Below are positions 1 to 64,000 of a stretch of 64,000 nucleotides of DNA, one piece after another. Position 1 is the stretch's first letter, and every line of letters begins with the position of its first letter. This DNA is from Embleya scabrispora (GTDB lineage: Bacteria; Actinomycetota; Actinomycetes; Streptomycetales; Streptomycetaceae). The notes beneath the pieces are model-generated. The model worked only from the letters and a program-made list of their open reading frames with translations. It did no database searches and was not told where the DNA came from. Location: the NCBI RefSeq assembly GCF_002024165.1, contig NZ_MWQN01000001.1, forward strand, positions 4,567,501-4,631,500. The letters are read 5' to 3'. A program made the translations under genes and the position numbers.

Positions 1-248
1 CGCTGCTCGGCGTGGACGAGAAGGGCGCGATCGACCCGAGCAAGGCGCTGTTGCCCAGCCCGCCCGCGGACCTGCCGCACATCCAGGCGGACGGGACGGT
101 GGCCTCGGTGTCCTTGCGCGCGCCGTCCTTCGTGTCGCCGCCGCATCCGCTCGGCGACGGCGACGGGCGCACGGTCGGTGTGTCGGCTTTCGGGCCCGGG
201 GCGCTGCCGCCCGAGCGGGTGACCTACCGGACCGGGAGAGGGACATGA
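1..248 (+). CDS. mrdA: C-terminal tail of penicillin-binding protein 2 (partial)
   Basis: Open reading frame entering from the left edge (first full codon at position 3) and ending TGA at 246-248. Only about 80 Pro/Gly-rich residues are visible, with no catalytic motif, so the name rests on context: in actinobacteria the transpeptidase PBP2 lies directly upstream of its SEDS partner RodA. The stop overlaps the rodA ATG by four bases (ATGA), which implies translational coupling of the transpeptidase and glycosyltransferase of the elongation machinery. A low-complexity cytoplasmic or periplasmic tail is common in actinobacterial PBP2. Confidence 0.7.
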   Translation, partial: LLGVDEKGAIDPSKALLPSPPADLPHIQADGTVASVSLRAPSFVSPPHPLGDGDGRTVGVSAFGPGALPPERVTYRTGRGT

Positions 249-1501
249 ACCTGAACCTGCGACTGCGGCCCGCCTCGCGGGTGGCCGGATTCGGGACACC
301 GGACCTGGGTCGCCTGGCACCGGTGTTCACCCCGCGCCGGTCGATCACCCGGCAGATCATCCAGCGGGACGCGCCGGTGCGGCGGTTGGACTGGCTGCTG
401 CTCGGCCCGGCGCTGGTGTTGTCGGGCGTGGGCTCGCTGCTGGTGTGGTCGGCGACCCGCAATCGGCGCGGACTCACCGGCGGTGATCCGCAGTTCTTCT
501 TCAAGCGGCACCTGCTCAACCTGGCGATCGGGTTGGTGCTGGCCACGGTGGTGGCGATAATCGGTCACCGCCGGATCCGGGCGTTCTCCCCGATAGTGGC
601 GATCGTGGCCGTGCTCGGGTTGTTCGCGGCGCTGAGCCCGCTGGGCAGCACGGTCAACGGGGCGCGGGCCTGGATCCAGATCGGCGCCGGCTTCTCGCTG
701 CAACCCGCCGAGTTGGTCAAGCTCGGGATCATCCTGTGCATGGGGATGATCCTGTCCGAGCGGGTGGACACCGGGGACCTGGCCAGGCCGGGCGACAAGG
801 CCGTGTTCTGGGCCCTGGTGGTGGCCGCGGTGCCGATGGCGGTGATTTTGCTGATGCCCGACATGGGGTCGGTCATGGTGATCGCGATGATCGTGCTGTG
901 CGTGCTGCTCGCCTCCGGCGCGCGGGCGCGGTGGATGGTGCTGATGTTCGCGCTCGCGGGGGCCGGTGCGGTGGCGGTGGTGCGCTTCGGGCTGCTCAGC
1001 GAGTACCAGATCGACCGGTTCCGGGCCTTCGCCGATCCGAGCTTCGACCCGGGGGGCGTCGGCTACAACACGGTCATGGCGCGGCTGGCGATCGGCTCGG
1101 GCGGGCTCACCGGCCAGGGGTTGTTCCACGGCGAGCAGACCGGCGGCTCGTATGTACCCGAACAGCAGACCGACTTCGTCTTCTCGGTGGCCGGCGAGGA
1201 GCTGGGTTTCGTCGGCAGCGCGGTGATCATCGGGCTGTTCGCGCTGCTGCTGTGGCGCGGGATCCGGATCGCGCTGCACGCCGACGACCTGTTCGGCACG
1301 ATCGTGGCGGCGGGTGTGGTCGGCTGGTTCGCGTTCCAGGCGTTCGAGAACATGGGGATGAACCTCGGCATCATGCCCGTGGCCGGGCTGCCGCTGCCGT
1401 TCGTCTCCTACGGTGGATCGTCGATGTTCGCCGTGTGGATGGGGATAGGACTGTTGCAGTCGGTGCACATGAGACACGCCGGCGCCTTCAAATACGCCTG
1501 A
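245..1501 (+). CDS. rodA: SEDS-family peptidoglycan glycosyltransferase RodA
   Basis: 418 residues, polytopic membrane protein of the FtsW/RodA/SpoVE family. First membrane segment is near residues 48-70 and roughly ten follow. The family signature PEQQTDFVFSVAGEELGFVG starts at residue 305 in the large extracellular loop and holds the conserved acidic residue needed for lipid II polymerisation. The basic N-terminal stretch before the first helix is typical of actinobacterial members. ATG overlaps the stop of the upstream PBP2 gene. Role: lateral wall or spore-wall peptidoglycan synthesis with its cognate class B PBP. Confidence 0.95.
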   Translation: MNLNLRLRPASRVAGFGTPDLGRLAPVFTPRRSITRQIIQRDAPVRRLDWLLLGPALVLSGVGSLLVWSATRNRRGLTGGDPQFFFKRHLLNLAIGLVLATVVAIIGHRRIRAFSPIVAIVAVLGLFAALSPLGSTVNGARAWIQIGAGFSLQPAELVKLGIILCMGMILSERVDTGDLARPGDKAVFWALVVAAVPMAVILLMPDMGSVMVIAMIVLCVLLASGARARWMVLMFALAGAGAVAVVRFGLLSEYQIDRFRAFADPSFDPGGVGYNTVMARLAIGSGGLTGQGLFHGEQTGGSYVPEQQTDFVFSVAGEELGFVGSAVIIGLFALLLWRGIRIALHADDLFGTIVAAGVVGWFAFQAFENMGMNLGIMPVAGLPLPFVSYGGSSMFAVWMGIGLLQSVHMRHAGAFKYA

Positions 1502-1644
1502 TCGCACCGATCGCACCCCGTGCGGGCGGGCTCTCGCCGACATCTCGGTAGGGGGTCCGCCCGCGTCGCGTTAGGCTGGGAGGTCGATCACCCTTCCCGC
1601 CACGAGGTGGTCGATCCCCTCCCCGCACTCCCGGAAGGACCGCC

Positions 1645-3570
1645 ATGCCCGTCGAGTCCCTGTTCCCGCGTCTGGAGCCGCTTCTGCCCCAGGTGCAGAA
1701 GCCCATCCAGTACGTCGGTGGCGAACTCAACTCGACCGTCAAGGACTGGGACGCGTGCGCGGTCCGCTGGGCCCTGATGTACCCCGACGCGTACGAGGTC
1801 GGGCTGCCCAACCAGGGCGTGATGATCCTGTACGAGGTCCTCAACGAGGTCGCCGACGTGCTCGCGGAGCGCACCTACGCGGTGTGGGGCGACCTGGAAA
1901 AGCTGATGCGCGAGCACCGGGTGCCGCAGTTCACCGTGGACGCACACCGGCCGGTGGGCGCGTTCGACGTGTTCGGACTCAGCTTCTCCACCGAGCTGGG
2001 CTATACGAACATGCTCAACGCGCTCGACCTCGCCGGGATCCCGATCGAGGCGAAGGACCGCACCGAGGACCACCCGATCGTGCTCGCCGGCGGGCACGCC
2101 GCGTTCAACCCCGAGCCGATCGCGGACTTCATCGACTGCGCGGTGGTGGGCGACGGCGAGCAGGCCGTGCTCCAGATCACCGACATCATCCGGGCCTGGA
2201 AGGCCGAGGGCCGTCCGGGCGGCCGGGACGAGCTGCTGTTCCGCCTCGCGGTCACGGGCAGTGTGTACGTGCCGCGCTTCTACGACGTGGACTACCTGGA
2301 CGACGGTCGGATCCAGCGGGTCGCGCCGAACCGCTCGGGCGTGCCGTGGCGGGTGTCCAAGCACACGGTGATGGACCTGGACGAGTGGCCCTACCCCAAG
2401 CAGCCGCTGGTCCCGCTCGCCGAGACGGTGCACGAGCGCATGTCCGTGGAGATCTTCCGCGGCTGCACCCGGGGCTGCCGGTTCTGCCAGGCCGGCATGA
2501 TCACCCGGCCGGTGCGCGAGCGCAGCATCGAGGGCATCGGCGCGATGGTGGACAAGGGCCTGAAGGCGACCGGCTTCGAGGAGGTCGGCCTGCTGTCGCT
2601 GTCCTCGGCGGACCATACCGAGATCGCCGAGGTGGCCAAGGGCCTGGCCGACCGGTACACCGACGACAAGATCGGCCTGTCGCTGCCGTCCACCCGGGTC
2701 GACGCGTTCAACATCGACCTGGCCAACGAGCTGACCCGCAACGGGCGCCGCTCGGGCCTGACGTTCGCCCCCGAGGGCGGCAGCGAACGGCTGCGCAAGG
2801 TGATCAACAAGATGGTGTCGGAGGAGGACCTGATCCGCACCGTCGCCACCGCCTACGGCAACGGCTGGCGCCAGGTCAAGCTCTACTTCATGGTCGGCCT
2901 GCCCACCGAGACCGACGAGGACGTGCTGCAGATCGCGGACATGGCCAAGAAGGTCATCCAGAAGGGCCGCGAGGTCTCGGGCAGCCGCGACATCCGCTGC
3001 ACGGTGTCGATCGGCGGGTTCGTCCCCAAGCCGCACACCCCGTTCCAGTGGGCCCCGCAGCTGGACCCGGCGGCCACCGACGCGCGGCTGCACAAGCTGC
3101 GCGACGCGATCCGCGCGGACCGGCAGTACGGCAAGTCGATCGGCTTCCGCTACCACGACGGCAAGCCGGGCGCGATCGAGGGCCTGCTCTCGCGCGGCGA
3201 CCGCCGCGTGGGCCGGATCATCCGCGCGGTGTGGGAGGACGGCGGCCGCTTCGACGGGTGGAGCGAACACTTCAGCTACGACCGCTGGGTGCGCTGCGCG
3301 GGCGAGGCGCTGGCCGACGAGCCGGTCGACCTGGACTGGTACACCACGCGCGAGCGCGAGTGGAACGAGGTGCTCCCGTGGGACCACCTGGACTCCGGTC
3401 TGGACAAGGACTGGCTCTGGGAGGACTGGCAGGACGCCCTCGACGAGACCGAGGTCGAGGACTGCCGCTGGAGCCCCTGCTTCGACTGCGGCGTCTGCCC
3501 CCAGATGGGCACGGAGATCCAAATCGGCCCGACGGGCCGGAAGCTGCTGCCGCTGTCGGTCGTCAAGTAG
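1645..3570 (+). CDS. B12-binding-domain radical SAM protein (TIGR03960 family)
   Basis: 641 residues, full length for the TIGR03960 family. The N-terminal 200 residues match the Rossmann-like B12-binding fold of the family, then a radical SAM core with the 4Fe-4S motif C274-x3-C278-x2-C281 (GCTRGCRFCQAG). The C-terminus has a second cysteine cluster (CRWSPCFDCGVCPQMG) near residue 620. The family always goes with a DUF2344/TIGR03936 partner; here that partner lies 21 kb away at 24388-25257. Substrate is not established; a role in tRNA or cofactor modification is only inferred. ATG is preceded by GGAAGGACCGCC, with GGAAGGA as ribosome binding site. Confidence 0.9.
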   Translation: MPVESLFPRLEPLLPQVQKPIQYVGGELNSTVKDWDACAVRWALMYPDAYEVGLPNQGVMILYEVLNEVADVLAERTYAVWGDLEKLMREHRVPQFTVDAHRPVGAFDVFGLSFSTELGYTNMLNALDLAGIPIEAKDRTEDHPIVLAGGHAAFNPEPIADFIDCAVVGDGEQAVLQITDIIRAWKAEGRPGGRDELLFRLAVTGSVYVPRFYDVDYLDDGRIQRVAPNRSGVPWRVSKHTVMDLDEWPYPKQPLVPLAETVHERMSVEIFRGCTRGCRFCQAGMITRPVRERSIEGIGAMVDKGLKATGFEEVGLLSLSSADHTEIAEVAKGLADRYTDDKIGLSLPSTRVDAFNIDLANELTRNGRRSGLTFAPEGGSERLRKVINKMVSEEDLIRTVATAYGNGWRQVKLYFMVGLPTETDEDVLQIADMAKKVIQKGREVSGSRDIRCTVSIGGFVPKPHTPFQWAPQLDPAATDARLHKLRDAIRADRQYGKSIGFRYHDGKPGAIEGLLSRGDRRVGRIIRAVWEDGGRFDGWSEHFSYDRWVRCAGEALADEPVDLDWYTTREREWNEVLPWDHLDSGLDKDWLWEDWQDALDETEVEDCRWSPCFDCGVCPQMGTEIQIGPTGRKLLPLSVVK

Positions 3571-3585
3571 CCGGTCGCCGACCGG
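3571..3585. terminator. short hairpin between convergent genes
   Basis: CCGGTC-GCC-GACCGG directly after the stop of the radical SAM gene and before the convergent PPOX-family gene. Six base pairs, no T-run; weak evidence, offered as a possible bidirectional terminator. Confidence 0.3.
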
Positions 3586-3598
3586 GGTTCGGGCTCGA

Positions 3599-3994
3599 TC
3601 AGACCGAGAACGAGTTCACCCTGGTCGGCGTCACGCGCACCACCACGCGGGCGATCGTTTCGGGCTCCGGCGGCGGGGCCTCGCCGAGGTACTTGAGCGA
3701 GAGCGCGAGCGGGAGTTCCTTCGTGGGGTCCGGGACGATCTCGGCGGTGCCTCGCAACTCGACCGAGTGGTAGGGGTTTTCGAGGTCGAAGACGGTGACG
3801 CTGACGCGTGGGTCGCGGCGGAGGTTGCGGACCTTTGCGCGGCCCTCGGTCGCGGAGAACACGATGGTGTCGCCGTCGCGTTGGAACCAGACGACCGAGG
3901 CCTGCGGGCCGCCGTCGGCGTTGAGCGTCGAGACGGTGGCGAAGTTCTTGGCGTCGAGCAGCTTGAGGGTCGCGTCGTCGAGCGTGATGGACAT
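3599..3994 (-). CDS. PPOX-class F420-dependent enzyme
   Basis: 131 residues, split-barrel flavin/F420-binding fold of the pyridoxamine 5'-phosphate oxidase superfamily (TIGR03618-like). Visible family features: LLDAKNFATVSTLNADGGPQ at the N-terminus, ASVVWF, and a basic KVRNLRRDPRVSVTVFD segment that in relatives contacts the cofactor phosphate. The reading frame extends upstream, but the ATG at 3994 has a GGGAG seven bases ahead and starts at the conserved domain, so it is preferred. Divergent from an HxlR regulator 104 bp away, which may control it. F420 as cofactor is inferred from family. Confidence 0.8.
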   Translation of the reverse strand: MSITLDDATLKLLDAKNFATVSTLNADGGPQASVVWFQRDGDTIVFSATEGRAKVRNLRRDPRVSVTVFDLENPYHSVELRGTAEIVPDPTKELPLALSLKYLGEAPPPEPETIARVVVRVTPTRVNSFSV

Positions 3995-4098
3995 CGAGTG
4001 CTCCCGGTTCCGTGGGGTTTGTGGTGTTCGCTTGGTGCACTTCTTGTTACGGGACACATCCTCCGTGACCATGGAGGCCGACGAAAGAAGGCACTTTC

Positions 4099-4482
4099 AT
4101 GTCACAGCGGAACATCTGTGTAACGGAGCAGGCCGAGGTCACCCAGGCATGCCGCGTGCTGGACGTGCTCAACCGGGTGGCGGGCAAGTGGAGCATCAGC
4201 GTCCTGATGGAGGCGCGCAACGGCCCCGTACGCTTCACCGAGTTGGAACGCGCCATCCACGGCATCAGCCGCCGCATGCTCACGCTGACGCTCCGCAGCC
4301 TGGAACGCGACGGTCTGCTGATCCGCACGGTGTACCCGACGGTGCCGCCGAAGGTCGAGTACGAGGCGACCGTGATGGCGAGGGAGCTGTTCGAGTACCT
4401 GTCCGGCCTCACCGCCTGGGCCGAACGCCACGAGCCGGCGGTCACGGCGTCGCGGGAGGCGTACGACCGCGCGGCGGGGTGA
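4099..4482 (+). CDS. HxlR-family winged-helix regulator
   Basis: 127 residues, the full length of HxlR/YodB-type regulators. The DNA-binding core VAGKWSISVLMEARNGPVRF, followed by ELERAIHGISRRMLTLTLRS, fits the family closely. Cysteines at residues 7 and 18 flank the start of the domain; in several HxlR members an N-terminal cysteine senses electrophiles or thiol oxidation, so a redox trigger is possible here (inference). Transcribed away from the PPOX-class oxidoreductase, and converging with the hydrolase gene. Confidence 0.88.
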   Translation: MSQRNICVTEQAEVTQACRVLDVLNRVAGKWSISVLMEARNGPVRFTELERAIHGISRRMLTLTLRSLERDGLLIRTVYPTVPPKVEYEATVMARELFEYLSGLTAWAERHEPAVTASREAYDRAAG

Positions 4483-4504
4483 GCGCGGGGCGGGCACGGG
4501 GGAG

Positions 4505-5410
4505 TCACTTGGATTCGATACGTCCCATGGGTGTGCCGTTCTTTGCTTCCGCCCAGTCGGCGTCGTCGATGCCGAGGGCGTGGCGGAGGTAGGCCAGGGT
4601 GACCCGTTGGATCAGGGCCACACGCTCGGGGTTTTCGTCCGTGGTCTCCCGGGCCTCGTAGCCGGCGATCCCGCCGAGGGAGTGCTCCGCCTCGAAGAGG
4701 GTGAGCAGGCTCTTGGGCCCGGGGCTGAGGTGGTACGGGTCGGCGAGCCACTCCGGCCCTCGGACGGACAGCGGCGACTCGTCGTGGTCCCCGGCGACGA
4801 CGAGGGCCGGCGCGGTCATGTGCGCGAAGTCCGGCCCCTTGAGCCACGGGAGGTTCTCGGCCGCGAAGGGCGTCAGGTCGTCGCCGCCCCGGCCGGCGGT
4901 GGCGAGCAGTACGCCGGCCTTGATCCGCGAGTCGGCCAAGTCCTCGGCGTTGCCGGTCACCGGGTCGAGGACGCGCAGCCCCAGCAGAATGCCCGCCGTC
5001 TGCCCGCCGAAGGAGTGCCCGGCGGCGGCGATGCGGCTTCGATCGAGGCGCCCGGCAAGCCCGGGAACGGCCGCCTCCAACAGATCGAGCCGGTCGAGGA
5101 CGAGCCGCATGTCCCCGACCCGGGTGCGCCAGAGTTGCGGCCTGCGGGAGGCGTCCGGGGGGAGGCCGACGGTCCTGGAGTCGAGGTGGGTGGGCTGGAT
5201 CACCACGAAGCCGTGCGCGGCCCAGAAGTCGACGAGCGGCCCATAGCAGAGCGACGACGACCCGAAGCCGTGCGAGAAGACAACGATCGGCAACCCACTC
5301 CCACCAACCGGCGCGGAAACCCGCACCCGCAGATCCACACCCCGATCCGGCGCCGCCAGGACGACGGGCTGTACCGAGACGACGGGGATGGCCACGTCCG
5401 AGACGAGCAT
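4505..5410 (-). CDS. alpha/beta hydrolase, chlorophyllase/PAF-acetylhydrolase-like
   Basis: 301 residues. HGFG (47-50) forms the oxyanion-hole turn and GHSFGG (131-136) carries the nucleophile S133. Later acidic residue and the His in ALFEAEHSLGG (LLTLFEAEHS region) complete a plausible triad. No signal peptide, so probably cytoplasmic. ATG 5410 is preceded by AAGGAAG. It is divergent from a MerR regulator, and the shared intergenic region holds a perfect inverted repeat, so MerR control is likely. Substrate cannot be told from the sequence. Confidence 0.85.
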   Translation of the reverse strand: MLVSDVAIPVVSVQPVVLAAPDRGVDLRVRVSAPVGGSGLPIVVFSHGFGSSSLCYGPLVDFWAAHGFVVIQPTHLDSRTVGLPPDASRRPQLWRTRVGDMRLVLDRLDLLEAAVPGLAGRLDRSRIAAAGHSFGGQTAGILLGLRVLDPVTGNAEDLADSRIKAGVLLATAGRGGDDLTPFAAENLPWLKGPDFAHMTAPALVVAGDHDESPLSVRGPEWLADPYHLSPGPKSLLTLFEAEHSLGGIAGYEARETTDENPERVALIQRVTLAYLRHALGIDDADWAEAKNGTPMGRIESK

Positions 5411-5461
5411 GAGCGAACTTCCTTCGCGGAGCGGACAAGCAGTCGCGAGCTACGCTAAAAC

Positions 5462-5477
5462 CTGACGCCCACGTCAG
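5462..5477. promoter_or_regulatory. probable MerR operator
   Basis: Perfect inverted repeat CTGACG-CCCA-CGTCAG between the divergent hydrolase and MerR genes, 23 bases before the MerR ATG. MerR proteins bind such dyads between promoter elements. Inference from position and symmetry. Confidence 0.6.
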
Positions 5478-5499
5478 AGGCAAGCAGTGGAGAGGCGTA

Positions 5500-5871
5500 A
5501 TGCGCATCGGCGAGCTGGCCACCAGCACAGGCGTCAGCGTCCGAGCGCTGCGCTACTACGAGGAACAAGACCTGCTCGCCGCGGAACGCACCCCCAGCGG
5601 CCAACGCCAATACCCGGACAGCGCGATAGACCGCGTCCTACTCATCCAACAGCTCTACGCCGCCGGCATCCCCAGCAAGTCGATCGCAGCCCTGTTGCCC
5701 TGCGTCATAAACGGCGTGGCCACCCCGGAACTCCTGACCCGCCTGGCAGCAGAACGCGATCACATCGACACCCGAATCGCCGCCCTGGTGACCGCCCGAA
5801 CCAGACTCGACGCCGTCATAACCGCCGCCAACACAAACCTACAAACAGGCCAACCCTGCCAACGCCCCTGA
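5500..5871 (+). CDS. MerR-family transcriptional regulator
   Basis: 123 residues. Starts with the canonical MRIGELATSTGVSVRALRYY winged-helix segment, then a recognition wing ending near residue 40 and a C-terminal dimerisation helix (residues 80-110). C67 and C120 are isolated, so no obvious metal site. ATG follows GGAGAGGCGTA. The last codons (NLQTGQPCQRP) are followed at once by the repeat region. Confidence 0.9.
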   Translation: MRIGELATSTGVSVRALRYYEEQDLLAAERTPSGQRQYPDSAIDRVLLIQQLYAAGIPSKSIAALLPCVINGVATPELLTRLAAERDHIDTRIAALVTARTRLDAVITAANTNLQTGQPCQRP

Positions 5872-5884
5872 CCGACAAGCCGGT

Positions 5885-6690
5885 TCCGGCCGGCACTGTG
5901 CCCTTGGTCGCGGGTGGCCGGTGCGGGGCCGGTCAGAGTCGGTGATGGGCGGCCGCCGCCGGCGTGCGGGGCTCCGAGATTCGGGCCTACCGACGAGGCG
6001 GGTGCGTTGCTCGGCGAAACCCGGCCGGCAGCGAGGGAGCGGGTGGGGGTTCGGGTCGAGTCCTCCGGGGAGCCTTCCCGAGTGGGTCGGGTGGCTTCGG
6101 AGTGCAGCGGGCAGTGGGCATGGGAGTGGCCGAGCTTCACGAAACCGGATCTCGTGGGGTGCCACAGCGCCGGACCGAGAGAAAACCGCAGGTCAGCGCT
6201 GGCGGATGGCATTGCGGGTGCCTCGGGATCCCGTTCGGCCCCCCTTGGACGCCTGTGTGAGGTCGGAGAGCGCGAAACCGGTCTCGACTCGGCACTTTCG
6301 GTCCTCACGCCGGCATCGAGGAGTCCGGAGCAACACGAAACCGGCACTCGACACCCGACTTTCCGCCTCGACCCCAAAACCGCAGGTCATCGATACCCCA
6401 GGGCCCCAGAGCACCCGTCGCGATCCGGTTGCGGCCCCAAGCACCCCGAAAACGTCCCCCAAATCACCGACCCATTCGGGAAGGCTCACCGGGAACTCGA
6501 CCCGAGCCCCCTCCTCCCCGCCGCTGCCGGCCGGGTTTCGCCGAGCAACGCACCCGCCTCGTCGGTAGGCCCGAGTCTCGGAGCCCCGCACGCCGGCGGC
6601 GGCCCACCACCGACTCTGACCGGCCCCGCACCGGCACCTCGCAACCAAAGCGCGACTCTCGCCGGGAATGCCCCGGCCGGCGTCCTTGAC
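5885..6690. repeat. composite inverted repeat, locus 1 (two arms plus centre)
   Basis: No gene is supported between 5872 and 6755. A right-pointing repeat unit (about 5890-6115, core GGCCGCCGCCGGCGTGCGG at 5950) is followed by a spacer of about 350 bp and then a left-pointing unit (about 6470-6690, core CCGCACGCCGGCGGCGG near 6588). Both arms carry the same landmarks as the 54-56 kb array: TCCGAG near the core, the segment GCGAAACCCGGCCGGCAGC, and a GGGGAGCCTTCCC-like end. The spacer shares a stretch (6331-6391) with the centre of that array in inverted order. Open frames here are by-products of GC bias. Confidence 0.85.
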
Positions 6691-6755
6691 GCCTTCCGGG
6701 GGACTCTGGCCACCATCTCCGATATCCGTGAGCGAGGGCTGAGGGCGTGTCTTCG

Positions 6756-7043
6756 TCAAGCGCTCTCCAACAGGTCCTGCAGAAGTTGCTGCGAACGCGA
6801 AGGGGAGAGAGCTTCGGCCCGCAACAGATCGTATCGATGCTCTACTTCCGTGACCGCTTCGCCCTTGGTGACGATTTGACCCTTTGACATGCTCGCGACG
6901 TAGGCGCGCTCGCCGCGGCCCGGAATCGTGAGAACAACGAATGCGCCATCCATACAAGGGTGCAAGCCGCAGTCCATCGGCACCACTTCGAGCACCACGT
7001 TGGGAAGTTCGCTCAGTTCCAGCAGATGCACGAGTTGCGGCCT
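6756..7043 (-). pseudogene. 3' fragment of a DUF5753 (Scr1-type XRE) regulator
   Basis: The last about 95 residues match the end of DUF5753 proteins, the C-terminal domain of actinobacterial XRE regulators: LLELSELPNVVLEVVPMDCG, then MDGAFVVLTIP, YVASMSKGQ and a terminal helix LLRAEALSPSRSQQ. The N-terminal HTH and the first half of DUF5753 are absent; upstream the frame runs antisense into another gene fragment and meets TGA at 7128. A GTG at 7031 could start a short product, but the domain is clearly cut. Transcribed away from the neighbouring methyltransferase fragment, with the cut ends touching. Confidence 0.7.
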
Positions 7044-7055
7044 GGCTACGGATAC

Positions 7056-7550
7056 GTCAAGTTGCGCATGCGCGAGGACGGGCGTGCCGAAGGGCGGTTC
7101 GTCGACTCCGTTGTGTCCTTTATGCCCTCACGTGAGAGTTCGTCGCCAGAGATCGGGCCCATGATGCGGGCGGCGATCGCCGGCAGGGCGGCGACGACCG
7201 GACGCGCCACTCGGGTTGCTGCTGAAGTGCTTGATGACCCGGCTTTCCTGTGGGCGGCGCAGCTTGCCCTCCCGGGCACGATTCGTCTTCGCTACTCGGC
7301 CACGCGTGAGGTGGCGGGGCGCTGGTTTCTCCACCCGGATGGGTCGTGGGCGGTCGTGGAGAGTGACGTCGCAGGCGGGGGCAGGTTGTACGAGGGCGGA
7401 ACTCGGCCGTTGGGGAGCAACCTCGAAGCGGTGATGGCTTCTTGGTTGTCGAATGGCCGACCGGGCTTGAGGCGGTATGGGCTTACTGTCACGCCGCAGG
7501 CCAATGTGGTGTGGCTGGATGACCCCGGTGGCCACTCTTGGACTCTCTGA
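7056..7550 (+). pseudogene. 3' fragment of a protein-L-isoaspartate methyltransferase-like (FxLD system) protein
   Basis: About 165 residues resembling the C-terminal domain of FxLD-type protein-L-isoaspartate O-methyltransferases: MREDGRAEGRFVDSVVSFMP, AAQLALPG, DGSWAVVE and the end GRPGLRRYGLTVTP with VWLDDPGGHSW. The SAM-binding domain that should precede it is missing; upstream the frame only runs through antisense of the DUF5753 fragment. In intact loci such methyltransferases and DUF5753/XRE regulators are often neighbours, so this looks like the scar of a deletion that removed both 5' halves. A start codon in the remnant could still give a product; function unlikely. Confidence 0.65.
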
Positions 7551-7587
7551 CGCAGCGGGAAGGCCCCGGCCGGGCGTGAGCCGGGGC

Positions 7588-9327
7588 TCACCCGTGCCAG
7601 GACCGCCACAGGGCCGCGTAGGCTCCGTCGGCCGCGATCAGTTCGCGGTGGCTGCCCAGCTCCGTGATGCGGCCGTCCTCGACCACCGCGACGCGGTCCG
7701 CGTCGTGCGCCGTGTACAGGCGGTGTGCGATCGCGATCACCGTCCGGCCCTCGATCACCGCGCCCAACGAACGCTCCAGGTGCCGGGCTGCCCGAGGGTC
7801 GATCAGCGAGGTCGCCTCGTCCAGGACCAGCGTGTGCGGGTCGGCCAGCACCAACCGGGCCAGTGCCAGCTGTTGTGCCTGCGGAGCCGACAACTCGTGG
7901 CCCTTGGGCCCGACTTCGGTGTTCATCCCGTCGGGCAGCGCGGCCACCCAGTCCGCGTCGACCGCCCGCAGCGCCGCCAACACCGCGTCGTCGTCGGCGT
8001 CCTCGCGTGCCAGCAGCAGGTTGTCCCGCAACGTGCCCCGGAACACGTGGTGTTCCTGGGTCACCAGCGCGACCCGGCCGCGCAGTTCGTCGAGCGGCAG
8101 GCCGACCAGCGGCACCCCGCCGACCTCCACCTTCCCTGACGTCGGCCCGTTGACCCCGGCCAACAGCCGCCCCAGCGTGGACTTCCCGGCCCCGCTCGGC
8201 CCCACCATCGCGATCCGCTCGCCCGGTCGCACCGTCAGGTCGATCCCGTGCAGCACCTCGCGCCCCGAGTCGTACGCGAACCGCACATCGCGCACGGTCA
8301 GGGTCTCGTCCACCGGCTTGGCGTCGGTGGGTACGCGGTCGGACGGCACGTCGGCCACACCCAGCAGTCGGGCCAGCGAGGCCGCCGAGATCTGTACCTC
8401 GTCCAGCCAGTTGAGCAGTTCGTCCATCGGCCCGATGATCAACTGCACGTACAACACCGCGGTCGCCACCTCGCCGAGCGTGGCCCAGCCGTGCAGATAC
8501 GCCCAGCCGCCGAAGGCGGTGGTCGCCACCACCGGCAACATGTAGCCGAAGTCGACCGTCGGGTACCAGATGGTGCGCAGCCACAACGTGTACCGCTCGG
8601 CCGCGTACGCCTTGCCGACGTCGTCCTCACCGCGCCGCCGCCGCCGATCGGCCAGCCGCAGCGCCTCGACCGTACGCGCGCCCTCCACCGTCTCCGCGAG
8701 CGAGTCGGTCACCTGCGCCCAGGCGGCGTTCTCGCGCAGATAGCCCGCCGGCGCCCGACGCAGGTACCACCAGGTGACCGGGATCAGCAGCGGCACGGTG
8801 ATCAGCAGCGGCAGCGCCAGCAGCGGATTGAGCACCAGCAGCCCGGTGAAGGTCAGCACGATCGTCACGGCCGCGACCAGCACCGAGGGCACCGCACGAC
8901 GGGCCGAGCGGGACATCGCCGCCACGTCGCGATTCGCCCGGCCGAGCAGGTCGCCGGAGCCGGCCCGCTCGACGGTGGACAGCGGCAGGTCCAGGATGCG
9001 CTCCACGAACTCCTCGCGAACCTGCGCGAGCAGGCCCTCGCCGAGCCGAGCCGCGGCCACCGCCGCCTGACGCACGATCAGCGCCTGGAGCAGCAGCGCG
9101 CCGGCGATACCCAGGCCGAGCAGGTCGATCGTCCGGGTCGGGGCATCGTCGCGGACCTTCTCGATCAGCACGCCGAGCAGCCGCGGTGCGACCAGTCCGG
9201 CCACCGCGGCGAGCGCGTAGAACAGCACGGTCAGGATCAGGTCGCGCCGCCGCTCGCGCAGCAGCCGCACGGCGTGCCGGCCGACCTCGGCGGCCGGGGC
9301 CACCGGCAACAGGCGGCGCGTGCTCAC
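7588..9327 (-). CDS. ABC exporter half-transporter, catalytic subunit
   Basis: 579 residues: six-helix membrane domain (about 1-320) fused to an ATPase domain. Walker A GPSGAGKST lies near residue 380, Walker B LVLDEATS near 500 and the switch His in IAIAHRL, so this subunit binds and hydrolyses ATP. Its signature motif is altered to LSAPQ instead of LSGGQ. The start ATG overlaps the stop of the partner gene by four bases. Heterodimeric exporters with one working and one degenerate site are well known (TM287/288 type). Substrate unknown (peptide, drug or lipid). Confidence 0.9.
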   Translation of the reverse strand: MSTRRLLPVAPAAEVGRHAVRLLRERRRDLILTVLFYALAAVAGLVAPRLLGVLIEKVRDDAPTRTIDLLGLGIAGALLLQALIVRQAAVAAARLGEGLLAQVREEFVERILDLPLSTVERAGSGDLLGRANRDVAAMSRSARRAVPSVLVAAVTIVLTFTGLLVLNPLLALPLLITVPLLIPVTWWYLRRAPAGYLRENAAWAQVTDSLAETVEGARTVEALRLADRRRRRGEDDVGKAYAAERYTLWLRTIWYPTVDFGYMLPVVATTAFGGWAYLHGWATLGEVATAVLYVQLIIGPMDELLNWLDEVQISAASLARLLGVADVPSDRVPTDAKPVDETLTVRDVRFAYDSGREVLHGIDLTVRPGERIAMVGPSGAGKSTLGRLLAGVNGPTSGKVEVGGVPLVGLPLDELRGRVALVTQEHHVFRGTLRDNLLLAREDADDDAVLAALRAVDADWVAALPDGMNTEVGPKGHELSAPQAQQLALARLVLADPHTLVLDEATSLIDPRAARHLERSLGAVIEGRTVIAIAHRLYTAHDADRVAVVEDGRITELGSHRELIAADGAYAALWRSWHG

Positions 9328-11042
9328 GCGTCCACCTCCTCATCGTCGTCGACACGGGTGACCAACGCCGCGTATCCCGGTTCGTTCGCGAGCAGTTCGC
9401 GGTGCGGTCCGACCGCCATGACCTTGCCGTCCTCGACGTAGGCGACCTCGTCCATGGTGTCGAGGACGAGCGGGCTGGTGGTGGCGACCACCGTGGTGCG
9501 CCCGCGCCGGTGCGCGGCGAGCCGGGCGGCGATCCGGGCCTCGGTGTGCGCGTCCACCGCGCTGGTCGGCTCGATCAGCACCAGCGTCTGCGGGTCGGCG
9601 ACCAACGCCCGCACCAGGCGCAGGCGTTGTACCTGACCACCGGAGAACTCCCGGCCGCGCGCCGCGATCTCCGTGTCCAGGCCCTCGTCCAGCGCGTCGA
9701 CCACGTCCGCGGCGCAGGCCACCTCCACCGCCTCGGCGAGGCCGACGCCGCCCCCGCCACCGCTGCCGGGCGTCAGTTCGCGGCGCAGCGGCCCGGAGAA
9801 CAGCCCGGCGTCGTGGTGCGCGATCAGAATCCGCTCGCGCACGTCGGCCACCGCGAGGTCGGCCAGCGGCACGTCGTGGTAGAAGACGTCGGCGTCCTCG
9901 TAGCGGCCGAGCCGGTCGGCCAGCGCGGGCGCGTCCTGCGGGTCCTCGCAGGCGATGCCGAGTTGCACGCCGGGCCGAACCACCAGGCCGGAGCGCCGGT
10001 CCACCAGGTCGCCGGGTGCCGGCCAGGCGAGCGGGTCGGGGCGGTCCTCGACGCCCGGCGCGAGGCCGAGCACCCGCACCACGCGTCGCGACGCGACGTG
10101 GCCGCGGACGACGCGGTCGGCGAACTCGGTGAGGGTGGAGAGCGGGACGGTCAGGAACGCCGCATAGCCGTAGAACGACACCATCTGACCGACCGTCAGG
10201 CGCCCGTCCAGGGCGAACCGGGCGGCCAGCCAGGTACCGAACGCGACGAAGAAGCCGGGCACCAGGAACTGCGCCGCCTCCAACATCGATTCGATCCTGG
10301 CGGTGCGTACGCCCGCCACCCGCAACTCCTGCGATTCGCGCCGGTAGCGGGCCCCGAAGCTGCGCTCACCGCCGATGCCGCGCAGCACGCGCAGCCCGGA
10401 CGCGATGTCGACGGCCCGATCGGCCAGCCCGGACTGCAGTTCGCGGTAGGCGTTCTGACGCCGGTGCAGCGGTCGCAGCAGCAGCGAGACCACGCCCATC
10501 AGCAACGGCACGCCGATCAGCACGAGCAGCCCGAGCGGCACCGACATGTTCAACAGCACGACGGCGACCACGGCGAGCGTGACCACCGAGGCACAGCCGC
10601 GCGCGGTGATGTCCAGCGTCGAGCCGATCGCGTCCACGTCGGAGGTACCGATGCCGACCACCTCGCCGGAGGCGATCCGGCGTTGCAGCACGGCGCCGAG
10701 CCGGGCGGCCTGCCGGGTGACGAGTTGGATGGTACGAAAGGCCGAGTCGAGGAAGTTGCCGACCGCGTTGCGGTGGCGCATGACGCCCGTGAAGCCGATC
10801 AGCACGGCGAGCCCGAGCAGTACGCCGCACCAGGTGTACAGCCGACCCTCGTCCCGCGCCTCGATGGCGTCGATCGCCCGGCCGACGGCGGCGGGCATGA
10901 GGGCCTGGGCCACCATCCACACCGACGCCCAGACGATGCCCATGACAATCGTCCGCCGGGTGCGCGCGGCGAGCCAGAGCAGGTAGCGGCCCGCCGACCG
11001 GATATCGGGATCGCCGGGGTCGGCGACGGGAAACGTTCGCAT
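9324..11042 (-). CDS. ABC exporter half-transporter, degenerate ATPase subunit
   Basis: 572 residues with the same layout as the downstream partner. The phosphate-binding Walker A loop is missing: the place where GxxGxGKST should be (about residues 358-372) reads GIACEDPQDAPALAD. The signature FSGGQ (about 466) is intact, Walker B reads LVLIEPTS with the Asp replaced, and the switch His is replaced (VVATTSPL). So the heterodimer has one complete composite site (partner Walker A/B plus this signature) and one dead site. First gene of the pair; a TAGCGT box sits nine bases before the ATG. Confidence 0.9.
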   Translation of the reverse strand: MRTFPVADPGDPDIRSAGRYLLWLAARTRRTIVMGIVWASVWMVAQALMPAAVGRAIDAIEARDEGRLYTWCGVLLGLAVLIGFTGVMRHRNAVGNFLDSAFRTIQLVTRQAARLGAVLQRRIASGEVVGIGTSDVDAIGSTLDITARGCASVVTLAVVAVVLLNMSVPLGLLVLIGVPLLMGVVSLLLRPLHRRQNAYRELQSGLADRAVDIASGLRVLRGIGGERSFGARYRRESQELRVAGVRTARIESMLEAAQFLVPGFFVAFGTWLAARFALDGRLTVGQMVSFYGYAAFLTVPLSTLTEFADRVVRGHVASRRVVRVLGLAPGVEDRPDPLAWPAPGDLVDRRSGLVVRPGVQLGIACEDPQDAPALADRLGRYEDADVFYHDVPLADLAVADVRERILIAHHDAGLFSGPLRRELTPGSGGGGGVGLAEAVEVACAADVVDALDEGLDTEIAARGREFSGGQVQRLRLVRALVADPQTLVLIEPTSAVDAHTEARIAARLAAHRRGRTTVVATTSPLVLDTMDEVAYVEDGKVMAVGPHRELLANEPGYAALVTRVDDDEEVDA

Positions 11043-11264
11043 TGTCCATCGACGCTAACCCGCGACCCGGGTCACGTTCCACGCATTATTCCCGGCCCCG
11101 GCCCGGCGTGAAGCTGCCTGGAAGCCGCAAAACGCAACGGGGCACCGAGCGCGGTGGGCGCGGTGGGCACCGCCCCGACACGTAAGGGACCGCAAGCCGC
11201 GCGGCCGGAAGGCCACGCACGGCAGCCCGCAAGCAGCGCCACCCAGTCCTTCCGCACACACTCG

Positions 11265-11352
11265 GCGATCCGCCGCCGGCGTGCGTGACTCCGAGACTCC
11301 GGTTTCTGGCGAGGCAGGCGTGATGCTCGGCCAAAACCGGCCGGCAACGGCG
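11265..11352 (+). repeat. single degenerate copy of the 208-bp repeat core
   Basis: The 587 bp from 11043 to 11629 hold no supported gene. Within it, GATCCGCCGCCGGCGTGCG, CTCCGAGACTC and GCCAAAACCGGCCGGCAACG follow in the order and spacing of the repeat units at 54-56 kb. The rest of the stretch (tRNA-like or gene-like signals looked for) shows nothing convincing. Confidence 0.65.
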
Positions 11353-11629
11353 GGCGGTAGGGACTCGGCGGAACCCAGCCCGGCCCCCTCTCTGCCGCCC
11401 GCCGTTGGTCGCCTTTCCCCCGACCGGGGCGCCCGTCCCGACGAAAGCCCACACCCCGAAGCCCCACACCACCACCGACCCGGACCGGCGTTCTGTAGCA
11501 GGCCGAGGCGCGACTTCCTCCGCCCTGCGGTGGCCTCAAGCGCACTCGGGCCGGTACGGGCGGCAGTCGGTCTCGGGCGTCACCCGGGGCGGCTTTGCTC
11601 GGCTGTGGCCGGCGTTGGAAGCAGGTGCG

Positions 11630-13174
11630 CTATTCCGCAGCCAACTTCGCGTGTTGGTCTCGGAGTTGGCGTTTGAGGATTTTGCCGCTGGGGTTTTTCG
11701 GGAGGGATTCGGCGATCACCACATACTTGGGGACCTTGAAGCCGGCCAGGCGGGCTTTGCAGTGTTCGATCACCTCCTCCTCTGTGATCCGCTCGCCCGG
11801 GCGGGGGACGACCACCGCCGTGACCGCCTCGATCCAGTACGGGTGGGGGACGCCGAATACCGCCGCCTCGGCCACCGCCGGGTGGGCGTGGATGGCTTCC
11901 TCCACCTCTCGGCCGGCCACGTTTTCGCCGCCGGTCTTGACCATGTCCTTTTTGCGGTCGACCACGGTGAGGTAGCCCTCCGCGTCCAGTACGCCGAGGT
12001 CGCCGCTGTGGAACCAGCCGTTGCGGAAGGCCTCGGCGGTGCGGTCCGGGTCGTTCCAGTAGCCGAGCATCGTGTGTGGGCCGCGGTGCACGATCTCGCC
12101 CACCTCGCCGGGCGGCACCGGGCGATCCTCGTCGTCGACCACGGCGGTTTGCACGTTGAGCCCCGCGCGTCCCGCCGAACCCGCCTTCCGCTCCTGGTCG
12201 TCCGGGCCCAGGATGGTGGCCACCGGCGACATCTCGGTCTGGCCGTAGAAGTTGTACAGCCGCAACCGCGGCAACCGGCGCCGCAGTTCGCCCAGCACCT
12301 CGACCGGCATCGCCGCCGCGCCGTAGTAGCCCTTGCGCAGCCCGGACAGGTCCCGGGTGTCGAAGTCGGGGTGGCGAAGCAGCGCGATCCACACCGTCGG
12401 AGGGCAGAACAGCTTGGTCACCCGCTCGCGTTCGATGGTGGCGAGCAGCGTGGCCGGGTCCGGCGCGGGCAGGATGATCGACGTCGCGCCGAGGTAGACG
12501 TCCGGGGTGAGGAAGCAGTGCAACTGCGCGCAGTGGTAGAGCGGCAGGGCGTGGATCTCCACGTCGTCGGCGGCCATCCCGCCGTCGATGATCGCGGTCG
12601 CGTACTGGGCGATCAGATTGCGGCTGGTCATCACCGCGCCCTTGGGGCGGGACTCGGTGCCCGAGGTGTACATGATCTGTACCGGGTCGTCGTCGAGGAG
12701 CGGCACATCCGGCACCGGGCCGCCCTCGGCGATCAGCTCGGCGAACGGCTCCCACCCCGGAGCCGCCGGGCCGAGCACCACGCGCAGCGCCTCGCGGCCG
12801 GCCAGGGCGGCGTCGGCGGTGGCGGTCAGCTCGGGCCCGGCCAGCACGGCGATCGCGCCCGCGTGCTCCAGGACGTAGCCGACCTCGGGCGCGGTGAGCA
12901 TGAAGTTCACCGGGACCGAGATCGCCCCGAGCCGGGCCAGCGCGAAGTAGGCCACCACGAAGCCGTGCGAGTTGCGGGCGAGCAGCACCACCCGGTCACC
13001 CTTGCCGATGCCGCGCGCGGCCAGTGCCCCGGCGGCGCGCGAGACCGTGTCGTCGAGCTCGGCGAAGGTCTGCCGCAGCTCGCCGTCCACCACGGCGAGC
13101 CGGTCCGGCAGCCGGGCGGCGGTACGCGTGAGCAGGTCGGCGATGCCGTGCCGGCGGGCCTGGACAGCGGTCAC
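11630..13174 (-). CDS. AMP-forming acyl-CoA synthetase (fatty-acid/carboxylate-CoA ligase)
   Basis: 514 residues, ANL superfamily. P-loop YTSGTESRPKGAVMTSRNL near residue 155, NFYGQTEMSP in the A5 region, GEIVHRGPHTMLGYW, the hinge around KKDMVKTGGENVAGREVE, and the C-terminal catalytic Lys in NPSGKILKRQL. The GTG at 13174 is chosen because GAGGAG precedes it by six bases and it fits the conserved N-terminus; the frame extends 67 codons further without homology. Makes an acyl-adenylate and then acyl-CoA; chain length not predictable. Divergent from proA with 125 bp between. Confidence 0.88.
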   Translation of the reverse strand: MTAVQARRHGIADLLTRTAARLPDRLAVVDGELRQTFAELDDTVSRAAGALAARGIGKGDRVVLLARNSHGFVVAYFALARLGAISVPVNFMLTAPEVGYVLEHAGAIAVLAGPELTATADAALAGREALRVVLGPAAPGWEPFAELIAEGGPVPDVPLLDDDPVQIMYTSGTESRPKGAVMTSRNLIAQYATAIIDGGMAADDVEIHALPLYHCAQLHCFLTPDVYLGATSIILPAPDPATLLATIERERVTKLFCPPTVWIALLRHPDFDTRDLSGLRKGYYGAAAMPVEVLGELRRRLPRLRLYNFYGQTEMSPVATILGPDDQERKAGSAGRAGLNVQTAVVDDEDRPVPPGEVGEIVHRGPHTMLGYWNDPDRTAEAFRNGWFHSGDLGVLDAEGYLTVVDRKKDMVKTGGENVAGREVEEAIHAHPAVAEAAVFGVPHPYWIEAVTAVVVPRPGERITEEEVIEHCKARLAGFKVPKYVVIAESLPKNPSGKILKRQLRDQHAKLAAE

Positions 13175-13299
13175 GGATGGCTCCTCGCCTCGGTGAAGGG
13201 TGGCGGCGTCATTGTGTCCGGCCCGTCCGCCGGGCGGAAGCGTCTCGCCTCCTGAAATCGTCGTGTTGATCACCGACCCGGCTAGGTAGGCTTGCGGGC

Positions 13300-14562
13300 A
13301 TGACCAGCAGCGCAGCGTCCGCAGTCCTCGACACCGCCCGTCGCGCCCGGGAGGCCGCCGCCGTCCTCGCGCCACTGACCCGGCGGGTCAAGGACGACGC
13401 GCTGCTCGCGCTCGCCGACGCGCTCGTGGCCCGCTCGGCGGAGATCGTCGCGGCCAACGCGGAGGATGTGGAGCGGGCCCGGGCCAACGGCACCGGCGAG
13501 GCGATGATCGACCGGCTCACCCTGACCGACGAGCGCATCGCCGCCATCGCCTCCGACGTGCGCGACGTGGTCGGCCTGCCCGACCCGGTCGGCGAGGTGC
13601 TGCGCGGCTCGACCCTGCCCAACGGCCTGGAACTGCGCCAGGTGCGGGTGCCGCTCGGCGTGGTCGGGATCATCTACGAGGCCCGCCCCAACGTCACCGT
13701 CGACGGCGCCGCGCTGTGCCTGAAGTCGGGCAACGCGGTGCTGCTGCGCGGCTCCTCGTCCGCCTACCGCTCGAACACCGCCATCGTCGCGGTGATGCGC
13801 GACGCGGTCGTCGCGGCCGGCCTGCCCGCCGACGCGATCCAGTTGGTGCCGGGCGAGACGCACGACTCGGTGAAGGAGCTGATGACCGCGCGCGGCCTGG
13901 TCGACGTCCTGATCCCGCGCGGCGGGGCGAGCCTGATCCGCACCGTGGTCGAGGGCTCGACCGTGCCGGTGATCGAGACCGGCGTGGGCAACTGCCACGT
14001 CTACGTCGACACGCAGACCGACCTGGGGATGGCGGTGAACATCCTGGTCAACTCCAAGGCGCACCGGGTCAGCGTGTGCAACTCGGCGGAGACGCTGCTG
14101 GTGCACCGCGACGTGGCCGACGCCTTCGTACCGCTCGCGCTCGCGGCCCTGAAGGACGCGGGCGTGACCGTGCACGGCGACGCCGCCGTACAGGCCTACT
14201 CGGCCGACGTGGTGCCCGCCACCGACGCCGACTGGGACACCGAATACCTGTCCTACGACATCGCCGCCGCCGTGGTGCCCTCGCTGCACGACGCGGTCGC
14301 GCACATCCGCCGGCACTCCTCCGGCCACACGGAGGCGATCGTCACCACCTCGCAGGCCGCGGCCCGCGAGTTCGTGGCCCTGGTCGACTCCACCGCCGTG
14401 ATGGTCAACGCCTCGACCCGGTTCACCGACGGCGGCCAGTTCGGCTTCGGCGCCGAGATCGGCATCTCCACGCAGAAGCTGCACGCGCGCGGCCCGATGG
14501 GGCTGCCCGAGCTGACCAGCACGAAGTACGTGGTCACCGGCGACGGCCACGTGCGCTCCTGA
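13300..14562 (+). CDS. proA: gamma-glutamyl phosphate reductase
   Basis: 420 residues, full length. Catalytic cysteine C232 lies in [16 protein letters not shown]-binding features [19 protein letters not shown] and the C-terminal [20 protein letters not shown] are all present. Second step of proline synthesis from glutamate. Its partner proB is not adjacent but 2.5 kb downstream on the opposite strand. TAGGCT sits seven bases before the ATG with no clear Shine-Dalgarno sequence, which suggests a leaderless transcript. Confidence 0.97.
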
Positions 14563-14689
14563 TCGCCTGCGCGACCACCCGGCCGGGGTCGGCGCGCCGA
14601 GCCGGAGTCCGGAGCGGCACGGCGAAGGGCCCCGGACCGGTGCGCTGAATCGGTATCCATCGGAGTGCCCGCGGTAATACTGTCTAGGA

Positions 14690-15349
14690 GTGCCCGATTC
14701 ACCAGGGCCAGAGTTCCCGGACGGCCCAGACTTTCCCGAGTTCTCGGAGGACGAGCTCTCCTCCGTCGTCTTCGACGAGTCGTTCGTGCGCGCGGCCCGC
14801 GTACACGAACCCTCGGCGAACGAGCGTGGCGCGGCGATCGACGCTGCGCCCACACCCACCGCCGCCGCGCCCGAGCGGACCGACCGGACGACCGAACAGG
14901 CCGACCGCTCCGACTGGTTCGACGACGGGACGTATCCACCCGACGGCGAGGACCCGTGGCGGGCCCGGACCGTACCCGGACCCGACACCGAGCCGATGTT
15001 GCCGCACGTGCCGGCCTGGTTCGCGGGCGAGCCGTGGGCCAAGGCCGCGCGCACCACACGCTGGCGGCGCGGAGTGGCCTGGGCGCTGGCCCTGCTGATG
15101 GGCGTCGGCGTGGTGGCGATGGCGGTCACCGCCGTCTACCGCAGCGGATCCTCGCAGGGGCCGACCGCGCCCCGGCAACCGTCGGTGGGCACCGGTCGCA
15201 GCGCGACGACCGACAACAACCCCGTGCCGGCGCCGCCCGGCCAGGACACCTCCCAGGTGCGGATCACCGTCGCGCCGGGGGATTCGGGCACGGCCGGCGA
15301 TACGACGGCACCGTCGCAGGCGGCGGTGGCCCGTTCGGGGCCGGGCTGA
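14690..15349 (+). CDS. single-pass membrane protein with FVRAAxxHEPSA motif (copy 1)
   Basis: 219 residues, unknown function. Residues 20-45 (DELSSVVFDESFVRAARVHE and PSANER) closely match residues 20-44 of the next gene. Then an acidic/Pro-rich cytoplasmic stretch, one membrane helix (127-150) preceded by basic residues (type II orientation) and a Thr/Pro/Ser-rich outer tail. GTG start with TAATACT eight bases ahead and no spaced ribosome site, so probably leaderless. Conserved near proA in Streptomyces as far as I recall. Confidence 0.75.
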   Translation: MPDSPGPEFPDGPDFPEFSEDELSSVVFDESFVRAARVHEPSANERGAAIDAAPTPTAAAPERTDRTTEQADRSDWFDDGTYPPDGEDPWRARTVPGPDTEPMLPHVPAWFAGEPWAKAARTTRWRRGVAWALALLMGVGVVAMAVTAVYRSGSSQGPTAPRQPSVGTGRSATTDNNPVPAPPGQDTSQVRITVAPGDSGTAGDTTAPSQAAVARSGPG

Positions 15350-15499
15350 GAAGGGCCGGGCCGAGAAGGGCCGGGCCCGTGCGGAGCCGAAGACCCGGCC
15401 CCCGGAGGCACGGCCCGCTCGCGACCTCGCCGCAGACCCCGACGCAACCCCGCGCCCGGGCGCATATCCACCCGCTCACGCGCGACTTAAGCTGATGGT

Positions 15500-16549
15500 A
15501 TGTCCGGACGGGGAGTGCCCCCCGAAGGCCCGAACAGGGGTGGGCCCGACGGCGAGGACGAGTTCAGCGCCGTCGTATTCGACGCGACCTTCGTCCGTGC
15601 GGCGGACCTGCACGAGCCCTCCGCGCGGGAGCGGCTGCACGCCGGCAAACGACCGCACCGGCAGCGCCGGGTGCTCGGTGTCCGGCTGCGCACGCTGCGC
15701 GGTGTGGCGGGCGTGCTGGTCGTACTACTGGTGATCGGTGGCGCGACCTTCCTCGGCGCCCGGCGGGCCGGCACCGCCGGATCGCACCCGGAGGTCGGCC
15801 CCGCCGTCCTGCAACGGGTCTCGCTGACCCCGCCCGTGGACTACGCGACGGGTCCGCTGCCCGCCGATCCGATGGCCGGCGGACCGGCCGCGGGCTGGGC
15901 CCAGGGCGCCGCCGGGATCGTCATCGGCGAACGCCGCGACTCGGCCCACTACTCCGCCGGCCAGGTGGGCCAAGCCCTCGACCTGGTACGCGAGTTCGTG
16001 GTCGGCAGCCAACTCGACCCGACCGTCCTGGGGGGCGGCCGGCCGTGGGCGGCGCTGCCCCTGCTGCGCCGCGAACAGCGCGACCAACTCGGCGCGGCCC
16101 TGGTCGCCCCCCGCGACGACGACGTGTCGGCGCCCACCGGCTGGATCACCCGCTTCGACCCGGCGGCGATCCGGGTCCTGGACGCGGCACCCCGCGCGGC
16201 GGGCACGATCACGGCCGCCGAACACGCGCAGCGCGACCTCGTGGTCACCGCCGACGTGGTGTTCGTCTACGCCGTCGCCCAGTTCGGCGGCCCGGGCTGG
16301 ACCCGCTTCGTGGTGCACCGCGTCTGGGACTTCCACACCGACGCGCCGATGCTGCACGACGGCCTCCTCCAGGTCCGCCGCATCCTGACCGTGGCCGGCC
16401 CCCAGACCTGCACCCCGGACAACGCCACCTGGTTCCACCCCGTCTTCACCGGCCCCACCCCGGCCGACGCCCCACCAGGGCCCGAGCAGATCGACCCCTT
16501 CCACCCCACCCCACCCACCACCTGCACCCGCATGGCAACGACCCCGTAG
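15500..16549 (+). CDS. single-pass membrane protein with FVRAAxxHEPSA motif (copy 2)
   Basis: 349 residues. N-terminus EFSAVVFDATFVRAADLHEP matches copy 1. A membrane helix at 66-86 is followed by a large extracytoplasmic domain (about 95-345) with two or three cysteines near the end (QTCTPDN, PTTCTRM) that could form a disulfide. No catalytic signature recognised. The shared cytoplasmic head and different outer parts suggest a pair that docks to the same inner partner. No terminator visible before the convergent gene at 16587. Confidence 0.78.
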   Translation: MSGRGVPPEGPNRGGPDGEDEFSAVVFDATFVRAADLHEPSARERLHAGKRPHRQRRVLGVRLRTLRGVAGVLVVLLVIGGATFLGARRAGTAGSHPEVGPAVLQRVSLTPPVDYATGPLPADPMAGGPAAGWAQGAAGIVIGERRDSAHYSAGQVGQALDLVREFVVGSQLDPTVLGGGRPWAALPLLRREQRDQLGAALVAPRDDDVSAPTGWITRFDPAAIRVLDAAPRAAGTITAAEHAQRDLVVTADVVFVYAVAQFGGPGWTRFVVHRVWDFHTDAPMLHDGLLQVRRILTVAGPQTCTPDNATWFHPVFTGPTPADAPPGPEQIDPFHPTPPTTCTRMATTP

Positions 16550-16586
16550 CCGCGTCGGAACGCGTCGAGCGCTCGCCGTACCGCCC

Positions 16587-16991
16587 TCAGAACGGCTGGA
16601 CGCGGCCCGGTTGGACCGGGAGGGGCGCCGGGGCGCCGGCGCGTTTTTGATAGGTGGGGCGGTCGACGACCTCCAGGCCGATCAGCTCCCACGGGGGCAG
16701 GTCCGCGCTCCGGCGGTGTTCGCCCCAAAGGCGCAGCGCGATCGCGGCGGCGTCGTGGAGGTTGGGGGCCTCCTCCCAGTAGCGCACCTCGGCGTGGTCG
16801 GCGGCGTAGCGGCCGGCGAGCAGGAACGGGTGCTCGTGGGCGAGGCGTTCCAGCGCTCGCCGCACGTCCTCGGGGTCGCCCGGCGGACCGGCCAGGGTCA
16901 GCGTGATGTGCCACATTCGGCCCGCGCCGTCGGGTTCGGTCCGCGCCGGCGTCGTCGGCTGTCCCCAGGGGCGATCCCCACGCTCCGGCAC
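16587..16991 (-). CDS. small conserved actinobacterial protein, unknown function
   Basis: 134 residues. Conserved core MWHITLTLAGPPGDPEDVRR, LAHEHPFLLAGRYAADHAE and VRYWEEAPNLHDAAAIALRL-WGEHRR; no known active site. GTG 16991 has GGGAGG six bases ahead, which supports this start even though the conserved part begins at Met26. Neighbour of proB on the same strand, 45 bp downstream of its stop side, so it may be cotranscribed with proB. Function unknown. Confidence 0.78.
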   Translation of the reverse strand: MPERGDRPWGQPTTPARTEPDGAGRMWHITLTLAGPPGDPEDVRRALERLAHEHPFLLAGRYAADHAEVRYWEEAPNLHDAAAIALRLWGEHRRSADLPPWELIGLEVVDRPTYQKRAGAPAPLPVQPGRVQPF

Positions 16992-17036
16992 GGCCGGCCT
17001 CCCGTCGGCGAGCTGCTGATCTTCCGTGGTCGTCGC

Positions 17037-18140
17037 TCAGCGGCGCAGCAGCACCAGGTCGTCGCGGTGGACGACCTCGCGCTCGTAGGCCGGACCCAGC
17101 TCCCGGGCCAATTCCCGGGTGGATCGCCCGAGCAGGCCCGGCAGTTCCTTCGCATCAAAGTTGACCAGTCCGCGGGCCACGATGTGACCGTTTTCGTCAA
17201 CCAGGTCCACCGGATCGCCGGCGACGAAACCGCCCTGGACGCCGGTGATTCCGGCCGGCAGCAGCGAACTGCGCCGCTCCACCACGGCCCGCACGGCGCC
17301 GGGATCGAGCGCGAGCCGACCGCGCGCGGTGCTCGCGTGGGCCAACCACAGGAGCCGGTCGGCGGTGCGAACTCCGGTGCGGTGGAACAGAGTTCCGGTG
17401 TCCTTGCCGGCCAGTGCGTCGGACGCGAAGCGGGTCGCGGTGAGCACCACGGGAATGCCCGCCGAGGTGGCGATGCCCGCCGCCTCGACCTTGGTGACCA
17501 TCCCGCCGGTGCCGACCCCGGACTTGCCGGCCTTGCCGATCTCGATGCCTTCGAGATCGGCCGGACCGGTCACGAACGGAACCCGCGACGACGTCGGCTT
17601 CGCCGGATCGCCGTCGTACAGCCCGTCCACGTCGGACAGCAGGACCAGCAGATCGGCGTGCACGACGTGCGCGACCAGGGCCGCCAGCCGGTCGTTGTCG
17701 CCGAAGCGGATCTCCTCCGTGGCCACCGTGTCGTTCTCGTTGACCACCGGCACCGCGCCCATCGCCAGCAGCTTGTCCAGCGTGTTGTAGGCGTTGCGGT
17801 AATGCGCGCGGCGGGTGACGTCGTCGACCGTGAGCAGCACCTGGCCCACCCGCAGGCCGTAGCGGGCGAACGAGGCGGTGTAGCGGGCCACGAGCAGCCC
17901 CTGACCCACGCTCGCGGCGGCCTGCTGGGTGGCGAGGTCGCGTGGTCGGCGGGCCAGGCCCAGCGGCGCGAGGCCGGCGGCGATCGCACCGGAGGAGACC
18001 AGGACGACCTCGACCCCCTCGGCCCGCTTGGCCGCTATCACGTCCACCAGGACGTCGACCCGATCCGGGTCCAGGCCACCCTGCGCGGTCGTCAACGAGG
18101 ACGAACCGACCTTGACCACGATGCGGCGCGCGGAGGTCAC
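17037..18140 (-). CDS. proB: glutamate 5-kinase
   Basis: 367 residues, same size as the two-domain E. coli enzyme. Amino-acid-kinase domain with VVKVGSSSLTT at the N-terminus and VNENDTV in the glutamate site; C-terminal PUA domain from about residue 280 (RSSLLPAGITGVQGGF, DLVDENGHIVARGLVNF). GTG 18140 is preceded closely by GAGGAC and sits at the conserved start; the frame upstream is not homologous. First step of proline synthesis; proline feedback acts on the kinase domain in the family. Follows obg with 115 bp between. Confidence 0.95.
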   Translation of the reverse strand: MTSARRIVVKVGSSSLTTAQGGLDPDRVDVLVDVIAAKRAEGVEVVLVSSGAIAAGLAPLGLARRPRDLATQQAAASVGQGLLVARYTASFARYGLRVGQVLLTVDDVTRRAHYRNAYNTLDKLLAMGAVPVVNENDTVATEEIRFGDNDRLAALVAHVVHADLLVLLSDVDGLYDGDPAKPTSSRVPFVTGPADLEGIEIGKAGKSGVGTGGMVTKVEAAGIATSAGIPVVLTATRFASDALAGKDTGTLFHRTGVRTADRLLWLAHASTARGRLALDPGAVRAVVERRSSLLPAGITGVQGGFVAGDPVDLVDENGHIVARGLVNFDAKELPGLLGRSTRELARELGPAYEREVVHRDDLVLLRR

Positions 18141-18255
18141 GTCCTCGCGCGCCGCGCCGGCCCCACTGTGCACTTCAGGCCCCGCTTTCCGGTCGGGAGA
18201 TTCGAGAGGGTCGCCAGTCCGCGGCGTCGGCGGAGATCCACCGGACCGCGAGGCG

Positions 18256-19701
18256 TCAGGAGTCGTCCGAGAACGGGTCGAACTCCTCGTACTGCGTCTC
18301 GATCGCCTCGCGCTCGCGGCGCCGGTCGACCGCCGGGCGGTGCGTCTGCAGGCGGTGGTCCTCGCCGCGTCGACCCAGCATCTCGGCGCCCGCCGCGACG
18401 GTCGGCTCCCAGTCGAAGACCACACCGGTGACGTCGTCGCCGATGACCACCTCGGCACCGGGGACGGCCCCCGCCGACCACAGGGCCTCCTCGACCCCGA
18501 GTCGGGCGAGCCGGTCGGCCAGGTAGCCCACCGCCTCGTCGTTGCTGAAGTCGGTCTGGCGCACCCACCGTTCGGGCTTGGCGCCGCGCACGATGAACGC
18601 CTCGTCGCGCCGGGTGACGGTGAAGCCGCTGTCGTCCACCGCGGTCGGGCGCAGCACGATGCGGGTGGCCTCCGGCGCGGGCGCCGCGTCGCGGGCGCCC
18701 TGTACCTGGGCGGCCATCGCGAAGGACAACTCGCGCAGCCCCGCGCGGCTGACCGCGGAGACCGGGAACACCTTCAGTCCGCGGGCCTCCAACTCGGCCG
18801 TGACCATCTCCGCCAGATCGCTGCCGTCGGGCACGTCCACCTTGTTCAGCGCGACCATCCGAGGCCGGTCCTCCAGGCCGCCGTAGGCGGCGAGTTCGGC
18901 CTCGATGGTGTCCAGGTCGGTGATCGGGTCGCGGCCGGGCTCCAGCGTCGCGCAGTCGAGGACGTGGACCAGCGCCTTGCAGCGCTCCACGTGCCGCAGG
19001 AACTCCAGGCCCAGGCCCTTGCCCTCGCTCGCGCCGGGGATCAGTCCGGGTACGTCGGCGACGGTGTAGACGATGTCGCCGGCGGTGACCACGCCCAGGT
19101 TCGGCACCAGGGTGGTGAACGGGTAGTCGGCGATCTTCGGCCGCGCCGCGCTGAGCGTGGCGATCAGCGACGACTTGCCGGCACTGGGGAAGCCCACCAG
19201 CGCGACGTCGGCGACGGTCTTCAACTCCAGGACGAAGTCGCCGGCCTCGCCGGGTTCGCCGAGCAGCGCGAAGCCGGGGGCCTTGCGGCGCGGGGAGGCC
19301 AGCGCGGCATTGCCGAGGCCGCCGCGACCGCCCTGGGCGATCACGTAGCTCGCGCCGTTGCCGACCAGGTCCTCGACGAATTCCTCGTCGCCGTTGGGAA
19401 GCAGCCGCTTGACCACGGTGCCGTCCGGCACGGGCAGGATCACGTCGCTGCCGTTGGGACCGGTGCGGTTGGCGCCGGCGCCGGGCTTGCCGTTGGTGGC
19501 CTTGCGGTGCGGGTGGTGGTGGTATTCGAGCAGCGTGGTGGTGTTGGCGTCGACGACCAGCGTGACGTCGCCGCCGCGACCGCCGTTGCCCCCGTCGGGG
19601 CCGCCGAGCGGCTTGAACTTCTCGCGGTGCACCGAGGCCACGCCGTGGCCCCCGTTACCCGCCGCGACGTGCAGCACGACGCGGTCGACGAAGGTCGTCA
19701 C
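18256..19701 (-). CDS. obg: Obg-family GTPase
   Basis: 481 residues. Glycine-rich Obg fold at the N-terminus ([15 protein letters not shown]), then a GTPase domain with G1 GFPSAGKSS (about residue 170), switch [12 protein letters not shown]3 DVPGLI, G4 NKVD and G5 SAV, and a C-terminal OCT domain with an acidic end. GTG 19701 has GGAGG seven bases ahead. Ribosome assembly and, in Streptomyces, onset of aerial growth. A strong terminator separates it from rpmA, so it should have its own promoter. Confidence 0.96.
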
Positions 19702-19748
19702 GTGGATTCCTCCTCGGCTCCCGAGCAGGGAGCGAACACTGTGGACAA

Positions 19749-19788
19749 ACACCCGAGGGCGGACCGAATAGGGTCCGCCCTCGGGTGT
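19749..19788 (-). terminator. terminator of the rplU-rpmA operon
   Basis: Perfect 17-bp stem (19749-19765 with 19772-19788, six-base loop) between the rpmA stop and the obg start. On the minus strand the stem is followed by TTTGTCC. Confidence 0.85.
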
Positions 19789-19811
19789 CGAAGCGAATTG
19801 CCGCGGCGGAA

Positions 19812-20066
19812 TTATTCCGCCGGGACGATGTTCACCACGCGGCGACCGCGCGCGGTGCCGAACTGCACGGCGCCGGCCGACAGCGCGAACAGCGTGTCGT
19901 CGCCGCCGCGACCGACGTTGGTGCCGGGGTGGAAGTGCGTACCGCGCTGGCGGACGATGATCTCGCCGGCGTTGACGACCTGGCCGCCGAAGCGCTTGAC
20001 GCCGAGGCGCTGCGCGTTCGAGTCACGGCCGTTCCGGGTGGAAGATGCACCCTTCTTGTGTGCCAT
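19812..20066 (-). CDS. rpmA: 50S ribosomal protein L27
   Basis: 84 residues, starting [20 protein letters not shown] as in other L27 proteins, with [18 protein letters not shown] and [13 protein letters not shown] following. L27's N-terminus reaches the peptidyl-transferase centre. Eleven bases downstream of rplU, same strand, so the pair is an operon ended by the hairpin at 19749-19788. Confidence 0.98.
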
Positions 20067-20077
20067 GTCGCTGCTCC

Positions 20078-20392
20078 CTACTTCCCGGAGTTGATGCCGG
20101 TGATCTTCAGCTGGGTGTGCTGCTGGCGGTGACCCATGCGCTTGCGGTAACCGGTCTTGTTCTTGTACTTCAGAATGTCGATCTTCTTGCCCTTGGTGTG
20201 GTCGACGACCTCGGCCGTCACCTTCACACCCGCGAGGACCCACGGGTCACTCGTCACGGCTTCACCGTCTACGACGAGAATGGCCTGGAGCTCAACTGCC
20301 GTGCCCGCCGCACCGCGAATGCGGTCGACCTGGACGACGTCACCGATGGCAACCTTGTGCTGCCTGCCACCGGCGCGAACGATCGCGTACAC
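20078..20392 (-). CDS. rplU: 50S ribosomal protein L21
   Basis: 104 residues. [18 protein letters not shown] at the start, [20 protein letters not shown] near the end, both L21 hallmarks. GTG 20392 is chosen over an upstream in-frame codon because it matches the family N-terminus and follows GAGAGAGATCCAC. First gene of rplU-rpmA; the 165 bp before it (to the rne terminator) must carry the promoter. Confidence 0.97.
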
Positions 20393-20557
20393 CGTGGATC
20401 TCTCTCTCTGCAGGGTCCGAGCCCCTGAAGCCAGCCACACCGAACAGATATCGGGGGCCTCCTCCGAAGCTTGCGATCCGGAGGGTGGTTGCTCAGGAGC
20501 CTGTGCCTAAGCACACCAAGGGCAAAGGTTACAGGATGCCCGGGGCCGAAGGCCAAA

Positions 20558-20594
20558 CGGGTCCGCCCCGGGGATAGCACCCGGGGCGGACCCG
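20558..20594 (-). terminator. terminator of rne
   Basis: Perfect 15-bp GC-rich stem (20558-20572 with 20580-20594, loop GATAGCA) seven bases past the rne stop. No T-run, as is common in actinobacteria. Confidence 0.8.
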
Positions 20595-20601
20595 TCACGG
20601 C

Positions 20602-23600
20602 TCAGCTTCCGCTCGCCGCCGGCACCGGCTCGGCGCCGTCCACGGCACCCTCCGGCGGACCGGCGGGCCGGGTCGCCCGCCGCGAGGTCTTGCGCGGCTT
20701 GGCGGCGGCCTTGGCCGGCTTGGCGGGCTCGGCCTCGGCCGGAGCCTCGGTCGCCGGCTCGGCGGGGGCGGTCTTCGCGGCCCGCTTGGTCGCCTTGCGC
20801 GCCTTGGCGGGCGCCGCCGGGGCGGCTTCGGGCGCCGCCTCGGGTGCGGTCGACTCGGTCGGCTGCTCCGTCGCCTCGGCCTCGGCGGCGACCTTCTTGG
20901 CCGACTTCCGGGGCGCCTTGGCGGCGGTCTTCTTCGCTGCCGTGGTCTTGGCCGCGGTCTTCTTGGCGGCCGTCTTCTTGGCGGCGGCCTTGCGCACCCG
21001 CTTGGCCGGCGCGGGGGCCTCCTCGGCCTCGTCGGCCTGCTCGGCCGCCGCGTCCGGTACGTCCACGCCCTCGGTCACCGCGGGCTCGGGGGCCTCCGCC
21101 ACCGGCACCTCGGCGACCTCGACCGGCGCCACCGGCTCCGGCACGATCTCCGCCTCGACGACCTCGACCGGCTCCGCGACCTCGACGACCTCGACGTCCT
21201 CGAACGTCTCGGCGAGCGCGGGCACCTCGACGACCTCGACGACCTCGTCGAACTCCGGCACGTCCCGCTCGACCGACTCGTCGGTCTCGACGATCTCGGT
21301 GATCGGCCCGCTGCCGTTGCGGTCGGCGTTGCCCTTGTTGCGCTTGCGCCGCCCACCGCCGCTCGCCGCACCGTTGCCGCCGTTGCCACCGTGGGTGTGT
21401 CCGCCGTTGCCGTGGCCCTTGCTCTCCGGCGCGTCCATGTGCACGATCACGCCGCGCCCGTTGCACCGCTCGCAGTTCTCCGAGAAGGCTTCGAGCAGAC
21501 CCTGGCCGACCCGCTTGCGGGTCATCTGGACCAGGCCGAGCGAGGTCACCTCGGCGACCTGGTGCTTGGTCCGGTCCCGGCCCAGGCACTCCATCAGCCG
21601 GCGCAGGACCAGATCGCGGTTGGCCTCCAGGACCATGTCGATGAAGTCGACGACGATGATCCCGCCGAGGTCGCGCAGCCGGAGCTGGCGGACGATCTCC
21701 TCGGCCGCCTCCAGGTTGTTGCGGGTGACGGTCTCCTCGAGGTTGCCGCCCTGACCGGTGAACTTCCCGGTGTTGACGTCGACCACGACCATCGCCTCGG
21801 TGCGGTCGATCACCAGCGAGCCGCCGCTGGGCAGCCAGACCTTGCGGTCCAGCGCCTTCATCAGCTGCTCGTCGATGCGGTACGTCGCGAAGACGTCCAC
21901 CTCGCTGGTCCACCGCGACAGGCGCGGGGCCAGGTCGGGGGCCACGTGGCCGACGTACTCGTGGATGACGCCCCACGCCTCGTCGCCCGAGACGATCAGC
22001 TTGGAGAAGTCCTCGTTGAAGATGTCGCGGATGACCCGGACCGTCATGTCCGGCTCGCCGTACAGCAGCGAGGGCGAACTGGTCGTGATCATCTTGGACT
22101 TCTTCTTGATGTCCTCCCACTGGGCCTGGAGCCGCGTCACGTCGCGGGTCAGGTCCTCCTCGGTCGCGCCCTCGGCGGCGGTGCGCACGATGACGCCCGC
22201 ATTCTCCGGCACGATCTTCTTGAGGATGGTCTTCAGCCGAGCCCGCTCGGTGTCCGGGAGCTTGCGGCTGATCCCGGTCATGGTGCCCTCGGGCACGTAC
22301 ACCAGGTAGCGACCGGGCAGCGAGACCTGGCTGGTCAGCCGGGCGCCCTTGTGGCCGATCGGGTCCTTGGTGACCTGGACCAGGACCGACTGGCCGGGCT
22401 TGAGCACGGCCTCGATCCGGCGCGGACCGCTGAAGCCCGCCGCCTCGAAGTTGACCTCACCGGCGTACAGCACCGCGTTGCGGCCCTTGCCGATGTCGAC
22501 GAACGCGGCCTCCATCGACGGCAGCACGTTCTGGACCTTGCCCAGGTAGACGTTGCCGACGTAGGCGGCCTGGGTGTCCTGGCTGCGGCTCACGTAGTGC
22601 TCGACGAGCACGTCGTCCTCGAGCACGCCGATCTGGGTGCGGTCGCCGTTCTGGCGCACGACCATGACCCGCTCGACCGCCTCGCGGCGGGCCAGGAACT
22701 CCGATTCGGTGATGATCGGCACCCGGCGGCGGCCCTGCGCGCGCCCCTCGCGGCGGCGCTGCTTCTTGGCCTCCAGCCGGGTCGAGCCCTTGACGCCCTG
22801 CACCTCGTCGGTGGGGCTGTCGGCGAGCACGTCGCGCTTGCGCGGCTCGCGGACCTTGACCACGGTGCGCTCGGGATCGTCCTGCGGCTCGCCGGCGGGC
22901 TCGTCGGCGGCCCCGTCGCGACGGCGGCGCCGACGGCGACGGCGGCTGCTGGTGGTCGCGCCCGCGTCGCTCGGATCGTCGGGGTCCGCGTCCTCGTCGG
23001 GGCCGTCGCCGACCCCCTCGATCCGCTGCTCGTCGTCCTCGTCGGAACCGTGGTCCTCGGCGCCGTCGTCACCGCGACCGCGGCGGCGTCGGCCACCGCG
23101 CCGGCGCCGACGGGTCGGGCGGTCGCCGTCGGTCTCGTCCTCGTGCGCGTCGTGTGCCTCGGCGCCCTCGGGCTCCTCGGTCGACTCGACCGGCTCGGCC
23201 GAGGCGATCGGGCGAGCCGCGTGCCGCTCCTGCTCGTCCTGGTAGCGCGAGTCCTGCGGCTCGGCCTCGGCCGCGCCGTGCACCTCGTCCACCGGCAGCG
23301 CGCGACGCCGGCGACGCCGACCGCGCGGCTCCTCGGGCGTGGTCCCCGGCTCGGCCTCGACGGTGTCCTCGGCCGGCGCGGCGACCGGTTCGGCGGCACG
23401 CTGCGGCGCCGCGAAGACCGCGGCCTGCGGGGCCTGGAACAGCGGCTGGAAGACCGGCGGCGGCGTCTTGCGCCGGGACGACGGGGCCGCCGGCTCGGCA
23501 GCCGCCTCGGGCTCGACCACCGGCTCGACCTCGGCGACGGGCGTCGCCTCGGCCTCCTCGACGGCCGGCACCGCACGCTTGCGGGTACGCCGGGTCCGCC

Positions 23601-24237
23601 GCGGCGCCTCCTCGGCCTCGGCCTGCGGAGCCTCGGCCTGCGAGGGCTGCGCGGGTTCAGCCGCCTGAGAGACCTGCGCGGCCTGCGCGGTCTCGGCGAC
23701 CGGCTCGGGCGCGACCTCCTCCGGGGCCGCCTCGGGCGCGACGGCGGCCCGCTTGCGGGTCCGCCGGACCCGACGCGGCGCCTCCTCCTCGGCCGGCGCG
23801 CCGGCCTCGGCGGCGACCTCCGCCGGCGCGGCCTCGACCGCCTCCGTCGGCGCGGCCGCGATCGCGGCCGTGTCGGTCACCGGCGCGGTCACCCGCTTGC
23901 GGGTACGCCGCGTCCGCCGCGGCGCCTCGGGCTCCGGCTCCGGCTCGGGTTCCGGCGCGGCGTCGACCGGTGCGGTCTCGTCGACCTCCGGCTCCTCCTC
24001 GTCGGCCCCACCGGCGGGCGCGGGCGCCTCGGGCGTTGCGGCGGCCGGAACCGGCGCGGCCTCGGGAGAGGGCACGCTCGGCGGTCCGGCCGGACGGCTG
24101 GCGGCGCGCCGACGGCGGCGGGGTGCCGACGTCGTGGCCGTGTCGTCCTTCGTACTGTTGTCGTTGTCGGTACCGGGGTTTACCACCCCGGAAGTACCTG
24201 ATGTCTCAGGCGTGTCGTTGGGCTCGGTGTCGAGCAT
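20602..24237 (-). CDS. rne: RNase E/G-family endoribonuclease with long disordered arms
   Basis: 1211 residues. Central catalytic part (about 540-940): S1 domain YVGNVYLGKVQNVLPSM, then the DNase I-like site with VVDVNTGKFTGQGGN (about 815) and GGIIVVDFIDM supplying the two Mg-binding aspartates, and a Zn-link CERCNGRG (about 920). The N-terminal 520 residues are Ala/Pro/Glu-rich with at least four APRRxRRTRKR modules plus further Arg clusters; the C-terminal 270 residues are acidic and then Lys/Ala-rich (KKTAAKKTAAKTTAAKK), like histone H1. Such arms in RNase ES of actinobacteria bind RNA and partners. ATG 24237 is chosen (GGGAGA ten bases ahead); an in-frame start exists at 24306. Role: mRNA decay and rRNA/tRNA processing. 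Confidence 0.95.
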   Translation of the reverse strand: MLDTEPNDTPETSGTSGVVNPGTDNDNSTKDDTATTSAPRRRRRAASRPAGPPSVPSPEAAPVPAAATPEAPAPAGGADEEEPEVDETAPVDAAPEPEPEPEPEAPRRTRRTRKRVTAPVTDTAAIAAAPTEAVEAAPAEVAAEAGAPAEEEAPRRVRRTRKRAAVAPEAAPEEVAPEPVAETAQAAQVSQAAEPAQPSQAEAPQAEAEEAPRRTRRTRKRAVPAVEEAEATPVAEVEPVVEPEAAAEPAAPSSRRKTPPPVFQPLFQAPQAAVFAAPQRAAEPVAAPAEDTVEAEPGTTPEEPRGRRRRRRALPVDEVHGAAEAEPQDSRYQDEQERHAARPIASAEPVESTEEPEGAEAHDAHEDETDGDRPTRRRRRGGRRRRGRGDDGAEDHGSDEDDEQRIEGVGDGPDEDADPDDPSDAGATTSSRRRRRRRRRDGAADEPAGEPQDDPERTVVKVREPRKRDVLADSPTDEVQGVKGSTRLEAKKQRRREGRAQGRRRVPIITESEFLARREAVERVMVVRQNGDRTQIGVLEDDVLVEHYVSRSQDTQAAYVGNVYLGKVQNVLPSMEAAFVDIGKGRNAVLYAGEVNFEAAGFSGPRRIEAVLKPGQSVLVQVTKDPIGHKGARLTSQVSLPGRYLVYVPEGTMTGISRKLPDTERARLKTILKKIVPENAGVIVRTAAEGATEEDLTRDVTRLQAQWEDIKKKSKMITTSSPSLLYGEPDMTVRVIRDIFNEDFSKLIVSGDEAWGVIHEYVGHVAPDLAPRLSRWTSEVDVFATYRIDEQLMKALDRKVWLPSGGSLVIDRTEAMVVVDVNTGKFTGQGGNLEETVTRNNLEAAEEIVRQLRLRDLGGIIVVDFIDMVLEANRDLVLRRLMECLGRDRTKHQVAEVTSLGLVQMTRKRVGQGLLEAFSENCERCNGRGVIVHMDAPESKGHGNGGHTHGGNGGNGAASGGGRRKRNKGNADRNGSGPITEIVETDESVERDVPEFDEVVEVVEVPALAETFEDVEVVEVAEPVEVVEAEIVPEPVAPVEVAEVPVAEAPEPAVTEGVDVPDAAAEQADEAEEAPAPAKRVRKAAAKKTAAKKTAAKTTAAKKTAAKAPRKSAKKVAAEAEATEQPTESTAPEAAPEAAPAAPAKARKATKRAAKTAPAEPATEAPAEAEPAKPAKAAAKPRKTSRRATRPAGPPEGAVDGAEPVPAASGS

Positions 24238-24387
24238 GCGGGTCTGTCTCCCGTCACGCTTCCGGGCGCTCCAACGCAGGGCGCCGCGCGGAAGCTTCTC
24301 TCTCACTCGCCGGTCCCGGCCTTGCGGCCGTGATCCGGGCGATAAGTCTGTCGGAAATTCAAGCCTTGGGCCTCGTGTACCCGGTCG

Positions 24388-25257
24388 TCACCGATTCGAG
24401 GCTTCGACGACGGGTTCTGCACCGCCCTGCGGGCCGGTTCGGAGTTCCTCGCCCCCCTGCGAGGTGTGCTCCACCGCCGATGTCGCGCGGTCGGGCGCGA
24501 GCGGGTCGGTCACCGAAACGGTCGCGGCATCGAGCGGCCCCTGCGCCAGGCGGGTGACCGCGGCGGCGGTGGGCGTCACAAGTTCGGCGACCGTGCGAAG
24601 ACCGGACAGAACGTCGTCGGGTCGAACGGCGGGTGTGGTGTGCCGGACAACCAGTCGCAGTATCGCACAGGGTGCGGCACTACCCGCATCGACACCCTGG
24701 TGACCTGCGTCGTTCCCGTCGGGGGTGGTGACGGTCAGCGCGATCACCGCCTCGCGGGCGTCGAATGTGCGCATCCCGTTCTTGCTCATCCGCTGGACCT
24801 CGACGGTCTCGGCGGCCAGGAACGCGGTGACCGCGCGCTCGGCCTCCTCGGGAGCGACCCCGTCCAGGGCCAGCTCCCAGACCGACGCCTCCAGGCGCTC
24901 GGGGAGGTTGCCGCCCTGTGCCTCGACGATCTCGACGATGTCGAGACCGCTCGGCAGCGACGCGTCCAGCAGATCCCGAAGGCGGGCGGGGTCACAGTGT
25001 GTGGCCACGCCGATCTCGAGGTATTCGGCCTCGCTGGCGACGCCGGTGGGCGCCGCTCCCGCGTAGGACACCTTGGGGTGGGGGGTGAAACCGGCGGAGT
25101 AGGCCATCGGCACTTCCGCCCGACGCAGGGCCCGCTCGAACGCGCGCTGGAAGTCCCGGTGGCTGGTGAACCGGAGGCGGCCGCGCTTGGTGTACCGGAG
25201 GCGCAGTCGCTGGACCGTCGGCGCGGGCGGCGGTCCCTCGGGCGTACGTCGTGCCAG
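24388..25257 (-). CDS. radical SAM-linked protein (TIGR03936/DUF2344), CTG start
   Basis: 289 residues if started at the CTG at 25257. The conserved N-terminus QRLRLRYTKRGRLRFTSHRD, then FQRAFERALRRAEVPMAYSAG, is in frame, but between the upstream TGA (25264-25266) and the GTG at 25113 there is no ATG, GTG or TTG. Starting at 25113 would lose about 48 residues of the most conserved part. CTG GCA CGA CGT aligns with the family start MARR. GAGGA lies ten bases ahead. Works with TIGR03960 radical SAM proteins, here at 1645-3570; exact role unknown. Stop is 150 bp from the rne start. Confidence 0.85.
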   Translation of the reverse strand: MARRTPEGPPPAPTVQRLRLRYTKRGRLRFTSHRDFQRAFERALRRAEVPMAYSAGFTPHPKVSYAGAAPTGVASEAEYLEIGVATHCDPARLRDLLDASLPSGLDIVEIVEAQGGNLPERLEASVWELALDGVAPEEAERAVTAFLAAETVEVQRMSKNGMRTFDAREAVIALTVTTPDGNDAGHQGVDAGSAAPCAILRLVVRHTTPAVRPDDVLSGLRTVAELVTPTAAAVTRLAQGPLDAATVSVTDPLAPDRATSAVEHTSQGGEELRTGPQGGAEPVVEASNR

Positions 25258-25328
25258 TTTCGCTCAGTCCTCGACTCAAGGGGATGGACAGAAGTCGGTC
25301 CAAGACTACGGCCATGGGACGGGTCGGG

Positions 25329-26144
25329 TCAGCGCCCCCCGATTCCGAGGGCTCGGAGCACCTCTGCGGTGGCCCTGCCGATCGGCCGGAGGACGGCCCG
25401 ACCGACCCAGCGGCACGGCGCCACGACCAGAACCCGCCATACGGCGCGGATGGCCCTGCCGATCGGCGTGAGCACGTTGCGCCAGGCCCAGGCCACCGGC
25501 AGCACCACCAGATGCCGCCAGACCACCGCGATGCCGCGACCGATCGGAACCAGCACCGCACGCCACACCCAGGACAGCGGTCGAATGATCAGGACGTTGA
25601 GCACCGCGGTGGAAACGTCCCACGCGAACCGCAGCGCCAGCAGGGTCGCGCGCCCGATCGGCCGCAACACGTGCCGCCACAACCAGGCGCCGGGCACGAG
25701 CAGCAGACAGCGGAACAGGAAGGCGAGCGGTCGGTGGATCAGCCGGGTGACCACCCACGCGAGGGCGTTGGCGATCGGGACGAGGATGTAGCGGCCGACG
25801 AAGCTCAGCACCGGGTAGAGGAACCAGTCCCACAGCAGCTTCTTCAGCCCCCGCAGGATCGGATGCAGGAACCAGTCCCAGAACAGGAATTTGATCCCCC
25901 TGCCGATCAGCCGCACCAACTCCCACAGCAGGCGCAGCGGGACCACGATGATCAGCGCGATGATCCGGGCGGGCCAGCGGACCACCGCGTACAGGCAACC
26001 CTCGCCCGGCTCGGGGCCGGTGCGTGGCGGGTACGCGTGGTCCGCGTGCTGTTGCCAGGCCGGCGGCTCCGGCCGGCCCGGTGGCGGATTCCCGCGGGAC
26101 GGCTCCCACGGCACCCGATCCGGTTGCTCCCCGTTTGCAGTCAC
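25329..26144 (-). CDS. repeat-built hydrophobic membrane protein
   Basis: 271 residues, unknown function. After a Pro-rich soluble head (1-50) the whole protein is a chain of amphipathic/hydrophobic helices. From about residue 140 a unit of roughly 25-27 residues recurs: WRHVLRPIGRA, WRAVLVPIGRG, WRNVLTPIGRA, GRAVLRPIGRA, each followed by a Val/Trp/Arg helix. An earlier WDWFLHPILRGLKK / WDWFLYPVLSF pair repeats too. Possible pore-less scaffold or membrane-coating protein; no enzyme motif. GTG start with TAATCT six bases ahead and no ribosome site, so probably leaderless. Confidence 0.75.
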   Translation of the reverse strand: MTANGEQPDRVPWEPSRGNPPPGRPEPPAWQQHADHAYPPRTGPEPGEGCLYAVVRWPARIIALIIVVPLRLLWELVRLIGRGIKFLFWDWFLHPILRGLKKLLWDWFLYPVLSFVGRYILVPIANALAWVVTRLIHRPLAFLFRCLLLVPGAWLWRHVLRPIGRATLLALRFAWDVSTAVLNVLIIRPLSWVWRAVLVPIGRGIAVVWRHLVVLPVAWAWRNVLTPIGRAIRAVWRVLVVAPCRWVGRAVLRPIGRATAEVLRALGIGGR

Positions 26145-26158
26145 CCGGGAAGATTAGT

Positions 26159-26187
26159 GGTCCCGCCCCCGGCGGGGAGGCGGGACC
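26159..26187. terminator. hairpin downstream of the M48 protease gene
   Basis: Nine perfect pairs, GGTCCCGCC with GGCGGGACC, around an 11-base GC-rich loop, 147 bp after the M48 stop and 15 bp before the next start on the same strand. Could end the M48 transcript. Confidence 0.55.
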
Positions 26188-26333
26188 GGCATCACTGCTT
26201 TATGTGACTATCCGACTACTTGACAGCATCGTCAGTGCCCCCGGGTGCGGCCTGTGTGGCGCCTATATATAGGGAGAGCGAGCCACTTCACGCGGGCCAC
26301 CCCCTCGGCCCCGAGCCCGACCCGGCCCTCGGG

Positions 26334-27455
26334 TCACTCCGTCGACGTGCCCCCACGCGACGGCGGCGTGTGATCGTCGGGCCGCGCGCCACCGTTCGGC
26401 GACATGCCACCGTCCGGCGACGGCCCCGATTCGGCGCGGCGGCCGGCGAACCGGTCCCGGAGCTTGCCGCCCGCGTCCGCCGCGCCGTCGGCGAGGTCGC
26501 GCAGCAGGCCGAACAGCGGGTCCGTGGTGGTGCGTACGGACTCGCGGTAGGCGTTCGCCGAGGCCTTGGCCTCCTCGCGCACCGACGCGTTCGGGTCGTC
26601 CTCGCGACGCGGATACTCGCCGGCCAAGATCCGCCGATAGTCGTCCCCGTCCGCCCACTTGCGCAGTTCGGCGACCCGGACCACCGGGAACGGGTGGGAA
26701 CGCCCCAGCAGGTTCATCAACTTGAGCACGCTGTCGCGCAGGTCGCCGGCGCCCTCGTACTCGGCGGCCTGCTCCAGGAACGCGTCGGTGCTCATCTCGT
26801 GCAGCTGCGAGCCCCCCGCGACCTTCATCAGTGCGCGCATCGCCACCTCGGGGTCCTGGCCGACCAGCAGGCCCGCCCGGTCACAGGACACCTCCGACTT
26901 GCGGAACCACTCCTGCAACGCGGTGATGATCGCGTGCACGCCGATCGTGCCCAGCGGGATCCCGGACAGCGCGGCGGCGAACCGGGTCAGGATCAGCAAC
27001 ATCGTGCGGTACACGGCGTGCCCGGACAGGATGTGCCCGGTCTCGTGGCCGATCACCGTGCGCATCTCGTCGTCGTCGAGCAGTTCGACCAGGCCCGAGG
27101 TGACCACGATGAACGGCTTGTCCATGCCGATCGCCATCGCGTTCGGCTGCGGGTCCTGGGTGACGAACAGCTCCGGCACGGCGGGCAGATCCAGGATGTA
27201 CGCCGACTCGCGGACCATCTCGTGCAGGCGGTGGAACTGCTGCTCGCCCACCCGGACCGAACCCGCCAGGAAGGCGAGTCGGATCGCCCGCTCGGACACC
27301 AGGCCCGACATCTGTTTGAGGATGAGATCGAAACCGCTGAGCCGGCGCATCGCCACCAGCGCGGCGCGATCGGAGGGGTGTTCGTAGGCCCGGGAGGAGA
27401 TCCCGGGGAATCGTCGGCGTCCCTCGAACGGTCCGATCGTCTTGTCGTCCGGCAT
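26334..27455 (-). CDS. M48-family zinc metalloprotease
   Basis: 373 residues. Zinc site HETGH in RTVIGHETGHILSGHAVYR (about residue 140), with the downstream acidic ligand in the VSCDRAGLL segment (about 190), as in HtpX/Ste24-like peptidases. One hydrophobic stretch (ILTRFAAALSGIPLGTIGV) follows the zinc site. Likely membrane-associated protein quality control. ATG 27455 begins at the conserved MPDDKTIGPFEG; the frame runs eight codons further up. C-terminal 60 residues are hydrophilic and low complexity. Confidence 0.9.
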   Translation of the reverse strand: MPDDKTIGPFEGRRRFPGISSRAYEHPSDRAALVAMRRLSGFDLILKQMSGLVSERAIRLAFLAGSVRVGEQQFHRLHEMVRESAYILDLPAVPELFVTQDPQPNAMAIGMDKPFIVVTSGLVELLDDDEMRTVIGHETGHILSGHAVYRTMLLILTRFAAALSGIPLGTIGVHAIITALQEWFRKSEVSCDRAGLLVGQDPEVAMRALMKVAGGSQLHEMSTDAFLEQAAEYEGAGDLRDSVLKLMNLLGRSHPFPVVRVAELRKWADGDDYRRILAGEYPRREDDPNASVREEAKASANAYRESVRTTTDPLFGLLRDLADGAADAGGKLRDRFAGRRAESGPSPDGGMSPNGGARPDDHTPPSRGGTSTE

Positions 27456-27614
27456 GCTGCGCCCCCTAGCCTCGAGCAATCCACCTCCACCCTAGGCGCG
27501 TCCACGCCCCGAGGCCGAGGGTCGTCCCCGGAACCTGACCGCGCGCCTCACCCTCCGCGCCCGTACGATGTCGTCCGCACACGTCGGCAAAAACTACGCA
27601 AGGGCTGACCACGG

Positions 27615-27764
27615 ATGACCCAGCACGCCACGACCGTCCTCACCACGCTGGCCAACGAGAGCGGCAAGCACGAGAACCTGAACGGGCTGGGCGCCGGCAT
27701 CGGTGCGCTGGCCACGCTGCTCATCCTGCTGTTCGTCGTGACGCGCTTCAACAAGGACCGCTGA
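27615..27764 (+). CDS. small single-helix membrane protein
   Basis: 49 residues: polar head MTQHATTVLTTLANESGKHE, then a Gly/Leu-rich helix (about 24-44) and a basic end TRFNKDR. ATG 27615 with AAGGGC ten bases ahead. Divergent from the M48 protease gene (159 bp). Homologous short ORFs next to M48 genes occur in Streptomyces as far as I recall. Function unknown. Confidence 0.7.
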   Translation: MTQHATTVLTTLANESGKHENLNGLGAGIGALATLLILLFVVTRFNKDR

Positions 27765-27900
27765 GCCCTCGGTCCGAACCCGGACGGCCGCGTCCGGTTC
27801 GTCGAATCTCCCTGTCCGCGCCGGGTGCCCCGTTGCCGCCCGGCGCTTCGTCATGCGCGTTAAGGTGACGCCAGGTCAGGGGAGGCCGGGGGAGGGCTCG

Positions 27901-29292
27901 ATGCGCACATTCGCCATGGGCGAGAAGACGAGGCTGGACGATTCGGCCATCAGGGTGGAGTTCGACGTGTCGGGCGAGGGCCTGGCCGCGTACTGCTTCA
28001 GCCTCGGGACGGCGGATCTGGACGTGGTCTGCACCGCCCGACCCGCGTCGCTGACGAGCGCGGTCGCGCTCGTGGCGGGCGGGACCGGGACCGCCGAGTT
28101 CCATGTGGACCTGTCCGCCGTGGACGACGCGGTGGACCGGCTGGTGTTCGCGATCGGCGCGCAGGCGCCGGGGTTCGGCGCCGGGTCGCGGTTGCGCCTG
28201 CTCGGCGCCGACGGCGAGATCGGCCGATTCGTGCTGCCGGTGGGCGAGTTGACCCGGGAGCGGGCGCTGATCCTGGCCGAGGTCTATCGCCGGGACGGGT
28301 GGCGGTTCGGCGCGGTGGGGCAGGGCTACGAGGCGGGCCTGGACGAGTTGGTGCGGGACCTGGGCGCGGAGCCCGACCAGGCGCTGTTCACGGCCGCGGT
28401 GATGGCGGACCCGGTGATACCGGACACGGCGGCGCACGCCGAACCGGCACCGGAACCCGCCGAGGGAGCCGAGGTCGAGCCCGCGGCCGACGCGCCGGAA
28501 CCCGCACGGGAGTCCGAGGCCGAATCCGAGGCCGAATCCGAGGCCGAATCCGTGATCGATCCCGAGCCCGCCCCGGAGCCCGACCCCGAGCCCGCGCCGG
28601 AACCCGAGGTCGGATCCGCCGCCGAACCCGCGCCGCCCGCCCCGGCCGATGTCGTGGCGGAACCGCCTCCCCCGACCGAGCAGTTGCCGGACTCGCACGC
28701 CGCGCCCGACCCCGAGCCCGCCGACGCCGGCCCCCGCTCGCCCCGCCCCGCGCCCGCCGTCGAGTACGAGGGCCGCGGCGACCGGGTCCTCTCCATCGAG
28801 CGCCCCGTCGACGCCGGCCCCTTCCTGGTCGAGCTGGAGTCCCGGGGCACCGACAACTTCGTGGTCTGGACGCTGGACGCCGACCTGGAGACGGACAAGC
28901 TCCTGGCCAACACGATCGGCACGCACCGGAGCCGGGCCCTGGTGGACGAGCGCGGCACCCGTACCTCGCGCCTGAAGATCGAGGCCGACGGCGCGTGGAC
29001 CGTCCGACTGCTCACCCCCGAGGCCGCCCGACCGCTCACCGACCGGCTGGAGGGCACGGGTCCCGAGACGGTGCGCTGGGCCGGCCCGCGCACGGTGGTC
29101 GCGATGACACACGCCGGCGGCAGCAACTTCATCGTCGGCACCTTCACCGAACACGGCGACGACGAGGCCTATCTCGGCACCCTGGCCAACGCGATCGGCG
29201 ACTACGAGGGCGAGTCGATCCTGCCCAAGGGCCCCTGCCTGATCGAGGTGGAAGCCGACGGCGCCTGGTCCCTGACCACGATCCCCGACTGA
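27901..29292 (+). CDS. TerD-like protein with acidic linker and duplicated C-terminal domain
   Basis: 463 residues. Residues 1-170 follow the TerD/TerZ fold pattern (FSLGTADLDV, VFAIGAQAPGFGAGSRLRLL, ERALILAEVYRRDGWRFGAV, then QGYEAGLDELV), though the Asp-rich calcium loop of classical TerD is not obvious. A Pro/Glu linker (170-300) contains three exact 12-bp DNA repeats (28516-28551). The C-terminus is an internal duplication: NFVVWTLDADLETDK...ADGAWTVRLL and NFIVGTFTEHGDDEA...ADGAWSLTTI. Start at 27901 has GGGGGAGGG just upstream. Likely stress-related; actual task unknown. Confidence 0.8.
   Translation: MRTFAMGEKTRLDDSAIRVEFDVSGEGLAAYCFSLGTADLDVVCTARPASLTSAVALVAGGTGTAEFHVDLSAVDDAVDRLVFAIGAQAPGFGAGSRLRLLGADGEIGRFVLPVGELTRERALILAEVYRRDGWRFGAVGQGYEAGLDELVRDLGAEPDQALFTAAVMADPVIPDTAAHAEPAPEPAEGAEVEPAADAPEPARESEAESEAESEAESVIDPEPAPEPDPEPAPEPEVGSAAEPAPPAPADVVAEPPPPTEQLPDSHAAPDPEPADAGPRSPRPAPAVEYEGRGDRVLSIERPVDAGPFLVELESRGTDNFVVWTLDADLETDKLLANTIGTHRSRALVDERGTRTSRLKIEADGAWTVRLLTPEAARPLTDRLEGTGPETVRWAGPRTVVAMTHAGGSNFIVGTFTEHGDDEAYLGTLANAIGDYEGESILPKGPCLIEVEADGAWSLTTIPD
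28516..28551 (+). repeat. three tandem 12-bp repeats in the TerD-like gene
   Basis: GAGGCCGAATCC three times in a row, encoding EAESEAESEAES in the linker. In-frame, so copy-number change would only alter linker length. Confidence 0.9.
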
Positions 29293-29414
29293 CCCGGCGG
29301 CCCACCCGCACCTCCCGCCCGGCCGTCGCGACACCCGGCACCGACGCCGACGGCAGACGGCTGAGGCCGACACGCCACCGTTCGGGGGAGTTGGCGGGAT
29401 AAGGGCCGGTTCCT

Positions 29415-29428
29415 TGATCTGCTGATCA
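29415..29428. promoter_or_regulatory. possible operator before the sugar ABC operon
   Basis: TGATC-TGCT-GATCA, a perfect short dyad ending 10 bases before the ATG of the binding protein. No regulator gene adjoins it; weak, by position only. Confidence 0.35.
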
Positions 29429-29438
29429 GGTGAACCAC

Positions 29439-30728
29439 ATGCCTCGTCGTCACGGGCTCCTGGCCGTCGCGCTCGCGTTGGTCGCCTCCGTCGTCGTCGG
29501 GTGCGGGGGCGGCGGGTCCGGGCCACCCGAGCTGAACTGGTACGTACCGCCGGACAACGGGGCCTATCAAAAGCTCGCCGACCGGTGCAGCCGGGCGTCC
29601 GGCGGCGCCTATCGGGTCAAGGTCTCGGTGTTGCCCACCGACGCGTCCGGACAGCGTGAGCAACTGGTGCGCCGGCTGGCCGCCAAGGACTCCTCGATCG
29701 ACGTGATGGCGCTCGACCCCGTCTACGTACCGGAGTTCGCCGAGGCGCGCTTCCTGCGCCCGTTCACCGCGGCCGAGGCCCCGACGCTGACCGACGGCAT
29801 GCTGAGCAGTGCCGTGGAGTCCTCGGAGTGGCGGGGCCGCCTGGTCGCCGCGCCGTTCCGGGCCAACACCCAACTCCTGTGGTACCGAAAGTCGGTGGCC
29901 GCCGAGGCCGGACTGGACCTCACCCGGCCGATCGGCTGGGACGACCTGATCACCGCCGCGGAGAAGACGCACAAGACCGTCGCGGTGCCCGCCAAGCGCT
30001 ACGAGGGCCTGACCGTATGGGTCAACGGCCTGGTCACCGGCGCCGGCGGGGCGATCGTGCGGGACGTGGAGAAGGGCGTCGACCTGAAGCCCGCACTGCG
30101 CGAGGGCGGCGCGGGCAAGCGGGCCGCCGAGGTGATGCGCCGCCTGGGCCGCTCCTCCGCCGCACCGGCCAACCTGGCCACCTCGATCGAGGACGACACC
30201 CGGACCGTGTTCCAGTCCGGCTCCGGCGGCTTCATGATCAACTGGACGTACGCCCGCGGCGCCGCGGCCGAGGCGGTCGCCGGCGGCCAACTCTCGCGCG
30301 AGGTGCTGGACGACTACGGCTGGGCCCGCTACCCGCAGACCGATCCGGACAAGCCGTCCAAGCCGCCGTTCGGCGGGATCTCACTGGGCGTCAGCCGATA
30401 CGGCAAGCACGCCGCCGAGGCGGTGAGCGCGGTGCGCTGCGCGGGCACCCTGGAGAACCAGATCACCTACATGCTGGAGTCCAAGGAGACCACGGCCAGG
30501 GCCGCCGCCTACGACGATCCGGGCGTACGCGCGGCGTTGCCGATGGCGGGCCTGATCAAGGAGTCCCTCGACCAGGCCGGCCCGCGTCCGCGCACGCCCT
30601 ACTACAACGACGTCTCCGCGTCGGTGCAGCGCGAGTACCACCCGCCCGCCGACGTCGACCCGAACTCCGCCCCCCGCGCCACCGACGACCTCATCACCGG
30701 GGTCCTGCACGACAAGGTGCTGCTGTGA
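29439..30728 (+). CDS. ABC transporter sugar-binding lipoprotein
   Basis: 429 residues. Signal peptide of MPRRHGLLAVALALVASVVV type with lipobox VVGC; lipidated Cys22. Family 1 extracellular solute-binding fold; closest pattern I recognise is the trehalose/maltose-type LpqY group. ATG 29439 is preferred (AGG eight bases ahead) over a GTG nine bases upstream. Coupled by GTGA overlap to the first permease gene. Confidence 0.88.
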   Translation: MPRRHGLLAVALALVASVVVGCGGGGSGPPELNWYVPPDNGAYQKLADRCSRASGGAYRVKVSVLPTDASGQREQLVRRLAAKDSSIDVMALDPVYVPEFAEARFLRPFTAAEAPTLTDGMLSSAVESSEWRGRLVAAPFRANTQLLWYRKSVAAEAGLDLTRPIGWDDLITAAEKTHKTVAVPAKRYEGLTVWVNGLVTGAGGAIVRDVEKGVDLKPALREGGAGKRAAEVMRRLGRSSAAPANLATSIEDDTRTVFQSGSGGFMINWTYARGAAAEAVAGGQLSREVLDDYGWARYPQTDPDKPSKPPFGGISLGVSRYGKHAAEAVSAVRCAGTLENQITYMLESKETTARAAAYDDPGVRAALPMAGLIKESLDQAGPRPRTPYYNDVSASVQREYHPPADVDPNSAPRATDDLITGVLHDKVLL

Positions 30729-31657
30729 GCACGGCATCCGCGACCCGCACCGCGCCTCGGCACAGGAAGCCCCGGAAGCAGCTCGACCACGCGCAGCGCA
30801 TGCGCCGCACCGGATGGCTGCTGTCCGCGCCCGCCGTGCTGATCATGCTCGCGGTCGCGATCGCGCCGCTGGTCGACGCCGCGTGGCTCTCGCTCTTCCA
30901 CAAGCGGCTGACCACCCCGGACGCCAACTCGTTCGCGGGTCTGTCGAACTACTGGGTGGTGCTCAAGGACCCGCTGTGGTGGACCGACGTGTGGACCACC
31001 CTCGCGCTGACCGTGCTCACCGTCTCGGTCGAGTTCGTGATCGGCTTCGGGCTCGCCCAACTGATGCAGCGCGCGCTGTACCTGCGCCGCACACTGCGCA
31101 CCATCGTGCTGATCCCGTACGGCATCGTCACGGTCGTCTCCGCCTACGCCTGGCGCTACGCGTTCGACCCGTCCACCGGGTTCGTCAACGACTGGTTCGG
31201 CACCGACGTCGCCTGGTTCGACCACCGCTGGACCGCGCTGTTCGTGATCGCCCTCTCGGAGATCTGGAAGACCACGCCGTTCATGTCGCTGCTGCTGCTC
31301 GGCGGCCTGATCCAGGTCTCCCCGGATGTGCACGAGGCCGCGCGGGTGGACGGAGCCGGGCCGTGGCAGCGGCTCACCCGGGTCACCCTGCCGATCATGA
31401 AGCAGGCGATCCTGGTCGCGCTGCTGTTCCGGACCATGGACGCGTTCCGCATCTTCGACTCGGTCTTCGTGATGACCGGCGGCGCCAACGACACCGAAAC
31501 GGTGTCCTTCCTGGCCTACCGCCAACTGGTCAGCCGCACCGCCCTGGGCCTGGGTTCGGCGATCTCGGTCCTGCTGTTCGCCTGTGTGCTGCTGATCGCG
31601 TTCCTGTTCATCAAGCTCTTCCGTACCGACGTGAGCAAGCTCGGGAGCCCCACGTGA
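30725..31657 (+). CDS. ABC sugar transporter permease 1
   Basis: 310 residues, six membrane helices (first at about 30-55), MalF/SugA type. The EAA loop EAARVDGAGPWQRLTRVTLP (about 215) docks to the ATPase. GTG start overlaps the binding-protein stop (GTGA), and its own stop overlaps the next gene the same way. No ATPase gene is present in this operon; a shared ATPase of MsiK type encoded elsewhere is the usual solution in streptomycetes. Confidence 0.92.
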   Translation: MSTASATRTAPRHRKPRKQLDHAQRMRRTGWLLSAPAVLIMLAVAIAPLVDAAWLSLFHKRLTTPDANSFAGLSNYWVVLKDPLWWTDVWTTLALTVLTVSVEFVIGFGLAQLMQRALYLRRTLRTIVLIPYGIVTVVSAYAWRYAFDPSTGFVNDWFGTDVAWFDHRWTALFVIALSEIWKTTPFMSLLLLGGLIQVSPDVHEAARVDGAGPWQRLTRVTLPIMKQAILVALLFRTMDAFRIFDSVFVMTGGANDTETVSFLAYRQLVSRTALGLGSAISVLLFACVLLIAFLFIKLFRTDVSKLGSPT

Positions 31658-32487
31658 GTCAGCCAAGCCCGGCCCGCGAGGGTGTGCGCACCCTGGTCAG
31701 CGTCGTGGTGATCGCAATCACCGTGCTCCCCCTGGCCTGGATGCTCTCGCTGTCCTTCAAGAGCGGCGACGACATCAACAACGCGCAGTTCCTGCCCAAG
31801 ACCTGGAGCCTGGACAACTACCGCACGGTCTTTCGCAACGACCTCTTCACCGACGCGCTGCGCAACTCGATCGGCATCTCGCTGATCGCCACCGCGATCG
31901 CGGTCGCCTGCGCCACCGGCACCGCGTACGCGATCGTGCGGATGGAGTTCCCGGGCAAGCGGCTGATCCTGCTCGGCGCGCTGGCGATCGCGATGTTCCC
32001 GACCATCGCGGTGGTCGGCCCGCTGTTCGACATGTGGCGCACGATCGGCCTGTTCGACACCTGGATCGGGCTGATCCTGCCCTACCTGTCGTTCACGATG
32101 CCGCTGTCGATCTGGACGCTGACCTCGTTCTTCAAGCAGATCCCGTGGGCCCTGGAGGACGCGGCACGGATCGACGGCGCCTCCGCGTGGCAGGCGTTTC
32201 GCTACGTGATCGCGCCGATGGCGGTGCCGGCCGTGGTGACCACCGCGATCCTGGTGTTCTTCTTCGCCTGGAACGACTTCGTCTTCTCGGTGTCGCTGAC
32301 CTCGACCAACAACTCCCGTACCGTGCCCGCCGCGCTGGCCTTCTTCACCGGTGCCTCGCAGTTCCAGCAGCCCACCGCCGCGATCGCGGCGGCCTCCGTC
32401 GTGGTGAGCGTTCCGGTGATCGTCCTGGTGCTCGTCTTCCAGAAGCGGATCGTCGCGGGGATCACCTCGGGGGCGGTCAAGGAGTAG
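31654..32487 (+). CDS. ABC sugar transporter permease 2
   Basis: 277 residues, six helices, MalG/SugB type with EAA loop EDAARIDGASAWQAFRYVIAP near residue 170. GTG start overlaps the permease 1 stop. Last gene of the transporter operon; nadD follows after 42 bp and may be read through. Confidence 0.92.
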   Translation: MSQPSPAREGVRTLVSVVVIAITVLPLAWMLSLSFKSGDDINNAQFLPKTWSLDNYRTVFRNDLFTDALRNSIGISLIATAIAVACATGTAYAIVRMEFPGKRLILLGALAIAMFPTIAVVGPLFDMWRTIGLFDTWIGLILPYLSFTMPLSIWTLTSFFKQIPWALEDAARIDGASAWQAFRYVIAPMAVPAVVTTAILVFFFAWNDFVFSVSLTSTNNSRTVPAALAFFTGASQFQQPTAAIAAASVVVSVPVIVLVLVFQKRIVAGITSGAVKE

Positions 32488-32529
32488 GGGCGCGCGCTCG
32501 GGGAGCGCGGAACGATAGATTCTCGCGCC

Positions 32530-33132
32530 ATGAGCGAGCGGAACAGACGTGTCGGTGTCATGGGCGGCACCTTCGATCCCATCCACCACGGGCACCTCGT
32601 CGCCGCGAGCGAGGTGGCGGGCCAGTTCGGGCTCGACGAGGTCGTGTTCGTGCCGACCGGTCGACCCTGGCAGAAGTCCGTGCAGGACGTGTCCTCGCCC
32701 GAGGACCGGTACCTGATGACGGTGATCGCCACCGCGTCCAACCCGACGTTCTCGGTGAGCCGGGTGGACATCGACCGCGAGGGCGAGACGTACACCCTCG
32801 ACACCCTGCGCGACCTGCGCGAGTCCTCGCCCGAGGGCACCGAAATATTCTTCATCACCGGCGCCGACGCGCTGTCCCAGATCTTCTCCTGGCACAACGC
32901 GCACGAGATGTTCGAGCTCGCGCATTTCGTGGGTTGCACCCGTCCGGGGCACACTCTGTCCGACCCGGGTTTCCCGGACGGCGGCGTGAGCCTGGTGGAG
33001 GTCCCCGCACTGGCCATCTCGTCGACCGACATCCGTGCAAGGGTGGCCGGGGGCGATCCGGTCTGGTACCTGGTACCGGACGGGGTCGTTCAATACATCA
33101 GCAAGCGGGGGCTGTACCGGGGAGCTTCGTGA
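32530..33132 (+). CDS. nadD: nicotinate-nucleotide adenylyltransferase
   Basis: 200 residues. [11 protein letters not shown] (12-22) is the nucleotidyltransferase signature and [10 protein letters not shown] (about 171) the second ATP-binding motif. Joins ATP and NaMN in NAD synthesis, cytoplasmic. Its TGA overlaps the GTG of the LCP-like gene, forming the conserved nadD-LCP-rsfS-phosphatase block of actinobacteria. Confidence 0.97.
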
Positions 33133-35345
33133 GCAACGACGACCGGCGCGATTGGGAGCCTTACGGCACCGAGCGAGGGGACGGCGGGCAGGCGCGGGAA
33201 CCGTACGCCCCGGGGCCGGGCGACGGCGGACACCCGGGATACCCCGCACAACCGCCGGCCGGATCGGGGCCGGAGGGTCTCGAACCGGTGAACTTCGCGC
33301 CGCAGCAGTACCCGTACGACCCGAACACCGGTTACGACCCGAACGCGGCCTATGACCCGAATGCCGCTTACGGCGCGGGGAGTTACGACGCGAACGGGTA
33401 CGGGTCCGGGGCCTACCCGGCGGCGAACCCCGGCGGGGACCCGAACGGGTACGGCCAGGGCGCGGGCGCCGGGACGTACGACCGCAGCGGCGGCCACGGC
33501 ACGGGCTACGACCCCAACGCCGGCGCCTACGCGCCCGGCACCTACGACTCCACGTCCACCGGCCACACCTCCGGCGGCTACGACCCCAACGCGTACGACC
33601 CCAACGCGTACGACCCCAGCCCGTATGACCCCACCCCGTACGACCCCAACGCCTACGACCCGAACGCGTACAGCCCGAACTCGTACGACACGAACGCGTA
33701 CAACCCCAACGCCTATGACCCGGCGACCCCTTCGGGCGAGGCGTATCCGCAGCAGGGCAACCAGGGCGGATACCCGGACGGGCAGCAGGGCCGCCCCGAA
33801 CCGCAGCAACCCACCGCGTACTACGAGCAGCCCCCCGCCGCGCCCGCCCCGCCCGTGGTGCCGGCGAGCCGGCCCGGGTCGGCCACGTCGCTGCCGGCGG
33901 CCGGTACGGACCCGACCTCGATCGGGGTCGCGGCGGGGTCGACGCCGGTGCGGCCGGCGCGTTCGCGGTCCACCGAGGCGAAGGGCGACGCGGCCCCGCC
34001 CGCCGGCTCGTCCGCCGGCAGGGCCGAGGCCGGCTCGACGGGCGACGGTCGGGTGCCGCCGCCGAGGAAGCGTCGCCCGGGTCCGGGGCGGCCGGGACGA
34101 CCCGGCTACGGCTCGGACGAGTTCGCGTTCGTCGACGACGAGAGCGAGCAGGCCGAGGACGTCATCGACTGGCTCTCCTTCGCCGAGACCCGTTCCGAGC
34201 GCCGGGACGAGAAGCGCCGGGCGATCCGGACCCGGCTGATCGCCCTCGTCGTGGTGATCGCGGTGGCGCTGCTCGGTGTCGGCGGCTGGTTCGCCTGGGA
34301 CACCTGGTTGCGGGACGAGAAGAAGGTCGCCGCGCCGGGCAAGAACGGCGGCGTGCTGGTGCAACTGCGCGGCAAGGACGGCCGCGCCTCGGCCAACGCG
34401 CTGCTCACCGTCGACCCGGCGAAGAACACCGCGTCCATGGTCAGCGTGTCCTCGGTCACCATCGTCAACTCCGACAACAGCTCCTTCCCGCTCGGCCAGT
34501 TGATGGCCGACGAGGGCCCCGGCGCGTCCCGGGACGCGCTGTCCGACCTGCTCGGGGTCAAGCTGGACGGCTCCTGGGTGGTCTCCGAGCCGGTCCTGCA
34601 GGGCCTGGTCGACCTCGCGGGCGGCATCCAGCTCAACGCCGACATCGAGATCAAGGGCCAGGACGGCAAGGTCCTGGTCGGACAGGGTCGCAACCCGGCG
34701 AACGGGGTCGCGGCGCTGGCGTTCGCCACGTACAAGCAGCCGGGCGAGTCGCCGACGGTGTCCGGCGACCGGTTCGGCCGAGTCCTCCAGGGCCTGCTGG
34801 CCGCGTTCCCGACGCAGCCCGACGCGGTCCTGACGCTGCTCGCCAACATGGCGAACCTGCCCGACCCCTCGCTGCCGGACGACAAGCTCAGCACCCTGCT
34901 CGCGAACCTGGCCAAGGCGACCCAGGCGAAGCTGTTGCAGGTCCGGGCGCTGCCGGTCTCGCCGGAGGGCATCCTGGACATCAACGCCGCCGTCCCGATC
35001 GTGCGCGAGCTGCTGGGCGGCACCGTACGTCAGGGCCGGGTCGAGGCGGGTCCGGCGCGGGTGATGGTCGAGGACGCGAGCGGCAAGAACGGCGCCCAGG
35101 AGGACGCGCACGCCAAGCTGCTGAACGCGGGCGTCACGTACGTCCCCGGCGGCGCGTCGGGCAAGCGCGCACAGCCCACGTCGGTCGTGCAGTACTCCAA
35201 CGACTCCCGCAAGGCGGACGCGGAGCAGGCCGCGCTGACCCTGCACCTGCCGCCGACCTCGGTGAAGAAGGCGACGGGGGAGATGCTGGCGGACGTGGTG
35301 GTCACGCTCGGCCAGGACTACGCGTTCGAAGCGCCCAAGCCGTAG
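33129..35345 (+). CDS. LCP-like membrane protein with LytR_C domain and YDPNA repeats
   Basis: 738 residues. Cytoplasmic N-terminus (1-365) is Pro/Gly/Tyr-rich with a run of Y-D-P-N-A pentads (about 64-198); one membrane helix at about 369-391; then an LCP-like outer domain and a C-terminal LytR_C domain (about 644-736, [20 protein letters not shown]). The LCP half seems degenerate: the usual R-S-D and Arg-rich catalytic positions are replaced ([24 protein letters not shown]). So wall-polymer ligase activity is doubtful; a scaffold role fits better (inference). GTG start overlaps nadD. Confidence 0.82.
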
Positions 35346-35351
35346 CAGCGG

Positions 35352-35398
35352 CGCTTCCCGGCCCGCCGGTCCCGAATGGACCGGCGGGCCGGGAAGCG
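35352..35398 (+). terminator. strong terminator after the LCP-like gene
   Basis: Perfect 21-bp stem (35352-35372 with 35378-35398) with loop CGAAT, seven bases after the stop. No T-run. Separates nadD-LCP from rsfS. Confidence 0.85.
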
Positions 35399-35507
35399 GG
35401 CCGGGTCGGCTGCGGCCCGGCCGGTCGGGAAATAACGAGTCGCCGTCGCACGCCCCGCGTGTGAGACCCTGAACGGTAATCCCCTTGTCGTCCGCAGGAA
35501 GCGAATC

Positions 35508-35930
35508 GTGACCGCAACCCCCCACGCCCTGGAGCTCGCCACCGCGGCTGCCGTGGCATGTGCAGAGAAGCTCGCCATCGACGTCGTCGCCTACGACGTG
35601 AGCGAGGTGGTCACGATCACCGACGTGTTCGTGCTCGCTTCCGCGTCCAACGACCGCCAGGTCAAGGCGATCATGGACGAGGTCGAGGAAGCGTTGCGCG
35701 GGCTCGGCGCCAAGCCGGTCCGCCGCGAGGGCGAGCGCGAAGGGCGCTGGATCCTCCTCGACTACATCGACATCGTGGTGCACGTCCAGCACGCCGAGGA
35801 GCGGGCCTACTACTCGCTCGAGAAGTTGTGGAAGGACTGCCCGCGGATCGAGCTGCCGGAAGCGGTGCTCCGCGGCAACGAGCAGGCCCGGGCCGCAGAG
35901 GCGGCGGGGGCGGCGGAGGGCGCGCTCTGA
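35508..35930 (+). CDS. rsfS: ribosome silencing factor RsfS
   Basis: 140 residues, YbeB/Iojap family. YDVSEVVTITDVFVLASASN, GEREGRWILLDYIDIVVHVQ and YYSLEKLWKDCP are the conserved blocks. Binds L14 and stops subunit joining when nutrients are low. GTG start. Its stop overlaps the next gene's CTG start. Confidence 0.96.
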   Translation: MTATPHALELATAAAVACAEKLAIDVVAYDVSEVVTITDVFVLASASNDRQVKAIMDEVEEALRGLGAKPVRREGEREGRWILLDYIDIVVHVQHAEERAYYSLEKLWKDCPRIELPEAVLRGNEQARAAEAAGAAEGAL

Positions 35931-36568
35931 GCGGCACCGGCCGCCGGGTCCTGCTGTGGCGGCACGGCCAGACCACGTGGAACGTCGAGCGGCGCTTCCA
36001 GGGCCAGACCGACATCCCGCTGACCGACGAGGGCCTGGCCCAGGCCCGGCGCTCGGCCCGACTGCTCGCGGCGCTGCGCCCGGACGCAATCGTGTCCTCC
36101 GACCTGACCCGCACCGTGGACACCGCGGCGGAGCTGGCCCGGCTGGTCGACGTCCCGGTCACCCTGGATCCCGCACTGCGTGAGACCTACGCGGGCGAGT
36201 GGCAGGGGCTGACGAATCGCGAGATCGAGGCGACCTTCCCCGAGCAGTTCGCCGCCTGGCGACGCGGCGAGCCGGTCCGGCGCGGCGGCGGCGAGCTGGA
36301 GAGCGAGGTCGCCGAGCGGATGGCCGAGGCGATCAACCTCGCGGTCGAGAAGCTGCCCGACGACGGCACGCTCGTGGTGGTCTCGCACGGCGGCGCGATC
36401 CGCTGCGGACTCGGCGCGCTGCTCGGCCTGCCCCGGGAGACCTGGGGCGCGCTGGGCGCGCTGTCCAACTGCTGCTGGTCGGTGCTCGGCCCGGGGGCCC
36501 GGGGATGGCGCCTGCTGGAGCACAACGCGGGGACGCTGCCGGAACCGGTCATCGGGGACGACGTCTGA
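35927..36568 (+). CDS. histidine phosphatase (phosphoglycerate mutase family), CTG start
   Basis: 213 residues. RHG motif with phospho-acceptor H13 (LLWRHGQT) and second His154 in VVSHGGAIRCG; E in LRETYAGEW is the acid/base. Start is CTG at 35927: a GGAGGG lies six bases ahead, CTGA overlaps the rsfS stop just as ATGA/GTGA do elsewhere here, and the product then begins with the family's (M)SGTGRRV. No ATG, GTG or TTG fits. In this neighbourhood the enzyme is usually annotated as a phosphatase rather than a glycolytic mutase; substrate not known. Confidence 0.9.
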   Translation: MSGTGRRVLLWRHGQTTWNVERRFQGQTDIPLTDEGLAQARRSARLLAALRPDAIVSSDLTRTVDTAAELARLVDVPVTLDPALRETYAGEWQGLTNREIEATFPEQFAAWRRGEPVRRGGGELESEVAERMAEAINLAVEKLPDDGTLVVVSHGGAIRCGLGALLGLPRETWGALGALSNCCWSVLGPGARGWRLLEHNAGTLPEPVIGDDV

Positions 36569-36590
36569 CGGTCGTGACGCAAGGCATGTG

Positions 36591-36634
36591 ACGGTCTCGG
36601 AGCCGGGTGCGAACCCGGCTCCGAGACCGTTTTC
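36591..36634 (+). terminator. Rho-independent terminator after the phosphatase gene
   Basis: Perfect 18-bp stem (36591-36608 with 36613-36630), GCGA loop and a TTTT run, between convergent genes. Confidence 0.92.
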
Positions 36635-36684
36635 GCTGCACCCCCGCCGCACCGCCGAGTCTCGCCCCGCTTGCCGCCGAGTCC

Positions 36685-37266
36685 TCACCCGGCGGCCTCG
36701 CCCCCCTGTTTGCGGTACAGGTCCTCCAGGTCGGCGAGCATGCCGTCGGCGAGATCGCGCTCGGCCTGCCAGTAGCGCTCGCTCCACTTGAGCACCAGGG
36801 CCGGGAACGGCCAGCGGTCCTGCGCGCTGTCCTCGCTCGCGCGCACCTCGACCAGCGTGCTCGCCGCGTAGTCGCGGTGCTCGACCAGGGTCTTCCGCAG
36901 CTCTTCCGGCTCGCTGAGGTGGCCGAGCCAGACCCGGAGCGCGACGCCGTGCTTGAGCACGGGCGGCCCCGCCGGGGTCTCGCGCGCCCACGTGGCCAGC
37001 GCCTCCTGACCGGAGTCGGTGATGCGGTACAGCCGCTTGTTGCGCAGTTCGTCCTGCGAGGCGATCCGCGAGACGGCGAAGCCGAGCTGCTCCAGGCGCT
37101 TGAGCTCGCTGTAGATCTGGCTGAGCGCCGGACTCCAGTAGAAGAAGCGCAGGGACGCGTCGGCCCACTTCTTGAGGTCGTAGCCGGAGCGCTCGCCCGG
37201 GAACGACAAGAGGCCGAGCACGGCCCACGCGGTTGCGGGCAGCTTCGGGAGCGGATCCCCCGTCAT
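36685..37266 (-). CDS. PadR-family transcriptional regulator
   Basis: 193 residues. N-terminal winged helix (AWAVLGLLSFPGERSGYDLK, LSQIYSELKRLEQLGF) and the C-terminal alpha-helical Vir_act domain. ATG 37266 has GGAGG five bases ahead and is preferred to the ATG 12 bases upstream. Divergent from the luciferase-like oxidoreductase; a dyad overlapping that gene's -35 box is the likely binding site. Confidence 0.88.
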   Translation of the reverse strand: MTGDPLPKLPATAWAVLGLLSFPGERSGYDLKKWADASLRFFYWSPALSQIYSELKRLEQLGFAVSRIASQDELRNKRLYRITDSGQEALATWARETPAGPPVLKHGVALRVWLGHLSEPEELRKTLVEHRDYAASTLVEVRASEDSAQDRWPFPALVLKWSERYWQAERDLADGMLADLEDLYRKQGGEAAG

Positions 37267-37306
37267 CGTGGCCTCCATCGGTACGCGCGAGTTTTTCTGA
37301 TTCTAC

Positions 37307-37347
37307 GTCAGTTGGCTATTGACCTGACTGGTCGTCATACATCTAAT
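37307..37347 (+). promoter_or_regulatory. promoter of the LLM oxidoreductase gene with overlapping dyad
   Basis: TTGACC (37319-37324), 17-base spacer, TCTAAT (37342-37347), on the plus strand, 37 bases before the ATG. GTCAG (37307-37311) and CTGAC (37324-37328) form an inverted repeat across the -35 box, suitable for repression by the divergent PadR protein (inference). Confidence 0.65.
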
Positions 37348-37383
37348 TGAAGTATTCCACGCCTCGCGCACCAGGAGTACGGC

Positions 37384-38523
37384 ATGCAGTTCTCGATGAT
37401 CTTCGAAGCCCAGATGGCCAATCCCACGGCGGAACACGAGCGTGAGGTCATCCTCGACTCCGTGGAGCAGGCCGTATACGCCGAGCGCATGGGCTTCGAC
37501 CGCGTCTGGGCCGTGGAGCACCACTCGACGAAGTGGTACTCGCACATGAGCGCGCCGGAGATCTTCCTGACCTGGGTGGCCGCGCGTACCAGCCGGATCC
37601 GGATCGCCCACGGCGCGGTCTGCATGCCGTTCAACTTCAACCACCCGGCCCGGGTCGCCGAGCGCATCGGCATGCTGGACACGCTCTCCGGCGGCCGGCT
37701 CGACGTCGGCGCGGCCCGCGGCGGCACGCTCCAGGAGTCCTCGCTGTGCGGCGTGGACATCGAGCAGACCAAGGCCCAGGTCGAGGAGGCGCTGCGGATC
37801 ATCGGCGCGGCGTGGCAGCAGGACGAGTTGGTGTGGCACGGCGACGTGCTCGACATCGAGGGCTCGCACCCGATCCTGCCGCGCCCGGTACAGACTCCGC
37901 ACCCGCCGCTGTTCCTGGCCTGCAGCAAGCAGCCGAGCCTGGTCGAGGCGGCGGAGTACGGCGTCGGCGCGCTGGTCCTCGGCTTCGCCGGTCCGGAGGA
38001 GGTGGCCAACCTCAACCGGATCTACCGGGACGCGATCAAGGAGCGCACCGGGGAGCGGTTCGTGTCCTCGGTGACCAACGACCACTTGGTCGCGCTGTGC
38101 CCGACGATCGTCTCCGAGGACGGCGCCCGGGCCCGCCAGGTGGGCGCGCGCGGTCAGCGCTTTTTCGCCCAGTCGATCGCGCACTGGTTCTCCGGCGGCA
38201 GGTCCGGCATCCCGGACGAGGCCGTGGTCGAGGGCCGAGACGAGGTGGCGGTCATCCACGAGGCCGCCGAACAGCAGGTCGCGATGCTGCACGAGGCGAA
38301 GATCCCGGTCACGGTCAACGCCACCGCCACCTACAACGTGAACCACGCGTACGGCACGGCGGAGGACGCGATCGGCTACGTCCAAAAGCTGATCGACGCG
38401 GGGGCCGACGAGATCATGTGCCTGATCCAGATGGGCACGGTCCCGCAGGCGGACTGCATGGAGACGATCCGGATCTGGGGGGAGCGGGTCATTCCGCACT
38501 TCCGCGCGAAGTACGGGGCCTGA
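37384..38523 (+). CDS. LLM-class (luciferase-like) flavin-dependent oxidoreductase
   Basis: 379 residues, TIM-barrel luciferase family. Conserved AERMGFDRVWAVEHH, the SRIRIAHGAVCMPFNF strand, ARVAERIGMLDTLSGGRLD and GAARGG phosphate-binding turn. Uses FMN or F420; which cannot be told. Sits at the head of a run with three SDR genes, under a good promoter and opposite a PadR regulator, which suggests a catabolic pathway for a hydroxylated or terpenoid/steroid-like substrate (inference). Confidence 0.88.
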   Translation: MQFSMIFEAQMANPTAEHEREVILDSVEQAVYAERMGFDRVWAVEHHSTKWYSHMSAPEIFLTWVAARTSRIRIAHGAVCMPFNFNHPARVAERIGMLDTLSGGRLDVGAARGGTLQESSLCGVDIEQTKAQVEEALRIIGAAWQQDELVWHGDVLDIEGSHPILPRPVQTPHPPLFLACSKQPSLVEAAEYGVGALVLGFAGPEEVANLNRIYRDAIKERTGERFVSSVTNDHLVALCPTIVSEDGARARQVGARGQRFFAQSIAHWFSGGRSGIPDEAVVEGRDEVAVIHEAAEQQVAMLHEAKIPVTVNATATYNVNHAYGTAEDAIGYVQKLIDAGADEIMCLIQMGTVPQADCMETIRIWGERVIPHFRAKYGA

Positions 38524-38657
38524 GTGATCGAGACTTCGTTCGGGACGCGGCGCGCGAGCGCCCGTGTCCCGGGCGAGAGCGACCGGCCGGATCCGGTGCG
38601 GAGGACCGGATCCGGCCGACCCGGGGCCGAGGGCCCGACGACTGGGAGGTGGTAACC

Positions 38658-39422
38658 GTGAGCGATTCGATCGATCTGACCGGCAAGGTGGCGATCGTCA
38701 CCGGCGCGGCGCGGGGCCAGGGTGCGGCCGAGGCGCGGTTGTTCGCCCGGCGCGGGGCCCGCGTCGTGCTGACCGATCTGCTCGAGGACGAGGGTGCCCG
38801 GGTCGCCGAGGAGATCGGCCCCGAGGCCCGGTTCGTGCGGCACGACGTGTCGAGCGCGTCGGACTGGGCGGCGGTCGTCGAGCTGGCCGTGCGGGAGTTC
38901 GGCGTGGTGGACGTGCTGGTCAACAATGCCGGGATCATGTGGACCAAGCCGATCCTGGAGGAGACGCCGGAGGGTCTGGACCGGATCCTGAAGGTCAACC
39001 TGTTCGGCGCCTTCCACGGGATCCGGGCGGTGGCACCGCTGATGCGGGCGAACGGCGGCGGGTCGATCGTGAACATCTCCTCGCTCGCCGGCCTCCAGGG
39101 CATCCCGGGACACGCGGCCTACGGCTCCTCCAAGTGGGCGGTCCGCGGCCTGACCAAGACCGCCGCCCTGGAGTTGGGCGAGTACGGGATCCGGGTCAAC
39201 TCCGTGCACCCGGGCGCCGTGGACACGCCGATGATCGGCAACCGCTTCACGCGCGGGCCGGGCAATTTCCCCACCGTGCCGCTGCGTCGGGTGGGCGAGC
39301 CGGAGGACGTCGGCGAACTGGTGGCGTTCCTGGCCTCCGACGCGTCCTCGTGGATCACCGGTACCGAGTTCGTGATCGACGGCGGTTCGATGGCGGGCAT
39401 CGTGCCGCCGGTGCAGGGGTAG
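38658..39422 (+). CDS. SDR-family oxidoreductase (first of three)
   Basis: 254 residues, classical short-chain dehydrogenase. TGAARGQG cofactor loop, D after the second strand (LTDLL, prefers NAD over NADP), NNAG, catalytic S in VNISSLAG and Y-x3-K in YGSSK, and HPGAVDTPM. GTG 38658 with GGGAGG eight bases ahead. Close paralogue of the two following genes. Confidence 0.92.
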   Translation: MSDSIDLTGKVAIVTGAARGQGAAEARLFARRGARVVLTDLLEDEGARVAEEIGPEARFVRHDVSSASDWAAVVELAVREFGVVDVLVNNAGIMWTKPILEETPEGLDRILKVNLFGAFHGIRAVAPLMRANGGGSIVNISSLAGLQGIPGHAAYGSSKWAVRGLTKTAALELGEYGIRVNSVHPGAVDTPMIGNRFTRGPGNFPTVPLRRVGEPEDVGELVAFLASDASSWITGTEFVIDGGSMAGIVPPVQG

Positions 39423-39465
39423 CGGCGGCAGCGGGGCCGGCCGACAACCGTTCGGTCGGATTTCG

Positions 39466-40309
<844 letters not shown>

Positions 40310-40408
40310 GACGGGTGATCGCGCCGCGTCCGGAGACGGGCGGGGCGGCTCCGGTGGAGGGCGTGGTGTCCGTGGACAGTGTGGACGGGGTGGACGGGGT
40401 GTGTGGGC

Positions 40409-41170
<762 letters not shown>

Positions 41171-41326
41171 GCGCGGGCCGGGGATGGGCGGGGTGCCTCG
41201 ACGAGCGCGCTCCGCGTATCCCCGGTCACCGGCGATCGGCGCCGGGAAAGGCGTTTGGAAGCGGTGCGGGGGAGCGTGTAAAGTACTCGTGGACGGGCGG
41301 GCAAGCCCACCGGCCAAGTGAATAGC

Positions 41327-41399
<73 letters not shown>

Positions 41400-41410
41400 C
41401 AGAGATGGTG

Positions 41411-41449
41411 AGACCGCCTTCCGGATGCGTTCGGGAGGCGGTCTTTTTT
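41411..41449 (+). terminator. terminator after tRNA-Ala copy 1
   Basis: AGACCGCC/GGCGGTCT stem extended by further pairs to about 13 bp, followed by a six-T run. Confidence 0.92.
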
Positions 41450-41580
41450 GCGTCATGGGTGTCTGTCGGATGACTGCGGGACGCCTTCCGGACGTGTTCC
41501 CGATCGGCATCGGCGGAAAAAGTGTGAAAGCCCTGTTCCGGGCATTCTCCCTTCGGGATCTCGACGGAGGTGAGCGTGCG

Positions 41581-42558
41581 ATGACGGAGAGTCGGTTCTG
41601 GGAGCGGGCGATGGACCGGGCGATCGTGCCCGGATACAGCCGGATCGGGTACCGGGTGCGGCGGTCGGGATTCGCGGCCGACCCCGAGCACGCGCTCAAG
41701 GGGCGGACCGTGGTGGTGACCGGGGCCTCGTCCGGGATCGGCGAGGCGGCGGTGGTCGGTCTGGCCCGGCTCGGCGCGACCGTGGTGCTGGTCGGGCGGG
41801 ACGAGGCGCGGACCGAGGCGGCCGGCCGGCGGGTCGCCGAACTGGTGCCCGGGGCCGACCTCGCGGTGCGCCGCTGCGACGTGGGCAGCCTGCCGGACGT
41901 GGCCCGCTTCGCGAAGGAGGTGCGGGCCGAACAGGGTCCGCTGCACGCGCTCGTGCACAACGCCGGCGTGTTGCCCCGGGAGCGGACGGTCACCGCCGAG
42001 GGGCACGAGGCGTGCCTGGCGGTGCATGTGCTCGGACCACACCTGCTCACGCGCCTCCTCGCCGGCGACGCCGCCTCCTGCGCGCGGGTGGTGTGGATGA
42101 GCTCGGGCGGGATGTACACCCAGCGGCTGCCGGTGGACGACATCGAGTACGAGCGCGGCCCGTACCGGCCCACCGTCGCCTACGCCCGGACCAAACGCAT
42201 GCAGGTCGTGCTCGCCGAACTGTGGGCCGAACACCTGGGCGACGGCGGCCCGGTCGTACACGCCACCCACCCGGGCTGGACCGACACCCCGGGGCTGCGC
42301 GCGTCGATGCCCACCTTCCGCCGGCTGACCGCGCCGCTGCTGCGCAGCCCCGAGGAGGGCGCGGACACCGCCGTGTGGTTGTGCGCGGCCGACGAACCCG
42401 GCCGCACCACCGGGCTGTTCTGGCAGGACCGCGTCCCGCGCCCGACCCACTACCGCGCGGCCACGCGCGAGAGCCGGCCGGACCGGGCCTGGTTCTGGCG
42501 GCGGTGCCAGGAACTCACCCACCCGTGGGCGGGGGAGTGCGGGGGGCGTGGGGACTGA
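41581..42558 (+). CDS. SDR-family protein, DHRS12-like
   Basis: 325 residues. About 40 residues of N-terminal extension, then TGASSGIG, HNAG, WMSSGG (catalytic Ser) and VAYARTK (Tyr/Lys). Distinct from the three tandem SDRs. ATG 41581 has GGAGGTG eight bases ahead; the frame upstream overlaps the tRNA terminator and is rejected. Substrate unknown. Confidence 0.87.
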   Translation: MTESRFWERAMDRAIVPGYSRIGYRVRRSGFAADPEHALKGRTVVVTGASSGIGEAAVVGLARLGATVVLVGRDEARTEAAGRRVAELVPGADLAVRRCDVGSLPDVARFAKEVRAEQGPLHALVHNAGVLPRERTVTAEGHEACLAVHVLGPHLLTRLLAGDAASCARVVWMSSGGMYTQRLPVDDIEYERGPYRPTVAYARTKRMQVVLAELWAEHLGDGGPVVHATHPGWTDTPGLRASMPTFRRLTAPLLRSPEEGADTAVWLCAADEPGRTTGLFWQDRVPRPTHYRAATRESRPDRAWFWRRCQELTHPWAGECGGRGD

Positions 42559-42639
42559 GGGGGCGGGTCGGGGTCCGGATGGGGTAGAAGGGTGGGCCCG
42601 GGGACGGTCGACTCGTCCCGGGCCCACCCCTCGAAGCGC

Positions 42640-43092
42640 TCACGCGAGCGGGAATCCGACCCCGTGCTCCTCGACCGGCCGAGGTCCGTGGATGCGCCGC
42701 TCGGCCTCGGTGATCGGGACGTCGTTGATGCTCGCCTCGCGCCGCCGCATCAGGCCGTTGTCGGCGAACTCCCACAACTCGTTGCCGTAGCTGCGCCAGA
42801 AGGCGCCGGCACCGTCGTGCCACTCGTACTGGAAGCGCACCGCGATGCGGTCGGCGGTGTAGGACCACAACTCCTTGCGCAGTGCGTAGTCCTGCTCGCG
42901 GGTCCACTTCTCGGTCAGGAACTCGACGATGGCCGGGCGGCCGGTGACGAAGCGGTCGCGATTGCGCCACACCGAGTCGGGGGTGTAAGCGAGCGCGACG
43001 CGCTCGGGGTCGCGGGTGTTCCAGGCGTCCTCGGCGGCCTGCACCTTGGCGCGGGCGTCGGCCTCGGTGAAGGGGGGCAGCGGGGGCCTCAC
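42640..43092 (-). CDS. NTF2-like protein (DUF1348)
   Basis: 150 residues, DUF1348 in the SnoaL/NTF2-like superfamily: [56 protein letters not shown], and the end [11 protein letters not shown]. Cone-shaped barrel, activity unknown. GTG 43092 overlaps the HD gene's stop by four bases, so both are made from one mRNA. Confidence 0.88.
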
Positions 43093-43727
43093 TCGGACCA
43101 CCCCGACTGCTCGATCACGTCGACGAAGTTCGTGCGCTCGAAGCCGGGGACGAACCGGTCCAGGACATCCGCCTTGACGTTGCCGAACGTGGTCTGCGGG
43201 CGGTGTTCGATGCCCTCGGTGAACGCGCGCAGGATCCGCCGCTTGAAGTCCGGGCGGGGATGCGCGGCGACCACGGCCGCGCGCGCCTGCTCGGAGATGT
43301 CGTCGAGGCCGATCCCGAGCACGTCCAGTTCGACGCCGGCGGTCACCAGGGCGACCTCGGGCTCCATTCGGGTGGGGATCTCGGGGGTGGTGTGCAGGGC
43401 GATCGCGGTCCACACGATGCGGGCCTGCTCGGCGGAGAGGCCGTGTCGGAGTACGAAGTCGCGGGCCGCGTCGGCGCCGTCCAGTTCGAAGCGCTGCTGT
43501 GAGTCGCGGCGCTCGGCGGTCAGTCCGAGGTCGTGGAACAGCGCTGCCACATAGAGCAGTTCGGGGTCGAAGGCCAAGCCCCGGCGGCGACCCTGGAGCG
43601 CGCCGAACAGGTACACGCGGCGCGAGTGGTCGTAGAGCAGCGGGCCGGCGGTGTCCCGGACCAGTTCGGTCGCCTCCTTGGCGAGCGCGCTGTCGGGGAT
43701 GTCGACGTCGGCGATGCGTTCGGACAT
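43089..43727 (-). CDS. HD-domain phosphohydrolase-like protein
   Basis: 212 residues. [11 protein letters not shown] supplies the first metal His, ALFHDLGL the HD pair, and [10 protein letters not shown] a later His; overall like cyanamide hydratase/HD family proteins. ATG 43727 with AAAGGA eight bases ahead. Operon with the DUF1348 gene; divergent from the GlxA-type regulator across a stretch with 14-bp tandem repeats. Confidence 0.85.
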
Positions 43728-43768
43728 GGCGTCGGTCCTTTCCTGGGTGCGGGTGATGGATCGCGGGT

Positions 43769-43819
43769 GGTGGGTGACGTCTGGTGGGTGACGCCTGGTG
43801 GGTGACGTGTGGTGGGTTT
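43769..43819. repeat. tandem 14-bp iterons
   Basis: GGTGGGTGACGTCT, GGTGGGTGACGCCT, GGTGGGTGACGTGT and a partial fourth, head to tail, at 43769, 43783, 43797 and 43811. They lie 42 bp from the HD gene start and 101 bp before the AraC/GlxA gene, where a regulator would bind both promoters. Confidence 0.85.
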
Positions 43820-43920
43820 CCGTCTGCATCGAGCCTCGCGCTCCGGACCCGTTCGAGGCCATGTCCATTCGGACACCGATCCCTCGGATTCAGACACGAT
43901 CGGCGGCTAGCCTGGATGTC

Positions 43921-44877
43921 ATGCGACGCAGGAATGTGGCCGTGCTCGGCTACGACGGAGTACGGCTGATGGACGTGACCGCCCCGCTGGAGGTGTTCGG
44001 CACCGCCGAGCGCATGGGCGGGGCATACACCGTGACGCTGTGCTCGCCGACCGGTGAGCCGGTGACCACCTCGGCCGGCACCCGGCTCATGGTGGACGCC
44101 GCCGCGGCGCAGATCGACGCCGCGCACACCCTCGTGGTGCCCGGATCGGTCGAGTTCCCGCAGTACGCGCCGCCGCTCGCGCTGCTCGACGCGGTGGCCG
44201 CGCTCGCCGAGGTCTCCGAACGGATCGCGTCGGTGTGTACGGGGGCGTTCGTGCTGGCCCGGGCCGGGCTGTTGGACGGGCGGCGGGCCGTGACGCACTG
44301 GCGGCACGCCGCGCTCCTTGCCCGGTACCACCCGGCGATCACGGTCGAGCCGGACGCGATCTTCGTCCGGGACGGTTCGGTCTACACCTCGGCCGGGGTC
44401 ACCGCCGGCATCGACCTCGCGCTCGCCCTGGTCGAGGCCGACGAGGGCGCCGACCTGGCCCGCGAGGTGGCCCGCGACCTGGTGGTGTTCCTGCGCCGAC
44501 CGGGCGGCCAGTCGCAGTTCTCGGTGCCCTCGCGCACCCCGCCCGGCGCCGACGACCCGCTGCGCCCGGTGCTGGACGCGGTCGCGGCGGATCCGGCGGC
44601 CGACCACTCGCTGCCCGCGCTGGCCCGGCTCGGCGGGTTCAGTCCGCGCCACCTGACCCGGCTGTTCCACGAGCGGGTCGGCTCGACGCCGGCGGTGTAC
44701 GTCGAGGCGGTGCGGATCGAGGCCGCCCAGGCGCTGCTCGCCGCCGGCGCCACGGTCACCGCCGCCGCCGCGCGCAGCGGCCTGGGCAGCGACGAGTCGC
44801 TGCGCCGGGCGTTCCTGCGCCGTCTGGGCGTCACCCCCTCCGCGTACCGGGCCCGCTTCCGCAGCACGACGGGCTGA
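43921..44877 (+). CDS. GlxA-family regulator (DJ-1/PfpI plus AraC HTH)
   Basis: 318 residues. N-terminal DJ-1/PfpI domain (1-190) with cysteine elbow SVCTGAF, C106; C-terminal AraC HTH (about 215-315), [20 protein letters not shown] and [20 protein letters not shown]. Binds a small ligand or is amidase-derived. ATG 43921 at the conserved [13 protein letters not shown]. Probably controls the divergent HD-DUF1348 operon (inference). Confidence 0.9.
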
Positions 44878-44891
44878 GCGCCGGTTCGGGA

Positions 44892-45701
44892 TTGGCCACG
44901 ATCGGCTTCGGGCACCGGCCCGGCGTGATCGTCGGAATCGGGCTCGGCCTCGTCGTCGCGTGGTACATGGTGCGCGGGTTCGGCAACCGGTGGTGGTGGG
45001 CGCGGCGTTGGGTGAACCGGCTGAGTCCGTGGACCCGGCGACTGCACGCGTGGGTCCTGTCCGCACCCGTCACCTTCACCTACATGGCCATCTTCACCGC
45101 GTCCACCGTGGTGCAACGCACGTCGCCGCCACGGCTGATCGACCTGCTCACCAAGCTGAACAGCACCAACCTGTTCCGACTCGGCGACGATCCGGTGGAA
45201 GCGCTGCTCACCAGCGCCTTCTGGGTCGCCGACCACGGGTCGGGCCTGGCCACGTACGTGATCGTGTTCGGCACCGTGGTGGCCTGGGCCGAACGCCGCT
45301 ACGGGCCGCCTCGGATGTTGCTGATCGGCGCGAGCGCCCACGTGTTCGGCTCGCTGATCACCGCCGCGGTGGAGAAGGGCGCGATCAGGGCGGGGCGACT
45401 GCCGGAGAAGATCGCGTTCGCCACCGACGTGGGAGTCAGCTACGTCGAGGTCGGCTCGTGCGTCGCGGCGGTGCTGATCATGACCGGCTGGGTCCGCCTG
45501 GCGGGAGCCGCGGTGCTGTTCGTCTGGGTCGTCCTGCCGGTGATCGTGGACCACAGCATCTGGGACTTCGGGCACCTGTACGCGGCGATGAGCGGCCTCG
45601 CCGCCGCGATCGTGCTGCGCCTGGCCGGGCCGCTGCGCACCCCGCCGCCGCTCAAACCACCCTTGGTCGTGAGCACGGTGACCGACCGGGTAGACTCGTA
45701 A
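44892..45701 (+). CDS. rhomboid-like membrane protein
   Basis: 269 residues with about six helices, like the actinobacterial 'rhomboid-like' family. [20 protein letters not shown] and [20 protein letters not shown] begin it; [10 protein letters not shown] is the conserved GVSY segment with a serine in the place of the rhomboid nucleophile, and DHSIWDFGH could offer the His. Start uncertain: TTG 44892 or GTG 44925, no clear ribosome site. Ends 12 bp before tRNA copy 2. Confidence 0.72.
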
Positions 45702-45712
45702 CGTATTCGCGC

Positions 45713-45785
<73 letters not shown>

Positions 45786-45794
45786 CATCGCGTC

Positions 45795-45827
45795 GAAGGC
45801 CGCTTTCCGAACCGGGAGGCGGCCTTC
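45795..45827 (+). terminator. hairpin after tRNA-Ala copy 2
   Basis: GAAGGCCGC with GCGGCCTTC, nine perfect pairs, 10 bases after the tRNA; short T-run only later (GTTTCG). Confidence 0.7.
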
Positions 45828-45872
45828 GGCCGTTTCGGACTCCGCGCGCCCAGCCTGCATGTTCGTCGGCAC

Positions 45873-47039
45873 CTATCGGACCAGGCTCGCGAAGAACTCC
45901 CGGACGTCGCCGATCAGCAACTCCGGCTGCTCCAGCGACAGGAAGTTGCCGCCGCGCTCGAACTCGGTCCAGCGCACCACGTGGTGGTCGCGCTCGGCGA
46001 ACCGGCGGATCGCCACGTCCGACGGCAGCGCGACCGCCACCGCCGTCGGTACGGTGCCGCGCTCCTTCGGCGCCCACGCGCCCTGGTCGTGCGCCATCTC
46101 GTAGTAGAGGTTGGCCGAGGATCCGGCGGTGCCGGTGAACCAGTACACGCTGACGTTGGTCAGCAGGGTGTCCCGGTCCACCGCGTCCTCGGGCAGCGCG
46201 CTCGCGGTGTCCGTCCACTCCTTGAACTTCTCCACGATCCACGCGAGCTGGCCGACGGGCGAGTCGTGCAGCCCGAAGGCGAGCGTCTGCGGTCGGGTCG
46301 ACTGGATCGCGTTGAACCCCATTTTGTCGTTGCGGAACTCCTGGAGCCGGGCGAGCCTGGTCTGCTCGCCCTCGGTCAGCCCGGCGAAGTCGGCCGGGTC
46401 CTCGGACGGGAAGGTGACCAGGCCGTTGACGTGGATCCCGAGCACGTGGTCGGGAGCGATCCGACCCATCTCGGCCGCGATCCACGCACCGCCGCCGTTG
46501 CCCTGTACGCCGTAGCGCGCATAACCCAGGCGGGCCATCAACTCGGTGAACGCGCCCGCGATCCGGCCGGTGGTCCAGCCGGGGCCGGACAGCGGGCCGG
46601 AGAAGCCGACGCCGGGGGTGTCGGTGACCACGATGTGGAAGTCGCGCGACAGCGGCTCGATCACGTCGACGAACTGGACGAACGAGCCCGGCCAGTCGTG
46701 GATCAGCAGCAGCGCCGGGGCGTCGGCCCGATCGGAGCGTACGTGCGCGAAGTGCACGTCCTGGCCGTCGATCCGGGTGACGAACTGCGGGAAGGCGTTG
46801 AGCCGCGCCTCGGCCTCGCGCCAGTCGAACCCGTCTGCCCAGTAGGCGGCCAGGTCCCGGAGGTAATCCGTCGGCACCCCGCGCGACCAGGCGGGCACGC
46901 CAGGCACGTCGGCGGCCCAGCGGGTGCGGGCCAGTCGGTTGCGCAGGTCGTCGAGATCGGCCTGCGGGATCTCGATCCGGAAGGGACGGATCGTGGTGTC
47001 GGCGGCGGTCTCGGCTGCGGTGCTGCTGCTGTTCTCCAT
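45873..47039 (-). CDS. epoxide hydrolase-like protein lacking catalytic residues
   Basis: 388 residues, EHN domain (RPFRIEIPQADLDDLRNRLA) plus alpha/beta fold. Key positions differ from active members: the oxyanion motif HGWPGS reads HDWPGS (114-119); the nucleophile region Q-G-G-D reads Q179-G-N-G182, so Asp is lost; the catalytic His of GGHF is Asn365 (RGGNF). The rest (DSPVGQLAWIVEKFKEW, LLTNVSVYWFTGTAGSSANL) is well kept, so the gene is not decaying but probably encodes a binding or sensor protein. Divergent from a WYL regulator. Confidence 0.85.
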   Translation of the reverse strand: MENSSSTAAETAADTTIRPFRIEIPQADLDDLRNRLARTRWAADVPGVPAWSRGVPTDYLRDLAAYWADGFDWREAEARLNAFPQFVTRIDGQDVHFAHVRSDRADAPALLLIHDWPGSFVQFVDVIEPLSRDFHIVVTDTPGVGFSGPLSGPGWTTGRIAGAFTELMARLGYARYGVQGNGGGAWIAAEMGRIAPDHVLGIHVNGLVTFPSEDPADFAGLTEGEQTRLARLQEFRNDKMGFNAIQSTRPQTLAFGLHDSPVGQLAWIVEKFKEWTDTASALPEDAVDRDTLLTNVSVYWFTGTAGSSANLYYEMAHDQGAWAPKERGTVPTAVAVALPSDVAIRRFAERDHHVVRWTEFERGGNFLSLEQPELLIGDVREFFASLVR

Positions 47040-47050
47040 GAGAAGAAGAC

Positions 47051-47080
47051 TAGGATCGAATTAGGAACACTACGATCCTA
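47051..47080. promoter_or_regulatory. operator between epoxide hydrolase-like and WYL genes
   Basis: TAGGATCG, 14 bases, CGATCCTA: perfect 8-bp arms in the 62-bp divergent intergenic region, with an extra TTAGGAAC half-like copy inside. Probable WYL-regulator site. Confidence 0.65.
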
Positions 47081-47101
47081 TCGAGGCGGCACGCTGAGAA
47101 A

Positions 47102-48079
47102 ATGTTGGAAACCTCCGCGCGGTTGCTGCGCCTGCTGTCCCTGCTCCAGACACCTCGTGAATGGCCCGGCTCGGAACTGGCCGAACGACTCGGCGTGACC
47201 GGTCGCACGATCCGCAAGGACGTCGACCGGCTGCGCGAACTCGGTTATCCCGTCGACGCCTCCCGCGGCTCCACCGGCGGCTATCGGCTCGCCGCCGGTG
47301 CCGCGATGCCGCCGCTGCTGCTGACCGACGACGAGGCGGTCGCGGTCACCGTCGGCCTGACCACCGTCGCCCGAGGCGCGATGGCGGGCATGGAGGAGAC
47401 CTCGGTACAGGCCCTGGCCAAGCTCGAACAGGTGCTGCCCGCGCGTCTGCGCCGCCGGGTGCGCGCGTTGCAGCGCTACGCGGTGTCGGTGCCCGCGGAT
47501 CGGCCCGACACGAGGGTGGACACCGAGGTGCTCACCGTCCTGGTCGCGGCCTGCCGGGACCGCGAGCGGCTGCGCCTGGACTACCTCGACCACGCCGGCG
47601 CGGCCACGCGGCGCACGGTCGAGCCGCAGCGGGTGGTCAACTGGGGGCGCCGCTGGTATCTGGTCGCCTGGGACGTGGACCGCGACGCCTGGCGCACCTT
47701 CCGGGTCGACCGGCTCATCCCGCGCACTCCCACCGGGCCGAGGTTCGCGCCGCGTGAGGATCCGGAGGGCGACGCGGCGCGGTACGTCGCGGGCAAGGTC
47801 TCGGCAGCCGCCTGGCGATACCGCGCCAGGGTGCTGGTGCACGCGCCCGCGGCCGAGGTGCTGGAGCGGATCAATCCGGCCGTGGGCACCGTCGAGGTGG
47901 TCGACGCGCACACCTGCGTGCTGGACACCGGCGCCGACTCGCTCGACACCCTGGCCGTGCACCTGGGCCTGCTCGGCCACGACTTCGACGTCACCGAGCC
48001 CCCGGAACTCGTCGCCCACCTGCGCGCCTTGACCACCCGCTACGCCCGCTCGACGCCGCCGGAGGAGGCGGGGGCGTGA
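47102..48079 (+). CDS. WYL-domain transcriptional regulator (YafY type)
   Basis: 325 residues. HTH_11 at the start (RLLRLLSLLQTPREWPGSEL, VTGRTIRKDVDRLRELGYPV), WYL domain in the middle (NWGRRWYLVAWDVDRDAWRT) and a WCX-like end. ATG 47102. Ligand unknown; the divergent pseudo-epoxide hydrolase may bind or deliver it (speculative). Confidence 0.9.
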   Translation: MLETSARLLRLLSLLQTPREWPGSELAERLGVTGRTIRKDVDRLRELGYPVDASRGSTGGYRLAAGAAMPPLLLTDDEAVAVTVGLTTVARGAMAGMEETSVQALAKLEQVLPARLRRRVRALQRYAVSVPADRPDTRVDTEVLTVLVAACRDRERLRLDYLDHAGAATRRTVEPQRVVNWGRRWYLVAWDVDRDAWRTFRVDRLIPRTPTGPRFAPREDPEGDAARYVAGKVSAAAWRYRARVLVHAPAAEVLERINPAVGTVEVVDAHTCVLDTGADSLDTLAVHLGLLGHDFDVTEPPELVAHLRALTTRYARSTPPEEAGA

Positions 48080-48150
48080 GCACGACGAAGCGGCGAGCCC
48101 GGTCGGTTTGTCGCTCCCTGCGGGCACCGGTGATCACGATTGGGGTTTTT

Positions 48151-48172
48151 CCCGTCACGGTTGCGTGACGGG
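48151..48172. terminator. hairpin downstream of the WYL gene
   Basis: CCCGTCACG-GTTG-CGTGACGGG, nine perfect pairs, 72 bp after the stop; T-run precedes it on the plus strand, so it could equally serve minus-strand transcripts. Confidence 0.5.
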
Positions 48173-48222
48173 TCGAACGAGTGGGCGAATGGTCCGGTTT
48201 CCGGACAGTAGTGTCGCCGGAC

Positions 48223-48867
48223 GTGACCCTCACCGCAGTACTCGTGCTGGTGCTCGCGAGCCTGCTCGCGGTCGCCGACTGGGTGGCCGTCGCCCGGGAA
48301 CGACTCCCGCTCGATCGCCTCCTGAAACCCGCGGTGATCTGTGCCCTGATCGTGGTCGTCTGGACGTTCGACGACGTCGACGGGGCACTGCGCGCGCTGT
48401 TCAGCGTCGCGCTCGCGTTGTCGCTGGCGCGGGACGTGCTCGCGCCCCGCTGGTTCGCCGGGGCCGTGACCGCCTCGCTGCTCGCACACGGCGTCTACGT
48501 CGGCGGCTTCCAGCGCATGGGCTGGTCCTGGTTGTGGGCCGCGGCGGGCATCGTGGTCGTGCTGTTCGCGGCGGGGGCGTACGCGGTCCGGCTGGTCACC
48601 GGCGCGCGCGAGACCGCGCCCGCCTACACCGGCATGGTGCCGGTGTACGTCGGCGTCGTGTCGGTGATGGTCGTCGCCGCGGCGGCCACCGGCCGGCCGA
48701 GCGCGGTGGCCGGCGCGTTCCTGTTCTACGTCTCCGACACCCTCGTCGCCTGGAACCGGTTCCGCGCCCCGACGCCGTACGCCCCGGTGCTGATCGTCGG
48801 CGCCTACCATCTCGCCCAGATCCTGCTGGTGTTGTCGTTGTCCACCGGGCCCGCCCCGGGATTGTGA
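48223..48867 (+). CDS. YhhN-family membrane protein
   Basis: 214 residues, about eight helices, YhhN/TMEM86 (lysoplasmalogenase) family: [27 protein letters not shown] and [15 protein letters not shown] carry the conserved acidic and polar positions. GTG 48223 is chosen because TAGTGT lies eight bases ahead, a leaderless arrangement, and it starts the first helix; GTG 48181 in frame would add 14 residues. Enzyme activity in bacteria is unproven. Confidence 0.8.
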
Positions 48868-48924
48868 GCGGCGCGGCCCGGGTGCCGCCCCCGGGCCGAC
48901 GGCGTCCTGCGGTAACCTGGGGCC

Positions 48925-48960
48925 ATGCGTGCCGTACTGCTGCTTACCGGGCCGCGCTGA
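48925..48960 (+). CDS. leader peptide [11 protein letters not shown] upstream of leuS
   Basis: Eleven-codon ORF with three leucine codons in a row, CTG CTG CTT; CTT is rare in so GC-rich a genome. TAACCT sits seven bases before the ATG, so the transcript may be leaderless. Its 3' end (48951-48961) can pair with 48991-49001, which competes with the following terminator. This is the classical layout of leucine-sensing attenuation. Confidence 0.75.
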
Positions 48961-49027
48961 GCAGGCCGGGTGGAGACCACTCCCACCCGACTCGGCGCGG
49001 CGACCCCTCCTGAGCGAGGGGTCTTTT
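48951..49027 (+). promoter_or_regulatory. leuS transcription attenuator
   Basis: Three alternative pairings: 48951-48961 with 48991-49001 (11 pairs, one G-U); GGGTGG (48968-48973) with CCACCC; and the terminator GACCCCTC (49002-49009) with GAGGGGTC (49016-49023) plus TTTT. Ribosome stalling on the leucine codons would free upstream strands and prevent termination. Located 85-160 bp before leuS. Confidence 0.7.
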
Positions 49028-49111
49028 CGTTTCCAGAACCGACCGTTTCGCGGAAGCGGCCGTAACCGGAGAAGCAGTCGACGGCTGCCCACACCCCGAT
49101 GGTTGAGGACG

Positions 49112-52012
49112 ATGACCGAGATGACGCAGGGTCCTGCCGGCAACACCGACGCCCCGACCGAGCCCTACCGCTACACCGCCGCCCTGGCCGGTGACATCGA
49201 GGCGCGGTGGCAGGACCGCTGGGAGGCCGACGGCACGTTCGAGGCGCCCAACCCGGCCGGCCCGCTGGCCGCGCCGGAGAAGGTCGCCGGGCGGCCCAAG
49301 ATGATGGTGATGGACATGTTCCCGTACCCCTCGGGTGTGGGCCTGCACGTCGGACACCCGCTGGGCTTCATCGCGACCGACGTCTACGCCCGGTTCAAGC
49401 GCATGACCGGCCACAACGTGCTGCACACGCTGGGCTACGACGCCTTCGGCCTGCCCGCCGAGCAGTACGCGGTCCAGACCGGCACCCACCCGCGCGTGAC
49501 CACCGAGGCGAACATCGCCAACATGCGCCGCCAGCTGCGCCGGCTGGGTCTGGGCCACGACCAGCGCCGGTCGGTGGCCACCACCGACCCGGCGTACTAC
49601 CGCTGGACGCAGTGGATCTTCCTGCAGATCTTCAACTCCTGGTACGACCCCGAGGCGCCCGGCGCGGACGGCGGCGTCGGGCGGGCGCGGCCGATCGCCG
49701 AACTGGTCGAGCAGTTCGAGATGGGCGCGCGGCCCACCCCGGACGGGCGCGTGTGGGCCGACCTGACCGGCACCGAGCGCGCCGCCGTGCTGGACGGGTT
49801 CCGCCTGGCGTACGTCTCGCAGGCCCCGGTCAACTGGGCGCCCGGCCTGGGCACCGTGCTGGCCAACGAGGAGGTCACCGCCGACGGTCGCAGCGAGCGC
49901 GGCAACTTCCCCGTGTTCAAGGCGAATCTGCGGCAGTGGATGATGCGGATCACCGCGTACTCCGACCGGCTGCTGGCCGACCTGGACAAGCTGGACTGGC
50001 CCGAGCCGATCAAGATCATGCAGCGCAACTGGATCGGTCGATCCGAGGGCGCCCGGGTCTCGTTCGCCACCGACGCCGCGCCGATCGAGGTCTTCACCAC
50101 CCGCCCCGACACGCTGTTCGGCGCCACGTACATGGTGCTGGCGCCGGAGCACGACCTGGTCGACACGATCGTGGCCGACGCGTGGCCCGAGGGCATCCCG
50201 GCGGTCTGGACGGGCGGCGCGGCCACGCCGGCCGACGCGATCGCCGCGTACCGCCGGTTCGCCCAGTCCAAGAGCGACGTCGAACGACAGAGCGAGGGCA
50301 AGGACAAGACCGGTGTGTTCACCGGCGCCTACGCGACCAACCCGGTCAACGGCGAGCGGGTGCCGATCTTCATCGCCGACTACGTGCTGATGGGCTACGG
50401 CACCGGCGCGATCATGGCCGTCCCGGCGCACGACCACCGCGACTTCGAGTTCGCGCGCGCCTTCGAACTGCCGATCCGGTGTGTGGTCCGGCCGAGCGAC
50501 GACCGCTCGATCGAGGACACCACCGACTGGGCCGACGCGTTCGTCTCCTACGACGCGGCGCTGGTGAACAGCACCGGCGAGGGCATCGGCCTGGACGGGC
50601 TGGGCGTGGCCGACGCCAAGAAGGCGATCACCGAATGGCTGACCGAGCGCGGCATCGGCGAGGGCACGGTCAACTTCAAGCTGCGCGACTGGCTGTTCTC
50701 CCGGCAGCGCTACTGGGGCGAGCCGTTCCCGATCGTGTTCGACGAGGACGGCGTCGCGCACGCGCTGCCCGACTCGATGCTGCCGGTCGAGCTGCCCGAG
50801 ATCGACGACTACCGCCCGCGCACGTTCGACCCGGACGACGCGGACACCAAGCCCGAGACGCCGCTGTCGCGCAACGCCGACTGGGTGAACGTCACCCTGG
50901 ACCTGGGCGACGGGCCCAAGCGCTACCGCCGCGAGACCAACACCATGCCCAACTGGGCCGGTTCGTGCTGGTACGAGCTGCGCTACCTGGACCCGACCAA
51001 CGCCGACGTGCTGGTCGACCCCGAGGTCGAGAAGTATTGGATGGGGCCGCGACACGAGGGCCACACCGGCGGCGTGGACCTGTACGTCGGCGGCGTCGAG
51101 CACGCGGTGCTGCACCTGCTGTACTCGCGCTTTTGGCACAAGGTGCTGTTCGACCTGGGCCATGTGTCCTCGTTCGAGCCGTTCCACAAGCTGTTCAACC
51201 AGGGCTACATCCAGGCGTTCGCGTACAAGGACGAGCGCGGCGTCTACGTCGAGGCGAGCGAGGTCGAGGAGCGCGACGGCGGCTTCTTCCTGGGTGAGCA
51301 GGCGGTCAGCCGCGAGTACGGGAAGATGGGCAAGTCGCTGAAGAACTCGGTGACTCCCGACCAGATGGCCGAGGAGTACGGCGCGGACACGCTGCGCCTG
51401 TACGAGATGTCGATGGGCCCGCTGGAGATCTCCCGGCCGTGGGACACGCGCGCGGTGGTCGGTTCGTACCGCTTCCTGCAGCGGCTGTGGCGCAACATCG
51501 TGGACGAGCACACCGGCATGCCGACCGTGGTCGACGAGCCGGCCGACGAGGCCACGCTGCGCGCCACCCACAAGGCGATCGACGGCATGCGGCGGGACAT
51601 GGACGCGCTGCGCTTCAATACCGCCATCGCGAAGGCGATCGAGCTGAACAACGCGCTGGTCAAGCTGCCGGCCGTGCCGCGCGAGATCGCCGAGAAGCTG
51701 GTCCTGATGGTCGCGCCGCTGGTGCCGCACGTGGCCGAGGAGCTGTGGTCGCGGCTGGGGCACGGCGACACGGTCACCTACGAGTCGTTCCCGCAGGCGG
51801 ATCCGGCCTACCTGGTCGAGGACACCGTCACCTGCGTGGTGCAGGTCAAGGGCAAGGTGCGGGCCCGTCTGGAGGTGCCGCCGACGATCGGTGAGGACGA
51901 GCTGAAGGCGCTGGCGCTGGCCGATCCGGCGATCGTGGCGGCGCTGGACGGGGCGGGTGTGCGGATGGTGATCGTGAAGCCGCCGAAGCTGGTGAACGTG
52001 GTTCCGGCGTAG
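49112..52012 (+). CDS. leuS: leucyl-tRNA synthetase
   Basis: 966 residues, class Ia. HIGH-type motif HVGHP in [14 protein letters not shown] (about residue 77), editing CP1 domain around residues 300-500, and KMSKS-type motif KMGKS near residue 738. C-terminal domain ends with LVNVVPA. ATG 49112 follows GAGGACG closely; ATG 49121 is an alternative. Expression is probably set by the leader-peptide attenuator just upstream. Confidence 0.97.
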
Positions 52013-52245
52013 GGGGTCGGCGATCGGGGTCGGGGTCGGTCGCTCCTTGTGGGGCGGCCGACCCGGCTCACGGCCTGGGCGATCGGGGCTTCGGTGCGGC
52101 GATTTCCGGTCGGTGGCGGGGGTGTTTCCGGTCGGTGACGATCGGCCCGGAACGCGGGGTTTTCCCGGCGCGTGCGTAGCGGAGCCTCGCGGCGGGGTTA
52201 GTGTGAGTGAATACCTTCCGGCCCCGACCAGGCAGGAGACGCCTC

Positions 52246-53022
52246 GTGGCCCTCGCCGACGTTCCCGCGCCCACCCACTCGTTGGCCGACGGCGCCGAGA
52301 CCCTGGGCGTGGTGCTGGGCGCCGGCGTGCTCGCGTGTCTCGTCCTCGTGGGCGTCGTGGTGGGCCTGATCACCATGATGCGGCGCGCGGTGCGGCGCCG
52401 GATCGAACTGCACGCGCCGCGCGTGCGCGGCCTGGTCGAGGACGCCGCGTCGAAGGCCCGTTCGTACACGCTCACCGGCGGCGCCGGCGAGGCGGCCCGG
52501 ATGCGCGGCTCGGTACGCCGTTCGCTCGACCAGACCCGGCGGGTGCTGGAGGCGGGCTACGCGCACGACGCGCAACTCTCCGACGCGGTCGCGCTGCTGC
52601 GCCGGCTGGACGAGTTCGCCAAGGCGCTGGACACCGATTTGAAGCTGCTCGAACGCGAGCCGGACCGGACCCGGGTCGACCGCGAACTGCCCGGCCTCAA
52701 GGACCGCGCGGACCGCATCGAGCATGCCGCGGCCTCCCTGCGGTGGGCCGTCCAGGACCGCGAACGCCACTTGGGCGAGGACGAGTTGGACCGACTCGGC
52801 ATCGACGTCGAGCGCGAGGCGGCGGCCTTGCGGGCGTATGCGGAGGAGAGCGGGGCGGGCGGAGCCGGCGGTCCGGGTTCGATGGGGCTGCCGGGTCGCT
52901 CGGATGGCTCCGGTCGCTCGGATGGCTCGGATCGCTCCGATCGCTCCGATCGCTCTGGTCGCTCCGATCGCTCTGGTCGCACTGGTCGCTTCGGTCGCTC
53001 CGAAAGCAAGCGGCTGACCTGA
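52246..53022 (+). CDS. membrane-anchored coiled-coil protein with Ser/Asp/Arg repeat tail
   Basis: 258 residues. One membrane helix (about 22-45, VVLGAGVLACLVLVGVVVGL), then helical charged segments with coiled-coil character (DQTRRVLEAGYAHDAQLSDA, LKDRADRIEHAA), and a tail of RSDGSGRSDGSDRSDRSDRS type made from 9-12 bp DNA repeats (about 52900-53000). GTG 52246 has GGAG seven bases ahead and is preferred to the GTG at 52207. Position between leuS and degV is seen in streptomycetes; function unknown. Confidence 0.75.
   Translation: MALADVPAPTHSLADGAETLGVVLGAGVLACLVLVGVVVGLITMMRRAVRRRIELHAPRVRGLVEDAASKARSYTLTGGAGEAARMRGSVRRSLDQTRRVLEAGYAHDAQLSDAVALLRRLDEFAKALDTDLKLLEREPDRTRVDRELPGLKDRADRIEHAAASLRWAVQDRERHLGEDELDRLGIDVEREAAALRAYAEESGAGGAGGPGSMGLPGRSDGSGRSDGSDRSDRSDRSGRSDRSGRTGRFGRSESKRLT
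52905..53000 (+). repeat. short tandem repeats of CGCTC(C/T)GATCG type
   Basis: Imperfect 9-bp units (GATCGCTCC, GGTCGCTCG, GGTCGCTCT) fill the 3' end of the coiled-coil protein gene and encode its Arg-Ser-Asp/Gly tail. Confidence 0.8.
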
Positions 53023-53213
53023 ACACGTGCCGGCGGCGAGCCCCCACGACGGGACGCGTCGGCCGCACCGTGGCGCGCGCCACCCGCGTGCCGGGGCGTG
53101 GCATGGTGACCGAAAATTGATGTGTGGTGTCCCGAATCGGCGACCCGACCCCGGGTAGCCCGGGACACCGACCCCGCCCCCCTGTCGTCTCACATCCGGG
53201 TGGTTGCCCGCTC

Positions 53214-54068
53214 ATGCCGACGATGCCGACCGATCTCGCCGTGGTCACGGACTCCACGGCCTACCTGCCCGAGGAGCTCGTGGAGCGGCACCGCCTCGTG
53301 GTGGTCCCGCTCAAGGTCGTCCTGCGCGGGCGGCCGCTGGACGACGGCGTCGAGGCCACCCCGGCCCAACTCGCCGACGCCCTGCGCCAGCGCCGGATCG
53401 TGACCACCTCGCGGCCGGCGCCCGAGACGTTCGCGGAGACCTACCGCGAACTCGCCGAGAAGGGCGCCACGGGCATCGTCTCGATCCACCTCTCCAGCGA
53501 ACTCTCCGGCACGTACGAGGCGGCGCTACTGGCCGCGCGGGACGCCGAGGTACCGGTGCGGGTGGTGGACTCGCGCACGCTCGGGATGGGGATGGGCTTC
53601 GCCGTACTGGCGGCGGCCGAGGCGGCCCGGGACGGCGCCACCCTGGAGGAGGCGGCGATCGCGGCGGAAAAGCGGGCCCAGGCGGCCTCGGCCCTCTTCT
53701 ACGTCGACACACTCGAATACCTGCGCCGAGGCGGCCGGATCGGCGCGGCGGCGGCCTTCATGGGCACGGCGCTGGCGGTGAAGCCGCTGCTGCACGTGAG
53801 CGACGGCTTGGTCGGCCCAATGGAAAAGGTCCGCACATCGGCGCGCGCGATCAGCCGCCTGGAGGAACTGGCGGTCGAACACGCGGGCGCAGGCCCGGTC
53901 GACGTCGCCGTACACCACCTGGCCAGCCCGGACCGAGCGGAGGCCCTGGCCGCGCGCCTCCAGGAGCGCCTACCGAACCTGCACGAACTCTTCGTCAGCG
54001 AAGTGGGCGCGGTAATCGGCGCCCACGCGGGCCCGGGGTTGCTGGCGGTGGTGGTGTCGCCACGGTGA
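53214..54068 (+). CDS. DegV-family fatty-acid-binding protein
   Basis: 284 residues. VVTDSTAYLP opens the family, TSRPAPETF and SIHLSSELSGTYEAA bind the fatty-acid carboxylate, and LEYLRRGGRIG and KPLLHV follow in the second domain. Relatives (FakB) hand fatty acids to a kinase; no FakA gene is in the window. ATG 53214 (MPTMPTDLAVVTDST) is preferred over upstream in-frame codons. Confidence 0.93.
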   Translation: MPTMPTDLAVVTDSTAYLPEELVERHRLVVVPLKVVLRGRPLDDGVEATPAQLADALRQRRIVTTSRPAPETFAETYRELAEKGATGIVSIHLSSELSGTYEAALLAARDAEVPVRVVDSRTLGMGMGFAVLAAAEAARDGATLEEAAIAAEKRAQAASALFYVDTLEYLRRGGRIGAAAAFMGTALAVKPLLHVSDGLVGPMEKVRTSARAISRLEELAVEHAGAGPVDVAVHHLASPDRAEALAARLQERLPNLHELFVSEVGAVIGAHAGPGLLAVVVSPR

Positions 54069-54254
54069 GGGGCGTGGGCGTGGGCGCGGGCGTGGCGAGG
54101 TGGGGTGGGGTAGGCGCGGCGCGTGCTCGGGTAGGCGCGCGGTGCTGGGGTGGGGCAGGACTTAGGGGAGGCGGAAACCCGGCCGCTCGTGGTCGTGGGT
54201 GCTGCGCGTGGCGCGGGCCGGCGCGGCGGGAAAGGCAGCCTGCGGCGGTGGGAT

Positions 54255-55300
54255 GAGAGGGCGCCCGGGTCTCGTCGCCCGGCCGGCCCTTCCAAGGGGG
54301 CTAGGCGTTTTTGGCGAGCGTTGCGCTTGTGGCTGCGGGTAGCCGGTGCGGGGTCGGTCCGAGTCGGTGATGGGCCGCCGCCGGCGTTCGGGGTTCCGAG
54401 ACTCAAGGTTCCCGATGAGACAGGCGTCTTGCTCACCGAAAACCGGCTGGCAACGGGGGGCAGGGAGGGCGCTCGGGTCTCGGCGCCCGGGGAGCCTTCC
54501 CGGGCGGGTCGGGTGCTTTCGGCGGGCGTTGCGCTTGTGGTTGCGGGTGGCTGGTGCGGGGTTGGTCCGAGTCGGTGATGGGCCGCCGCCGGCGTTCGGG
54601 GTTCCGAGACTCAAGGTTCCCGATGAGACGGGCGTCTTGCTCACCGAAAACCGGCTGGCAACGGGGGGCAGGGAGGGCGCTCGGGTCTCGGCGCCCGGGG
54701 AGCCTTCCCGGGCGGGTCGGGTGCTTTCGGCGGGCGTTGCGCTTGTGGTTGCGGGTGGCTGGTGCGGGGTTGGTCCGAGTCGGTGATGGGCCGCCGCCGG
54801 CGTTCGGGGCTCCGAGACCCAAGGTCCCGATGAGACGGGCGTCTTGCTCACCGAAAACCGGCTGGCAACGGGGGCAGGGAGGGCGCTTGGTCTCGGTGCC
54901 CGAGGAGCCTTCCCGAGTGCGTCGGGTGCTTTGGGCGGGCGTTGCGCTTGTGGTTGCGGGTGGCTGGTGCGGGGTTGGTCCGGCTCAAGAGGTGGGCCGC
55001 CGCCGGCGTTCGGGGCTCCGAGGCTCAGGGTTCCCGACGAGACGGGCGTATTGCTCATCGAAAACCGGCTGGCAACGGGGGCGGGGAGGGCGCTCAGGTC
55101 GAGTCCTCCGGGCAGCCTTTCCGGGTGGGTTGGGGTGTTTCCGGGCGGGCGTGCGCGTGTGGCTGCATGGGCTGGTCCGAAAACCCGAAGGTCCCGACGA
55201 GACGGGCGCGTTGTTCGGCGAAACCCGGCCGGCAGCGGCGGTGAGGGAGAGCGGCCGGGTCGAGTCCTCCGGAGGGCTTTCGAGTGGGCCGGGGCGCTTC
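54255..55300 (+). repeat. tandem array of right-pointing 208-bp repeat units
   Basis: A partial unit (54255-54312) and five units starting at 54313, 54521, 54729, 54934 and 55144, period 205-210 bp. Landmarks in order: GGCGGGCGTTGCGCTTGTGG, GGTCCGAGTCGGTGATGGGC, the core GCCGCCGGCGTTCGGGG, TCCGAGACTCAAGG, GAGACGGGCGTCTTGCTC, ACCGAAAACCGGCTGGCAAC, GGGAGGGCGCTCGGG and GAGCCTTCCCGGGCGGGTCG. Units 2 and 3 are nearly identical; unit 5 lacks the core. No coding frame is conserved with normal start context, and indels between units are not multiples of three. Confidence 0.92.
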
Positions 55301-55529
55301 GAGGGCGTTTGAAGAGGAGTTGGGCTCGAAACCGGATCGCGATCGGTGGTTGTGGGCTTTGAGCTCCGGTGACCTGCGGTTTTGTGGTGTCGAGGTGGAA
55401 AGTCGGGCGTCGAGTGCCGGTTTCGTGTGTCCTGACCCTTCAATGGCCGCGTGGAGACCGAGATCGCCCGGTCACGCCGTCCGGTTTCGTGAACTTCCGC
55501 CCCCTTACATGCCCACCCCACCTCGAAAT
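55301..55529. repeat. centre of the composite repeat
   Basis: Unique spacer between the right- and left-pointing units. Positions 55368-55432 match 6331-6391 of locus 1 on the opposite strand (shared blocks ACCTGCGGTTTTG, AAAGTCGGGCG, CGAGTGCCGGTTTCGTG in this orientation). A second block with TTTCGTGAA near 55494 also recurs (6140-6160 inverted). So the centre is part of the element, not random spacer. Confidence 0.8.
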
Positions 55530-56160
55530 GCCCTGGCCGGCCCACTCGGAAAGGCTGCCCGGAGGACTCGACCCGAGCGCCCTCCCCGCCCCCCGTTGCC
55601 AGCCGGTTTTCGCCGAGCAATACGCCCGTCTCGTCGGGGGCTTCAGGTCTTGGAGCCCCGAACGCCGGCGGCGGCCCATCACCGACTCGGACAAACCCCG
55701 CACCGGCCACCGGCAACCCCACGCGCAACGCGCGCCGGAAACGCCCGACCCACTTGGGAAGGCTCCTCGGGCGCCGAGACTCGAGCGCCCTCCCTGCCTC
55801 CCGTTGCCAGCCGGTTTTCGGTGAGCAAGACGCCCGTCTCGTCGGGAACCTTGAGTCTCGGAGCCCCGAACGCCGGCGGCGGCCCATCACCGACTCGGAC
55901 CGACCCCGCACCGGCTACCCGCAACCACATGCGCAACGCCCGCCGAAACCACCCGACCCATTCGAAAGGTCGCCCGGAGAACCTGACCGGACAGCCCTCC
56001 CGCTGCCGGCCGCTTTTCGCCGAGCAACATGCCCGTCTGGTTGGGAGCTTCCAGCCTCGGAGCCTCGAACGCCGGCGGCGGCACATCATCGACTCGGACC
56101 AGCTCCGCACCGGCCACCCGCGACCACACGCGCAACGTGCGCCGGAAAGCCCCAACACAC
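55530..56160 (-). repeat. tandem array of left-pointing repeat units
   Basis: Three units in reverse orientation; their GGCGGGCGTTGCGC-equivalent ends lie at 55736, 55944 and 56143 (spacing 208 and 199). The outermost unit has diverged most. With the right-pointing array they form a long inverted repeat around 55301-55529. From 56161 to 56300 nothing is recognised beyond a possible comEA promoter. Confidence 0.92.
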
Positions 56161-56300
56161 CCGGAAGGCCCCTGGCCTCCGTCGAACTCAACCCCCATCC
56201 GGCACCCAAGTGGGGGCATCCGGTTTCCACAGGTTGGTTGTTGTGCACAGGTGCAGGGCGATAGCTCGGTCGGGGGATGGGTTCGGCCTAGTTTCGGGGC

Positions 56301-57131
56301 ATGTCCGGGAATTCGGCTGGTTCTTCTGCATCTCCTCCCTCGGGGTCGCCGAGGTCGGGGGCGGAGCGGGTTGCGGCGTTGTTGGGGGCGCCCGAGGTGC
56401 TTTCGGTGCAGGGGGCGGATTCGGGTCGGCGGTTGGTCGAGGCGGTTGCGGATCGGGTGCCGCCTCGGCTTCGGGTGGGTGTGGATCGGCGCGTGGTGGT
56501 TGCGGTCGCGGTGCTTGCGTTGGTGGCGGTCGCGCTGGCCGTGAGTGGGTGGTGGCGGGCGCGGCCGCAGAGTGTGGCCGCGCCCGTGGCGGTGGGGCAG
56601 GCGACGGGGGGAGCCGGGGTGGGGACACCGGTGCAGGCCGGGCCCGCGTCGGGGGTTGCCGGCGGTGCGCCGACTTCCGCGGGTGGGCCGCTTACCGTGC
56701 ATGTGGCGGGGAAGGTGGCCCGGCCCGGGGTGGTCGTCCTGCCGCCCGGGTCGAGGGTGGCGGACGCGGTGCAGGCCGCCGGGGGTGCGCTGCCGGCGGC
56801 GGATCTGGCCACGTTGAACCTGGCTCGCCCCCTGGCCGACGGCGAGCAGATCCCGGTGGGCGTCCCCGGTGCCACGCCTCCGCCCGCCGCCAATCCGTCC
56901 GGAGCCGGCTCCACCGCCTCGGCGGGAGGCGCCCCGGCAGCCGTTCTCGACCTCAACACGGCAACCGCCGCGCAGCTCGAACAACTGCCCGGCGTCGGTC
57001 CGGTCCTGGCCCGCCAGATCATCGAAAAGCGCACCCAGCTGGGCCGCTTCGCCGCCGTCGATCAACTGCGTCAGGTCCGGGGCATCGGCGATCGCAAGTA
57101 CAGCGACCTCAAGCCGAGGGTTCGGGTATGA
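56301..57131 (+). CDS. comEA: competence protein ComEA, DNA-binding
   Basis: 276 residues. Basic cytoplasmic N-terminus, a membrane helix near 74-92, an SLBB-like domain (LTVHVAGKVARPGVVVLPPG, about 130-190) and a C-terminal pair of helix-hairpin-helix motifs (LNTATAAQLEQLPGVGPVLA, DQLRQVRGIGDRKYSDLKP). Binds incoming double-stranded DNA at the membrane in competent bacteria. TAGTTT lies six bases before the ATG. Stop overlaps the comEC ATG. Confidence 0.93.
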   Translation: MSGNSAGSSASPPSGSPRSGAERVAALLGAPEVLSVQGADSGRRLVEAVADRVPPRLRVGVDRRVVVAVAVLALVAVALAVSGWWRARPQSVAAPVAVGQATGGAGVGTPVQAGPASGVAGGAPTSAGGPLTVHVAGKVARPGVVVLPPGSRVADAVQAAGGALPAADLATLNLARPLADGEQIPVGVPGATPPPAANPSGAGSTASAGGAPAAVLDLNTATAAQLEQLPGVGPVLARQIIEKRTQLGRFAAVDQLRQVRGIGDRKYSDLKPRVRV

Positions 57132-58009
57132 CCGCGCCCGACGTCCCGAGAAGCCGTGCCCGGACCGACGCCCGGCTCGTCCCCGGCGCGGCCGCCGCCT
57201 GGGCCGCCGCGTGGGGTGCGCCGCTGATCCCGCTCCGGGCCGCCGTTGCGGTGAGCGTGTGCGCCGCCGCGTGTGCCGCCGTACTCGCGTGTCGGCCCAC
57301 GATTCGGCACCGGGCCACGCTCGCCGTCGTGCTCGTGTGCGTCGCGGCCGGCGGATTGGTCGCAGGCCTCCGCACCGCCGCCGACCACGACGGCCCGGTG
57401 GCGGCCGCGGCCCGGCAGCGCGCCGAGGCCACCGTCGAGCTGACGGTACGCACCGACCCGCAGCGCCGCGTCACCCGCGTCCGAGGCAGCGAACTCGGCT
57501 CGTCCCCCACGGTGTTCGAGGCCCGCATCGACCGCATCGACCCACCCGGCGGCCCACTCGGCGCGCCCGGCGGTTCCGGCGCATCGGGGGTGCCGCGGAT
57601 GGCCGGCGTACGGGTGCGGACGCCCGTCACGGTGCTGGCCTCCGGGCCTGATGCGGACGCCTGGCTCGGACTGCTGCCGAGTACCCCGATCCGGGTCCAC
57701 GGCCGCCTGGTTCCGGGGCGGAGCGGCCAGGCCCTGCTCCTGGTCCGGGCCGCTCCGGACCGGATCGGCGCCCCTGCGGCCCACCAGCGCTTCGCGGGCC
57801 TGCTCCGGGCACGGCTGCGGGCCGCCTGCGCGGAACTGCCGCCCGCTGCCCGGGGATTGCTTCCGGGCCTGGTCGTCGGCGATACGAGTCGGCTCCCGGC
57901 CGACCTCGAAGCCGACTTTCGTACCACCGAACTCACCCACTTGACGGCGGTCAGCGGCACCATCGTAGGAAAGAGATACTGGTCACACTGGGTGAGCACT
58001 CCCGCGTGA
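57128..58009 (+). pseudogene. comEC: ComEC, truncated after residue 278 by an insertion
   Basis: Starts ATGA-coupled to comEA. N-terminal membrane helices (LRAAVAVSVCAAACAAVLAC, LAVVLVCVAAGGLVAGLRTA), OB-fold domain (VRVRTPVTVLASGP, IRVHGRLVPGRSGQALLLVR) and LLPGLVVGDTSRLPADLEAD are normal for ComEC. The channel domain should begin at LTHLTAVSGTN; the sequence keeps LTHLTAVSGT (ending 57961) and then runs into 15 unrelated residues, IVGKRYWSHWVSTPA, and stop. The remaining about 450 residues are not in the window. DNA-uptake channel function must be lost. Confidence 0.9.
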
Positions 58010-58031
58010 GATGTAGGGGCTCCACAAACAG

Positions 58032-58062
58032 CATCGCCCCAGGCCGCTGACCTGGGGCGATG
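58032..58062. terminator. perfect hairpin at the element end
   Basis: CATCGCCCCAGG-CCGCTGA-CCTGGGGCGATG, 12 pairs, 7-base loop, 70 bp inside the junction. May insulate the element from comEA-comEC transcription, or belong to the attachment site. Confidence 0.7.
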
Positions 58063-58223
58063 TGGACGGCGTGCGGGATACCTTCCCCAAGGTGCCCGCG
58101 TGCCGTCCGTCTGTACGCCACGCGGTGAGGAAGGCGCGGCGAGCCTGTGGGTGGATACAACCGGAAGGCTGCCTTCCTTCCTAGTGGCCCAACCCGCCGG
58201 AAGGAAGATCGTTTTGCCAACTC

Positions 58224-58269
58224 ACTCGATAGAGTGAAAAAAGACTCGAACCTTTATTCGATATTGACT
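58224..58269 (+). promoter_or_regulatory. operator and -35-like box before the GntR gene
   Basis: TCACTC-GATA-GAGTGA (58224-58239), a perfect 6-bp dyad typical of GntR autoregulation, followed by TTGACT at 58264. The matching -10 is unclear (TAATGA or GATCAA). AT-rich compared with the surroundings. Confidence 0.5.
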
Positions 58270-58321
58270 TTCGAGCGATCTGTAATGATCAAGATTTGGC
58301 GCACGCAAGAGACTGCACGAC

Positions 58322-58939
58322 GTGTCAGCCGAGGCGAGCTACCAGCGAGTGGCCGACGCCCTCCGCCGACGCATCCGCTCCGGCGAATTCGCACCCGGCC
58401 AACGGTTCTTGTCCCGTCACCAAATCGCCAGCGAGTACGGCGTCGGCCTCGGTATTGCCCAGCACGTGCTCGGCGTCCTCCGTGCGGAACAACTGGTCGA
58501 GGGGGCCCAGCGGCACCGGCCGACCGTGGCGCATCCTCCAGCAGTGAGAGTCCTGACCGACGCCGTGAGTTCGTGGCCACACGGCATCGGCGAGCGACAG
58601 CTAACCCGAGCCACAGCGAAGGACGACATCGCGGCCCACCTCGGGGTTCCGGACGGTACCCGCGTGCAGCGCGAGCGCGTCGAACGGCTTGACCCTGACG
58701 GACGCACCAGCCACTTGTTCGTGAGGTACACCCACCGATTGCGCCCCGCTGTCGGCGGTGAGCAGTATGCCGAAACATCGGCGCGAACAGCCGCGCCGGG
58801 CGAGGCGGGGATGCTCGGTGTTGCCATCGGTGCTGTCCTCCTGGTCGTGCGGGTCGTCAGGTTCTCGCGGGACGGACGCCCCGCAGCGGTCGACGAGTTG
58901 CTGCTGCCGGCGGACCGGTGGCGGGTGCGGCTCGGTTAG
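58322..58939 (+). CDS. GntR-family transcriptional regulator of the element
   Basis: 205 residues. GntR winged helix at the start (YQRVADALRRRIRSGEFAPG, LSRHQIASEYGVGLGIAQHV), then a UTRA-like domain (about 75-200). Actinomycete integrative elements use such repressors (KorSA of pSAM2). GTG start at 58322, weak ribosome site. Likely represses element genes and itself. Confidence 0.85.
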   Translation: MSAEASYQRVADALRRRIRSGEFAPGQRFLSRHQIASEYGVGLGIAQHVLGVLRAEQLVEGAQRHRPTVAHPPAVRVLTDAVSSWPHGIGERQLTRATAKDDIAAHLGVPDGTRVQRERVERLDPDGRTSHLFVRYTHRLRPAVGGEQYAETSARTAAPGEAGMLGVAIGAVLLVVRVVRFSRDGRPAAVDELLLPADRWRVRLG

Positions 58940-59043
58940 CTCCATCCGGAATGTCGGGCTCCACATTCCTAGCCTGTGCACTCGTGTGGGCGGAAGATGG
59001 ATCGACCAACCGACTCCGCTCAGTGATCACCAGCGGGCTTGGC

Positions 59044-59235
59044 CTAGTAGGTTCCCGGGCGCCGCCGCCGTACCTCGGCGCGGGGAGCGGTCCAGATGCC
59101 GGCGGGGTCGCTCTCGTAGACCTCGACGGTCTCCGCCGCCGGGTCGTCCGTGATCAGAACCCCCCACCGGCCCTGCCCGCCGGACGGCGGCTCGTGTACC
59201 ACGTGGTCGCCTCGCCGGAGCGGTCGGTCGGTCAT
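59044..59235 (-). CDS. small hypothetical protein, 63 residues
   Basis: MTDRPLRRGDHVVHEPPSGG then WGVLITDDPAAETVEVY and a basic end. ATG 59235 has GGGAG six bases ahead. SH3/KOW-like beta pattern possible. Typical of short ORFs on actinomycete ICEs; function unknown. Confidence 0.6.
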   Translation of the reverse strand: MTDRPLRRGDHVVHEPPSGGQGRWGVLITDDPAAETVEVYESDPAGIWTAPRAEVRRRRPGTY

Positions 59236-59265
59236 CGCAGTCTCCCTCGTGAGTGAGTGGTGGAA

Positions 59266-59301
59266 GCGGGGCCGCGCGGCCCCTTGCGCGCGCGGCCCCG
59301 C
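59266..59301 (-). terminator. GC-rich hairpin between two small minus-strand genes
   Basis: Perfect 13-bp stem GCGGGGCCGCGCG with CGCGCGGCCCCGC, 10-base loop, just upstream of the 63-residue gene; either ends the upstream transcript or acts in the leader. Confidence 0.6.
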
Positions 59302-59498
59302 GTGGTACCCCGCCCGGCCGCCGTCGGGGGTGGATACGGCCGGGCGGGAGTCGGGGGCCCAGCGGCGCTGCCACACCGCCGGGCCGAGGGCCGCCCGCCG
59401 AACGGTGCGGTCGGCCCGCTGGAGGCCGGCCCGGCGGCGCGGTGGGGGGCGCGGGCCGGGCCGGAGGCCGCGAGCGGTGCCCGTGCGCCGCGGCAAGG

Positions 59499-59518
59499 GG
59501 GCGGCTCGTCAGCCGCCC
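59499..59518 (-). terminator. hairpin overlapping the stop of the 66-residue gene
   Basis: GGGCGGCT-CGTC-AGCCGCCC, eight pairs; overlaps the stop codon at 59509-59511. Weak terminator candidate. Confidence 0.4.
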
Positions 59519-59709
59519 GAGTTCGAGAACCGGCCGCGCGACGACGCGACCCGGTACAGCAGGTGCGCCCGGATCTCGTGCTGCAGCGCGACGAGTTCGT
59601 CGGCCGTCACGTCGAACGACCTGCCGTCCGAGAGTGACACCCGGATCGGACGGTGCGGGTCACCGGATGCCGTGACACACGGCTGATCGGATTGTTCGGT
59701 GACGATCAT
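59509..59709 (-). CDS. small hypothetical protein, 66 residues
   Basis: Core IRVSLSDGRSFDVTADELVA with ALQHEIRAHLLYRV, a small alpha/beta protein of the kind found next to XRE regulators in actinomycete elements. ATG 59709, GAGGCGAG upstream. Divergent from the XRE gene, 106 bp apart. Function unknown. Confidence 0.6.
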   Translation of the reverse strand: MIVTEQSDQPCVTASGDPHRPIRVSLSDGRSFDVTADELVALQHEIRAHLLYRVASSRGRFSNSGG

Positions 59710-59815
59710 GATCGCTCGCCTCTACGCTGGGTGAACTGATACCGCAACGCTACGAGCAGCCCCAACGGCGCGGCAGTGACCGCCGGTACGGGTTGTCGAG
59801 CCATCCGGAGGGCCC

Positions 59816-60931
59816 ATGACCCCCGCACCCCCCGAAACCCTGACCGACACGCAGGGTTCCACCGGACGTGCCCGCGGCGGCGTCATCTCCGGGTACGTGA
59901 TGCGGTGCATTCGCGAGCAAACCGGCCTCACCCAGGACGGTCTCGCCGAGCAGTTCGGCGTGAGCGTCGACACCGTCGCCGCCTGGGAGACCGGGCGTCG
60001 GCCGATCACCGCCGTACCCGTCGGCCACATGCTCGTCTACCGCAACCGACTCCTCCAGGCAGGTGCTTCGCCCGACCTCCTCACCGCACTCGATCGAGCC
60101 ATGGAAGCCGACGTCCTCCTCGCCGGAGTCCTCGAGGGCGGCTCCGCCGGACCCCATCACCCCCTCGGCTCCACCGTGCTCCAGCGCAACGTGGTCGAGA
60201 TGCTCACCTGGCCGCTCACCGGCCGTGCGCCCGCCACCATCGATGCCCTCCCCACGCCGCGGCGCCGCGGCCCCGTAGCCACCAGCCCCGAACTCCCCGC
60301 CACCAGCCGCCGGGCGTTCTTCACCTCCGTCCGCCACACCGCCGAGACCGCGACGCGGCCGGCCGACATCCTGACCCGCCGCCAGGCGCTCTACCTCGTC
60401 AGCTACGACCCGGCCCCGGACACAACGCCGTGGATACAGCACCAGCAGCGCGGCCGACGCAGCCAGGGATGGCTGGCCGACTGGCTCGACGCCCGCTCGG
60501 TGGCGTCCGTTGCCGTGCGCCAAGGCGACCGAGAGCGCATGACCCACTTCATCGAGCGCACCCTCGTGGACAGCGACCCCGGAGAGACCGCGAACCTCAA
60601 CTACTGGGCGTACTGGGTGGGCGAGTTGCCCCGCCTGCACGGCGACGACGCGTTCATGGCGGCCCCCGTCACCCCCGGAGCCTGGGGCGGACAGCGCCTC
60701 CTGGCCCACCTCGTCGACCACCTCACGCCGGGACTCGGGTTCTCCGAGCTGTACATCCACACCCTGTGGTCACTGCTCGCGATCCGTCCCCATCTGCTCC
60801 AGGCGGCGGGCGTCGATACCGACGTGCTGCGGGAACGAGTCGATGTCCTGTTGGATGGCGGGACGTTGTCCGCGCAGGCGCGGCGCGAACTGGACGGAGT
60901 CCGGTACGCCATCCGGCTTTCGAGGACGTAG
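59816..60931 (+). CDS. XRE-family regulator with large C-terminal domain
   Basis: 371 residues. HTH at about 24-60 (CIREQTGLTQDGLAEQFGVS, VDTVAAWETGRRP). The rest is helical, TPR-like in character, ending in a conserved part (LNYWAYWVGELPRLHGDDAF, ELYIHTLWSLLAIRPH) known from other Streptomyces HTH proteins. ATG with GGAGGG three bases ahead. Followed after 21 bp by the HD gene. Confidence 0.82.
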   Translation: MTPAPPETLTDTQGSTGRARGGVISGYVMRCIREQTGLTQDGLAEQFGVSVDTVAAWETGRRPITAVPVGHMLVYRNRLLQAGASPDLLTALDRAMEADVLLAGVLEGGSAGPHHPLGSTVLQRNVVEMLTWPLTGRAPATIDALPTPRRRGPVATSPELPATSRRAFFTSVRHTAETATRPADILTRRQALYLVSYDPAPDTTPWIQHQQRGRRSQGWLADWLDARSVASVAVRQGDRERMTHFIERTLVDSDPGETANLNYWAYWVGELPRLHGDDAFMAAPVTPGAWGGQRLLAHLVDHLTPGLGFSELYIHTLWSLLAIRPHLLQAAGVDTDVLRERVDVLLDGGTLSAQARRELDGVRYAIRLSRT

Positions 60932-60952
60932 ACCACAGGCAAGGAGCATGGG

Positions 60953-61528
60953 GTGGCTGACGAGGACCGCGTGGTGGCGAACTTCCTCTTCGAGGCGGGC
61001 ACGCTGAAGAACCACAAGCGGACCGGCTGGTGGATTGCAGGCATCAAGGACCCGGAGAGCGTGGCCGAGCATTCCTGGCGGGCCGCGCTCCTGGCCTCGA
61101 TCATCGCCGAGATGGAGGGTGCCGATCCGGCGCGAGCCGCGCTGTTGAGCGTGTGGCACGACACCGGCGAGACCCGCACCGGGGATCTCGCGCACATCAG
61201 CCAGAAGTACGTCGGCAAGGGCGACGCGGTGGCCATCGCCGACGACCAGTCCACGGGCATGCCCGCCGGCCTCGGGGCGCTGATGCGGTCGATCATCGGC
61301 GAGTACGAGGCCCGTGAGACGCCCGAAGCGATCTGCGCTGGCGACGCCGACAAGTTGGAGTGCCTGGTTCAGGCGATCGAGTATCAGGATCAGGGGCACA
61401 AGAACGTCGACCGGTGGATCGTCAACTCACAGAAGCGAATCCGGACCGAGTCCGCGAAGCGCATTGCCGCCGAGTTGCTGGAAACCGGATCGCTGACGTG
61501 GCTTCGCGAGGCGATGGGCGAGGCGTAG
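60953..61528 (+). CDS. HD-domain phosphohydrolase, YfbR/HDDC2-like
   Basis: 191 residues. ESVAEHSWRAALL gives the first His, SVWHDTGE the HD pair, and DADKLECLVQAIEY the last Asp; matches 5'-deoxynucleotidases. GTG 60953 with AAGGAG six bases ahead. Operon with the XRE gene. On a mobile element it might adjust nucleotide pools or act in defence (inference). Confidence 0.85.
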   Translation: MADEDRVVANFLFEAGTLKNHKRTGWWIAGIKDPESVAEHSWRAALLASIIAEMEGADPARAALLSVWHDTGETRTGDLAHISQKYVGKGDAVAIADDQSTGMPAGLGALMRSIIGEYEARETPEAICAGDADKLECLVQAIEYQDQGHKNVDRWIVNSQKRIRTESAKRIAAELLETGSLTWLREAMGEA

Positions 61529-61646
61529 CGGTGAAGCGTCCTGCGCTGCCGAACCACGTCGGCGACGCAGGGCGCACCGCCCGGCGCGTGCACCACCCGA
61601 GTGCGCCGGCTACCGATCACCCGGGCCGCGATGCCACCCTGACCGC

Positions 61647-61973
61647 ATGAACGAGCAGACCCCAGACCCCCGCGACCCCGACGTCACCATCCACACCGGC
61701 GGCGCCCTCTGGCCAACCCCCGGCGAGATCCGCGCAGGCCTCCCCGACGACGCCCGCGCCGAGTTCGAACAGGACTACGCGCACGCCCTCCAGGTCGCGG
61801 CCGACCTCGGCGACCTCGCCCAACTCGCCCACGTCCTCGAACCCTGGCAGCGGCGCCTGATCCACCACCGAGCCGGCGACTACGACGACATCCTCGACCG
61901 CGCCCGAGCAGTCCGGGCAGGCGAGGACGTCGGGGCGATCCCCCTCGCCCGACTCCAGGACGCCGACCGGTGA
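61647..61973 (+). CDS. DUF6247-like protein, probable antitoxin
   Basis: 108 residues: ALWPTPGEIRAGLPDDARAE, FEQDYAHALQVAADLGDLAQ, then a helix with VLEPWQRRLIHHRAGDYDDI. Acidic and helical. Its TGA overlaps the GTG of the RelE-like gene, as antitoxin-toxin pairs do. Confidence 0.7.
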   Translation: MNEQTPDPRDPDVTIHTGGALWPTPGEIRAGLPDDARAEFEQDYAHALQVAADLGDLAQLAHVLEPWQRRLIHHRAGDYDDILDRARAVRAGEDVGAIPLARLQDADR

Positions 61974-62218
61974 GCTACACGATCGAGTACCACCCGAAAG
62001 CCGAGCTGGTCAGGCGGAGCCTCCCGCGCGCCGCCCTCACCGCCCTCGACACCCTGGAGCGGCAGCTACAGCGCGACCCATGGGGCGCCGGGACCCGCAT
62101 GTCCGGCGGGCTGAAAGACACGTTGGAGGCGCCGTTCGGCCGCTACGGCTTCGCCACCTACGTCGTGCAGGACGCGCGCGTGCTGGTCAGCGTCATCCAC
62201 CTCTCCTGGGCCGGCTGA
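61970..62218 (+). CDS. RelE/ParE-like protein, probable toxin
   Basis: 82 residues, size and pattern of RelE-superfamily toxins: YTIEYHPKAELVRRSLPRAA, LDTLERQLQRDPWGAGTRM, then a strand-rich end YGFATYVVQDARVLVSVIHL. Would cleave mRNA on the ribosome or block gyrase. GTG start overlaps its partner. No biochemical residue is decisive from sequence alone. Confidence 0.7.
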   Translation: MSYTIEYHPKAELVRRSLPRAALTALDTLERQLQRDPWGAGTRMSGGLKDTLEAPFGRYGFATYVVQDARVLVSVIHLSWAG

Positions 62219-62293
62219 CCACCCGAACGCCAGCCGCGCCCGCTCTCCGCGTATCGGCCCCGGCGGCACCCACCCACCGACATCCTGGGGACC

Positions 62294-62986
62294 GTGACCA
62301 CACCCACCATCGCCATCGCCACCCGCGAGGGAACCAGCGGCCCGATCGCCGACGCCGCCACCGCCTACACGTCCACCACCACCGACCGCACCGCCGTCGC
62401 CCTCGTCGACGGCATGGGCCACGACCCGGACATCGTCCGCCTCGCCCCCATGCTCGCCGAGACCGCCGCCCGCGTCGGCGCGGTACGCGGAGGCCTCGCC
62501 GGGCTGCTGTCGGCCGGACTGCTACTGCACGACCCCGGACCGGACGCGGTCGCCGTCCTCGCCGTGACCCATCAAGGCGGCGGCGCCGAGATCGTCTGGG
62601 CCGGCGACAGCCGCGCCTACCACTGGGACGGCACCGAGCTGCAGCTGCTGACGACCGACCACAACCTCGCGGCGTACCTGTCGCGAGCGGCCCGGGAAGC
62701 GGGTGACGTACCCGTCTCCGCCCTGGCCGATTTCGTCGGCATCTCCTTGGGGACCGCGGTGCCGGCGACCGTGCCCTACGTCTCGGTACCCGCCGGCGGC
62801 CTGCTGATCCTCACCACCGACGGAGTCCACGACCAAGTCGAGCCCGCCGCAATCGAGGCCCTGGTCCGCAAATATGCCGTCGACCCGCAGGCCCTGGCGG
62901 ATGCGCTCGTGGCCGCCGCCGAGCCGGACATCGACGGCTATCGCGACGACGCCACCGCGATGGTGATCCGCGCGGCAGCCGGGTGA
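62294..62986 (+). CDS. PP2C-like serine/threonine phosphatase
   Basis: 230 residues. VALVDGMGHD, IVWAGDSRAYHWDG, LILTTDGVHDQVE and YRDDATAMVI carry the metal-binding aspartates in the PP2C order. No kinase gene nearby. GTG with GGGGA ahead. Stop overlaps an in-frame GTG/ATG of the next small gene. Confidence 0.88.
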   Translation: MTTPTIAIATREGTSGPIADAATAYTSTTTDRTAVALVDGMGHDPDIVRLAPMLAETAARVGAVRGGLAGLLSAGLLLHDPGPDAVAVLAVTHQGGGAEIVWAGDSRAYHWDGTELQLLTTDHNLAAYLSRAAREAGDVPVSALADFVGISLGTAVPATVPYVSVPAGGLLILTTDGVHDQVEPAAIEALVRKYAVDPQALADALVAAAEPDIDGYRDDATAMVIRAAAG

Positions 62987-63015
62987 TGTCGGACCCGGCG
63001 GGTAGCGTCGCACGG

Positions 63016-63270
63016 ATGCACGACACGCACGACAGCACACCCAGCCTCGCCGACCTCAAGGCCGCACGCGAAGCAGCCACCGCCGCCGTCAAGGAGCACG
63101 CCGCGGCGAGCCTCCCGAACGGCCGGCTGCCCGACGCCGAGGACGCGACCGGGTGGGAGACGTGGCGCGAGGCCCGCGCCGGCTGGGGCGCCGAGTGGCA
63201 GCGGCTTCTCCAGGCCGAGCGGGACGCCGCCGTCGCCGTTCACCAGGCCCGGCAGGCCACGGGCGAGTAG
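63016..63270 (+). CDS. small helical hypothetical protein
   Basis: 84 residues from ATG 63016 (MHDTHDSTPSLADLKAAREA), which has TAGCGT seven bases ahead (leaderless pattern); starts at 62983 or 62986 are also in frame. Two helices with WETWREARAGWGAEWQRLLQ in the second. Function unknown; element-type small gene. Confidence 0.65.
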   Translation: MHDTHDSTPSLADLKAAREAATAAVKEHAAASLPNGRLPDAEDATGWETWREARAGWGAEWQRLLQAERDAAVAVHQARQATGE

Positions 63271-63458
63271 CCACCCAGGCCGCCGCCACACTGCCCGCCG
63301 CGCCGACCAGCGCGCACACCAGGTCCCACATGCCGCCTCCTCCATGGGCCGGGCGGCCCGTGGTGAGAGCGTGGCGGGAGGCAGGGCCCGGCGGGTGGGC
63401 GGCGGCGAACCTGTGGATAAACCGGCGGGCTGTGGGCGGAGTTTGGTAGGCACTTCCC

Positions 63459-63704
63459 ATGACGCGACGCTGGTACGGATCCCGCCCGGGCGACACACCC
63501 CCACCCGACGACACCCCCGCCATCGAACTCATCGGCGGCCCACTCGACGGCGAATGGGTCGTGATCACCGGGAGCGGCGACCCGCCCTACCCCGACGGCC
63601 TCGCCCTGATCGCCACGCACGGCGCTTACGACGGCGGACGCAGCCACTACGAGCACGTCGACCCGCCGGACGGCAGGCTGCACTGGGTCGGCGACAGCGC
63701 CTAA
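63459..63704 (+). CDS. small protein with GGPLDG motif
   Basis: 81 residues. AIELIGGPLDGEWVVITGSG and a later YEHVDPPDGRLHWVGD; the GGPxDG pattern is frequent in small proteins of actinobacteriophages and ICEs. ATG 63459, TAGGCA six bases ahead. Function unknown. Confidence 0.68.
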   Translation: MTRRWYGSRPGDTPPPDDTPAIELIGGPLDGEWVVITGSGDPPYPDGLALIATHGAYDGGRSHYEHVDPPDGRLHWVGDSA

Positions 63705-63725
63705 CCGAGCCCGGACAGCACGAAG

Positions 63726-63761
63726 CGCCCCCGCCGCCGCCCGAAGGCAGCAGCGGGGGCG
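63726..63761 (-). terminator. UUCG-capped terminator
   Basis: On the minus strand, 16 pairs (two G-U) with a TTCG tetraloop; on the plus strand the same two positions are C-A mismatches. So it is tuned to the minus-strand gene that ends at 63770, nine bases before the stem. Confidence 0.75.
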
Positions 63762-63769
63762 GTCGTCGT

Positions 63770-64000
63770 TCACACACCGGTGCGGTTGTACTCCTCCACC
63801 CGAGCAGGCGGCGCCGGAGGCTCCATCCCCTGCTGACGCATCTGCGCGGTGAGCTGCCCCACGTACAAGGCGAACGCCCGCACCAGCGACCGAAGCGACC
63901 GAGCCTCAGCACGCATCTCGTCTATCTCGACCGACTGCTCGGCGCGGATCGCCCTGAACGCCTCCAGGTCCTGGCGTCTTTGCTCCGGCTCCGCCGTGAT
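63770..64000 (-). CDS. coiled-coil small protein (partial, runs off the right edge)
   Basis: 76 residues visible plus stop. Heptad-rich QDLEAFRAIRAEQSVEIDEM, then LRSLVRAFALYVGQLTAQMR and end RVEEYNRTGV. Typical of short proteins on Streptomyces integrative elements and phages. The start is outside the window. Confidence 0.7.
   Translation of the reverse strand: MTAEPEQRRQDLEAFRAIRAEQSVEIDEMRAEARSLRSLVRAFALYVGQLTAQMRQQGMEPPAPPARVEEYNRTGV

Follow-up and report, generated by a model that had tools for sequence, protein, structure and literature searches.

What kind of sequence fills the interval between the genes for a DegV-family protein and a ComEA-like protein in Embleya scabrispora, where a first-pass annotation had described tandem units of about 208 bp arranged in two opposed arms? 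We analyzed the whole stretch of DNA in which this locus lies (64 kb, hereafter the window), the remainder of the genome and related genomes, using profiles of the repeated unit and of the centre between the arms. The explanation that we favour, with a probability of about 0.65, is that the locus belongs to a family of foldback-type mobile elements that carry no genes and are non-autonomous, with arms that recombine and grow by tandem duplication. It draws on features that are observed in this family: dispersal, a terminus at a minority of ends, site occupancy differing between species, arms of variable length, likeness of units within elements, and inverted centres.

Architecture of the copies in the window

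The profile scan of the window recovered the tandem units and the two opposed arms about a centre that had been described earlier, although the copy extends over 54230-56194, so that the original span of 54255-56160 was slightly too narrow, and its centre proved to be a shortened version, measuring 195 bp compared with 331-348 bp in 33 of the 40 copies in the genome, with the second part missing. The inverted arms (433 nt) are 88% complementary, and the long hairpin that had been foreseen for a transcript is what any inverted repeat would give. The near-identity noted for units 2 and 3 holds at 99.5% over the aligned profile columns, and the two blocks singled out as conserved, GCCGCCGGCG and GAAAACCGGCTGGCA, both lie in well conserved parts of the unit. 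Growth of this composite stretch by local duplication is likewise supported. The features of the window that concern the family are as follows.

53124..54068, + strand: left neighbour, DegV-family protein (Pfam PF02645, 290 bits)
54230..56194, no strand: whole element, long-armed copy with shortened centre, between the DegV-family and comEA-like genes (unit and centre profiles)
54230..54368, + strand: left arm, outermost partial unit (profile 66-204; profile scan)
54374..54576, + strand: left arm, full unit (profile scan)
54582..54784, + strand: left arm, full unit, 99.5% identical to 54374..54576 (profile scan, unit identities)
54789..54986, + strand: left arm, full unit (profile scan)
54995..55179, + strand: left arm, nearly full unit (profile scan)
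55178..55309, + strand: left arm, innermost truncated unit (profile 24-158), joining the centre (profile scan)
55309..55503, + strand: centre, first part only (profile 2-195), the CGAAACCGGATC .. TGACCTGCGGTTTT .. CCGGTTTCG module; second module missing (centre profile)
55507..55676, - strand: right arm, innermost truncated unit (profile scan)
55681..55884, - strand: right arm, full unit (profile scan)
55889..56082, - strand: right arm, full unit (profile scan)
56088..56194, - strand: right arm, outermost partial unit (profile 103-204; profile scan)
56301..57131, + strand: right neighbour, ComEA-like protein with SLBB and helix-hairpin-helix domains (Pfam PF10531, PF12836)
5882..6710, no strand: second, short copy, with arms at 5882-6117 and 6451-6710 (unit and centre profiles)
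6136-6446, - strand: nearly full centre of the short copy (centre profile)
11270..11467, no strand: remnant, two unit pieces in opposite orientation without a centre (profile scan)

In total, the window holds two copies of the element and one remnant. The gene at 56301..57131 we take to be comEA-like. Elsewhere in the window, two tRNA-Ala (ggc) genes that are identical, edges included, lie 4.4 kb apart (41325-41401 and 45711-45787), and three similar stretches recur every ~865-880 bp at 38673-41130, apparently a tandem gene family.

A dispersed family in Embleya

The unit proved to be dispersed both in its own genome (10.96 Mb in 8 contigs), where the search returned 159 matches, the query itself included, far beyond chance, and in a relative, Embleya hyalina NBRC 13850, with 100 matches. 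The matches listed for E. scabrispora fall into 24 dispersed unit-rich loci, which were fetched and mapped with the profile, and all 24 share one order: right-pointing units head to tail, a gap, and then inverted, left-pointing units. The gap measures 318-378 bp in 21 of the 24 loci, the exceptions being L050 (280), the window copy (199) and L045 (2079), the centre region of which bears a foreign insertion, and it holds a conserved, asymmetric centre of ~340 bp. Used as a query, this centre located 16 further loci in the genome, bringing the total to 40 copies; most of the later 16 show the same order of arm, centre and inverted arm, and several have only about one unit per arm. Units are ~205-208 bp long (66 of the 133 full-length units entered the alignment). 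Arm length ranges from 0 to 1.3 kb in 38 of the 40 copies (L045 and L147 aside), and the short copies L137, L138, L145 and L146 have barely more than a single arm-length of unit to either side of the centre, ~0.7-0.9 kb in total. The centre comprises two direct modules, with a mean identity among centres of 0.77 when L045, L054, L062 and L067 are left out, and its motifs CGAAACCGGATC, TGACCTGCGGTTTT and CCGGTTTCG are near-invariant in an alignment of 29 of the 40 eligible centres.

The dnaA-bearing contig of 7.0 Mb has 25 of the copies, C2 (1.25 Mb) has 11, C3 three and C4 one, and no relation of their positions to that of dnaA was apparent by eye among the 40. Judging from their size, C2, C3 and C4 probably belong to a second replicon; in E. 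australiensis, according to part of its genome paper, a 7.1-Mb chromosome is accompanied by a second replicon of 4.2 Mb (PMC13152386). The genes flanking the 24 unit-rich loci are divergent at 7, co-directional at 12 and convergent at 5, as called by a crude caller that missed the comEA-like gene. At L154, one copy lies beside or inside another. Other sequences adjoin or interrupt some copies. A different palindrome of ~1.1 kb, with tandem units of ~30 bp and ~90 bp in and beside its arms, adjoins a copy at L140:4430-5501 of E. scabrispora, and sections of this palindrome recur in L146, L152 and L153. Insertions with open frames lie in or beside the centre at L062:4600-5740 (E. hyalina) and L045:5600-7340 (E. 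scabrispora); the two open frames tested, one in each, have no Pfam family.

Within the genus, E. scabrispora was compared with E. hyalina and with two further genomes, G002 and G003, which gave no unit match and one match at a contig end, respectively. In scans with stricter filters and limited candidates scored per genome, the unit model matched three of 61 genomes of the bacterial family, all Embleya, and the centre model matched four of 101, namely E. scabrispora, E. hyalina, one place in G002 and, weakly (E 6e-4), one genome of another genus, G005; the last we judge to be chance, because the match lacks arms and the stretch looks by eye like a repeated gene. An exact centre pattern occurs in 14 stretches of the genome collection, of which eight are from E. 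hyalina, each surrounded by units. The six from other organisms were taken as chance: none has units, and three match 23-35 centre positions at the pattern itself. The match in G002 is a relic with unit, centre and inverted units in order, at the same intergenic site as L035 and with flanks 87-89% identical, and we conclude that the family is old in the genus, and that in G002 it has been almost lost or has changed almost beyond recognition.

Occupancy, ends and turnover

At 13 of the first 24 E. scabrispora sites, E. hyalina carries a unit-bearing element, the evidence for five of these, at contig ends, coming from a single flank, and at the L035 site it has a diverged relative of the element. 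It has no unit at L050, L045, L036 and L034, with the flanks 10, 12, 175 and 622 bp apart, respectively; L039, where an IS3-like gene is present in E. hyalina, L042, L046 and L049 were assigned to neither class, and the sites of L047 and L051 were not located there. Eight of the later 16 copies were chosen for flank searches and six gave a probe: for L134, L136 and L146 the flanks in E. hyalina are separated by 87, 278 and 33 bp, respectively, with no unit present, no convincing site there was recovered with the L138 probe, and the L141 site was counted as neither occupied nor unit-free. None of the 12 G002 regions fetched for the first set of sites contains a unit, and six of them can be aligned at both flanks, which lie 40-133 bp from each other. 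The site of the reported copy is occupied in E. hyalina and has no element in G002 or G003. At the site of the short window copy, the left flank in E. hyalina reaches the insertion point, beyond which come 4.6 kb of different DNA containing a single weak centre-like match (E 3e-4), and this site is therefore not called empty. Small stretches at most empty sites fail to align. These differences in occupancy fit insertion, deletion in the relatives being the less simple account; the thirteen shared sites imply that many insertions are old, and that the elements may move slowly or no longer. At the L035 site, three species each have a related element of ~1.2 kb, the sequence of which has turned over; the E. 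hyalina version (L118:5893-7212) has centre modules in tandem and arms that the unit profile misses. Several contigs of the E. hyalina draft break off within these elements, or have runs of N there.

A common inverted terminus close to ACYGAGGYTTGCGC, with a consensus near ACYGAGGYTTGCGCTTKTGGTTGCGG, was found at 16 of the 79 E. scabrispora ends scanned, picked by score and position, and the nucleotide immediately outside it is a pyrimidine at all 16; the other 63 ends show no clear terminus. L137, L141 and L143 carry it at either end, and in L154 it bounds the inner copy on each side. Searched in the genome with up to 3 mismatches, the terminus pattern gave 17 matches, as against none for the reversed pattern; 16 of these lie in elements or remnants (four of which had been fetched because of the pattern search) and one is a bare terminus downstream of L133. 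At the corresponding place, internal units have TTGCGCTTGTGGTTGCGGG without the terminal ACYGAGG. Given this difference, the shared terminus and the existence of short copies of ~0.8 kb, we read the long copies as short ones with multiplied arms. The pattern has no match in E. hyalina, G002 or G003, and no clear terminus was seen at 34 E. hyalina ends scanned, even though that genome is full of elements.

No target-site duplication was visible by eye at the four two-ended copies (L137, L141, L143 and the inner copy of L154), and no transposase with a matching terminus was found, in that none of the terminus matches in E. scabrispora flanked a transposase gene recognised as its own. An autonomous partner could have weaker ends or sit in missing sequence. 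IS3-like transposase genes at or in element sites (L108:6598-7766, by Pfam, and L152:3902-4657, by eye) were considered as partners and are read as separate insertions; the one at L108 sits among short intergenic repeats of the type CCTCAAGCGCCGGCCGGGCTG. At L133:3606-7488 of E. scabrispora, two facing termini lie 3.9 kb apart, the bare terminus being 3.3 kb beyond the L133 centre, and enclose what we take from the translation to be an aminopeptidase-like gene and a serine-recombinase-like fragment. This locus is either one cargo-bearing element or two remnants.

Units were compared pairwise using the 141 of 275 unit matches that have at least 185 aligned columns, with both genomes pooled for the comparisons within elements. 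Identity within an arm is 0.86 for adjacent units (73 pairs) and 0.83 for non-adjacent ones (50 pairs), and between opposite arms it is 0.86 for units of equal rank (38 pairs) and 0.84 for other ranks (99 pairs), compared with 0.79 between elements of E. scabrispora (5443 pairs), 0.77 between those of E. hyalina (529) and 0.76 across the genomes (3638). The nearest relative of 107 E. scabrispora units lies in the same arm in 45 cases, in the opposite arm of the same element in 30, and in another element in 32. The most economical reading of these sequence likenesses is exchange within an element across both arms, with some exchange among elements. Elements at the same site in the two species are no closer (0.745, 94 pairs) than those elsewhere (0.755, 1232 pairs), and the three pairs of centres compared at shared sites show no extra closeness either; most of the shared sites have flanks that are 92-97% identical, and one has flanks 88% identical, so that the sequences at fixed sites have turned over. 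Of 11 site pairs, six could be read and five could not; in two of the six (L032/L063 and L052/L068) the centre points the opposite way with respect to the flanks, which is what recombination between inverted arms would give. The lengths of left and right arms are weakly correlated over the 40 copies (r 0.29, p 0.047); r is 0.61, reached in 0 of 20000 permutations, when L045, with its foreign insertion, and L147, with a distant extra match, are excluded, and this value depends on the exclusion.

In the mechanism that we propose, a basic copy of ~0.8 kb, with two inverted arms of ~210 bp, a short common terminus where it is preserved and an asymmetric centre of 340 bp, would insert between genes, presumably moved by a transposase acting in trans. 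Once inserted, a copy would gain arm length when the 208-bp segment is duplicated in tandem and lose it when a segment drops out, and recombination of one arm with the other would probably keep them alike and sometimes flip the centre. The repeated arm segment may hold repeated recognition sites. The family is probably mainly selfish, and a host role may exist as well. Our confidence in this explanation was lowered slightly, to the value given at the outset, by the presence of the terminus at a minority of ends and by the L145 site, which is not clearly empty.

Alternative explanations and known systems

The centre has kept a near-constant length despite a mean identity of 0.77, its three motifs are near-invariant, and the L035 site retains a related element of ~1.2 kb in three species despite sequence turnover. 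These properties would also be expected of a chromosomal structural satellite, that is, of dispersed sites for a nucleoid-associated or partition protein, each consisting of a core with inverted tandem flanks and kept by selection. Such a satellite is nevertheless unlikely, as G002 has a single relic and no unit match, the occupied sites differ between species, and the density is uneven, with 25 of the 40 copies on the 7.0-Mb contig, 11 on the far smaller C2 and no visible relation to dnaA. Quite improbable, too, is the idea that arms and centre are separate repeats joined by recombination at prone sites and never transposed as a unit: the tandem centre modules of L118, with arms missed by the unit profile, the outer ends that mostly have no terminus and the lack of a visible target duplication are compatible with it, but the arm-centre-inverted arm order at all 24 first loci and most of the 16 later ones, the terminus common to 16 ends and the sites unoccupied in relatives all argue against it.

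That the elements are transcribed into a regulatory or structural RNA, or into a long hairpin that acts on the neighbouring genes, we regard as very unlikely. The long complementary arms would suit this, at 5 of the 22 predicted pairs in the unit at least one sequence has both sides changed, and the centre consensus folds at -35.1, 1.4 standard deviations below 40 column shuffles; this excess is within the range of the shuffles, however, and the unit, at -12.5, folds no better than its column shuffles (mean -14.6), so that neither part supports a structured RNA beyond shuffles. On its reverse strand, which lay outside that comparison, the centre folds at -38.5. Rfam yielded only two matches at gathering score in the window, both to tRNA, and the mixed orientations of the neighbouring genes lend no support to a terminator or to a role linked to orientation. 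Decayed or unusual coding sequence is the least credible of the origins considered: long open frames are present in this G+C-rich DNA, but the spacing between units is spread over the three classes modulo 3 (31, 24 and 22 of 77), and variability does not differ significantly among positions modulo 3 (p 0.24). Gene calling placed no gene within the 24 E. scabrispora elements, and called frames overlap two of the 16 E. hyalina loci (L060 and L062). The first-pass annotation was thus right to call the stretch non-coding. Its remark that it knew of no described family with these blocks also held, given the Rfam result and the absence of matches in the plasmid and phage collections, which also leaves no sign of a plasmid or phage origin.

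The likeness to BIME/REP mosaics suggested at first sight was not supported. REPs are described, in part of the source, as palindromes of 20-40 bp (PMC3733652). Like them, the Embleya units are repeated, intergenic and present in both orientations, but the unit is several times longer, at 208 bp, and contains no conserved hairpin, and the short copies suggest a single inverted-repeat element with multiplied arms rather than a mosaic of small palindromes. BOX elements have short internal modules in variable number; unlike the Embleya element, they lack long opposed arms. They appear in passages of one source as an interspersed repeat of Streptococcus pneumoniae (PMC3049150). Prokaryotic MITEs, as portrayed in part of a review, are non-coding, with inverted ends and tens of intergenic copies presumed to be moved in trans, measure 50-500 bp and have direct repeats at the target (PMC10969869). 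The Embleya element shares with them a non-coding body, intergenic spread and, at 16 of the 79 ends, a terminal inverted repeat, but it is larger (~0.8 to >2 kb, the shortest complete copies being ~0.8 kb, with arms of up to 1.3 kb), and no target duplication was seen at the four two-ended copies. BrickBuilt of Porphyromonas gingivalis is presented in excerpts of its description as a MITE with a 23-bp minisatellite and 19 copies (PMC4596501); both it and the Embleya element are bacterial and have internal tandem repeats, but those of Embleya are 208 bp long and form opposed arms.

The foldback elements of eukaryotes are closer in architecture. Passages of a study on the Galileo and FB foldback-like transposons of Drosophila describe very long inverted arms with internal tandem repeats of varying number, which measure ~210 bp inside the arms of Galileo subfamily F, and discuss secondary transposase sites within the arm repeats (PMC3573991). 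As in Embleya, the arms expand and contract and many copies lack a full coding sequence (PMC3573991, the same passages). Correspondingly, all 24 unit-rich loci have long inverted arms of tandem repeats about a centre, and arm length varies by repeat number among the 40 copies. The difference is that Galileo and FB are eukaryotic members of the P superfamily with a known transposase, whereas the Embleya element is bacterial and neither its transposase nor a target duplication was found. In the open-access literature, with few subscription papers, we saw neither this family nor any bacterial foldback element with tandem arms described, and the words palindrome and intergenic are absent from the available portion of the Embleya genome paper (PMC13152386). 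Tentatively, this could be the first bacterial foldback-type mobile element: specific to its genus, with satellite-like evolution of the arms (tandem growth, homogenisation of both arms and turnover at fixed sites) and recombination between the arms that flips the centre, spread on both large replicons of Embleya, and mobilised by an enzyme whose action produces no target duplication.

Satellite-like arms on foldback elements are a theme of eukaryotic genomes. In bacteria, long inverted repeats are generally regarded as unstable, yet this genome keeps about forty. On the practical side, the elements interrupt the draft assembly of E. hyalina, at contig ends and runs of N. The family offers material for asking how long inverted repeats survive in a bacterium, how the tandem arms of an inverted pair stay similar to each other, and what enzyme could move such elements without a target duplication.
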